A stretch of 39,012 nucleotides of DNA from a virus. The stretch's first letter is position 1. Each line of letters begins with the position of its first letter. The position numbers and the translations under genes are program-made. Shown in pieces: positions 1-39,012 of this stretch. A model generated the notes under the pieces. The model did not search any database. It saw only the letters and a program-made list of their open reading frames with translations, and was not told where the DNA came from. The stretch is from IMG/VR virus record IMGVR_UViG_3300046323_000773, positions 1 to 39,012 of that record. The stretch is one strand, 5' to 3'.

Positions 1-1
1 T

Positions 2-2134
2 GATTCTTTCCTTGATTCTATCAAGGACGGAAAATGGCAAGATGCTGTATTGGCTGTTAGGATTGCCAAAGATGAAACTGAAAAAGATACGGCAAAAGGC
101 AAACTGCCTATGGTAACTGTGTCTGGACATTTTAAGGATAAGGATAGGACAGTTACGGGACTGATAGAACACAGCGGTTTCATTGCAGTAGATATTGACA
201 ATCTGTCAAAAGAAGAAATTGATACAGTAAGAGCAAAATTGGAAGGTGATATTTACACATACGCAATGTTTGTGTCTTGTAGTGGTAAAGGAATGTGTGT
301 GATTGTCAAAATAGATGGCGCAAGACATCAAGATGCCTTTGATGGGCTATCGGAATACTACTACAAAAACTATGATGTTGTGATTGACCCGGCGTGCCGG
401 AATGTAAATCGCACTCGTTTTGTTTCTTACGACCCGCAATGCGAAATATTTATTGCCTCTAAAGTCTTTAAGAATTACCCAAAAAAACAAAATCCGCCTC
501 AAACCAATAATATTTATTTTGGAAAATCAGACTTGGATTTTGTGTGGAAACAAATTCAAGATAACCGAACCGACATTACAGGCGGCTACCAGCAGTGGCT
601 GCAAATTACTTTTGGAATTGCCGATGAATACGGAGAAGGGGGAAGGTCACTATTTCATACGATAAGTCAAAACAGCGCACTCTACGATTACAATAAGGCA
701 GAAAAGCAGTACAATGTATGCCTGAAAAACAAATCCAATTCAGGCAAAAAAAGTACAATCAAATCTGTATTGTATTATGCCAAACAAGCAGGGATTAACA
801 TATCATCTCCCAAAACAAATATTATTGTACAGGCTTCCAAAATGGGCAAAAATGGCAGTTGCACTCCTCAGCAGACTATCAATATATTAAAAGAAATTGA
901 GGGTATCTCCGAAGACGAATCAGAGCAGATAGTCAAACAGGTGTACGCAGATTCGGAAGCCAAAGACCAAGAGCATAAATCATCAAGACTGCAACTTGCT
1001 TTATATTTTAAGCAGTACCAGTCTAATATTTATAAAAACGAATTGAATCTTTCTGTTTATAGAAAAAAGGAAAACCAGTATATCAGAATGACTGAAGAAG
1101 ATGTAAATGAAATCGTTTGGGATGCCTCCGAAAAAATGAATACTGATGTCCAAAAAGAGTATGTGAATGAATTTCTGCGAGGAAGCAGAGTCGCTACTTT
1201 CCATCCGCTCCGAGATTTTTTTAATGACCTCGCTCCGGCTAACTCTTTATCTAACTTTGAAAAATTAGCCAAATCCCTGCGAAGTACGCAAGACATAGAA
1301 TACGTCCAGCATTTGCTTGCAGTATGGCTAACGGGGTGTGTTGGTAGCGTATATGGGAAAATAAACCCTATGATGCTCGTTTTGGTTGGGGAACAGTTTA
1401 CAGGTAAATCATCATTCTTTTTTAATTTATTACCCAATATAGCTTGTAAAGAAGAACTCGTCATTGGGCATATATTTCAAAAGAATAGAAATTACAATGA
1501 TGAACTTATACAGACATCAACATTTATAACTGTCGATGAAGAGTTTACATCACTTGAAAATATGGGCTACAAACAAATGAAAGCAATGATTACAAATCCT
1601 TCAATTTGGATTAGGCTTGCCTACGAGAAGTGGGGTAATCAAAGGCACAGGCTTTGCAACTTTGCAGCTTGTAGCAATGAATCCGAAATTCTTGAAGATA
1701 CAACCGGTAATAGGCGTTTCGGAATTATAGAATTAGGCAGTGAAGGGATAGATTTTGAGTTGTACAATTCAATAGATAAAACGGAACTATGGCGCGAAAT
1801 TAAACAATTGTATGACTCTCACAACTTAAAAGATTTGTTTTCCCGAAAAAACTTTGAAGGAATTAGCGAACAAAACGAAAATTTTCGTAAATTAGCACCT
1901 GAAGAAGAACTCATCCTTCAGTTCTTTGAAAAATGTAAACCTGATGAGGGCGAATTTTGGACCGCCACCAAGATTACAGATACACTGATGTATAAAAGCT
2001 CGTTTAGGAACTTAAAACCAAAAACTGTAACACAATGCCTCAAAAAGTTAGGGTTTGATAACAATAATGGTAAAACCCTTAGAAATGGCGATAAAATCAG
2101 CAGAGGGTTTTGGATAATCCCGCCAAAAACTTAA
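2..2134 (+). CDS. VirE/BT4734-like primase-helicase (5' end outside window)
   Basis: The frame is open from base 2, and the residues before the first possible TTG start (position 50) already fit the family, so the true start lies left of the window. The order of parts is that of Bacteroidota phage and mobile-element replication proteins: a BT4734/VirE N-terminal primase-like domain (about 2-470), a PriCT-2-type linker domain (about 535-800), then a VirE/D5-like superfamily 3 ATPase. Visible ATPase motifs are a P-loop, GEQFTGKSS (about 1385-1412), a Walker B-like TVDEE (about 1530-1545), and the C-terminal SNE...TGNRRFG signature (about 1675-1725). The likely role is priming and unwinding DNA at the phage origin; the repeat-rich non-coding region directly downstream supports this. 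The domain assignment is firm; the biochemical activity is inferred from the family. Confidence 0.88.
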   Translation, partial: DSFLDSIKDGKWQDAVLAVRIAKDETEKDTAKGKLPMVTVSGHFKDKDRTVTGLIEHSGFIAVDIDNLSKEEIDTVRAKLEGDIYTYAMFVSCSGKGMCVIVKIDGARHQDAFDGLSEYYYKNYDVVIDPACRNVNRTRFVSYDPQCEIFIASKVFKNYPKKQNPPQTNNIYFGKSDLDFVWKQIQDNRTDITGGYQQWLQITFGIADEYGEGGRSLFHTISQNSALYDYNKAEKQYNVCLKNKSNSGKKSTIKSVLYYAKQAGINISSPKTNIIVQASKMGKNGSCTPQQTINILKEIEGISEDESEQIVKQVYADSEAKDQEHKSSRLQLALYFKQYQSNIYKNELNLSVYRKKENQYIRMTEEDVNEIVWDASEKMNTDVQKEYVNEFLRGSRVATFHPLRDFFNDLAPANSLSNFEKLAKSLRSTQDIEYVQHLLAVWLTGCVGSVYGKINPMMLVLVGEQFTGKSSFFFNLLPNIACKEELVIGHIFQKNRNYNDELIQTSTFITVDEEFTSLENMGYKQMKAMITNPSIWIRLAYEKWGNQRHRLCNFAACSNESEILEDTTGNRRFGIIELGSEGIDFELYNSIDKTELWREIKQLYDSHNLKDLFSRKNFEGISEQNENFRKLAPEEELILQFFEKCKPDEGEFWTATKITDTLMYKSSFRNLKPKTVTQCLKKLGFDNNNGKTLRNGDKISRGFWIIPPKT

Positions 2135-2137
2135 CGT

Positions 2138-2465
2138 AACTCATTGAAAATCAATGGTGTAACACTTGTAACACTTTGTAACAGATTCGTAACACTTTAT
2201 TTTTAAGTGTAACTGCCTGATAATCAAAGATGTAACACTTGTAACACATTTTTTTTGTGATAGAAAAAACTACCGTAAACAATTAAAACAATACAAGATA
2301 TACCTCTTTCCTTATTCTTATATATAATACACGTACATGCGATAAGGAAAAGTGTTACAAGTGTTACAGTGCTGAAAATCAATGAGTTATATCTGTTACA
2401 AAAGTGTTACAAAGCAATATCGAAGTGTTACAAGTGTTACAGTGCTGAAAATCAATGAGTTATAA
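2138..2465. repeat. Iteron-like array, candidate replication origin
   Basis: The gap 2135-2528 contains no gene. It holds 13 copies of GTAACAC or a one-base variant. Seven read forward (starting 2159, 2168, 2178, 2189, 2209, 2232, 2241) and six read in reverse as GTGTTAC or a close variant (starting 2352, 2361, 2393, 2404, 2425, 2434). Several are spaced 9-11 bases apart, about one helical turn. Between the arrays is an AT-rich segment with a 9-base inverted repeat (TTTCCTTAT 2307-2315, ATAAGGAAA 2342-2350). The left edge carries a palindrome, CATTGA-AAA-TCAATG (2142-2156). Opposed, phased iterons around an AT-rich centre next to a primase-helicase gene fit an origin; a regulatory binding array is the alternative. 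Confidence 0.6.
2350..2464. repeat. Two perfect 42-base direct repeats
   Basis: Positions 2350-2391 and 2423-2464 are identical over 42 bases. Each copy contains two GTGTTAC iterons followed by GTGCTGAAAATCAATGAG. A diverged inverted version lies at 2138-2176, where TAACTCATTG precedes two forward iterons. Perfect conservation in otherwise AT-rich non-coding DNA suggests recent duplication or selection on a binding unit. These copies form the right half of the candidate origin. Confidence 0.85.
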
Positions 2466-2528
2466 ATTCTCAAATTTCCTATATTTTAATAGTTTTTAAC
2501 CTTTAAGTCATTTTAAGTCATTATTTTT

Positions 2529-2864
2529 ATGAAAGTATCAGAAGAAGCCAAAATTCAGATTGATTTCGTGGATTGGTGCAAAGGGAAATATCCCGAATTG
2601 CTTGTCATACGCATCCCAAACGATGCCAAACGGTCCAAATTGGACGGCTACATCAGTAAACGAATGGGAACAGTAGCCGGCGTGCCGGACTTGTTTGTTC
2701 CAAAACTAAATCTTTGGATTGAACTCAAGACTGCCACAGGGAAGCTGTCCAAATCGCAACAACAAACGCAAGGTCGCATCATTACTGCAGGGCATAGCGT
2801 TTGTACCTGCTATTCACTTACGGAGGCACAAAAAGCCTTAGAATCGCTTATTATTAATTTTTAA
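2529..2864 (+). CDS. VRR-NUC domain nuclease
   Basis: This 111-residue protein is a stand-alone VRR-NUC domain, a small PD-(D/E)XK nuclease common in phages. The catalytic signature is visible as GVPDLF with D54, then IELK with E65 and K67, followed by a Q-rich helix (about 76-81) and a GH motif (89-90) typical of the family. VRR-NUC proteins cut branched or structured DNA and are usually found next to replication and recombination genes, as here between the VirE protein and the SSB-like protein. It is the first gene after the iteron region and is followed 18 bases later by the SSB-like gene. Family assignment is firm; the substrate is inferred. Confidence 0.88.
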   Translation: MKVSEEAKIQIDFVDWCKGKYPELLVIRIPNDAKRSKLDGYISKRMGTVAGVPDLFVPKLNLWIELKTATGKLSKSQQQTQGRIITAGHSVCTCYSLTEAQKALESLIINF

Positions 2865-2882
2865 CATCTAATATTTAATTTT

Positions 2883-3287
2883 ATGTACATCGTTCAAGGA
2901 AGAATCACAGACATTTTACAAACAGAATCAGGTGTCGGCAAAAACAACAAAGACTGGCACAAGAGAGTATTCGTCATTGAAACGGACACACAGTACCCGG
3001 CACTCATTGCATTTACTGCATGGAACACGGTGATTGACCAATTAGACCACTTGACTATTGGCTCACAGGTAGAGGTAAGGTTTGATGTGTCCTCAAGGGA
3101 ATATCAAGGAAAATACTATTCGGACATCAAAGCCATAGCAGTCAAAGGACTTGAAGAACAGCCAAAGCAGTATGCAACAAACCAAGATGCACCGCCACCA
3201 AGCAAAACAGATGACACACCGGCTAAGTACGGTAAGCAGGAAAACCCGCAAGTTGCTGAAAATCAGGAGGAAGATTTACCATTCTAA
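2883..3287 (+). CDS. DUF3127-like single-stranded DNA-binding protein
   Basis: The 134-residue protein has an N-terminal OB-fold-like region of the DUF3127 type (about residues 1-105; MYIVQGRI, WHKRVFVIET, VRFDVSSREY, YYSDIKA). It is followed by a Pro/Gln/Asn-rich disordered linker and an acidic tail ending EEDLPF, almost the same as the partner-binding tip of bacterial SSB (DDDIPF). It probably coats single-stranded DNA during replication and recruits partners through the tail. Position between the VRR-NUC nuclease and the early genes fits. A promoter and probable operon break follow at 3304-3358. Confidence 0.8.
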   Translation: MYIVQGRITDILQTESGVGKNNKDWHKRVFVIETDTQYPALIAFTAWNTVIDQLDHLTIGSQVEVRFDVSSREYQGKYYSDIKAIAVKGLEEQPKQYATNQDAPPPSKTDDTPAKYGKQENPQVAENQEEDLPF

Positions 3288-3303
3288 AAAATTTTATCCT
3301 AAA

Positions 3304-3358
3304 TGGTAAAAATAATTACCAATATATTTGTTATTGTTACCATTTTGGTATATATTTG
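3304..3358 (+). promoter_or_regulatory. Early promoter with overlapping TGGTA palindromes
   Basis: A good Bacteroidota-type promoter is present: TTTG (3327-3330), a 20-base spacer, then TATATTTG (3351-3358), which puts the RNA start near 3364 and leaves a leader of about 30 bases before the ATG at 3394. Two dyads share the half-site TGGTA: TGGTAA-N6-TTACCA (3304-3321) just upstream of the -33 box, and TACCA-TTT-TGGTA (3338-3350) exactly filling the spacer up to the -7 box. A further half-site-like CGGTAA lies at 3372-3377. This is the expected layout of a repressor operator. The promoter is well supported; the repressor is not identified. Confidence 0.7.
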
Positions 3359-3393
3359 CATTGTATTTAAACGGTAACTAAAAAGGATTCAAA

Positions 3394-3738
3394 ATGGAAC
3401 TAACACTTGAAAAATTAGACCAAACCGTAAAGGAATGGTATGGAGATAATGAATTAGCTGCAATGGAGATGCTATTGGATATGGCAAAAATGATAGAAGA
3501 TAGAGCAGCATTCAGAAATGAAAATCAAACTTTCTCACAACTTCTTCAATATGCCTACAAATCAATCGAAGAAGTAAAAGGAATGGAGGCTGAGCAAACG
3601 GTCGTAAGCACCGAAAATGGATGGTTCATTGACAGGCTAAGAAACGGAGAATATCAAGTAACCCTGCACGAAAAAGTAAAAGGCAAATTTGCGAGCATCA
3701 ATGAGGCAGTAAACTATATGATTGTGAAGTTAAATTAG
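3394..3738 (+). CDS. Hypothetical early phage protein
   Basis: This 114-residue acidic protein is not recognised. The N-terminal two thirds look helical (LEKLDQTVKEWY, AAMEMLLDMAKMIEDRAA, FSQLLQYAYKSIEEV). The C-terminal third looks like a small beta unit (WFIDRLRNGEYQVTLHEK) ending in a helix. There are no Cys pairs, membrane segments or catalytic motifs. It is the only protein gene between its own promoter (3327-3358) and the terminator-like hairpin at 3747-3784, so it may be a single-gene early transcript under repressor control, which is the position of many host-takeover or regulatory phage genes. That role is only an inference from position. Confidence 0.6.
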   Translation: MELTLEKLDQTVKEWYGDNELAAMEMLLDMAKMIEDRAAFRNENQTFSQLLQYAYKSIEEVKGMEAEQTVVSTENGWFIDRLRNGEYQVTLHEKVKGKFASINEAVNYMIVKLN

Positions 3739-3746
3739 AATCCCGC

Positions 3747-3784
3747 AGGCATTTGGCTTGCACTGCGAGTCTTATGCCTTTTTT
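3747..3784 (+). terminator. Terminator-like hairpin directly before tRNA-Thr
   Basis: The outer stem AGGCAT (3747-3752) pairs with ATGCCT (3774-3779). An inner stem CTTGC-ACT-GCGAG (3757-3769, one G-U pair) stacks on top. A run of six T (3779-3784) follows. It lies 8 bases after the stop of the preceding gene and ends 2 bases before the tRNA, so it could act as an intrinsic terminator or as a processing structure at the tRNA 5' end. Confidence 0.6.
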
Positions 3785-3786
3785 AA

Positions 3787-3862
3787 GCTAACATAGCTCA
3801 ATTGGTAGAGCAGTTGCCTTGTAAGCAACAGGTTGCAGGTTCGATTCCTGCTGTTAGCTCCA
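3787..3862 (+). tRNA. tRNA-Thr (anticodon TGT)
   Basis: A complete 76-base cloverleaf is present. The acceptor stem GCTAACA (3787-3793) pairs with TGTTAGC (3852-3858); the discriminator T is at 3859 and the CCA is encoded (3860-3862). The D arm contains AGCTCAATTGGTAGAGC. The anticodon stem GTTGC/GCAAC encloses the loop CTTGTAA, giving anticodon TGT for threonine ACA codons. The T arm GCAGG-TTCGATT-CCTGC is canonical. No promoter is seen between the hairpin at 3747-3784 and the tRNA, so it is probably made by read-through. It may supplement a codon used heavily by the phage. All key tRNA features are intact. Confidence 0.96.
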
Positions 3863-3881
3863 AACCTTAGAATTTAAAATT

Positions 3882-4403
3882 ATGAACGCAACAATAGTAT
3901 TAAAATCTGCAATCCACCAAATGTATGACCAACTACAAGCATACGACTTGGATACATCTTTCAAAGAAGGTGTAATTGAAATAAAATTTGAAGGAAGCTC
4001 TAATCCTTATTGGGGATGCTCCATTGAGCAAAATTCAGATGGCTCATTCAGGCTAAAAAGTATGGCACTCAGCTACCCGATAGACCGCACTGTAACCAAT
4101 CAAAATTTGCTTGGTGTAATCAGCTTCCTATCTGGTCAAGAAATCACCAAGAAATCAAAAACGCACTCACATAGCAGCTATGCCGAGATAGATGATATTT
4201 CTGACTTGGTAGTTGAATACAATTTTACGGAAGGAAGCAAATCAACCTTCAAAGGAACTTGGGAATTACCAGCAGATGAGGATGAAGCTAACGAAGTTGA
4301 AATCATAGACATCAAATGGAGAGGCATATCAGTGATTAAAGCCTTTACAAGCAAAGAACTTGAAAGTATTGAAGGAAAACTATTTACATATCAAAACCAA
4401 TGA
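3882..4403 (+). CDS. Hypothetical phage protein
   Basis: This 173-residue protein is not recognised. It starts 19 bases after the tRNA and ends in an ATGA overlap with the downstream RecB-like nuclease, so the two are translationally coupled. The sequence is mixed alpha/beta: a helical N-terminus (VLKSAIHQMYDQLQAY), a beta-rich centre (VIEIKFEGSSNPYWGCSI, GSFRLKSM), a Ser/His-rich linker (KTHSHSSYAE) and an acidic stretch (PADEDEANEVE) before a closing beta-alpha segment. There are no membrane segments. Coupling to a nuclease and a recombination-factor-like gene suggests a DNA metabolism accessory role, but nothing in the sequence proves this. Confidence 0.6.
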   Translation: MNATIVLKSAIHQMYDQLQAYDLDTSFKEGVIEIKFEGSSNPYWGCSIEQNSDGSFRLKSMALSYPIDRTVTNQNLLGVISFLSGQEITKKSKTHSHSSYAEIDDISDLVVEYNFTEGSKSTFKGTWELPADEDEANEVEIIDIKWRGISVIKAFTSKELESIEGKLFTYQNQ

Positions 4404-5197
4404 AAATACATCACAACAAAGACATTGAAGTAATATCGTTCTTAGATGAACGGTATTACACTGAAGGAGAAGAAGTGTTCTACCCTGCTACGCAAACAAT
4501 TTTAGAAGTGTATCCGAAGGGTTATGCCTTTCAAAACTTCTTAAAACAAGTAGGAATGAATGTCGATGAAATCGTTAAAAAAGCATCCGAGCAAGGAGCT
4601 AAAATGCACGACACATTTCACAAAATAATGGATGGCTACACAATTGCTTGGATTGACGACCTTACAGGCAGACCTGCTTACACACTTGAAGAATGGCTAA
4701 TGGTTGCCAAGTTCTTTGAGTTTATTAGAGACTACCAACCCGAAGTAGTTGCGAAAAAACACAAAATAATTTCCGATAAAATTGGCGTAGGAGATACCAT
4801 TGATTTGGTGTGCGAAATATCGGGGCAACTTTGGCTGATTGATTACAAATCAGGCAACTACATCTACGAAACCGATTATATGCGACTCGCAGTATGTGTT
4901 GAACTTTGGAATGAAAATAACCAAAGAAAAATTGAGAAGGCTGGCATATTGCATCTCAAAGCCGAAACACGTGGGCAAGACAAAAAAGGAAAGAAAATAC
5001 AGGGTGAAGGCTGGCAACTCAAAGAACCGACTGAACCCCTTGATAAATACTTTGAAATTTTCGGACACGTCAAAGCGATTTGGCACAGCGTAAATCCAAA
5101 CCCAAAACCCAAAAGTATGCAGTACCCTGATAAATTCAGCCTGCAAGACCTAACCAACGAGGTAGCCGTTGGCAACACATTAAATGATTTCTTATGA
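4400..5197 (+). CDS. PD-(D/E)XK nuclease of the RecB/Cas4 type
   Basis: The 265-residue protein carries the core of RecB-family nucleases: an upstream helix with H70 (AKMHDTFHKI), then GDTIDLVCE with D135, then LIDYKSGN with D148 and K150, followed by a helix with the tyrosine-containing YMRLAV segment where the family's QhxxY helix is expected. Phage members act as exonucleases in recombination or DNA degradation. It overlaps its neighbours by 4 bases on both sides, and the next gene resembles recombination directionality factors, so the block 3882-6039 looks like a recombination module. No Fe-S cysteine set is evident, unlike many Cas4 proteins. Fold confidence is high; exact role is inferred. 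Confidence 0.82.
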   Translation: MKIHHNKDIEVISFLDERYYTEGEEVFYPATQTILEVYPKGYAFQNFLKQVGMNVDEIVKKASEQGAKMHDTFHKIMDGYTIAWIDDLTGRPAYTLEEWLMVAKFFEFIRDYQPEVVAKKHKIISDKIGVGDTIDLVCEISGQLWLIDYKSGNYIYETDYMRLAVCVELWNENNQRKIEKAGILHLKAETRGQDKKGKKIQGEGWQLKEPTEPLDKYFEIFGHVKAIWHSVNPNPKPKSMQYPDKFSLQDLTNEVAVGNTLNDFL

Positions 5198-6039
5198 GAA
5201 TAATTAGAGAAGCCCAACAATCCAAAGGCATTGGCATTGTTGGAAAAATCAAAGTAGGAGAAAAACACAAAGAAAAAGGCTACCCTACAAGCCTTGACTA
5301 TTTCCGAGTGGATAGTGAAAACAAGGAATATGAGAGATTATTCAAAGAAGCATACGGGGAAAAACCGACTTCTTTGCAAATCATATTTCTATCTGATAAC
5401 ATAGACCACGTTTGCAGTGAGTTCTTAGAACTTCGTGATAAATCGGGCAAAGTATATGCCCGCGGAGATGGTAAAAACTTTGAAGTTGTGGTAGGTGATT
5501 CATACCAAAAGTTTTCGGAAGCAGAGTTAATTGAAAAAACAGGCTCAGTTGAAAAACCCGGCTCAGTTGAAAAAGCGATGGAAAATATGGCTAAAAAGTG
5601 TGCTTCACCAAATGGTTGGAAATCGAGGCTTGTACTAAGATTTGTACTTCCCAAGATTAAAGGTCTTATTGGCGAATGGCAATTCAGCACCCATGCTGAA
5701 GCAAGTACCATCCCTCAAATCGTTGCCGTTTTTGATAGCATACTGCAACTTGCAGGCACTGTCCGAATGATTCCTTTTGACTTGAATGTCAAAAAAGTAA
5801 AATCAGATAAATCAGGCAGTAGCAGAAACTATCCTGTTGTGCAGTTGATACCCAATATTTCCACAGAAAATGCGCTCCTTTTGAAAGATTACGTAGAGCA
5901 GGGCATTGTTTCCCTTCGCACAGGGCTTTTGACTGACGATAAGTTTTTGAAGATTTCACAATCGCAGCAACTTTCATTACCTGAGCCTGAGATAAATGAT
6001 GGTTATACCACTTTTGAACAGTTTGAAGAAAATGAATAA
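5194..6039 (+). CDS. Gp3-like / recombination directionality factor-like protein (tentative)
   Basis: This 281-residue protein resembles the Gp3-like (RDF-like) family in the spacing of several blocks: GYPTSLDYFRV near residue 30, an AYGEKPTSLQI block near 55, a YARGDGKNF block near 90, W-K-S-LVLRFVLP near 146, and EWQFSTHAEASTI followed by a pF-L-V segment near 165-200. In serine-integrase phages such proteins switch integration to excision; related phage proteins may act in replication or recombination. Here the integrase is a tyrosine recombinase, so a canonical RDF role is uncertain. A tandem KTGSVEKPGSVEK linker (about residues 117-129) separates two domains. It overlaps the nuclease gene by 4 bases and the next small gene by 8. 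Confidence 0.55.
   Translation: MRIIREAQQSKGIGIVGKIKVGEKHKEKGYPTSLDYFRVDSENKEYERLFKEAYGEKPTSLQIIFLSDNIDHVCSEFLELRDKSGKVYARGDGKNFEVVVGDSYQKFSEAELIEKTGSVEKPGSVEKAMENMAKKCASPNGWKSRLVLRFVLPKIKGLIGEWQFSTHAEASTIPQIVAVFDSILQLAGTVRMIPFDLNVKKVKSDKSGSSRNYPVVQLIPNISTENALLLKDYVEQGIVSLRTGLLTDDKFLKISQSQQLSLPEPEINDGYTTFEQFEENE
5531..5566 (+). repeat. In-frame 18-base tandem repeat
   Basis: Two 18-base units, TTGAAAAAACAGGCTCAG (5531-5548) and TTGAAAAACCCGGCTCAG (5549-5566), plus a partial third (TTGAAAAAGCG) add six residues per unit (GSVEKx) to a flexible linker in the Gp3-like protein. Slippage would lengthen or shorten the linker without changing the frame. Confidence 0.8.
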
Positions 6040-6223
6040 CACGCCAACAACAGAAAAAATGGCTATCCAAAAGCGGATAGCTATTTTGGAACAAGTCAAA
6101 GAACGAGCATCCGAAAAAGGGGATTACAACTTCTTTAGTAAAATCAGTCAGGACATCAGAGAACTTCAAAAAGAACTACAAGAATATGAAACCACAAGAA
6201 AAGATGCTTCATCGGGTGATTGA
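6032..6223 (+). CDS. Small coiled-coil hypothetical protein
   Basis: This 63-residue protein is highly charged and mostly helical (RIAILEQVKERASEK, KISQDIRELQKELQEYE), so it probably forms a coiled coil. I chose the ATG at 6032, which overlaps the stop of the upstream gene by 8 bases; the longer alternative start at 5996 would lie well inside the upstream gene and adds an unlikely segment. It belongs to the chain of short overlapping early genes. No function is recognised. Confidence 0.6.
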   Translation: MNNTPTTEKMAIQKRIAILEQVKERASEKGDYNFFSKISQDIRELQKELQEYETTRKDASSGD

Positions 6224-6368
6224 AAATATGAAGAAATTCAAATCCTCAAAGGCACACGCTGAAGAAATGCGTGGTTCATTAAGCAACTTGGTGATGGTCT
6301 ATCATACAGACCATTCGCCACTTAAGTCGTCAGAATACAACGAGTACATAAACAAAAACTGGAAATGA
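6186..6368 (+). CDS. Small basic hypothetical protein
   Basis: This 60-residue protein is rich in Lys, His and Ser and not recognised. Two starts are possible: 6186, which overlaps the previous gene by 38 bases, or ATG at 6204 (MLHRVIENMKK), which leaves a 20-base overlap and 54 residues. The stop overlaps the next ATG in ATGA fashion (6365-6368). Tight packing on both sides argues it is a real gene; otherwise evidence is limited to the open frame. Confidence 0.45.
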   Translation: MKPQEKMLHRVIENMKKFKSSKAHAEEMRGSLSNLVMVYHTDHSPLKSSEYNEYINKNWK

Positions 6369-6661
6369 AATACTACATCAAAAAATCAAAATACGACACT
6401 TGGCAGGTTGGTCAGGGCAAAGGTCAAGATTTTATTGCCCATAGTGAATTTACAGACTTGGAAATGGCTGAAAAGAAATGCAACGAGTTAAACGGTATTG
6501 GGGATAATCCTAAAATCAATAAAGGTATAACCCTTCGCGATTATTTCGCTGGTATGGCTATGCAAGTCTTAATCAAAGATTTTGGCATTGAATCTACTGC
6601 TCAAAAGGCTTACAACTATGCCGATGCTATGCTAGCAGAAAGGAGCAAGACAAATGAATAA
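6365..6661 (+). CDS. Conserved phage protein with ITLRDYFAGMAMQ motif
   Basis: The 98-residue protein has two parts. The N-terminus (about 1-45) reads as a short beta-alpha unit (YYIKKSKYDTWQVGQG, AHSEFTDLEMAEKKCNELN) like small phage proteins that follow a WxV-x-x-G pattern. The C-terminus (about 53-95) carries the motif ITLRDYFAGMAMQ followed by AYNYADAMLAER, which recurs at the C-terminus of many unrelated phage and prophage proteins of unknown function. This marks it as a genuine phage gene although the role is unknown. It overlaps the preceding gene by 4 bases and the next by 8. Confidence 0.65.
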   Translation: MKYYIKKSKYDTWQVGQGKGQDFIAHSEFTDLEMAEKKCNELNGIGDNPKINKGITLRDYFAGMAMQVLIKDFGIESTAQKAYNYADAMLAERSKTNE

Positions 6662-6932
6662 TTTTATCAAGGCGCACATAATTGCCTTTGTGCTTTCGCA
6701 ATTCAGCACAAGGGAAATGAGAGAAGTAATTGCCGAATTGAATCTTCAGCAAGAAAAAGTATTTGAATTCAAAGATGTTCAATTCCGAAAAGTAGGAAGA
6801 TTCAAGGACCGAATCATAATCGATTTGGGTGCAATGGAATGTGAAATTGCAGAAAGTGATTTCTTTAAACTGATTTCCGAAATAGAAAAAGAAGAAAGTA
6901 TAGCAGACTATTTACCGGCACAAGAAAGATGA
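6654..6932 (+). CDS. Hypothetical early phage protein
   Basis: This 92-residue protein is not recognised. It has a helical N-terminus (FIKAHIIAFVLSQFSTREMREVIAEL) and a beta-rich middle (EFKDVQFRKVGRFKDRIIIDLG), ending with an acidic helix. The hydrophobic stretch near the N-terminus is short and amphipathic rather than a clear membrane span. It overlaps both neighbours (8 bases upstream, 4 downstream), consistent with one polycistronic early message. Confidence 0.6.
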   Translation: MNNFIKAHIIAFVLSQFSTREMREVIAELNLQQEKVFEFKDVQFRKVGRFKDRIIIDLGAMECEIAESDFFKLISEIEKEESIADYLPAQER

Positions 6933-7321
6933 CAGAACAAATAATAGATTTATTCAAAAACGGTTTAGGCGATAAGGAAATCGCCAAAATAGTAGGGTTG
7001 AATTATTACGCAGTAGGTCAGGAAATTAAAAGGCTTGGCTTAGTGCGTACTAAGGAACAGTTGGACGCCATCAAAAAAAGATGCCAAAAAAACAATCGAA
7101 GCAAATATAAACCTACAAAAAAACTGCCCAAAGATTTGAAAAACTATATTACTGACAATATACGCAAAGGTCTTATCAATAGCACAACTGAAAGCCTTGA
7201 AACTGACATTGAAATAGCAGTACAATCAATAAACAAGATTAGAAATGCTCATAGAAAGAATATTGAGCCAAATGTATCAGGCGAAGAACGAGAAGAGGAT
7301 ATTGCATTACCAGTGCTGTAA
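6929..7321 (+). CDS. Hypothetical protein with N-terminal HTH
   Basis: The 130-residue protein opens with a helix-turn-helix of the kind found in SANT/GcrA-like and resolvase-tail proteins (IIDLFKNGLGDKEIAKIVG, then YYAVGQEIKRLGL, about residues 4-36). A very Lys/Arg/Asn-rich segment (about 45-65) and a helical C-terminus follow. The HTH resembles the repeats at the start of the HNH nuclease gene at 7701, suggesting shared ancestry of the DNA-binding part. It may be a small DNA-binding regulator or an accessory factor. It starts in a 4-base overlap with the upstream gene; a 44-base gap follows. Confidence 0.6.
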   Translation: MTEQIIDLFKNGLGDKEIAKIVGLNYYAVGQEIKRLGLVRTKEQLDAIKKRCQKNNRSKYKPTKKLPKDLKNYITDNIRKGLINSTTESLETDIEIAVQSINKIRNAHRKNIEPNVSGEEREEDIALPVL

Positions 7322-7365
7322 AGTTCAATTTATCCAGTATTTATTTATTTTTAATCAAAACTGAT

Positions 7366-7704
7366 ATGCCTATACTAAAATTTTCAACGCCTTGGAATAA
7401 AAGAAAAGGACGAACCGGGTGCAAACTTGACCTGCAATGCTTCAGCTCAATAAGACTGAAACAAGCAAAGTATAAGGTTGGCGAAAAGTTTGAAATTGAA
7501 ATGAATGGATTCTCTTACGGCATCGCTCAAATCGTGGATGTTCGTGAGTTTAAACTCGCGCAAATGAGCGAAGGAATGGCACGCTTGGACACTGGTTACG
7601 GCAAAGAAGAGTGCATTGGCATCATCAAAAAGATGTATCCGAGTGTAGATTATGAAACACAGCCTTTTGTATTTATTACCCTTAACTATTTGGATGGAGT
7701 ATGA
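7366..7704 (+). CDS. ASCH-like domain protein
   Basis: The 112-residue protein fits the ASCH/PUA-like beta-barrel pattern seen in many Bacteroidota phages: a FSTPW opening, a SSIRL block, YKVGEKFEIEMNG, then IAQIVDVREFKL, and a closing MARLDTGYGKEECIGIIKKMYP segment. ASCH domains are thought to bind RNA or modified nucleotides, but no activity is known for this phage group. It starts a second run of tightly overlapping early genes: its stop overlaps the ATG of the HNH gene (7701-7704). The fold call is moderately sure; the function is unknown. Confidence 0.6.
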   Translation: MPILKFSTPWNKRKGRTGCKLDLQCFSSIRLKQAKYKVGEKFEIEMNGFSYGIAQIVDVREFKLAQMSEGMARLDTGYGKEECIGIIKKMYPSVDYETQPFVFITLNYLDGV

Positions 7705-8600
7705 ACTGGACAGAAGAAAAAATAAAATATATCAAAGAAAATATACACCTAAGCAACAAAGAGCTTGGTAAAATACTTGGTACAAGCTACAAAGCAGTAA
7801 GTTCTAAGTTCAAAGTATTAGGTATAAAAAGAACTCCTGAGCAAATAAAACAAATCAGGATGGATGCCCAAAGGACTTGGACGCTTGAAGAAGAACAGTT
7901 TCTCAGAGATAATTACGAGCAATTTTCTTCAAGAGAAATAGCAGAGAAACTTGGCAAAGCAAAATGTGCTGTCAAAAACAGGGTTCATACGCTCGGACTT
8001 AAATTGTCAGATGAAATAATCAAAGAAAGATGTCGGTTTCGAAAGGGACACGAGTCTTGGAACAAAGGAATGAAAGGTTTGCAAATAGGCGGTAAGGCAA
8101 CTCAATTCAAAAAAGGAAACAAGCCCCATAATACACACCCTGTTGGAGTGATAGTGGTTCGCAATCACAGAAAAAGTGGGGAGAAATATAAAATGATAAG
8201 TTTTGGCGGTGAAAAACGTATGCAATTATATCACAGATATGTTTGGGAACAGCATAACGGTCCCATTCCAAAAGCCCATATTATCGGATTTAAAGATGGC
8301 GACACCTTGAATTGCGATATTAAAAATCTGTACTGCTTATCGAAGCAAGATAACGCAAGAAGAAATGCGGACACAGAAAAAGCAGTTGAAACGAAAAATA
8401 AAAATATCAGAGAGGGCAAAGTATCTGATGTGTTTGTAGCTAATTGCCTTGCCTTCACAGGACATAGCAAGAGCGGTATAGACAAAGAACTCAGGGATGA
8501 GTATCTGAAAAATCCCGAATTGATACAAGCAAAAAAATTACAATTACAATTAAAAACAATTTTGAAAGATGAGCATAATAAAAACAACAGAGCAAATTAA
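7701..8600 (+). CDS. HNH endonuclease with N-terminal Myb/HTH repeats
   Basis: The 299-residue protein begins with two HTH repeats (about residues 3-45 and 56-100; the second, TWTLEEEQFLRDNYEQFSSR, is Myb/SANT-like). A basic linker with W-N-K-G-M-K-G repeats follows, then an HNH_3-type nuclease core (about residues 170-215): LYHRYVWEQHNGPIP, then HIIGFKDGDTLNCDIKNL. The core is typical of phage homing-type or free-standing HNH nucleases. It overlaps the upstream stop by 4 bases and the next gene by 32, so it is embedded in the operon rather than inserted in a gene. It may be a selfish homing enzyme or a phage processing nuclease. Confidence 0.83.
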   Translation: MNWTEEKIKYIKENIHLSNKELGKILGTSYKAVSSKFKVLGIKRTPEQIKQIRMDAQRTWTLEEEQFLRDNYEQFSSREIAEKLGKAKCAVKNRVHTLGLKLSDEIIKERCRFRKGHESWNKGMKGLQIGGKATQFKKGNKPHNTHPVGVIVVRNHRKSGEKYKMISFGGEKRMQLYHRYVWEQHNGPIPKAHIIGFKDGDTLNCDIKNLYCLSKQDNARRNADTEKAVETKNKNIREGKVSDVFVANCLAFTGHSKSGIDKELRDEYLKNPELIQAKKLQLQLKTILKDEHNKNNRAN

Positions 8601-8991
8601 AAATCTTGTAGGTAAAAAAATATTCTACTTCGCCAAAGATTATGAAGTTTTAGCAGTGTATGACAACGGCACGAATATTACAGTCGCCACAGACAAAAAA
8701 ATGTTCACCATTGAGCAAAACAAAGTAGTTGATTTCTACAAATCAGTAGAAATTATTGGAGAAGTCAAATCCGTTCAAAAAATACAAGCAACAGAAACGG
8801 CAATGGAAACGGCAAAAGCAATAGATAAGTCAAAATTAAATTCCCTTACGGATATACTTTTTGAATCTATCAAAAAAATCAAAGAAGACAAGGAGTACAT
8901 TCCTCAAGCCGATTCTATCAACTCACAAGCAAAAACAATCATTGATATTGCCAAGACAGAAATTGAAATGATTAAATTACTCAGACAATGA
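8569..8991 (+). CDS. Hypothetical early phage protein
   Basis: This 140-residue protein is not recognised. A beta-rich N-terminal unit (KIFYFAKDYEVLAVYDNGTNITVATDKKMFTIEQ, split by a turn) resembles a small SH3-like or Tudor-like barrel. Helical segments follow (TEIEMIKLLRQ at the end). The only usable start overlaps the HNH gene by 32 bases. Its stop overlaps the start of the excisionase-like gene by 4 bases, so the two may be co-regulated. Confidence 0.55.
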   Translation: MSIIKTTEQIKNLVGKKIFYFAKDYEVLAVYDNGTNITVATDKKMFTIEQNKVVDFYKSVEIIGEVKSVQKIQATETAMETAKAIDKSKLNSLTDILFESIKKIKEDKEYIPQADSINSQAKTIIDIAKTEIEMIKLLRQ

Positions 8992-9245
8992 TAACAACAC
9001 AAGAACTTGAATCTATGCTCAAAGAACACGAGGATAGAATCGTTAGTAAAGTAATACAGGCTCTTATACCATCAAAAAAATTAAGCCGTAAAGAAGCTGC
9101 CGAGTTTCTTGGGTATAGCTATGATTCAATGCGTAGTATTCCTAAAAACGAACTGCCTTATGAAAAGGTGGGCAAGTTGTGGCACTATGATATGAAAGAC
9201 TTGCAAGCCTACAAATTAAAAAAGGTTGCAATGACTTCATACTAA
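8988..9245 (+). CDS. Excisionase-like HTH (MerR/HTH_17) protein
   Basis: The 85-residue protein has a leading helix (about 1-30) and an HTH_17/excisionase-type winged helix: KLSRKEAAEFLGYSYDSMRS, then LPYEKVGKLWHYDMKDLQAYK (about residues 32-77). Proteins of this type bend DNA and bind att arms as excisionases (Xis), or act as regulators. It lies immediately before the integrase, and the two genes converge with a 4-base overlap (9242-9245). Given this neighbour, an Xis role for excision of the prophage is the simplest reading. The RDF-like protein at 5194 is a rival candidate for the directionality factor. Confidence 0.72.
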   Translation: MITTQELESMLKEHEDRIVSKVIQALIPSKKLSRKEAAEFLGYSYDSMRSIPKNELPYEKVGKLWHYDMKDLQAYKLKKVAMTSY

Positions 9246-10486
9246 ATCTCAATCTTACTCATTGCCTCATTCATCAACTTGGTTGAGGCAGTTGTGTAAT
9301 GGGCTGTCATCTTGACCGTGGTATGTCCAAGTATTTGCTTTCTGATTTCATCACTTACACCAGCTTCATACAATAACTGGTTGCAAGTGTACCTCGCCAC
9401 GTGGGTTTTCAAAACCTTTTCAATACCCAAAAGTCCTGCAATAGTTTTGAGGTGCAGGTTGTAAGTTTTATTGCTTTTGACAGGGAATATCTTATCAGCG
9501 TGGAATATTTCCCTGTGCTGGTCATTCTTATATTTTTCAATGAGTTCAATCGCCTGTTCTATGAGCGGAATGGTAAATTCAACAGCCGTTTTCTTCCTTG
9601 GGTCATGCAAGTAATACACCCCATCATCATTTTTTCTTATGTCTTTATAGGTCAGTTTCTTGACATCTCCATAAGCAAGTCCGGTGTAGCATTGAAACGT
9701 AAATATATCCGCAGTTCTACGGATGGCTGGAGTTTGAAAGTCCTCATCTATTATTTTCTTGAGCTCCGCTTTGGTTAAAAAAATCTTATCTCTCTGCTTA
9801 TCTTGCTTGGTCAAAATAATTTGGTGCGAAGCCAAAGGATTGCTTTCAATCCACTTTTGTTTTACTGCAAGCTCAACGCTGCGTTTGATGTACGGAAACA
9901 TTTTTTGCAAATAACTTCTGCTCCAAGCGATTTGTCTTTTATTCCCGCCAATTTTGACGTAAGCCTCGAAGTCATCGCCAAAGTTTGTATAGTTGTCAAG
10001 TTCATTCAAGTAGATATTATCCACTTTGTATTTGTCTTTTATAAATAATTCAACAACCTTTTCAATGATGCTTACTTTATTCAGCAGTGCTTTATTATCC
10101 TTTACCCTTTTTTTCAGTAGTTCAATCGCTTGTGCAAGTGTTCTACGTTCTTTTTTTGCTTCAAATTCTTCTTTAATGGTTTGACCCGTGGGTGTTTTAC
10201 CTTTATCGATTTGATTGTTGTAGATTTGACGCAAACGAGTTTCAAGCACATTCAAAGTATTATTTTTTTCTTTGAGGCTGTCGCTGTCCGATTTCTTTCC
10301 TTTTGTAATGATACGTTTTGAGTTGGTATCAAATTCATCCGGACTAACTTGTATGCCTGTTGAAATTTCTTTTTTGGGCGTGCCATCGCATTTAAATCGA
10401 CAGTAAATAATGCACTGTCCTTTGGCGTTGATTTCGCTTGGTTTGATAAGAAAGGTAATGTCAATCATAATTTTAGGGATTTTCAC
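9242..10486 (-). CDS. int: Tyrosine recombinase (phage integrase)
   Basis: The 414-residue protein has three parts: an N-terminal arm-binding domain (about 1-90), a SAM-like core-binding domain (about 110-215) and a catalytic domain (about 235-410). The catalytic residues H362-x-x-R365 (THVARYT), H388 (ILGHTT) and nucleophile Y397 (AHYT) are present. At the Arg I position the sequence is TGLAYGD, so A271 replaces arginine; this is common in Bacteroidota elements, where IntDOT of CTnDOT also lacks Arg I. It integrates and excises the phage at the attachment site in the adjacent region 10487-10787. It is the only minus-strand gene between the early and late blocks. Confidence 0.95.
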   Translation of the reverse strand: MKIPKIMIDITFLIKPSEINAKGQCIIYCRFKCDGTPKKEISTGIQVSPDEFDTNSKRIITKGKKSDSDSLKEKNNTLNVLETRLRQIYNNQIDKGKTPTGQTIKEEFEAKKERRTLAQAIELLKKRVKDNKALLNKVSIIEKVVELFIKDKYKVDNIYLNELDNYTNFGDDFEAYVKIGGNKRQIAWSRSYLQKMFPYIKRSVELAVKQKWIESNPLASHQIILTKQDKQRDKIFLTKAELKKIIDEDFQTPAIRRTADIFTFQCYTGLAYGDVKKLTYKDIRKNDDGVYYLHDPRKKTAVEFTIPLIEQAIELIEKYKNDQHREIFHADKIFPVKSNKTYNLHLKTIAGLLGIEKVLKTHVARYTCNQLLYEAGVSDEIRKQILGHTTVKMTAHYTTASTKLMNEAMSKIEI

Positions 10487-10787
10487 AAAAAAATAGCTAC
10501 ATTTGAGAAACCAAAGTCAGTAATTTTTGCGTTTACGCTACTGACTGATTTACAAACTTTACAATTTGCTGCAAACCGTTTATTTCTTTGATTTGCAGTA
10601 AAATTTTGATAAAATTATAATGAAATCCCGTAAAAAAACCACAAACCAACACTTTGTTTGATTTGTGGCATAATGAAGTGGAGTCGGAGGGATAAATTAC
10701 TTTTAGGTAAGTGTTTGTAAATCAGTCGTTTAAATGAAAATTTAAAAACATACTGACCGATTTACTGACCTAAAAATTTTTTACTTT
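10487..10787. other. attP region with core and arm-type repeats
   Basis: This 301-base gap between the divergent integrase and ParB-methyltransferase genes has no gene. A core candidate, TGGAGTCGGAGGGAT (10679-10693), reads on the minus strand as the 3' end of a tRNA gene (CCCTC T-stem strand, CGACTCC acceptor strand, A). Around it are a perfect 15-base inverted repeat, GACTGATTTACAAAC (10543-10557) and its complement (10713-10727), TACTGACC direct repeats (10751-10758, 10763-10770), TACTGAC (10539-10545) with its inverse GTCAGTA (10516-10522), and a hairpin CCACAAA/TTTGTGG (10639-10668). This matches the core-plus-arms design of tyrosine-integrase attP sites. I saw no confident promoter here. 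Confidence 0.68.
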
Positions 10788-12191
10788 ATGTCCCAAATAG
10801 AATCCCGCATTCTTAAAACAGAAAATATCGAATGGCAAGCTGCATCTTGGTTGCAAAATAGTAATTTAAAAGAACTATCCAATGAATCGGTAGAAAAATT
10901 AAAATCATCCATCAAAAATAATTCTTTCGTGATGCCTTTCCACGTTTGGCAAGAGGGAGATGTTATTTGGATACTTGACGGTCATCACAGACAAAAAGCG
11001 TTGCAACTACTCAAAGATGAAGGTCATGAGATACCTGAACTATTACCCGCTACTTTCATTTCTTGTGAAAATATCAAAGAAGCATCTAAACTTGTACTTA
11101 TATACACTTCTCAATATGCCAAAATTACCCAGCAAGGTCTTTTTGATTTCCTTGAAAAGTTTGACCTTGATTTGGCAGATATGAAATTTGAGATTGATAT
11201 TCCTGAATTTTCTATGCCTCGCTTTGAGCAAAAGTTTGATGTATTTGGTGTGAATGAAGACAATGGCGAAGATGAACTTGTTGAAATAGACGAATCAAAT
11301 ATCGTGGTCAAGCGAGGCGATATGTTTCAATTGGGCAATCACTTTGTTATCTGTGGCGATAGCACAAAAAGAGAAACATTTGAAACGTTGTTGGGCGATA
11401 AAAAGGCACAAATCATTTTCACTGACCCGCCTTATAATTTGAAATATACCGATTTTGGAGGCAAGGGCAAAGTGCAACATCCCGATTTCGCCATGGGCGC
11501 AGGTGAAATGTCGGACAATGAATTTGCCGATTTTCTTGCTTCTTATATGAAAAATTGTGTGGAGTTTTCCGTTGATGGTTCTATTCATTACCATTTTATG
11601 GATTTTCGCCACGTGTGGCACGTATGCCAGGCAGCAGCACTTCCCGAAACTTACAAAACGGTAGAACCAAAACAAATATGCGTTTGGAATAAGTCGGTTG
11701 GTGCCAACGGTTCTTTCTACCGAGCCAAACACGAATTTTGTTTGATTTTTAAGAACGGAACTGCCAAACATAAATCACATCTTGAATTAGCTGATAGGGT
11801 GAGGTACAATGTTTGGGACTACAAGTCTGCCAATGACTTTGGCAATCCTGACCGCGAAAGGACCGACAATAAATACAATATCGGAGAACTTGCCAATCAT
11901 CCGACGCCAAAGCCAACCCCAATGGTATCTGATGCAATCATTGATTCAACTGATGAGGGAGATATTGTCATCGATTGTTTTTTGGGTTCGGGTACTACAC
12001 TTATCGCTGCCGAAAAAACAGATAGGATTTGCTACGGAATTGAGTTTGAACCAAAATACGTTCAAAGCATTATAGCTCGATATGCTAAATTTTGTGTCAA
12101 AAATAATAAAAATATTAACTTTGCTCATTTAAACGGAAATTTAAACTTAGATGACATTGCTAATGAACCAAGACCAAGACCAAATAATTGA
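10788..12191 (+). CDS. ParB-like domain fused to DNA methyltransferase
   Basis: The 467-residue protein joins an N-terminal ParB/sulfiredoxin-like domain (about 1-130, with DGHHRQKAL at 64-72) to an N6-adenine/N4-cytosine methyltransferase (about 170-450). The methyltransferase has motif IV DPPY (213-216) before motif I, FLGSGTT (about 399-405), the beta-class order. This fusion is common in phages and usually sits near terminase genes, as here. It probably methylates adenine in phage DNA, to resist host restriction or to mark DNA for packaging or replication. No cognate restriction enzyme is seen, so it looks like an orphan enzyme. The next small gene overlaps its end. Confidence 0.9.
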   Translation: MSQIESRILKTENIEWQAASWLQNSNLKELSNESVEKLKSSIKNNSFVMPFHVWQEGDVIWILDGHHRQKALQLLKDEGHEIPELLPATFISCENIKEASKLVLIYTSQYAKITQQGLFDFLEKFDLDLADMKFEIDIPEFSMPRFEQKFDVFGVNEDNGEDELVEIDESNIVVKRGDMFQLGNHFVICGDSTKRETFETLLGDKKAQIIFTDPPYNLKYTDFGGKGKVQHPDFAMGAGEMSDNEFADFLASYMKNCVEFSVDGSIHYHFMDFRHVWHVCQAAALPETYKTVEPKQICVWNKSVGANGSFYRAKHEFCLIFKNGTAKHKSHLELADRVRYNVWDYKSANDFGNPDRERTDNKYNIGELANHPTPKPTPMVSDAIIDSTDEGDIVIDCFLGSGTTLIAAEKTDRICYGIEFEPKYVQSIIARYAKFCVKNNKNINFAHLNGNLNLDDIANEPRPRPNN

Positions 12192-12477
12192 ATTAGACTT
12201 AAAAGTAACAGTTGATATGAATACACAAGAAGCGACTATCAATCACGCAGAAGTGAAAATCAAAGATGCCGAAACAAAGGCAAAAAGTATTTTGAGATAC
12301 TACGAAAACAGAGTAAAATTTATCAGGGACAGGATTACTGCTTTTTCGTCCAATACTTTCATCAGTGATGAATCCGTAAAAAGGCAGTATGAACAGAAAA
12401 GATTTGAACTTGAAATACAGTTATCAACTGTATTGGATGACTACGAACAGGTTAAAATGATTTTGGGACTTATTTAA
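12163..12477 (+). CDS. Small coiled-coil protein before terminase
   Basis: This protein of about 104 residues is mostly helical and charged (AEVKIKDAETKAKSILRYYEN, RDRITAF, KRQYEQKRFELEIQL), consistent with a coiled coil. I prefer ATG 12163 (MNQDQDQIIEL); ATG 12151 would lengthen it by four residues and the overlap with the methyltransferase gene to 41 bases. It is not recognised. Its place between methyltransferase and small terminase suggests a packaging or regulatory accessory role, but this is only positional. Confidence 0.55.
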   Translation: MNQDQDQIIELDLKVTVDMNTQEATINHAEVKIKDAETKAKSILRYYENRVKFIRDRITAFSSNTFISDESVKRQYEQKRFELEIQLSTVLDDYEQVKMILGLI

Positions 12478-12481
12478 AAAT

Positions 12482-12949
12482 ATGGCAGATATTCAATTGA
12501 CAGAGGCAGACGCAGAGGTAGAAGTAGAATTTCAAAGGCATAGGTCTGATAAAATAGAGTTCTACAACCGCATCAGAACCATACAAGAATGGCTTTTGAC
12601 AGGAGCTCCTGTGTCTGATATCTGCGTAAATATTTCAAGAAATTGGAATGTAGGGGATAGACAAGCATTTCGATACATCAAAGAAGCAAGAAGCCTTTTT
12701 ATCGAGCAAAACAAATCCGAAATTGAGGAAAAAAAGGCTTTTCATATTTCGGCACGTATGAAGTTGTATGAAATTTCCCTCAAAGAAAAAGATATTAAAA
12801 ACTCCCTTGCCGTACTCAAAGACATTGCAGAATTGGAAGGTTTGTATGTCCAAAAAGTCGAACATTCGGGGGCGATAGAAACGTCTGTTCAAATACTTTT
12901 ACCTGATAATTTCAGAAATGACAGGTTAGAATCAAAAGATGACTATTAA
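12482..12949 (+). CDS. Terminase small subunit (putative)
   Basis: The 155-residue protein has a helical N-terminal DNA-binding-type region (about 20-80: IEFYNRIRTIQEWLLTGAP, ISRNWNVGDRQAFRYIKEA) that resembles the HTH of small terminases. A long helix (about 85-130) and a flexible acidic tail follow. It overlaps the start of the large terminase gene by 11 bases, the classical terS-terL arrangement. It should recognise the packaging site on phage DNA and load the large subunit. Identification relies on length, predicted helices and position, since small terminases are poorly conserved. Confidence 0.72.
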   Translation: MADIQLTEADAEVEVEFQRHRSDKIEFYNRIRTIQEWLLTGAPVSDICVNISRNWNVGDRQAFRYIKEARSLFIEQNKSEIEEKKAFHISARMKLYEISLKEKDIKNSLAVLKDIAELEGLYVQKVEHSGAIETSVQILLPDNFRNDRLESKDDY

Positions 12950-14453
12950 ACCTCAAGCAGGATTCCAAGCCCTTGCCCTTTCTACTCCTGCCGATATTGC
13001 TTTTATTGGCGGAGCAGCAGGACCGGGCAAGTCTTTTTGTCTGTTACTTGAACCTACAAGACACATCAACAATCCAAAGTTTGGTGGAGTAATATTCAGA
13101 AGAACTACTCCCCAAATTATGAATGAAGGGGGGCTTTGGGATAAATCAGCTGAGATTTATGCCTACCTCAACGCATCTCCCAAACAAAGACCACTTGGAT
13201 GGACATTTAAAAGCGGAGCTAAAATTTCTTTTTCGCACCTTGAAAACGAAACCGATAAATTCAACTGGCAAGGTTCTGAAATCCCTTATATCGCTTTTGA
13301 TGAGATGACTCACTTCACGCGAGGGCAATTCTTCTATCTGCTTACTCGAAACCGTTCAACTTGCGGAGTTAAGCCTTATGTACGTGCATCAATGAACCCC
13401 GACCCTGAAAGTTGGGTTAGGGATTTGATTGACTGGTATATAGGAACTGATGGCTTTATTATTCCTGAGCGTTCAGGCAAACTACGTTTTTTTATGATTG
13501 ACAAAGGCGAGTTTGTTTGGGGAGATGACAGAAATGAAGTCGTAGAAAAATGTGAGCATCTATTTGACGCTTCAGAAAGTAAAGAAAAAAGAATCGAGAA
13601 AGTAAAGTCATTCTGTTTTATTGAAGGCAAATTAGACGACAATAAAATACTGCTTGAAAAAGACCCCGGCTACAAAGCAAACCTGTTGGCGCAAGATGAA
13701 GAAACTGTCAATAGGCTGTTCAAAGGTAATTGGAACATCACCCAAGATGTAATGTCTATTTCTCCACCCAATAAAATCAATGATATATTTTCAAATTTAG
13801 TCCCCAAAAAATCCCAAAAATATATCACCATTGACCACGCAAGATTTGGTCAAGATTTATGCGTTATAATCAGTTGGGAAGGAATGAGGGTCGATAGAAT
13901 AAATATTCTATCCATATCAGATACCAATACCATCCTAAAAGTAGTCAATGAAGAAAGAAACAGATTGGGTGTTGGTGTATCAAATATTATTTGCGACCAA
14001 GACGGTGTAGGTGTAATTGATGCCTTGGGCTGCAAAGTATTTCAAGGCAATGCAATGGCATTTAAAGATTTCGGAAACAAAACAAATACAAATTATAAAA
14101 ACCTCAAAACACAATGTGCCTACAAACTTTGTGAAGATTTCATCAATACAAATCAAATCAGTATTGATAGAAACTCTTTTTATGTTGCCATTTATAATAG
14201 TAATAATGAGTTCTTTCAGATGGTCAATTCATCTGAAGTAGAAATCAATAAAAAGATATATGATATTGAAAAATTGATTAAAAGGCAATTACGCACAATC
14301 AAGCGTAAAGATGCAGATGGGGAAGGTAAAAAACAAGTCATTTCCAAACAAGAGCAAAAGAATCTATTATCAGGAATGTCTCCTGATTTTGCAGACGCAT
14401 TATTAATGCGAATGACATTTGAATATTCAAGTACCGAGTACCCGACTTGGTAA
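12939..14453 (+). CDS. terL: Terminase large subunit
   Basis: The 504-residue protein is the packaging motor. The N-terminal ATPase has a Walker A, GGAAGPGKS (24-32), and a Walker B, YIAFDE (117-122, D121-E122), followed by a coupling-type segment. The C-terminal RNase H-like nuclease shows its acidic residues in TIDHARFGQD (about 297-306), ICDQDGVGV (about 350) and SPDFADALL (about 483-491). Length and motifs fit a complete phage TerL. It cuts concatemeric DNA and pumps it through the portal into the prohead. A minus-strand HTH gene ends 2 bases beyond the stop. Confidence 0.96.
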   Translation: MTIKPQAGFQALALSTPADIAFIGGAAGPGKSFCLLLEPTRHINNPKFGGVIFRRTTPQIMNEGGLWDKSAEIYAYLNASPKQRPLGWTFKSGAKISFSHLENETDKFNWQGSEIPYIAFDEMTHFTRGQFFYLLTRNRSTCGVKPYVRASMNPDPESWVRDLIDWYIGTDGFIIPERSGKLRFFMIDKGEFVWGDDRNEVVEKCEHLFDASESKEKRIEKVKSFCFIEGKLDDNKILLEKDPGYKANLLAQDEETVNRLFKGNWNITQDVMSISPPNKINDIFSNLVPKKSQKYITIDHARFGQDLCVIISWEGMRVDRINILSISDTNTILKVVNEERNRLGVGVSNIICDQDGVGVIDALGCKVFQGNAMAFKDFGNKTNTNYKNLKTQCAYKLCEDFINTNQISIDRNSFYVAIYNSNNEFFQMVNSSEVEINKKIYDIEKLIKRQLRTIKRKDADGEGKKQVISKQEQKNLLSGMSPDFADALLMRMTFEYSSTEYPTW

Positions 14454-14454
14454 G

Positions 14455-14658
14455 TTAGTATTTTATCGCCTCCAAAACTATATCGTTTGAAACGCCAGTT
14501 TCCTCACAAAATTCAGAGATAGTAACATACCTTTTTCTGCCACACAATCCCTTATCCCTTTTTATTTTGCTGATTAGCCTGTTGGCAGTTGGCTTAGAAC
14601 AATTGAGTAGTGCCATCAAGTCATTTGAATACAATACAACCGGGTGTTTTATTTTCAT
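14455..14658 (-). CDS. Small HTH DNA-binding protein, candidate late regulator
   Basis: This 67-residue protein is a compact winged-helix/HTH unit: SNDLMALLNCSKPTANRLISK forms the HTH (about residues 11-31), RKRYVTISEFCEETGV the wing and following helix (about 41-56). It resembles the small HTH_17-type proteins of Bacteroidota mobile elements. It is the only minus-strand gene inside the late block and converges with terL, with a single base between the stops. It is divergent from the structural operon across 153 bases that hold a promoter for each direction and a palindrome. This layout suggests control of the late operon and of itself. The fold is likely; the regulatory target is inferred. 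Confidence 0.68.
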   Translation of the reverse strand: MKIKHPVVLYSNDLMALLNCSKPTANRLISKIKRDKGLCGRKRYVTISEFCEETGVSNDIVLEAIKY

Positions 14659-14675
14659 ATAAGAATCATTTACTA

Positions 14676-14683
14676 CAAAATTA
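14676..14683 (-). promoter_or_regulatory. -7 box for the HTH gene
   Basis: On the minus strand the sequence reads TAATTTTG, a match to TAnnTTTG, 17 bases before the ATG of the small HTH gene. The -33 region at about 20 bases upstream is TTTA rather than TTTG, so the match is only partial. Confidence 0.4.
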
Positions 14684-14701
14684 AATCATTTAACGCAATA
14701 A

Positions 14702-14713
14702 AGGTAAAAACCT
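14702..14713. promoter_or_regulatory. Palindrome between divergent promoters
   Basis: AGGT-AAAA-ACCT (14702-14713) is a perfect 4-base-arm dyad lying between the -7 boxes of the HTH gene and the structural operon. It shares GGTAAAAA with the operator-like dyad at 3304-3321. It is short, so chance is possible. Confidence 0.35.
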
Positions 14714-14733
14714 AATCATAAGTGTTTATTTTA

Positions 14734-14766
14734 TTGGCTTTTGTGTAACTATTTAACGTAAATTTG
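14734..14766 (+). promoter_or_regulatory. Promoter of the structural operon
   Basis: TAAATTTG (14759-14766) matches the Bacteroidota -7 consensus, with a TTG (14734-14736) 22 bases upstream as a slightly distant -33 element. The RNA would start near 14772, about 40 bases before the ATG at 14812. This also shows that a TTG at 14764, in frame with the gene, cannot be the start codon if the promoter is used. Confidence 0.55.
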
Positions 14767-14811
14767 ACTTTCAAATATAAGAGAAATACAGGAAATAAAT
14801 CATTAAAATAT

Positions 14812-15444
14812 ATGCCTACTGTTCGTCAGCTCAATATTTCTACTGCGCCATGCCCTGCACCTATTGCCCAGTCTCAAGCAGCGAATGCTTGTGCATTTAG
14901 AATCGGGTTAGGGACACTTGCAAGGGTTGTTTTCAAAAAACAAAGTGGTGCAAATCCTTTTACCACTACTACGATTTTGGCAGAAGCGACTTGGGATACA
15001 TTGCTTGCATTGGCTACTGACCCTGACAATGTTTTGCTCAGTAAAAAACTTTGGGAATCATCTGTTGTATCTGGCGAACCAAACACTGTTGAATCTGCAT
15101 CAGGGCAAAAACAATCTACTCATTATGCAAATGATGTGATTTCGCTCTCTTGGAAAGAACCGACAGCACAGGAAGAAAACGATTTGATGGTGTCTTTGAG
15201 GGACAACAGTTCCGACTCACTTGAATGTTTGCTTATCAATACCAAAGGTGAAATAATTGGCTCAAAAGGAACATCGCCAACCGAAGTAAAATGGTTTCCA
15301 ATCAGTTATGCAACCATCAAAGGAAGGTCTGCGGAAGGCGGTAGAGGCGGACTTGAAATGCTCATGGCGACTCTTGAATTTTATGAGGATGTTTTGAACA
15401 ACTGGGCGAAATTCAAACCTACTTTTGATATTTTGAAAAAATAG
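14812..15444 (+). CDS. Phage structural protein, possibly tail tube (tentative)
   Basis: This 210-residue protein opens the structural operon. The ATG at 14812 (MPTVRQLNIST) is preferred over an in-frame TTG at 14764, which overlaps the promoter. It is beta-rich with an aliphatic, Ser/Thr-rich composition. Its pattern (ATWDTLLALATDPD, a SGEPNTVESASGQ loop, NDVISLSWKEPTAQEENDL, ECLLINTKGEIIGS, a late SYATIKGRSAEGGRGG loop) is like tail-tube-type proteins of Bacteroidota phages. Its position directly after terL is unusual for a tube gene, so another virion role is possible. Function is an inference from composition and context. Confidence 0.45.
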   Translation: MPTVRQLNISTAPCPAPIAQSQAANACAFRIGLGTLARVVFKKQSGANPFTTTTILAEATWDTLLALATDPDNVLLSKKLWESSVVSGEPNTVESASGQKQSTHYANDVISLSWKEPTAQEENDLMVSLRDNSSDSLECLLINTKGEIIGSKGTSPTEVKWFPISYATIKGRSAEGGRGGLEMLMATLEFYEDVLNNWAKFKPTFDILKK

Positions 15445-15446
15445 AT

Positions 15447-15713
15447 ATGATTAAGCTAAACATAATTTCACTTTCAAAAGCCACAGGTTTTTCTGTTGGA
15501 GAAGTAATCGGAGATATGACGCTTACCATCAAACACGCTGAATCATATTTTGACAGGATAAGAAAAAACAAGCCACAAACCGAAATACTCGCAGTTGATG
15601 ATAATTCGGAATACGGATTAGACAATTTCGGGGTGTTTCGAAAAGGCGGGGAGTTCACTTATAATGGTTTTGGTGCATTGGTCTTAAAAAACAAAAAACA
15701 AAATTCAAAATGA
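15447..15713 (+). CDS. Small hypothetical protein before portal
   Basis: This 88-residue protein is not recognised. It is a mixed alpha/beta sequence (SKATGFSVGEVIGDM, IKHAESYFDRIRKN, NFGVFRKGGEFTYNGFGAL) with no membrane segment. It starts 2 bases after the previous stop and its stop overlaps an ATG at 15710, so it is part of the structural operon. It could be a minor virion or assembly protein. Confidence 0.55.
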   Translation: MIKLNIISLSKATGFSVGEVIGDMTLTIKHAESYFDRIRKNKPQTEILAVDDNSEYGLDNFGVFRKGGEFTYNGFGALVLKNKKQNSK

Positions 15714-15745
15714 TTTTTAAATTTATTCTTATTTATTTCATCACA

Positions 15746-17521
15746 ATGATATTGAGTACCGAAAAAATCTTTGAGCTTATCAAAAAACCAAAGAACGCAG
15801 CCATACTCAAAGAAGCAGTCATTGAAGAAAAAACATTGAAGGCTTATGCCACAGGTGAAAACAAACACTTAATCATTGATGAGTGTTTGAAGATGCTTGT
15901 GCCTGAAAGACAACCTAAATTCAAAGAATCGTTTGGATTACACACCAAACCATTGATAGATAAAGTTGCCACACACTTTCAAAGAATATTTGATGCCACA
16001 GGAAGGGTAATTGATAATAAATTCTTTGATAGCGAACAGAAGCAGGATTTTGAAAATTATGTTTCAAAATGCTACGAATCTGCATCAAAAAACAAAAACG
16101 GACTGAGCAGTGAGTATTACTATAAACACATTGGTTTAGAGTCCATTCTATTTGAACCTAACAACATTGCATTGATTGACTTTTCAATCACAAAAAATGA
16201 CCAGGGTGCTTATGATAAAATCGATAAAAGAAACGAGCCGTTTGTCAGCACAGTCAATATCAAACAGATTTGGGATATAGATTCATCCGCAAGAGGCATT
16301 GAATATCTGATTATATACAACGAGTATTTAAAAAACACTCAGAAAACCAAGCAGTTCTTTGTAGTTGACGACCTGAATTACACACTCTTTGAGCTAAACA
16401 AGTCAGGTAATCCACAATTAATTTTACAAAACAGGCATAATTTTGAGTGTGTTCCGGCAACGCATATTTCATCTTACAACAAATACAAGGGTAATTATAC
16501 AATCAAAAAAAGCCCCATATCGGATAGTTTGGACGATTTATATGCGTGGATATTGCTCAAAAACTTCTCTAAAATGTATGGATGGGAGTCAGGAGTTCCA
16601 ACCCAACTGCAACCGAAGTTCAAATGCGATAACACCCATCATACCGGCGTGCATTGCAACAATGGTATTTTCAAATTAAATGATGGACAGAGTGCCTATT
16701 GCGAGAAATGCCAAAGAAAATCACAAGAGAAAACGGCTTGGGGTAAGGTAGTGGAAATTCCGATGGAATATCTTGAAACGGAATCTGCTGAGAGATTTAT
16801 GAAGCTCTTTTCTTACGTGGATTTCAATACAGATGTAATGCGATTCCACGAAGAGGATTTAAGCAAAAAAGAGGAGAAGATTATTTCTGATATTATCGGC
16901 AAATCTCAAAACAGCGTCAGCAAGTCCAAAGAAGCAAGAAACGAAATAGATGTTCAATCCGACACTGAGGATATGCGCAGGGTACTTGCATCTGTTTCCG
17001 AAATGATAGAGCAGACTTGGCAATTTACGGACTCGCTCATTGCAAAAGCAAGAAACTATAACTCATACGTATCAAGTAGTATATTTTTGGGTAGAGGCTA
17101 TATGCTTCAGTCCAAAGAAAAATATTACAATGAATATGACCTGCTTAGAAAAGCGGGCGCAGATGATTTCTTGCTCAATAAAAAACTATCCGAAATCATA
17201 GAAACCGAGTATGGCTATGACAAAAACTTTGTAGATGTATTTGGTATGGTTGCTGGCATTGTTCCTTTCCGCAATATACCTACCGAAAAAATTTACGAGC
17301 ATTTCGATAAATTCAAAACAAATGAAGATACTGAATTAGACTTGTATGTAAGGCTCTATTCAGCTACTTGGATACAAGAACTCATTGAAACCAACGATAT
17401 GAACGTATGGGGCAAAGACTTGCTACAGGAACAAAAATTCAATATCCTCAAAGACTATTTTTACGCAAAAGCTTCTGAAATCAAAACTAAAAACATTGTA
17501 ATTAATCAACAAAATGGCTAA
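15746..17521 (+). CDS. Portal protein (putative) with Cys/His-rich insertion
   Basis: The product has 591 residues from ATG 15746 (MILSTEKIF). An upstream ATG at 15710 overlaps the previous stop but adds an odd hydrophobic leader. Length, helical/beta mix and position between terL and prohead protease fit the portal, the dodecameric ring through which DNA enters and leaves the capsid. In the middle (DNA about 16620-16720) is an insertion with Cys and His residues spaced like a zinc knuckle: KCDNTHHTGVHC, then about 15 residues on AYCEKCQRK. A helical stem-like region follows (about 16870-17050, NSVSKSKEARNEIDVQ, RRVLASVSEMIEQTW). The call rests on position and overall form; no single portal motif is decisive. 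Confidence 0.68.
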   Translation: MILSTEKIFELIKKPKNAAILKEAVIEEKTLKAYATGENKHLIIDECLKMLVPERQPKFKESFGLHTKPLIDKVATHFQRIFDATGRVIDNKFFDSEQKQDFENYVSKCYESASKNKNGLSSEYYYKHIGLESILFEPNNIALIDFSITKNDQGAYDKIDKRNEPFVSTVNIKQIWDIDSSARGIEYLIIYNEYLKNTQKTKQFFVVDDLNYTLFELNKSGNPQLILQNRHNFECVPATHISSYNKYKGNYTIKKSPISDSLDDLYAWILLKNFSKMYGWESGVPTQLQPKFKCDNTHHTGVHCNNGIFKLNDGQSAYCEKCQRKSQEKTAWGKVVEIPMEYLETESAERFMKLFSYVDFNTDVMRFHEEDLSKKEEKIISDIIGKSQNSVSKSKEARNEIDVQSDTEDMRRVLASVSEMIEQTWQFTDSLIAKARNYNSYVSSSIFLGRGYMLQSKEKYYNEYDLLRKAGADDFLLNKKLSEIIETEYGYDKNFVDVFGMVAGIVPFRNIPTEKIYEHFDKFKTNEDTELDLYVRLYSATWIQELIETNDMNVWGKDLLQEQKFNILKDYFYAKASEIKTKNIVINQQNG

Positions 17522-18164
17522 GGAAAAAACAACCGAAATAAATGAAACCGTAGTGGTAGGTGGAGAAACAGCAATTGGCACGAAGCCTAACGCTTCCCAT
17601 TTATTGCCAAAGGACAAAAAAATTGTGGTATTGGGCGATAAAAACGAGAGTGTTAGTATTTTGCTTTCTGAATATGTGATTCAAGAAGGTTTGGAATCTT
17701 GCATTCATATTTCAAAAGTTGAAACGCAAGTGCCTGTCGATACACCTGCGTTCAGATTGCCGATTGACCAAATACCCGTAGGTTCTTTTTTGACAGCTTG
17801 CCAAAACAATATTCTTGCCCCAACCAAAAGCGGAACACCTGCATTTAGACTTTCGGACAACAAACAAGAAGCTGGTCTGCAAGCCTTCAACATATTGCTT
17901 GCTTGCACCAAGCATCAGAAAAAAGGGGATGGGATTGAATACAGCAAAGATGCAAAAGAATTGGTTGGTAAACGCTTTGGACTGTCATCTGAAACGGAGA
18001 TTGTCAATAAATGCAATGAGTTGAGGCTGTTGAACTGGGGAAATATCAAAGCCTTTGTAGATGATATCATTCATTACCCTGATTTTTCGGGAGAAGTAAA
18101 GATTGATGAATATTGCTTACAAACTACTGAAACACTTGTAAAATCTACCATTTTACCTGAATAA
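17514..18164 (+). CDS. Hypothetical virion-region protein with TPAFRL repeat
   Basis: This 216-residue protein lies between portal and prohead protease, overlapping the portal gene by 8 bases. It is not recognised. The hexapeptide TPAFRL occurs twice (residues 77-82 and 108-113), each followed by a short polar segment, suggesting an internal duplication of about 31 residues. The C-terminal half is helical (AGLQAFNILLACTKH, SKDAKELVGKRFGLS). It could be a head-associated or connector factor; no catalytic motif is seen. Confidence 0.55.
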   Translation: MAKEKTTEINETVVVGGETAIGTKPNASHLLPKDKKIVVLGDKNESVSILLSEYVIQEGLESCIHISKVETQVPVDTPAFRLPIDQIPVGSFLTACQNNILAPTKSGTPAFRLSDNKQEAGLQAFNILLACTKHQKKGDGIEYSKDAKELVGKRFGLSSETEIVNKCNELRLLNWGNIKAFVDDIIHYPDFSGEVKIDEYCLQTTETLVKSTILPE

Positions 18165-18166
18165 AA

Positions 18167-19411
18167 ATGCCAAGATTTAAACTAACGGACGATTCGCTTG
18201 ATTCACACGGCACAAGGATAATTCCGCAAGGCGTTTCGCTTGATAGGTTTATGAAAAATCCTATTATGCTGTATGAACACGATAGCTGGGGTTGGGATTT
18301 CCTGCCAATTGGTCGTTGGGAAGATATTAAAATTGAAGGCAATGCCATCACCGCAGAAGCTGTCTTTGACGAGTCAGATGAATTTGCCCAAAGCATCAAA
18401 GCAAAAGTCGAGCAAGGCATTTTGAGTGCTTGCTCTGTGGGCATCAGAGTAATGGAATGGTCAGACGATCCAAGTTATCTCGTTCAGGGGCAAACAAGAC
18501 CCACGATTACCAAATGCCAATTGTATGAAGCATCTATTGTAGCTATACCCGCCAATGAAAATGCGGTAAAAATGTCATTTGCCGACAAAGGATTGACTTT
18601 TTCGGGACGCACTCCCAATGAATATTTGAATGAAGTTTTGCCATTATTACAAAAAAACGATATGAAAGATACGAAAGAACTTGAAAGTAAAGTCGCCGAA
18701 CTTGAGGCTGCTCTTGAACAAGAAAAAGCAGAAAAAGAAGCCTTGCAAGTGCAACTTAAATCTGCTTCGGATTTAAAAGCCGAAAATCAAAAACTTGCCG
18801 AGCAAGTAGAAGCTCTTAGCTCTGCCAATAAAACAGGTTCAGAGGCAATGCAGTCCATCACAAAGTTGAAAGAAGATTTGCAAAAATCAGTTGCGGAAAA
18901 CGAATCATTGAAATCTTCAATCATTGAAGTAAAAATCGAGGCGGAGCAGTCCAAAGCCTTGAGCGATTTGGTGTTTGATGTCAATAGCGAAAAAAGGAAT
19001 TTGGCTATCAAAAATACGGTAGTTGCCGAGTGGTCAAAGCAGTTCAAGGCAACAGAAAAGGAAGGTGTTTTTATCGCTTACGACAAAAAAACACAGTCCG
19101 AAACAACTGAAACGGTGTTTGAATCCATCAGAAGTTTTGCCAAAGAAAACGGTTATGTGATTGAAAAACAATCAGGTTTTGATTTCAAAGGACAATCACA
19201 AAACAGCCAAGTAGATGCTTCGCTGATTTCTTTTGAAGATGAAAAAAGCGCAGATGCCGAAAGACGTACAGCCTACCAAGCCAAAAAAGCCATACTGAGA
19301 GCCGATTTTCAGGCAAAAGGCGGACTAATCAATAGCACCGCTTATTACAAAATGCTTGCGGAAAACAATATGATTTCGCAAGAAGAACTCAAAGAGAGAC
19401 TAAAAAAATAA
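18167..19411 (+). CDS. Prohead protease fused to capsid scaffold
   Basis: The 414-residue protein starts with a herpesvirus-type/HK97 prohead protease domain (about 1-145): SHGTRIIPQG, NPIMLYEHD with H38, ACSVGIR with S90, and CQLYEASIVAIPANENA with E121. After residue 155 comes a long coiled coil (about 166-270) rich in Glu, Lys and Ala, then a basic tail, as expected for a scaffold. It cleaves scaffold and capsid N-termini during maturation, and the scaffold part shapes the prohead. An in-frame ATG at 18662 (M166, NDMKDTKELES) sits exactly at the domain border and could start a free scaffold as in lambda C/Nu3. The capsid gene follows after 41 bases. Confidence 0.9.
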   Translation: MPRFKLTDDSLDSHGTRIIPQGVSLDRFMKNPIMLYEHDSWGWDFLPIGRWEDIKIEGNAITAEAVFDESDEFAQSIKAKVEQGILSACSVGIRVMEWSDDPSYLVQGQTRPTITKCQLYEASIVAIPANENAVKMSFADKGLTFSGRTPNEYLNEVLPLLQKNDMKDTKELESKVAELEAALEQEKAEKEALQVQLKSASDLKAENQKLAEQVEALSSANKTGSEAMQSITKLKEDLQKSVAENESLKSSIIEVKIEAEQSKALSDLVFDVNSEKRNLAIKNTVVAEWSKQFKATEKEGVFIAYDKKTQSETTETVFESIRSFAKENGYVIEKQSGFDFKGQSQNSQVDASLISFEDEKSADAERRTAYQAKKAILRADFQAKGGLINSTAYYKMLAENNMISQEELKERLKK

Positions 19412-19452
19412 TTGGGCGAAAGCCTATCACTAAATAGTAAATATTTTAATTT

Positions 19453-20565
19453 ATGGCAGCAGGTAATTATACAGCAACCCCAATTATTGATGTCTTTGAA
19501 GAATTGGGAAGAAGCGAAAATGGAGAGATGCTCTCTGAGTTTCAGCATCAAGCCAAAGGCAATTTGGAAACACTCAGATTAATCTCTGATTCATCAAACA
19601 AGTGTTTTCCGAATTCGGTATTGAGGGAAAAATTTAACCAAAAACTCAACCCGGCACAAAAGGTTCTCATTGATGTCAATCAAACTGTTCCAGTAGGCAC
19701 AGGCACACAATCGACAAGAATTGGTAGTGGTGGAAACACACGCGTTGCAGTTGAAATTGTTGCACAAACATCTATTGAAGAGGGTTTTGAAATATCATCG
19801 GTAAACGAAAACTTGTCAAGATTCAGTTCCTACTCCATTGATGAGCGCATCAAAAGGACAATGATGTATTTGGTTTCTCAAAAACTTGAAAACATTATGG
19901 TGCGAGCTGAAAAGCAAGCACAGGCTTGGCTTGATTCAATCAAATGGGCTGGTGGCGGTGTAGGGACTAAGTTTGCAGCACTTGGAAACTACAAATCTAT
20001 CCCTGCTGCTGATGACAATACGCTTTTTGCCAAATTGAATCAAGAAGCAACCGAAAACAAAATACGCAAAGGAATGAATCCTTACAAAGTGCTTGTGAGT
20101 GATTCAATGCTGTTTGACATTGACTATACAACAGCTTACGGGCAAGCAAACCAAGCGTTTTTCTCTGAATCTTTGAAGTATTTTGACAAATACGTTGCAT
20201 CAGAACTTGACCCGCCTGCCCCTCTTACACAAAATGGCGTCTTATACACTGTAGCCGATGGTGGCGTTGGGATGATTGGCAAGGCTTATCGAGTATCCGA
20301 GAAAAAACTTGAGGTAGGCAACGATTCTTGGGAAGTATTGGCTTTACCTGCAATGCCGATGTTTGAAGGCATCAACACGGATTTTATCGAGGTGCATTGC
20401 AAGGGTTACAAAGGGTGGGCTGATAATTTTGCCACTTTTGCCAATGACCCATCAAGAATTGATTTGATTGAAGCGATGTCATTCGTTACAACCCTTCACT
20501 TCTTTTCTGCATACTCGCCTGTTGCCCGCAAACCTGTGGTAGGCTACGTGAAATTGAAACCGTAA
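19453..20565 (+). CDS. Major capsid protein
   Basis: The 370-residue protein follows the protease-scaffold gene, the standard place for the major capsid protein, and has the matching size. Features consistent with an HK97-type shell protein are a helical N-arm (DVFEELGRSENGEML, KGNLETLRLISD), a beta/loop region with IGSGGNTRVAVEIVAQTSIEE, a long helix (SSYSIDERIKRTMMYLVSQK) and a C-terminal beta domain (VEVLALPAMPMFEG-type segments). A terminator (20598-20631) follows directly. A short UGGGC-GAAA-GCCUA hairpin lies in the leader before the ATG (19415-19428). Motif evidence is weak because capsid proteins diverge; context is strong. Confidence 0.82.
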   Translation: MAAGNYTATPIIDVFEELGRSENGEMLSEFQHQAKGNLETLRLISDSSNKCFPNSVLREKFNQKLNPAQKVLIDVNQTVPVGTGTQSTRIGSGGNTRVAVEIVAQTSIEEGFEISSVNENLSRFSSYSIDERIKRTMMYLVSQKLENIMVRAEKQAQAWLDSIKWAGGGVGTKFAALGNYKSIPAADDNTLFAKLNQEATENKIRKGMNPYKVLVSDSMLFDIDYTTAYGQANQAFFSESLKYFDKYVASELDPPAPLTQNGVLYTVADGGVGMIGKAYRVSEKKLEVGNDSWEVLALPAMPMFEGINTDFIEVHCKGYKGWADNFATFANDPSRIDLIEAMSFVTTLHFFSAYSPVARKPVVGYVKLKP

Positions 20566-20597
20566 TTGTTTTTGTCTGTAATAATTTTAGTTTTCTG

Positions 20598-20631
20598 AAA
20601 GCCACTTACTGATTTGAAAGTGGCTTTTTTT
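20598..20631 (+). terminator. Strong intrinsic terminator after the capsid gene
   Basis: A perfect 10-base stem AAAGCCACTT (20598-20607) and AAGTGGCTTT (20618-20627), loop of 10, with a T run to 20631. The next gene starts at 20642, leaving no room for a promoter, so downstream genes depend on read-through. Confidence 0.9.
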
Positions 20632-20641
20632 AAGAAATAAT

Positions 20642-21925
20642 ATGCTGAATTACGAATCTATATACCAATCTTTTAAAAACTTAGTAGGCTTCCGACAAAC
20701 CGAAGACCCTGCCACAGATTTGATTGCCTTAGATTTGACATTGAGTAAAAGCGGACTGTATGCCAATGACTTGGCTTTGAACTGGCTGACAAACCGAAAT
20801 ATACAACTTTGTATTCCGGACTACAAACAGTACAACTACGAAGATTGGAACAGTGGCAATACATACAATATACAGGATAGAATAGTGTATCAAGGCAAAC
20901 TGTACTACAGTTTGGTAGAAAGTAATTCAAACCAAAACCCTGCTACACAAACAAGTAGTTGGCAGTATATCTGTGATTTGCCTTCCCTTACATCTTACCT
21001 TGAAAAAGTAAGAAGAAGTGCAGTTACTGAGCTTGTCAATGCAGTGTTGCAGAAAAACGAAAATTACAACTCATCCATCAGTTTGCTACCTCAAAGTATG
21101 GGTAGTTTGTTTTGGGGAGATATAAAGCAATCTCAAAACATCAGCACAGGCAGAGCAAGAGGATTTACAGCCCAAACTTGCCAAAGAGAAGATGCTCAAC
21201 TCCAAATACTCAAAATAGGCTTGCAATGCGATACGGCACAGACAATTAATCTGAGAATCTATCACAGTTCGCAGTCCGATGCTATTGCCGTGTACCCTGT
21301 GACCATTGGTGCATCTGATATTAATAAATTTGTTTGGAAAGAATTGATTGACGTTGAAGGCAATCCTTGTATTCTAAATAACCTCTCCTCGCTTGCCAAT
21401 GCAGGCGGTGATTTTTGGATTACAGTATTTGAAGATGAAATATTGGGCAATATCACAGAATACACATTTGATACTTACAGCGAAGTTTACGAACCTCATT
21501 TTGAGCAGTTCAAAGGCTTCTTTGATTTCTATTTCTTTGAAATTCAAAATCAATTTTTAAACGGCATAGAATTATTTGATATTGAAAAATATAACTACAA
21601 CAACAGAAAAGCAATATTTAACTTACAGGTTGCGGTATTTTCAGACAAAACAAATGACATCATTGCGGGAGCGAGGCTTTGGGTCAGGGCAATACAACTA
21701 TCGGTTGCGGTCAAATTGCTTTCCGAGTTATTCCAGAGCCAAGAGTTAAACCGCATTGCATCATCAGCCGAAAAAGAAATCGGATTGCTTCTACATGGCA
21801 ACAAAGATGCAGGCATATCGGGTTTGAAGCATCAATATTTTAATGCAGTCAAATCACTCGTCAAAGAATACACTGCAACAAATGGATTTGAGGACAATGC
21901 CAAACCGAATTTCACTTTTATATGA
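20642..21925 (+). CDS. Structural protein with CBM5/12-like module (putative)
   Basis: The 427-residue protein is not assigned to a known virion role. Residues about 66-110 match a carbohydrate-binding CBM5/12 (chitin-binding type 3) pattern: W69-N-S-G-N-T-Y, DRIVYQGKLYYS, then a W107-terminated SSWQYI. The rest is beta-rich (HSSQSDAIAVYPVTIG, FWITVFEDEIL) with helical segments near the C-terminus. Position after capsid and before the connector-type protein suggests a head decoration, neck or adhesion function; sugar binding is inferred only from the module. Its stop overlaps the next ATG (21922-21925). Confidence 0.6.
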   Translation: MLNYESIYQSFKNLVGFRQTEDPATDLIALDLTLSKSGLYANDLALNWLTNRNIQLCIPDYKQYNYEDWNSGNTYNIQDRIVYQGKLYYSLVESNSNQNPATQTSSWQYICDLPSLTSYLEKVRRSAVTELVNAVLQKNENYNSSISLLPQSMGSLFWGDIKQSQNISTGRARGFTAQTCQREDAQLQILKIGLQCDTAQTINLRIYHSSQSDAIAVYPVTIGASDINKFVWKELIDVEGNPCILNNLSSLANAGGDFWITVFEDEILGNITEYTFDTYSEVYEPHFEQFKGFFDFYFFEIQNQFLNGIELFDIEKYNYNNRKAIFNLQVAVFSDKTNDIIAGARLWVRAIQLSVAVKLLSELFQSQELNRIASSAEKEIGLLLHGNKDAGISGLKHQYFNAVKSLVKEYTATNGFEDNAKPNFTFI

Positions 21926-22368
21926 TTGATTTTGACAGGGAAATAAATGATTTGATTGATAGGTTAAATAAAGTGCCGGGCGAATTACCTCAAATAGTTG
22001 CAGTAGAAATAAACCAAGTAATCAGTGAGGTAGAAGACCTCAATATTGCTCAATTACAATCGGGTATCAATAGCAAAAAAGACCAAATCAAACCTGATTA
22101 TACTGACTATACAAAGGCAATCAAACAGGCAAAAGGACAGCCAACGAACCGTGTAACACTCAAAGATGAGGGAGATTTCTATAAGTCAATTGCTTATAAG
22201 GCAGATGCAAAAGGCGTAGAATATAAAGCAACCGACATCAAGACAACAGCCTTGGAAGATAAATATGGAGAAGAAATACTTGGATTGACAGATGATAATA
22301 TTGGCGAAGTAGTCAATCTGATAGAAAATGAAATAGCCGATAATCTACTAAAAATAATTTTAAACTAA
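21922..22368 (+). CDS. Conserved phage morphogenesis protein (putative)
   Basis: The 148-residue protein has an amphipathic helical N-terminus (LIDRLNKVPGELPQIVAVEI) and a C-terminal region with LKDEGDFYKSIAYKAD, ATDIKTTALEDKYG and EEILGLTDDNIG. This order (an L-x-D-x-GDFY motif, then a TDxK motif, then YG-x-x-I-x-GL) recurs in Bacteroidota phage gene clusters between head and tail genes. It resembles connector or virion-morphogenesis proteins of the gp10 type. It overlaps its neighbours by 4 and 1 bases. Family membership is my pattern reading and not verified by search. Confidence 0.55.
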   Translation: MIDFDREINDLIDRLNKVPGELPQIVAVEINQVISEVEDLNIAQLQSGINSKKDQIKPDYTDYTKAIKQAKGQPTNRVTLKDEGDFYKSIAYKADAKGVEYKATDIKTTALEDKYGEEILGLTDDNIGEVVNLIENEIADNLLKIILN

Positions 22369-23021
22369 TGAATAAAATAATTCAATACATCCTTTTAGTC
22401 TATAAAAAATTAGGCTATATATTCTTCGATGAAGGAGATTATAACTTGAATATTATTGTCATCAGGGAAAATGATTTTTTTGAAAATACATTTTCTGACA
22501 AGCTATATGTAATCTATAAGGTTTCAGGGATTTGGAAAATACTGGAACTTCCTTGGACGACACTTGCCGGGACTCTTGGGTTTGGTGGAGAACAGTCGCC
22601 ACTTACTGCAGCTCAGACTGGAACAGGTCAAGATGGCGTTGCAATTATCTTAGAGGGTCAGTATCGCCGTGCCTTGAAGTGGATTCGCAATGGCTGGAGA
22701 TACCCTTTTGTCAAATATCTGAAGCAGATTAAAGCCTTCAGGTATTTGCGGGATAACAACCGAAACTACAAGATAGACAGGAATTTGCCTGTGCAAGTGG
22801 GTATATATCAAACGCACTTGCACCCGATGAGTCCCAAGGGATTATTTTCCAAATTCGTAAATTATTTGTTTTCGCCTTGGAGCCAAGGGTGTATGGGTTG
22901 CCCTGAGCCTGATTGGCGAAAACTTGAAGAACTCATTGAATTGGCTATCAAAATGAGACCCGATTTGGGTGATGAATTCACCCTAACAATATTGCATAGG
23001 AAGGATTTTGAAGGCTTATGA
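22368..23021 (+). CDS. YkuD-like L,D-transpeptidase-fold protein, candidate endolysin
   Basis: The 217-residue protein matches a phage family whose blocks are VYKVSGIWKILELPWTT, DGVAIILEGQY (90-99), a W-Y-P-x-x-K stretch, RYLRDNNRNYKID (about 125-137), a His-containing IYQTHLH (H150, H152) and SPWSQGC (S172, G174, C175). The last two resemble the His and S-x-G-C active site of YkuD-type L,D-transpeptidases, enzymes that act on peptidoglycan. There is no signal peptide. It is directly followed by two small membrane proteins and a lipoprotein, so it is the best candidate for the lysis enzyme. Catalytic cysteine C175 is an inference from motif spacing. Its stop overlaps the next gene in ATGA fashion. 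Confidence 0.68.
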   Translation: MNKIIQYILLVYKKLGYIFFDEGDYNLNIIVIRENDFFENTFSDKLYVIYKVSGIWKILELPWTTLAGTLGFGGEQSPLTAAQTGTGQDGVAIILEGQYRRALKWIRNGWRYPFVKYLKQIKAFRYLRDNNRNYKIDRNLPVQVGIYQTHLHPMSPKGLFSKFVNYLFSPWSQGCMGCPEPDWRKLEELIELAIKMRPDLGDEFTLTILHRKDFEGL

Positions 23022-23146
23022 AAAATAACAGGTCATTTTGGGGTGAATGGGGACAAACAATATCTGTGTTTTTTCTATTTTTTCTCAATTTGTTTATTCA
23101 CATAGTTGGTATTATCACAATCATTAAATGGTTTTTTAAAAAATGA
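23018..23146 (+). CDS. 42-residue membrane protein, candidate holin
   Basis: This short gene encodes MKNNRSFWGEWGQTIS followed by one long hydrophobic segment (VFFLFFLNLFIHIVGIITII) and a basic tail (KWFFKK). It overlaps the YkuD-like gene (ATGA at 23018-23021) and the next gene (ATGA at 23143-23146), so it is translationally coupled on both sides, strong support for a real gene. A tiny single-span protein between a lysis enzyme and a spanin-like pair is expected for a holin or antiholin-like protein; function is inferred. Confidence 0.72.
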   Translation: MKNNRSFWGEWGQTISVFFLFFLNLFIHIVGIITIIKWFFKK

Positions 23147-23442
23147 ATCAGGAAGATTTTTACAAAGACATTATTTTCTACGCTGTGATTTTAAACAGCA
23201 TTGGACTTGTGCCAATGATCAGTTTTATATCTTCTACTTGGTATAATACAAAGAGGAATGAAGAAAGGATAGTGGAGCTAAAACAAGGGGAAGAAAAACT
23301 AAAAGAACAGCTCAAAGAAATAAATGAGCAAAGGCACAAAGACAATGAAAGCTTTGCCAATATTATTTATGAAATGAAAATTACATTGAATAATCTGAAT
23401 AGCACACTGCAAACGCTTTCAGCTAAATTTAGAGATAAATAA
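23143..23442 (+). CDS. Membrane-anchored coiled-coil protein, candidate i-spanin or holin
   Basis: The 99-residue protein has one N-terminal hydrophobic span (about residues 10-30, IIFYAVILNSIGLVPMISFI) and a long charged coiled coil (about 38-95, RIVELKQGEEKLKEQLKEI, then LNSTLQTLSAKF). This topology resembles inner-membrane spanins (Rz-like), which reach across the periplasm to an outer-membrane lipoprotein. A lipoprotein gene follows 135 bases downstream. The gap 23443-23577 holds only a short AACTTC/GAAGTT dyad and no visible gene. Position and topology support the role; sequence alone does not prove it. Confidence 0.68.
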   Translation: MNQEDFYKDIIFYAVILNSIGLVPMISFISSTWYNTKRNEERIVELKQGEEKLKEQLKEINEQRHKDNESFANIIYEMKITLNNLNSTLQTLSAKFRDK

Positions 23443-23577
23443 GGGTTAGTTGGGTTAGCTTTCAACTTCTATCCTGAAGTTCGATTGATACTTTCTCATT
23501 TTATGCCGGGTGCGAAATCAAATTCAAACAATTCAAAAGAATAAAATAATTTTCTCAATTTTTAAAACCATATAACA

Positions 23578-23973
23578 ATGAAAAATCTATTAGTTTATGC
23601 AATGTTTTTTATGTTGTCAGTAGCTATTTTGCCAGGGTGCAAAGCTTTATTTGGCGAAAAAGTATCCGAATCTTTGACCAAAAACAAAGACATCTACTTT
23701 GAAGTAGGCAAAGCCTTTGGGAAGCCTGTTATCCAAGATTTATTTGGATTGAACGAGTTTGATTTCAATGCAGACAGTTTAAGTGTTTCCAAAGATGCTT
23801 CCAATGACCAAATTCAAAAAACACTTGGGCAGAAGATTCCTAATTTTTTAACTCAAACAGGTGATTTCAGCTTAAATACCGAAAACTTTTTTGCAGGAAT
23901 TTTATGGAAACATACAGGCATTGAAGGCAGTACCAATATAAGTTTCAGGTATTATAGGAAGCCCAAAGATTAA
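23578..23973 (+). CDS. Lipoprotein, candidate o-spanin
   Basis: The 131-residue protein has a signal peptide (MKNLLVYAMFFMLSVAI) ending in a lipobox LPGC with lipidation site C21. The mature part is soluble and mixed alpha/beta. In a phage of a diderm host, a small lipoprotein behind a membrane-anchored coiled-coil protein fits the outer-membrane partner of a spanin pair, although it is longer than typical Rz1 proteins. It overlaps the next tail gene by 1 base. An alternative is a superinfection-immunity lipoprotein. Confidence 0.62.
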   Translation: MKNLLVYAMFFMLSVAILPGCKALFGEKVSESLTKNKDIYFEVGKAFGKPVIQDLFGLNEFDFNADSLSVSKDASNDQIQKTLGQKIPNFLTQTGDFSLNTENFFAGILWKHTGIEGSTNISFRYYRKPKD

Positions 23974-24515
23974 TGCCAAATGTCATCCGCATTGAAGCCC
24001 CTTTGCTCATTGATGCTTGCGTGGATATGCTCCAAACGGAGCTATCCACGCTTACTTACAGTAGTTTGGAGTGGATAGAAACTATTTATCCGCTTGCAGA
24101 AATAAGCGAAAAGGAGAAGTTACCGCAATACCGAATCAAAAGGGAAAGGTATGAGAATATTGTACCAAACAATAGGCTAAAATCTTTCTCTTTCTTTTTC
24201 TTGCATTCCGATAAGGAGTTGAATCTGACACATAGAATATTTGATTTATCGCTGACTGTTTGGTTCAATGAATCAAAATACAATACAGACAAATTCAATG
24301 TACGCGAATATTTTATTGCCACAATTCTCAAAATGATGTACGGATTACATCCTGAAATCGTGATTGGAGAAATTTTCAGAGATAAAAACGAGGTTTGGGA
24401 AGGAATGAAGCACGATAGTTTTCTCCCTTTTGATTCGCCTTTCAGAGCTTTCAGGATAAGATTTACGATTAGTTGGGATATAGAATGTGATTTTGATTTA
24501 ATTTCAATACAATGA
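23973..24515 (+). CDS. Tail completion/terminator-like protein (tentative)
   Basis: The 180-residue protein starts on the last base of the previous stop. Its beta-strand pattern ends with DSFLPFDSPFRAFRIRFTISW (split here as FLPFDSPF and AFRIRFTISWDIE), a C-terminal strand pair seen in many small tail-completion proteins of the gp6-like or tail terminator class. Position between lysis genes and the tape measure supports a tail role. No catalytic motif or membrane span is present. It could also be another connector subunit. Confidence 0.5.
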   Translation: MPNVIRIEAPLLIDACVDMLQTELSTLTYSSLEWIETIYPLAEISEKEKLPQYRIKRERYENIVPNNRLKSFSFFFLHSDKELNLTHRIFDLSLTVWFNESKYNTDKFNVREYFIATILKMMYGLHPEIVIGEIFRDKNEVWEGMKHDSFLPFDSPFRAFRIRFTISWDIECDFDLISIQ

Positions 24516-25321
24516 TACAAGTTGCCAATACATACATAAACAATCAAATACAAGCCGTCCCCGCAATGGCTTATTTTTATTTCTATTTGTATTACAGGTT
24601 ATTCGAGGCTACATCTCATGTCATTACCCAAGATGCGGTTCGTATTTTTGACGAATTGATTATCAAAATAAGGGCAGCATCCGAATCAGAAGAAAAAGAA
24701 GTTGAATTAAATAAAATAATCACCCATCTTGAAAATTCAAAAGTCGGTTATGCCAATAGTCTGCAAGGTACAAGCTATTATTATTTGGCTTTTGCTTGCT
24801 TAATTTCCAAATTAAAGTTCGTTGATAAGTTTGAAACAATTGATATTGACTTTGCAGACACACAGTCATTGCTTGATGTTGTGTTGGAAGTCAAAGGATT
24901 ATCTGCAATGCAAATGATTGAAGAAGTCAGAAAAGTAAATGATGAATTTCAAATACAGTTGCAAAAATCTTTCCCTGATATATTTGATGACGCAAACAGC
25001 ATTGTAACTTTTAATTTTGTCAAAAATCAAATCTTAGGCATTGACTTGGATTTAGACCAAACAGGCGAATACGCCAAAGAGAAAATATGGCAAATTCATA
25101 AATATTACATTCAGCAAGCCAATGAAATAAATGTGAACCCTAACAGCCCTGCTGACTTCTCAACGGAATACATCAGGAATTTTACTGAGCATTATACCAA
25201 TTTAGAGTTCAGCGAAACACAAATGAAAGAGATGAGTATTTACGCATTTTATTCAAAACACGCAATCATAAAAAAGCAAAACGACAGGCAAGCAAATAGG
25301 CAAGAGCAAGATTCAGAATAA
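24512..25321 (+). CDS. Hypothetical tail-region protein before tape measure
   Basis: The 269-residue protein is largely helical and acidic. Its centre holds FADTQSLLDVVLEVKGL and MIEEVRKVNDEFQ; the C-terminus is basic and Gln-rich (KKQNDRQANRQEQDSE). It occupies the place usually held by the tail assembly chaperone just before the tape measure gene, 4 bases upstream of it, but no slippery frameshift site was recognised and the length is more than most chaperones. It overlaps the previous gene by 4 bases. Treat the chaperone role as a positional guess. Confidence 0.5.
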   Translation: MIQVANTYINNQIQAVPAMAYFYFYLYYRLFEATSHVITQDAVRIFDELIIKIRAASESEEKEVELNKIITHLENSKVGYANSLQGTSYYYLAFACLISKLKFVDKFETIDIDFADTQSLLDVVLEVKGLSAMQMIEEVRKVNDEFQIQLQKSFPDIFDDANSIVTFNFVKNQILGIDLDLDQTGEYAKEKIWQIHKYYIQQANEINVNPNSPADFSTEYIRNFTEHYTNLEFSETQMKEMSIYAFYSKHAIIKKQNDRQANRQEQDSE

Positions 25322-25325
25322 AATT

Positions 25326-28300
25326 ATGGCAAAAAGAATTAGTATAGATAGTTTTATAGATTTGGCAGGCATCAAGCAAGGCATCAATGAATTGAATACC
25401 TTGCTTAAATCGCTTACAACAGAATCTTCAACTTATCAGGCAACGCTTGCCGGGGGGCTTTCCGAAATAAGCAAAGCACAAAACGACCTGAAAAATCAGG
25501 TAAAACAATCCCAAACCATATTTCAAAGCCTCAATGCTGAATATGCAGCGCACCGAAAACAAGCTGCCGAACTATCCAATGAAATCCAAAGAAATGTAGC
25601 TGATTTCTCAAAACTTTCAAATGCTCAAAAGAGAATGACAGATGAAAGTAAATCAGCACAAAACTCGGTAGATGGCTTAAAAAAACAAATCAAAGACCTG
25701 ACCACAGAGTACAACAGGCTTGACCAAAGCACAGATGAAAACAAGAAATCTGCGGGGTTGCTTGCCGATAAAATAAAAGAACTAAAATCTGAAACAAAAA
25801 CTTATGCCGATGCACTCAAAGTAAGCAATAAGATAGTAGATGGTGCAACGGATTCATACAACAAACTTCGTCAAGAGCAAACAAGGCTTACAGCAGAACT
25901 TAGGAAGCTATCTCCAAAAGATTCAGGATTTGCCACACTCAAAACGCAAATACAAGATAATCAAAAAAGATTAGACGATTTCAACAGGGCAATCAACTCG
26001 AGTCGCAATGTAGTTGCCGACTATGGCGCACCATTCAAAGCCATTGGCGCACAAGTATTGCTTGCGTTTAGCGTAACGTCTGTTATATCTTTTGGGAAAG
26101 CACTCGTTGATTTGCAATATAAAATATCAGATTTGCAAGCTAATGTGAGAAAAACAGCAGGATTTACAGCAAAAGAAGTTGAAAAATTTACTAACCAACT
26201 CCAAAACATAGACACGCGCACAAGTCTTGAGGGATTGCTTGAAATCGGTAAAGTTGGCGGTCAATTGGGCATTGCAAAAGACCAATTATTAGGTTTCACC
26301 GAGGCAGTCGATAAAGCAGTTGTTGCATTAGGGGATGAGTTTTCTGGCGGCGCAGAAGAAGTAACAAAAGTAATTGGCGGGCTTCGCAATATATTTGGAG
26401 ATATTAAAACTGCAAACATAGGCAATGATATATTAAACATAGGCAATGCACTCAATGCTTTGGGTGCAAGTGGCGCAGCTACGGGTCCAGTAGTTGCGGA
26501 TTTTGCTTCACGAATTGGCGGTGTAGGCATTACGCTTGGGCTTACATCCGGGCAGGTACTTGGTTTATCTGCTACATTGCAAGAACTGAACGTAACAGCA
26601 GAGCGAGGGGGCAGTGCAGTAGTAAGGATACTTCAAAAAATGGCATCCGAACCTGCCAAGTTTGCAGAAGTAGCGGGGATTGGTGTTGAAGAATTTACCA
26701 ATTTGGTTAATACTGACTTGTTTGGGGCGTTCAATAAAGTAACTGAAGGTGCAAATAAATCGGGAGGCAGTGCCACTGCTTTGGCTTCCATACTCAAAGA
26801 ACTTGATGTGGATGGTGTAGGCGCAGCCGAAGTATTTGCCAAATTAGGCTCAAATGCCGAATTGCTTGCCAAGAGGACCGACTTAGCAACCAAATCACTC
26901 AAAGAAACTTCTTCTATTACAGATGAATTTGCGGTCAAAAATCAAAATTTTGCTTCAGTAGTTGATAAGTCTTACAAAAACCTCAACTCTTTTTTACTTG
27001 CCATCAGCAATTCTCTTGCTTTAATTTTCGGAGGTACAATAGAACTTATTGGTCAGGCTGCTTATGCAATCGGGCAATTGATTAACCCAACGAGAGACTT
27101 ATCCGATGAGTTCAAAAAACAAACATCTACCCTTAATGACTTAGAAAAAAGCGTTACACCACTGCTTGCAAGGTATGATGAGCTATCTAAGAAAGAACAA
27201 TTAACCGCAGAAGAACAACAGGAGTTAATCGATATTACTAAAAAAGTTGCATCACAAATCCCAATAGCAGCGAGTAAATTTGATGATTACGGCAATGCAA
27301 TGGATATCAGCACAAAGTCGGCAAGAGAGTATATCAAATCGCAAAAGGAGATATTGAACACCAAAAGTGATGGTGCTATCAGAGAGAGCCTCGATGAACT
27401 GCAAAAAGTAAATAAAGAATACAATAAACTGCAAGATTTGTTTAAGGGCGGCGAAGCTCAAAATATAGATGGCAAATGGATTCAAGTCATCAATGGAGAG
27501 TTCAAAGAGTTGTCCTATAATATGCAAACCAACCAAAGAGAAGTAAACGCTTTGAGCAACAATGCTTTGGTAAGTCTTCAAAACAGATTCAAGGAGTTAT
27601 CTACCCAAAAATTAGGCATTGAGGAGAAGCTGACAGAACTCAAAGTATCTACTGCCGGGTTTATGGCTTTTCTTGAGGATTTCTCAAAGATTGATATTAT
27701 CAGAAAAAACAAAGGTGATGCCGATTCTTTTGTAAAAGCAGATGCTGAAGAAAGGAAAAAAGCCCTTGAAGAATTAGCAGCATTTGAAAAATCAAAGACA
27801 ACGCTTGGTGCGAAAGCCACTGAAGAGCAGCAAAAGGCTTATGAAAAGGCACTCAAAGACCAACAAGAATACAACAAAAAGTTGTTGGAAGATAGCGAAG
27901 AATTAGCGGTCAAAAGGCTTGAGCGAGAAGTAGAAGTAGCCAAAAGGCAAGTTGAAATAGTCGGTATTTCTACACAAGAAAAATTCCAAGCGCAAGTAGA
28001 AGCCTTACGTTTGGAAGAGAAACTCGCAGAACTTGAGGGACAAATAGCCAAAAGACGTGCTGAAAACCCTAACCAAGTAGCACTTGCCGAAGAAGAAGCA
28101 GCCAATAAAATCATTGATATTCGAAACAAGCTAAATCAAGTATTTGCAAACCGGCAGGCAAGCAATTTGGGCGATATGGCAAGTGCTGATTTCAATGATA
28201 AATTTCAATCCGAATCCGACAAAAGAATAGCTTCCGTTGAGGAAGAATTACAGAGAAGGAAAGTTTTAAATCAAATTGCCGGAGCAGATGAACGCGAAAT

Positions 28301-29177
28301 TCAACGCCAAAAATACGAAAAGCTACTTGAAGATTATGAGGAGTTTCAATCCAAATACGGAGAGCTTGCCCAAGCAGGGGCTGATTTGGTCATTGGTCTT
28401 ATCAATCAGAATTACGAAAACAGAATTGAAAAATTAGAATCTGAAAAAACGGCAGTAGATGAAAAATTAGCTGAAGAACTTGAACTCTACGAAGGCAATG
28501 AGCAGGCACAGGCTTTCGCTAAGGCAAATGCTGAAGCAGAAAAGAAGAAGATTGATGAACAAATAAAGAAGGAAAAATTAAGGCAGTTCAGATTCAATAA
28601 AGCAATTAGGGTATCAGAAACCATTGCCGACACCGCAAAAGCGATTATTGGTGCATTGGCTCAAACACCTCTTCCGGCAGGAGCAGGCTTTGCCATTGCA
28701 ACAGGTGCTTTGGGTGCCATCCAATTGGCTACCATACTTGCACAACAGCCTCCAAAGTTTGCCAAAGGTATAAAGCGAGTGGAAGGCAGGGGAACAGAAA
28801 CAAGCGATAGTATTGTGGCAATGCTCTCCAAAAATGAAAGGGTAGTAGATGCACCTACCAATAGGGCGATTGGCTATGATTTCGACAACAGGCTGTTACC
28901 CGAAGCAGTGGACTTTTATAAAAGATACCACAATGACTTTGATTTGCTTGCCACAACCAAAAAAGAAATCAGGCTTTTGCAAGCACCGCCAAAGCAAATC
29001 AGTAGCCAAACCAAAGAGTACATCTACAATCAGGGTTACGAAAAAGGGGCAAACGATACAATGTTACTCATTGCCAATTACGAGAAAAAGAACTTGGATG
29101 AAACAAGAAACAGTAATCATTTACTTCATAAAATCGTCAGGAAATTAGACAATACTGACCGCTACAAGATGAAATAA
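25326..29177 (+). CDS. Tail tape measure protein
   Basis: At 1283 residues this is by far the longest product. The N-terminal third is coiled coil (about 1-225). A TP901-type tape measure core follows with hydrophobic segments (AQVLLAFSVTSVISFGKAL near residue 238, VGGQLGIAKDQLLGFTEAVD near 310, AISNSLALIFGGTIELIG near 560). Another long coiled coil spans about 830-1110, and the C-terminus carries an Ala/Gly-rich hydrophobic stretch (about 1115-1160). It sets tail length and is ejected ahead of the DNA, so the phage has a long tail, and the absence of a sheath gene here suggests a siphovirus. It is the last plus-strand gene in the window. Confidence 0.93.
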   Translation: MAKRISIDSFIDLAGIKQGINELNTLLKSLTTESSTYQATLAGGLSEISKAQNDLKNQVKQSQTIFQSLNAEYAAHRKQAAELSNEIQRNVADFSKLSNAQKRMTDESKSAQNSVDGLKKQIKDLTTEYNRLDQSTDENKKSAGLLADKIKELKSETKTYADALKVSNKIVDGATDSYNKLRQEQTRLTAELRKLSPKDSGFATLKTQIQDNQKRLDDFNRAINSSRNVVADYGAPFKAIGAQVLLAFSVTSVISFGKALVDLQYKISDLQANVRKTAGFTAKEVEKFTNQLQNIDTRTSLEGLLEIGKVGGQLGIAKDQLLGFTEAVDKAVVALGDEFSGGAEEVTKVIGGLRNIFGDIKTANIGNDILNIGNALNALGASGAATGPVVADFASRIGGVGITLGLTSGQVLGLSATLQELNVTAERGGSAVVRILQKMASEPAKFAEVAGIGVEEFTNLVNTDLFGAFNKVTEGANKSGGSATALASILKELDVDGVGAAEVFAKLGSNAELLAKRTDLATKSLKETSSITDEFAVKNQNFASVVDKSYKNLNSFLLAISNSLALIFGGTIELIGQAAYAIGQLINPTRDLSDEFKKQTSTLNDLEKSVTPLLARYDELSKKEQLTAEEQQELIDITKKVASQIPIAASKFDDYGNAMDISTKSAREYIKSQKEILNTKSDGAIRESLDELQKVNKEYNKLQDLFKGGEAQNIDGKWIQVINGEFKELSYNMQTNQREVNALSNNALVSLQNRFKELSTQKLGIEEKLTELKVSTAGFMAFLEDFSKIDIIRKNKGDADSFVKADAEERKKALEELAAFEKSKTTLGAKATEEQQKAYEKALKDQQEYNKKLLEDSEELAVKRLEREVEVAKRQVEIVGISTQEKFQAQVEALRLEEKLAELEGQIAKRRAENPNQVALAEEEAANKIIDIRNKLNQVFANRQASNLGDMASADFNDKFQSESDKRIASVEEELQRRKVLNQIAGADEREIQRQKYEKLLEDYEEFQSKYGELAQAGADLVIGLINQNYENRIEKLESEKTAVDEKLAEELELYEGNEQAQAFAKANAEAEKKKIDEQIKKEKLRQFRFNKAIRVSETIADTAKAIIGALAQTPLPAGAGFAIATGALGAIQLATILAQQPPKFAKGIKRVEGRGTETSDSIVAMLSKNERVVDAPTNRAIGYDFDNRLLPEAVDFYKRYHNDFDLLATTKKEIRLLQAPPKQISSQTKEYIYNQGYEKGANDTMLLIANYEKKNLDETRNSNHLLHKIVRKLDNTDRYKMK

Positions 29178-29187
29178 AAACCCCCAA

Positions 29188-29222
29188 TTTGGCAGTATTG
29201 TGATTATCATTATGCTGCCAAA
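29188..29222. terminator. Bidirectional hairpin between convergent tail genes
   Basis: TTTGGCAG (29188-29195) pairs perfectly with CTGCCAAA (29215-29222) across a 19-base loop. On the minus strand it is followed by GGGGGTTTTT, so termination of the minus operon is likelier. The right arm overlaps the last codons of the beta-helix gene. Confidence 0.55.
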
Positions 29223-30250
29223 CAAATTCTTATAAATTTATTGTAATCAATGAGCTTCGCCCCTTCAGGAAGCAAGGTTAATGATAAGGTGCTATCAACT
29301 GTATTATCCGTCCAAGTTGCATTTGCGTCATTATTTGGAGGTGTAAGGTCATAGAAATAATGGTTATCATTTGTGCCATTGTTCCATCTGCTCCTTAAAT
29401 GCCTCACTGTATTTTGATTGATTTCGTTAAACCCGCCTTGGTCAGAAAGATATGCACCGCAACCGGCAACCGTAGAACCTGTAAGCGTACCGTCTGAAAA
29501 TACCTTACAATACTGCATCAAATTACGGCTTCCTACCGCAATCGCCACACCTACATTTGCAGGATTGACACCGTAACAGTATTCTATTACATTGTCATTG
29601 CCCATATTATACACACCTGTCAATTTGCCCCAGTAATCGTCATCTGCAAGTGTACCTTTGTCTATTTCCGCAACTCGCTTGCTTCCATCAATAATCGCAA
29701 GTGTTCCTGAACTTGTACAAACATCTGTACTTCTACCAAATAAATACCTAAATTTATTCCTTTGCCCATTGTAATTGTTGTAAATATCTTCAGGAGCAAA
29801 TCCAGCCTCATTAAAAGTAAAGCACCATTCTACAACGCAATCCCTGCAACCGTTTAATTGTACCGATTGCCCCCTGCTATTGCCTGACTGCCTTTTGATA
29901 TTTTTGAAAAAACAGTTTTTAATTCTGACATTTTCGCAATTCAAAAGATACATACCACCATTCAAAGGCGTATCAATGTAAACAGCCTCAATCGTTACAT
30001 TACTGCATTTTTGCAACTGTAAAGCAACGTCTTTTGAATTATCAATAATTAATTTTTTAATTGTGAGGTTATTGCAGTTTTCCAAAAATACAGTTCTTGT
30101 AGATGCTCCAACTGCGCCATCGAATTTTAGGCTATCCAACACTACATTGTTGGTATTGCGAATATCCAATAATCCGCTATTGGTGAATGAATAAGTTTGA
30201 GGTGTAACCGTTACAAATTTTGACTTATTTTTTATTCTTTTGGGAATCAT
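29210..30250 (-). CDS. Right-handed beta-helix tail spike-like protein
   Basis: The 346-residue protein has a ladder of parallel beta-helix coils: LLDIRNTNNVVLDSLKF, FLENCNNLTIKKLIIDN, LQLQKCSNVTIEAVYID, LLNCENVRIKNCFF, QLNGCRDCVVEWC and further turns, each about 22-24 residues with stacked N/C positions (about residues 25-290). Such folds form receptor-binding or polysaccharide-degrading tail spikes. No acidic catalytic set can be assigned by eye. It is the last gene of the minus-strand tail operon, after the fibre gene, a common place for a receptor-binding protein. The protein is fairly rich in Cys for an extracellular spike. Confidence 0.8.
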   Translation of the reverse strand: MIPKRIKNKSKFVTVTPQTYSFTNSGLLDIRNTNNVVLDSLKFDGAVGASTRTVFLENCNNLTIKKLIIDNSKDVALQLQKCSNVTIEAVYIDTPLNGGMYLLNCENVRIKNCFFKNIKRQSGNSRGQSVQLNGCRDCVVEWCFTFNEAGFAPEDIYNNYNGQRNKFRYLFGRSTDVCTSSGTLAIIDGSKRVAEIDKGTLADDDYWGKLTGVYNMGNDNVIEYCYGVNPANVGVAIAVGSRNLMQYCKVFSDGTLTGSTVAGCGAYLSDQGGFNEINQNTVRHLRSRWNNGTNDNHYFYDLTPPNNDANATWTDNTVDSTLSLTLLPEGAKLIDYNKFIRICLAA

Positions 30251-30254
30251 AATT

Positions 30255-32402
30255 TTAAACTGCTATTCCAAGTAAATTAGGCATATCCGTTGAGTTCAAT
30301 GTACCGCCAGCCGTAAACGGGTCTGGCAAAGCTGCGTAAGTTCTTGTTACGCTCCAATTGGTGTTTGGTGCCGTTCCCATTGCAGGGTCATCGCCCAAAA
30401 TAAAAGGCAAATTGCTATCATCCACACTTCTAAGCAATACACCCGTTATACTTGCTTGTATTACCAATCCGTAATACTTATTTGCCTGAAAACTAAATGA
30501 CGATGTAGGAATATTCTTCACGCCTGTTGTAGCTGAGTTTATTTCACCTGAAAGAAAAAGAGGAACAGTAGGGTAAAAATCTGCATCAAGCTCATAAATT
30601 CCCATTCTAATAAAAGAAGAAGCGATGGCAGTTGTTACGTTTATACGCATTTCGCTTACCTCAAAATCGTTTTCCAAAACAAAAGGATAAGCCTTCATTG
30701 TAGTTCCCAAATTCACAGTACCGCCAGTAAATTTGCCTTTTGCCACAATGCTATATGCCTTGCCGGTGCGATATACATTTGTATCTACGAATTGAGAAGC
30801 CAAAATATTAACTTGCTCCCAAACCAAATCATAAGGATTCCACGTCAAATGCAAGCAAATCCCTGCGGTAATTCTTATTTTTTCGCCTGTAATGCTCCGC
30901 ACATTGCCGGCGTTGCTGATTAGAAGGTTAGCACTTGGATTACCAATCAAGTACAAAAATGTTGTATTTGTAGGTGCAGGAATGGTTACGATTTCGGTAG
31001 TTCCCGAAACCTGAATGACATTGCCTGAGCCAGTCATTATAAGTGTCGTTGCACTTGGAATGACTGATGTGCCGAGCCTGATTTGTTGGTTTGCGTCTAA
31101 GCCTACATAGCCGTTTGCTGCATTTTTTTCAGATAGCAACTGCCTGAGCGAATCAGCAGCAGCTTGTAATGTGCTTACAGGCTTATTATTGTCTGAAGTA
31201 TTATCTACATTACCCAATCCTACTTGTGCTTTTGTTACACCATGAGGATTATTGGTTAGAAAAGTATGGTCATACGCTGTTTTACCCCTATCGCCTCTAT
31301 ATGCTGTACTACTTGTTTCGCCCAAAGCAATTCCTTCATTCATTGGTGTATATACAGAACCACTCCAACGATAAGTTTTATTGGTATCGAGTGCCAAATA
31401 ATATTTATTTGTTTCTCCTGTTGCTGGAAAACCTGCAAGATTGGTATATTCTAATATTTCATCTACGGTTGGAGGCAATTGAGCTGAAGGAACTACGCCA
31501 CCAACTAAATCGGCTTTTAAGTTTAAGGCTGCTTGTTGTAACGCTGAAATGGGTTTACTCGAATCCGAAGTATTATCCACATTTCCAAGCCCAACCATTG
31601 CCTTTGTGATGCCCGAAACAGTGCCAAAAAACGCTATCGTTCCGTTTTTATTTATTTGCAGGGTTGAAGATGTTGCGCCACCATTGGCAGTAGAAAAGAA
31701 GTTAATCCGATTATTATCGATTAGAATTTGACAGAAAGAAGTGCCTGAACTGCCCCAACTAATCGTCAAACCGCCATTTGCTATCTGAATACTCGCATTT
31801 CCATCTGACTTGCTTAACTGTATGTCTGGTGCAACCAATTGAACAAAATTGGAAGCAGCTGCCGTAAATCGCTCTAACAAAGTTGTCAATCCAAGCTGGT
31901 ATCTAACAGCTCCGTTCAGACTTGTATTTTCGGTTAAAGTACCTCCATGCTTGATATTATCCCCTGTTTTGGTGAGACCGTTTGAAGCCGTTACATTCGG
32001 CATTACCAATCCATTTATGTCGGCTACGGGTATTTGGTCTAATCCTTCAATATCACCATCTGCATTTGTTTTGATGTATTTTGTATTAAATCCAGTCAAG
32101 CGAGGTGCAACCGAAAAGGTTTGCTTTGCTACCCACGTCCAACTATAGCTAAGAAACGAAATTATCCCCTGCCAAAACCTTCTCGCAGATACGAATTTAT
32201 CACTTTCGTTGTTGATGGGCGATTCAACAGTTGCTTGTGAAGTTTCAATACCTGCCCTTCCAACTTCTGTTTCAATGCCTGCATCATTTAGAATATAAAC
32301 CTTCCCATCAGCTATTTTTACATATATTTTTACAAATCCTGTTTCGGGATTTGTTGGCGTACCATTCCTTTTAGGAATTTTGATGCTTGATAATTTAGTC
32401 AT
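30255..32402 (-). CDS. Tail fibre protein with GLGNVDNTSD repeats
   Basis: The 715-residue protein carries two copies of a widespread phage fibre repeat, GLGNVDNTSDSSKPIS (near residue 270) and NPHGVTKAQVGLGNVDNTSD (near 385), each followed by an ALQxAA helix. Between them is a typical fibre link, YRWSGSVYTPMNEGIALGETSS. The N-terminus (about 1-60) resembles short shaft-attachment segments (GFVKIYVKIADGKVYILNDAG); the C-terminal 180 residues are a beta-rich head. It should form a trimeric fibre that binds the host surface. Its start codon overlaps the stop of the upstream ASH-domain gene by 1 base. Confidence 0.85.
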   Translation of the reverse strand: MTKLSSIKIPKRNGTPTNPETGFVKIYVKIADGKVYILNDAGIETEVGRAGIETSQATVESPINNESDKFVSARRFWQGIISFLSYSWTWVAKQTFSVAPRLTGFNTKYIKTNADGDIEGLDQIPVADINGLVMPNVTASNGLTKTGDNIKHGGTLTENTSLNGAVRYQLGLTTLLERFTAAASNFVQLVAPDIQLSKSDGNASIQIANGGLTISWGSSGTSFCQILIDNNRINFFSTANGGATSSTLQINKNGTIAFFGTVSGITKAMVGLGNVDNTSDSSKPISALQQAALNLKADLVGGVVPSAQLPPTVDEILEYTNLAGFPATGETNKYYLALDTNKTYRWSGSVYTPMNEGIALGETSSTAYRGDRGKTAYDHTFLTNNPHGVTKAQVGLGNVDNTSDNNKPVSTLQAAADSLRQLLSEKNAANGYVGLDANQQIRLGTSVIPSATTLIMTGSGNVIQVSGTTEIVTIPAPTNTTFLYLIGNPSANLLISNAGNVRSITGEKIRITAGICLHLTWNPYDLVWEQVNILASQFVDTNVYRTGKAYSIVAKGKFTGGTVNLGTTMKAYPFVLENDFEVSEMRINVTTAIASSFIRMGIYELDADFYPTVPLFLSGEINSATTGVKNIPTSSFSFQANKYYGLVIQASITGVLLRSVDDSNLPFILGDDPAMGTAPNTNWSVTRTYAALPDPFTAGGTLNSTDMPNLLGIAV

Positions 32403-34042
32403 TATGCTATTACAATAATGTTTACTGTTCTATTGATTTCGCTTATTAATTGCAGACTGTTATTGTCCGTTTTGATAGTTGTAATGCTATCTACCTTCTC
32501 ATCAGGATTTGAAGTTATATCCCAAACCTCTATGAGTACTGTTTCTTTGTTCAAATTATGATTGATTGTCTTGGCAGTATCCGCTACCAAAGCAATTGCG
32601 ACTTCTGTGTATTTCACTGCATCAAATAGTTTACCTGAGCCTGTTAATTGTATTGTATTGTTGCCGATAGAGGCATTTGAATAGACCGTTATTGCGCCAT
32701 TATAATCTATTGTCTGTGTGGGTTCAAAGGTTATTTCTATGGTTACGATTTGATTGGGGGCAATAACACCGCCTTGCCAATCTGCCTCATAGATAAGCGT
32801 CCCAAACGGCAAATCCAAACTTGTAACGATTAGATTTTCCAAGCCTAAGTTGGTGATTTGGAATGATAGCTTTTTACATAATCCTATTGCCACATCACCA
32901 AAATTCAGATTCCCTGTTATCTGAATAATCGCTTCGGAATCAGGCAAGTTGAATTTGATTAAATCGCTATCGGTGTATTGAATTTTATAATTTGCATCCT
33001 CAACGATTGTATTGTAATCGGTTTTGATGACAATACTAAAATCTGCTGACATTTGGTAAGCATTGAAAGTGATATTTCCGCTTGGAAAAACGTCATCAGA
33101 AAAATAGAAGTCTTGCGCCGGACTTGGTGGAAGTCCGACCACTTGAAAACTTACGGTTTGCGATTCTAACAAAGGTTTATCAAGTAGTATTCTATATGAC
33201 CTCGTAGTAAATGCCACGTTTGCCGATTGACCCAAAAAATAAACCTCAGCATTGGCATAAGGCTGTGCCAAAATCACAAAATCTTGAATGTTATCTTGAC
33301 TTTCTAATTGTGTACCGTTGATTTTGATTTTGGCTACCAAATTAGCTACCGTATTTCTATGCCTTGGCAGGTATTCAAGTTCAAATTCATCTTCAAATAC
33401 TACTTGCCTGTAATACTCTCCAAAAAACTGAATACGGCAATATCTCTGTCTAAAAAGGTTAAATATTTTCCTTTGAAACCGCTCGTAATCCTGAAAGAAA
33501 ACAAGTACATCATACTCGGTTTGGGATTTGGGGATAGGTCTGACCAGTTCATCATCACTTGTCAAGAACTTACTACCATTATCCTTGGGCTTTGCCTTAG
33601 TCAAGTTTATCGGCAAGCGTATTTCGGCATAGTCGTTTGGATATTGATTGAATGCGTACCTCAGAAGTTCCGTTTTTTGTTTGACCAAATCATAGTTTGA
33701 CCAAATTGCAAATATATCGGACTTGACAATAAGCGAACTATTGACATAAATCTGCAAAAAACATTCTTTGATATTTTGAGATTGAATAGGGACAAGAAAA
33801 TCCAATTTCAATGCGCCTGTTAATATTTCAAATTCGGAATCTACAAATGTTTTTAAGACATTGTTGTTTTTATCCAACAACTCTATGGTGATTGTTCCGG
33901 CAGGAATCGGCAATCTAATAAAATCAATAATCCTATCTTGAAATGCAGCATTTGCAGCAAAGACCATATCACTACACTTGCGCGTGTAGCCTGATGCGTA
34001 ATTGAAATTAAGAAAGGAAAATGGTCTTACTTGGTTAATCAT
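32402..34042 (-). CDS. Tail protein with ASH (choice-of-anchor D) domain
   Basis: The 546-residue protein contains near residues 370-465 an ASH/PapD-like Ig domain: FGDVAIGLCKKLSFQITNLG, LENLIVTSLDLPFG, then FEPTQTIDYNGAITVYSN and NTIQLTGSGK, the pattern of choice-of-anchor D modules. The N-terminal 330 residues are beta-rich and unassigned. The final 70 residues (TAKTINHNLNKETVLIEVWD) match a C-terminal motif common in phage appendage proteins. It probably forms part of the tail tip or adhesion apparatus. It overlaps the upstream baseplate gene by 8 bases. Confidence 0.68.
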   Translation of the reverse strand: MINQVRPFSFLNFNYASGYTRKCSDMVFAANAAFQDRIIDFIRLPIPAGTITIELLDKNNNVLKTFVDSEFEILTGALKLDFLVPIQSQNIKECFLQIYVNSSLIVKSDIFAIWSNYDLVKQKTELLRYAFNQYPNDYAEIRLPINLTKAKPKDNGSKFLTSDDELVRPIPKSQTEYDVLVFFQDYERFQRKIFNLFRQRYCRIQFFGEYYRQVVFEDEFELEYLPRHRNTVANLVAKIKINGTQLESQDNIQDFVILAQPYANAEVYFLGQSANVAFTTRSYRILLDKPLLESQTVSFQVVGLPPSPAQDFYFSDDVFPSGNITFNAYQMSADFSIVIKTDYNTIVEDANYKIQYTDSDLIKFNLPDSEAIIQITGNLNFGDVAIGLCKKLSFQITNLGLENLIVTSLDLPFGTLIYEADWQGGVIAPNQIVTIEITFEPTQTIDYNGAITVYSNASIGNNTIQLTGSGKLFDAVKYTEVAIALVADTAKTINHNLNKETVLIEVWDITSNPDEKVDSITTIKTDNNSLQLISEINRTVNIIVIA

Positions 34043-36206
34043 CAGAATTTGCGATAAGCGTTAGTTCAAGCAATGCAGTATTAAAATTATATTTTGCAGA
34101 CAAAATAAAGCCTTCGTAATCAATTAAATTATACTCAAATTTAATTAATTTGTATAAATAATTACTTTTTATGTCTATAAATTGAGCCAAAGAAAGATAC
34201 GTTTTGAGTTCGTACTTTTCAGGCTTGAATAATGCGCTCACGAGGGATAAATCAATATTCTCATTCTCAATCACATCGGCTATTCTTAGCTGTGTTTTCG
34301 GCTCTCCTGAAATAAACATAGCCTTTTGCTCCAATGCGTCAAATTTGTATAGGCTTGTTTTCAAAATGCTTTCCCAGTTCATAGCAATCCTTCGGGGAGA
34401 CAAGCGAATATTGAATATATTCTCTTTATCCAAACCGTAATACTCGTTATCTGCTTCATCATAAGGTTCAATGCCTTCTACTACTGTATTTGCAGGATAA
34501 ATAGTTGAGGTTGCATCGGCATTGTATTTTGTAGATGTGATTTCGGACCTGTTGAGTGCAAATACGAATATTTGCTCATCATCATTTTTATCCACATCTC
34601 TTCTTAGTTTTTCAACAATCCAATTTGATGCAATGAATTTCGTTTTTACATCTAATTTTTTTTCCGCAACAGTCCCCTCAATATTATACTCTCTTCTTGA
34701 ATTGTATGCTTCATTTTCATAGAGTTTGCCCAATTTATCTTCTTTGAATTTATCATAGCCACACAAAAAAACATTGTAGCTAAATTCATTGGCATAGCTT
34801 ATTTCAAGTTCAGATACTTCGGATAATTGGTAAAAAGTTGTTTTATCGTAAAAATAATTGATTGATTCAATCAAAACATTTGTTCCTGAAATGCCGTAGC
34901 CCAAATTGAACATCTTTTGAGATTCCTCAAAAGTGTCTTTAAAATTCAAACTCAAATCTATCTCAGTGGTAGCCCTTGCTATCCTGCGCCCAAGGGTAAT
35001 GAATATACTGCCCAACTGCTCCAAGTTATTCATTATACTTGATTGAAGATTCAAATTAGCCTTTGCAAGTATCTGCTCAAATGCGCTGCCCAACAGCTCG
35101 CCAGTGCAAGGGGTACTTGCCTTAATATTTTGGTAGTAAATGTTAAAAAATGAAAACCCTGATTGACTGAGTATATCAAGTGAGGTTTGATTTAATACAT
35201 TATTAAAATAATCTGTATCTTTTATGTAGTAAATAACACGCCAATCGGGGGCAAACCCTATACCTGAAATAGTAGGAGCAGTTATTAATTTTACATTGAC
35301 ATAAAATTTTGCCCCCGAAACATTGATGTTTAATGTTCCTGATTGTGTATTTTCAAATAAAAATACATTGATATATACTCCAAAGAAAAAATAAGATTCA
35401 ATGTGTTGCGGATTGCTAAGTGTAATATTGTTTGTGTATAAATTTGTATTTGACTGAGAATCTATACGCAAAATCAATTCAAAAGAGGCGTTTGTCGTAT
35501 TGATGCTAATTGGGGCTGTAATAAAAACACAAAACTTGTGTTTTACCTCAAAGTTGTAATCTCCAAAACTTTTAGTAGTAAATAAAACTTGGTCTTCGTC
35601 TATGCCATCTGTAACAACTGTATTGCCAAAATCAACTTCAGCATCCCAATTAAATGTTGGTGTAATTGTATCTGTTGGTTGGCTTGTAAAATCAGTTTGA
35701 AAATATTGAAATTTAAAAGAATTTATTGCAGATTCCGCAGTTTGAAATATATTTGTCTCCCTCAACTGCACAGTTTTATCGGCTGCCATTTTAACTTTTT
35801 GCTCTTGTCTGTCCTTGAGCAAAAAAGGTTCTTTGGTTTCGCAATTGCATGACCATACGCTATTCAAAGGATCATCTTTGAATGACTGCATATTGAAATA
35901 CAAGTCAAACAAAGTGATATTATCTTCAATTACAAGTAATTGTATGCGTGTATTAACGCCATCTTGTGCGTAGGCAGACTTAATAAAGTCATAAGCGTTT
36001 GAATTGATTTGGGCATTATTTTCTGTAATCAGGTAGTTATAAAACTTCAACTCCGTTGAAAATTCAAAAAATACGCCGTGAACGGAATTATCTCTTTTTA
36101 GGTCAAAATCCAAATCTTTGTACCCTTCAGGCTCGGCAATATTTAGCCTTTCCATTTCTAAAAATGGAGTTTTTTTATTGTACCTGATGAGCGTAAATTT
36201 TTTCAT
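34035..36206 (-). CDS. Large tail tip/baseplate protein (putative)
   Basis: The 723-residue protein is not assigned by motif. It opens with LIRYNKKTPFLEMERLNIAEP and has long beta-rich stretches with a helical middle (EQILAKANLNLQSSIMNNLEQLG). A cysteine pair, WSCNCETKEP, lies near residue 120. Size, position directly downstream of two small tail genes and upstream of fibres fit a tail hub or baseplate protein of Bacteroidota siphoviruses. The stop overlaps the next gene by 8 bases. Confidence 0.6.
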   Translation of the reverse strand: MKKFTLIRYNKKTPFLEMERLNIAEPEGYKDLDFDLKRDNSVHGVFFEFSTELKFYNYLITENNAQINSNAYDFIKSAYAQDGVNTRIQLLVIEDNITLFDLYFNMQSFKDDPLNSVWSCNCETKEPFLLKDRQEQKVKMAADKTVQLRETNIFQTAESAINSFKFQYFQTDFTSQPTDTITPTFNWDAEVDFGNTVVTDGIDEDQVLFTTKSFGDYNFEVKHKFCVFITAPISINTTNASFELILRIDSQSNTNLYTNNITLSNPQHIESYFFFGVYINVFLFENTQSGTLNINVSGAKFYVNVKLITAPTISGIGFAPDWRVIYYIKDTDYFNNVLNQTSLDILSQSGFSFFNIYYQNIKASTPCTGELLGSAFEQILAKANLNLQSSIMNNLEQLGSIFITLGRRIARATTEIDLSLNFKDTFEESQKMFNLGYGISGTNVLIESINYFYDKTTFYQLSEVSELEISYANEFSYNVFLCGYDKFKEDKLGKLYENEAYNSRREYNIEGTVAEKKLDVKTKFIASNWIVEKLRRDVDKNDDEQIFVFALNRSEITSTKYNADATSTIYPANTVVEGIEPYDEADNEYYGLDKENIFNIRLSPRRIAMNWESILKTSLYKFDALEQKAMFISGEPKTQLRIADVIENENIDLSLVSALFKPEKYELKTYLSLAQFIDIKSNYLYKLIKFEYNLIDYEGFILSAKYNFNTALLELTLIANSDD

Positions 36207-36209
36207 TGA

Positions 36210-36788
36210 TTATACCTTAGTGTATTCTACAATTGCATACACAGTATTGTATGCTGATGCATCATAGTTCGTTCTGATAAATATTGTGCTTGTACTTGTC
36301 AGCATCTCCCAAGAAATCCTTTGGCTTCCAGATGGATTGTGTGGCACTTGAATCGTTATATTCCCTGTTGTGGATTTGCAAAATATTTCACATTTCACAA
36401 GGGTATCTACGTTCGCTCCGATTGGGAGTGCGATTGATGCGTTGTTAGCCAGTCCTGTTACTGAGCCTATGTATTTTCTGTAGATTGGCTTGCCATTTAT
36501 AAACTTCTTTTTTGTATTTGTTTCTGCTGACGAATAATCGTACCTTTCAAGTAGATTATCTACAGTTACTTTTTTTGAATCGCCAGCCTTTCTGACAAAT
36601 AGAAATTCAGTGCCGTCTATATCCGTTTCGGCAGCAAATACTGTTTCAGCATCTGAAAAAACAAAATCTGTTACTTGCCTGAGCGTAATATGCTCACCGG
36701 CATTGGTTTGATTTCTTTGTAATCCTGTTCTATCTGCAGGGTCGGGGGCTGTTCTATTGGGTGCATCCCAAAAACTTACATTTGCCAT
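36210..36788 (-). CDS. Hypothetical tail-associated protein
   Basis: The 192-residue protein has a Pro/Asp/Thr-rich N-terminus (NRTAPDPADRTGLQRNQTN) and a beta-rich C-terminus (TLVKCEIFCKSTTGNITIQVP, TIFIRTNYDASAYNTVYAIV) like virion carbohydrate-contact domains. It contains no signal peptide. It lies between two other tail genes with gaps of 3 and 5 bases. A minor tail or fibre-base role is likely from context. Confidence 0.55.
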   Translation of the reverse strand: MANVSFWDAPNRTAPDPADRTGLQRNQTNAGEHITLRQVTDFVFSDAETVFAAETDIDGTEFLFVRKAGDSKKVTVDNLLERYDYSSAETNTKKKFINGKPIYRKYIGSVTGLANNASIALPIGANVDTLVKCEIFCKSTTGNITIQVPHNPSGSQRISWEMLTSTSTIFIRTNYDASAYNTVYAIVEYTKV

Positions 36789-36793
36789 ATATT

Positions 36794-37450
36794 TTAATCA
36801 TTTTGATATATCCAATTATTGCCATCTCCTTGTAGCCAATTAAGCCCATCTCCTTGTACCCAATAGTCAATTGGAGGCGAAGCAATTACGCGTGTGAAGG
36901 TTACTTCTTCAGAGTAAGCATTATTTTCGCTTACAAATCCTAATTTTATTTCTACAGTTTGACCTAAAGTGCCGATACTTGCATTAAATACAATAGCAGT
37001 ATCCTGCCTTTCAGCGATATTGCCTTGAGAGAAAAGTTTTGTATTGTCGTTTGAGGTGATGTTTCTGACCTTGATGTATAGTTTATCTGTTGCGAGGGCT
37101 ATGCCTGTTCCGGTGTTGTCGGTCCAAGTTAGTTTGATTGTGTTTTCGTAAGCAAGTATCTCGGAGAAACTGACGTTTTCATTTTTGGGGAATATCAGTT
37201 GCGATAATTGTATATCACTTTCAAAGCCCTCAAATAAATTCCTTGTATTGAAAAAAAGAAATAGGCTGTCCAAAAAATTGAAGGTAATATCCTTGTAAAA
37301 TCCTAACTCATCGCCTCTTTGGGCTATCTTTTTTTGGGGATATAAGAATGCTTGCGTTTCATTGCTGACTTTGAGTAATACCTCATCTTCTATTGATGTA
37401 TTATCAATAGGGGATGTGTCCGACCAAGTTAATTTTATTCTTCCAAACAT
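36794..37450 (-). CDS. Tail operon first gene, WLQGDG repeat at C-terminus
   Basis: The 218-residue protein is a beta-rich appendage-type protein; two stretches (KLTWSDTSPIDNTSIEDEVLL and KLTWTDNTGTGIALATDKLYI) resemble each other, suggesting duplicated Ig-like units. The C-terminus has a tandem 8-residue repeat, WVQGDGLN-WLQGDGNN-W, encoded by a 24-base tandem repeat (36813-36836, 36837-36860). It is the first gene of the minus-strand tail operon. Upstream 37451-37511 no complete promoter was found on the minus strand. Confidence 0.6.
   Translation of the reverse strand: MFGRIKLTWSDTSPIDNTSIEDEVLLKVSNETQAFLYPQKKIAQRGDELGFYKDITFNFLDSLFLFFNTRNLFEGFESDIQLSQLIFPKNENVSFSEILAYENTIKLTWTDNTGTGIALATDKLYIKVRNITSNDNTKLFSQGNIAERQDTAIVFNASIGTLGQTVEIKLGFVSENNAYSEEVTFTRVIASPPIDYWVQGDGLNWLQGDGNNWIYQND
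36813..36860 (-). repeat. 24-base in-frame tandem repeat
   Basis: Two units (36813-36836 and 36837-36860) differ at few bases and encode the W-x-Q-G-D-G-x-N repeats at the C-terminus of the tail protein. Repeat-number change would extend a Trp-rich tip. Confidence 0.8.
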
Positions 37451-37511
37451 ACAATATTTTTAGCAAATGTTTATTATATTTGCATTGTATGTATGTTTGT
37501 GTGTGAAAGAT

Positions 37512-37549
37512 AAAAACAGTTCATTCGGGGGTTTGAACTGTTTTTTTTT
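37512..37549. terminator. Strong bidirectional terminator
   Basis: AAAAACAGTTCA (37512-37523) pairs with TGAACTGTTTTT (37534-37545) around a 10-base G-rich loop, with nine T on the plus strand (37541-37549) and five on the minus. It separates the minus-strand genes upstream (37613-39012) from the tail operon starting at 37450. The rest of 37451-37612 holds a plus-strand TATATTTG at 37475-37482 but no gene. Confidence 0.85.
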
Positions 37550-37612
37550 GTAAATATACGAATTTTAAATATTTTTGATTATATTTTTAACAAAAGATAT
37601 TTTGATTTTATT

Positions 37613-38056
37613 CTAAAAATTGCTTTGCTTATCACCAAGCATTTCCATCCATTCGGCTTTGGTTGCTTTAATATTGGCAAAAATTGTAGTATTTTCAGAC
37701 GCCCATTCACAAAGTTTTTCAAGTTCATTAGCTTTGAAAACAGGGCTAATAGGTGTCCCTTGGCTTGTTGTTTCATAAAGCTGAATATGCGTTAATTCTT
37801 CATCAGAATACTTTTTAGTTTGATAATTTTCAACATCAGGTGCATTATCACCCCACATTGCATAAAATGGATATTTTTCTTTTAATAAAGGGTCTTCAAT
37901 CAAATCAGGGTGTGTGCCATCCAACCATTGATTATGATTTTCTAACCATTTATTTAAAACGTCTCCGTAAAATTCATTGAGCATTGGTTTGTATTCACCT
38001 TTTTCATTTTTCGGATGTTCCCAATTTGCAGGAACTTTTCTTAATTGTCTTCCCAT
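37613..38056 (-). CDS. Conserved phage protein of unknown function
   Basis: The 147-residue protein belongs by pattern to a phage family starting MGRQLRKVPANWEHPKN, with Trp-rich segments (NKWLENHNQWLDG, YPFYAMWGDNAPDVENY) and a C-terminal IQLYETTSQGTPISPVFKA block followed by ELEKLCEWASENTT. Members occur in diverse phages; I know of no proven role. It lies 45 bases after the PAPS-reductase-like gene on the same strand, and the terminator at 37512-37549 follows it, so the two probably share a transcript. Confidence 0.65.
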   Translation of the reverse strand: MGRQLRKVPANWEHPKNEKGEYKPMLNEFYGDVLNKWLENHNQWLDGTHPDLIEDPLLKEKYPFYAMWGDNAPDVENYQTKKYSDEELTHIQLYETTSQGTPISPVFKANELEKLCEWASENTTIFANIKATKAEWMEMLGDKQSNF

Positions 38057-38101
38057 TTTTATTTTAATTAAATTTCACTCAATTTCAATAGTGTTGCTTT
38101 T

Positions 38102-39012
38102 TTAGTTTGTTTCTCTCTCAATTATTTCCTTGAGTTTTTCAATGCGTTTTTCATCATTGAACTCAAATTTAGTCATTACGTCTAACATTCTACCAATCAA
38201 AAAAACGTCTTTGATGTTTCCTTTGCAAGTTTGAAGCAAAATTCTGTGTTCCTCAACTGCCCTTTGGCGTTGCTTGCTACTCATATCATAAGCAGATTTG
38301 CCGTAAACATTGTTGTTTTGGCACGTAGTACACATAAACATTTGTTGGCTGTAATAGTCCGATTCCAAACTTGGAAGTTGCATTTGCCCTTGTGATACCT
38401 TTTCCCAATCTTTTGGAGGCGATTGTCCCCAACCCCAATAAAAGCCCCGTTCTTTTACTTTCGCTTCCAACTCTTTCATATACTCATAAAACTTTGGAGA
38501 GCATTGTTTGATTTCAAGCAGTTCGTTTGGGTGTCCATACACGCCACAATTACACTCACCACTTCTGCCAATCGTTTTAGCTACGATAGACCTTTCAATG
38601 TTATTTTCATTGAAATAATGGTGTATATCACTTTTACACCAATCCGCAATCGGATTTACCCAAACATCATTTTTACGCATTTGGATATTTTGCACTGTTC
38701 CCATTCGCCTAATGCTTTCATCACGCCTTGCACCCGTCAATAAAGCCAAACGGTAACCTCTGCGTTTTTGTCTGATTTGGGCAATGCAACGGCTAAGCGA
38801 ATGGTCTTTGAGCATACGGTACATTACTGTATGTTGTGAGTGGTTCTGACCCGGAAAGCCAAAGCGTAAAACGTACTTCTCGTAGCTATCCTTATCCGTA
38901 GTTGTTCCAATAACCAAAGGTATATCCATTGCCTTACAAGTTTCAATTACAAAATCCTTTGTTTCGGGTATGCAAGTACCCGTATCGCAAAAAATTGCAT
39001 AGTCTATTTTAC
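38102..39012 (-). CDS. PAPS reductase-like phage protein (5' end outside window)
   Basis: The frame is open to the right edge, so the start and the PP-loop (S-G-G-x-D-S type) lie outside. The visible part begins IDYAIFCDTGTCIPE, the characteristic second motif of PAPS reductase/ATP pyrophosphatase-fold enzymes. It continues with LALLTGARRDESIRR and a W-V-N-P-I-x-D-W segment. Cysteines cluster in SGECNCGVYG and IKQCSP and again in CTTCQN, possibly a metal or Fe-S site. Phage proteins of this type are linked to sulfur or nucleotide chemistry, including DNA modification, or to host sulfur metabolism, but the substrate is unproven. It probably heads a minus-strand pair with the gene at 37613. Confidence 0.8.
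   Translation of the reverse strand, partial: KIDYAIFCDTGTCIPETKDFVIETCKAMDIPLVIGTTTDKDSYEKYVLRFGFPGQNHSQHTVMYRMLKDHSLSRCIAQIRQKRRGYRLALLTGARRDESIRRMGTVQNIQMRKNDVWVNPIADWCKSDIHHYFNENNIERSIVAKTIGRSGECNCGVYGHPNELLEIKQCSPKFYEYMKELEAKVKERGFYWGWGQSPPKDWEKVSQGQMQLPSLESDYYSQQMFMCTTCQNNNVYGKSAYDMSSKQRQRAVEEHRILLQTCKGNIKDVFLIGRMLDVMTKFEFNDEKRIEKLKEIIERETN

Follow-up and report, generated by a model that had tools for sequence, protein, structure and literature searches.

What does a dense set of short repeats do in the gap behind a phage primase-helicase gene, and which protein reads it? The locus lies in IMGVR_UViG_3300046323_000773, a 39-kb virus fragment without terminal repeats, and we call the whole analysed stretch of 39,012 nucleotides the window. 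An origin with a dedicated initiator, which an earlier note had suggested from the letters alone, is the best reading of the array and is supported by relatives with similar arrays next to VirE genes. We consider it likely that 2136-2462 is a replication origin bound by the neighbouring primase-helicase, in the manner of the rep-ori modules of PICI and SaPI elements.

Because the window encodes an integrase and a recombination-directionality-like gene together with terminase, portal, major head and tape-measure genes (PHROG), its carrier is a tailed, probably temperate phage, and the BT4734-type primase and its relatives point to a host within the Bacteroidota. The first gene past the putative origin is nuclease-like (2529-2864, + strand; PHROG Holliday junction resolvase/endonuclease) and is followed by a single-strand DNA-binding protein (DUF3127; 2883-3287, + strand; Pfam, PHROG). 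The phage also bears a tRNA-Thr (TGT) just past the replication module (3787-3862) and a PAPS-reductase-family gene (38102-38929, - strand). Among the matches listed for DNA similarity to known phages, the tRNA-Thr region alone matched. Cumulative GC skew in this fragmentary record tracks gene direction.

A mirror-image array of GTAACAC iterons

Exact GTAACAC occurs five times on the + strand (2159, 2168, 2189, 2232 and 2241; span 2159-2247) and five times on the - strand (2352, 2361, 2404, 2425 and 2434; span 2352-2440), ten copies in all; over 2000 first-order shuffles of the array region the average was 0.18 and the highest count 3. Counting the GTAAC core gives eight forward (2136-2241) and six reversed copies (2354-2436), which makes the earlier tally of seven and six heptamers nearly right, and the spacings of 9, 10 and 11 bases given for four left copies hold for those at 2159, 2168, 2178 and 2189. 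A feature absent from the earlier note is the symmetry: each of the ten exact copies has a mirror partner, true to the base, across an axis at 2299.5, and going outward the spacings are 9, 43, 21 and 9 on each side. Together the arms (2137-2251 and 2348-2462) make up an inverted repeat of 115 nt at 72%.

Each arm contains two 42-nt direct repeats spaced 73 bp apart, and every 42-nt unit combines an iteron pair 9 bp apart with a box resembling the IHF consensus. The forward units (2136-2177 with pair 2159/2168 and 2209-2250 with pair 2232/2241, + strand) are 83% alike, and the reversed units (2350-2391 with pair 2352/2361 and 2423-2464 with pair 2425/2434, - strand) are 100% identical. Between the units of each arm stand single iterons, GTAACAG 2178 and GTAACAC 2189 on the left (2178-2195, + strand) and CTGTTAC 2393 and GTGTTAC 2404 on the right (2393-2410, - strand). 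The helical phasing claimed for the array stands for the spacings of 21, 43 and 73 bp, at about two, four and seven turns, and fails for that of 9 bp, which is not a full turn. The IHF consensus WATCAANNNNTTR is matched exactly in the reversed units (2377-2389 and 2450-2462) and with one mismatch at the mirrored positions of the forward units (2137-2149 and 2210-2222), such that the consensus of an IHF-bound origin is present in the form of predicted sites.

The opposed arrays enclose an AT-rich centre (2248-2351; 25% GC versus 37% for the window), the proposed melting region, which holds the 9-base inverted repeat noticed before (TTTCCTTAT at 2307-2315, ATAAGGAAA at 2342-2350). This centre ranks at about the 98th percentile but is not the window's least stable stretch, which counts against the origin reading. 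The array starts at 2136, two bases past the stop codon of the VirE-type (VapE) primase-helicase gene beside which it had been placed (end 2134), and this is the position 3' of rep seen in PICI/SaPI-type rep-ori modules.

Searches for Rfam families and terminators found none, and the literature on GTAACAC iterons and on streptococcal phage origins held nothing usable. A classical iteron plasmid origin, defined by a DnaA box plus a Rep initiator, was rejected: no DnaA box was found near the array (the nearest DnaA-type box in the window is at 23094), and none of the ten window proteins scanned with Pfam has a Rep domain. Iteron plasmids (Rep, about 22-bp iterons, DnaA boxes) resemble the window in having direct repeats beside an AT-rich region, but differ in that the window's candidate initiator is not a WH1-WH2 Rep, that its heptamers stand in opposed arrays at intervals of about 9 bp, and that no DnaA box is near.

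The neighbouring primase-helicase as candidate initiator

The gene directly upstream (2-2134, + strand) encodes a BT4734-like_N, PriCT-2 and VapE primase-helicase (Pfam; PHROG 15962, DNA primase), the proposed initiator and self-loading helicase, whose N-terminus is cut off by the record end. Its best PDB sequence match is 7pds (phmmer E 4.6e-7), and the six best Foldseek matches of its AlphaFold model (seven sequences, mean pLDDT 71) are all 7pds, 'PriRep1 with dsDNA', with E down to 3e-14; both searches identify it as a homologue of the SaPI Rep/Pri-Rep self-loading helicases. The molecule in 7pds is labelled PriRep1 / 'similar to D. nodosus vapE', and we take it to be the SaPI5 primase-helicase. 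The C-terminal domain (1814-2131, + strand), a candidate iteron-binding domain with winged-helix-like secondary structure (AlphaFold pLDDT about 70-87 in its folded part), is modelled over the last 80 residues as helix-strand-helix-helix-strand. A Foldseek search with this domain returned mostly winged-helix regulators, none of them significant, which makes a winged-helix identity a lead.

These comparisons suggest that the array's binding protein is probably the adjacent primase-helicase, self-loading in the way of SaPI PriRep1, which would make a further Rep or DnaA-like gene unnecessary; the binder that the earlier note called not obvious is probably this PriRep1-type neighbour. In the mechanism that we propose, the primase-helicase would recognise the GTAACAC iterons, with its winged-helix-like C-terminal domain as the probable contact, and one oligomer would assemble per mirror-image array, with an IHF/HU-type host protein perhaps bending the arms at the AATCAANNNNTTA boxes. 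The AT-rich centre would then be opened by the helicase assemblies on either side of it, and the fused primase domain would prime synthesis, giving two diverging forks.

SaPI Rep binds iterons just 3' of its own gene via its C-terminal domain, and SCCmec Cch2, likewise via a C-terminal domain, binds and unwinds its own downstream repeats (PMC7581432), while in PICI origins an AT-rich region lies between two iteron sets immediately 3' of rep (PMC6092414). With the SaPI/PICI rep-ori modules (SaPIbov1, SaPI5 PriRep1, EcCICFT073) the window shares the self-loading Rep/Pri-Rep helicase fold, the origin location directly 3' of the gene and the AT-rich stretch between two iteron sets. It differs in that its primase part is BT4734-type, its iteron is GTAACAC, its arrays, which contain IHF-like boxes, mirror each other exactly, and it resides on a tailed phage that encodes terminase, portal, capsid and tape-measure proteins of its own. 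A satellite would lack such a structural gene set, and these genes led us to reject the window as a PICI satellite itself; because the sequence-level PICI features are found on a full phage, we describe the locus as a PICI-type rep-ori and not as a PICI. SCCmec cch/cch2 is similar in pairing a helicase with repeats just downstream of its own gene, the C-terminal mode of binding proposed here is that of Cch2, and DUF927 relatives with a Cch HTH surveyed below bear GTAACAC arrays; Cch2 differs in that only three AAGTG iterons are reported and in that its carrier is an integrated resistance element, not a phage.

Arrays behind related helicase genes

Scanning IMG/VR with one iteron pair gave 103 stretches, and about 50 of those fetched had at least five sites within 400 bp. 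Many of these motif-chosen arrays lie directly 3' of VapE helicases (loci L074, L023 and L070), of DUF927 helicases with a Cch HTH (L014, L017, L065 and L105) or of other primase-helicases (L052 and L085). Since this set was chosen by motif, we also ran the reverse test, in which helicase genes were sampled without regard to repeats. Among 26 loci from Bacteroidota for which the BT4734_N domain was the sole selection criterion, significant short-repeat arrays occurred in the 450 bp downstream at 9 of 26, upstream at 0 of 25 and inside the gene at 0 of 26; one of the nine (L210) proved to be a CRISPR array and was rejected as iterons, leaving 8 of 26. A further 76 loci, picked by DUF927, VapE or DUF3987 domains from Bacillota and Bacteroidota and sharing a few genes with the first set, had significant arrays in the 450 bp downstream at 35 versus inside the gene at 1 (Fisher p 4e-12). 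The recurrence of arrays near VirE genes in relatives, which had been put forward as a check, is borne out by both sets. About half of the 76 loci had no detectable array within 450 bp, which counts against the origin reading.

The rejected L210 array (4196-6185; repeat about 37 nt, period about 73) lies, in a genome from the Bacteroidota, directly 3' of paired genes for a BT4734-type primase and a helicase, and the primase is likely CRISPR-associated.

The iterons vary by locus (TTTGTCC, GTAGTAA, GGGAACA, GTGAACA and CCGGACA among them), their commonest spacing is 9 bp, and at 19 of 29 array loci the blocks, usually of opposite orientation, flank an AT-rich gap of 84-114 bp. This arrangement is shared by the isolated Flavobacterium phages snusmum6-1 (GGTTACCT, 8 copies) and FPSV-S1 (GGTTACAC, 9 copies) and by the streptococcal satellite Javan608 (AACTACA, 7 copies); in the other isolates with VapE genes, the majority of those examined, no array was detected within 450 bp. 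In Flavobacterium phage mymlan6-1 (4604-5510) a nuclease gene (record note Pfam PF10544) sits within the iteron array, which is unbroken in snusmum6-1, and this is possibly a mobile nuclease that has invaded an origin. Genomes were also scanned, without regard to genes, for 'pair + 75-105 bp + reverse'; of the 11 matches, three lie with DUF927-type helicases (L113, L118 and L119, the last with one gene between) and the remainder are chromosomal or unclear.

These surveys bear on whether the array could instead be an operator, through which a phage or host regulator controls transcription of the rightward genes or read-through from the left. The motif does exist without a helicase, both dispersed and linked to terminase genes, and TGTWACA comes close to a palindrome, a trait of repressor sites; however, the arrays are tied to helicase 3' ends and not to promoters, with none upstream of the 25 genes scored, there is no promoter excess (1 found versus 2.6 expected), and the design of two blocks about an AT-rich centre is seen again with unrelated iterons. 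We regard an operator as quite unlikely on this evidence.

Shared iterons, IHF boxes and copies away from helicases

A second issue is whether the iterons of such an origin are read by a common host protein or a second phage protein, with the helicase merely recruited. The TGTAACA iteron and the AATCAATGAGTTA box occur together with VapE in the window, with DUF927 in L113 (the iteron also in L017) and with DUF3987 in L246, and the C-terminal domains of these three helicase families look unrelated. The association of iteron similarity with similarity of the C-terminal domain is also weak (p 0.035, with some bias from the way in which the loci were found), which counts against the helicase-bound reading. 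Against this, iterons differ between loci and TGTAACA is rare in the samples not chosen by motif (L198 in the BT4734_N set, L328 in the 76-locus set), which argues for element-encoded recognition, and both SaPI Rep and Cch2 recognise iterons of their own (PMC7581432); we therefore hold a common reader to be unlikely. Its broader form, in which TGTAACA pairs and the AATCAATGAGTTA box make up one origin module common to unrelated helicase families across phyla, with an exchangeable helicase and a shared trans-acting factor (perhaps an IHF/HU-type host protein and a partner), seems doubtful to us. TGTAACA beside C-terminal domains that look unrelated may reflect shared ancestry, convergence or a common factor.

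The IHF-type boxes recur at the array loci. Over 28 of them, exact consensus sites number 11 downstream versus 1.3 expected, two of the 11 coming from L246, a locus found through the box, and 0 upstream. The composite TAACTCATTGA...TGTAACA was found in TGTAAC-rich clusters at 14 IMG/VR places, and the reversed control pattern at none; in four of those contigs it lies directly 3' of a 549-769-residue gene, and both of those scanned (L246 and L258) are DUF3987 helicases. The closest isolate, Nonlabens phage P12024S, has weak repeats only (AATGTAA five times) after 4657 and keeps a window-like GATCAATGAGTTA box.

GTAACAC clusters also adjoin terminase small-subunit genes and are dispersed in some Bacteroidota chromosomes, so the motif alone is no proof of an origin. 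At L051 (6432-6797), and at about 15 viral loci like it, GTAACA clusters of mixed orientation lie upstream of the terminase small-subunit gene with no helicase nearby. Such arrays near terminase genes of other phages would fit a packaging (pac/cos) or terminase-binding site, but in the window the terminase large subunit (12939-14453; PHROG) is 10 kb from the array, which abuts replication genes, and we consider packaging extremely improbable here. In the genome of Dysgonomonas sp. 511, GTAACACTTGTAACAC is scattered 26 times over the chromosome (reversed control 0), without a helicase link in the loci inspected, and looks like a dispersed intergenic repeat. A Chitinophagaceae MAG (G004, C79) holds long tandem runs of the 9-mer GTAACACTT at 12969-13092 and 14740-14827.

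For the helicase-bound origin that we favour, the wider setting is the family of mobile-element ATPases to which this helicase belongs. In the treatment of these families by Kazlauskas et al. 2018 (PMC5862659), VirE, DUF927 and DUF3987 ATPases are predicted to be mobile-element replication helicases and a C-terminal winged helix is suggested for origin recognition; that treatment gives no origins, whereas here about half of the genes that we sampled have arrays 3' of them. The layout, claimed until now for phage satellites only, is found here on a full phage and also 3' of many VapE, DUF927 and DUF3987 helicase genes from Bacteroidota and Bacillota. These arrays are directly testable candidate origins for the VirE/DUF927/DUF3987 ATPases, including those of phages already in culture.
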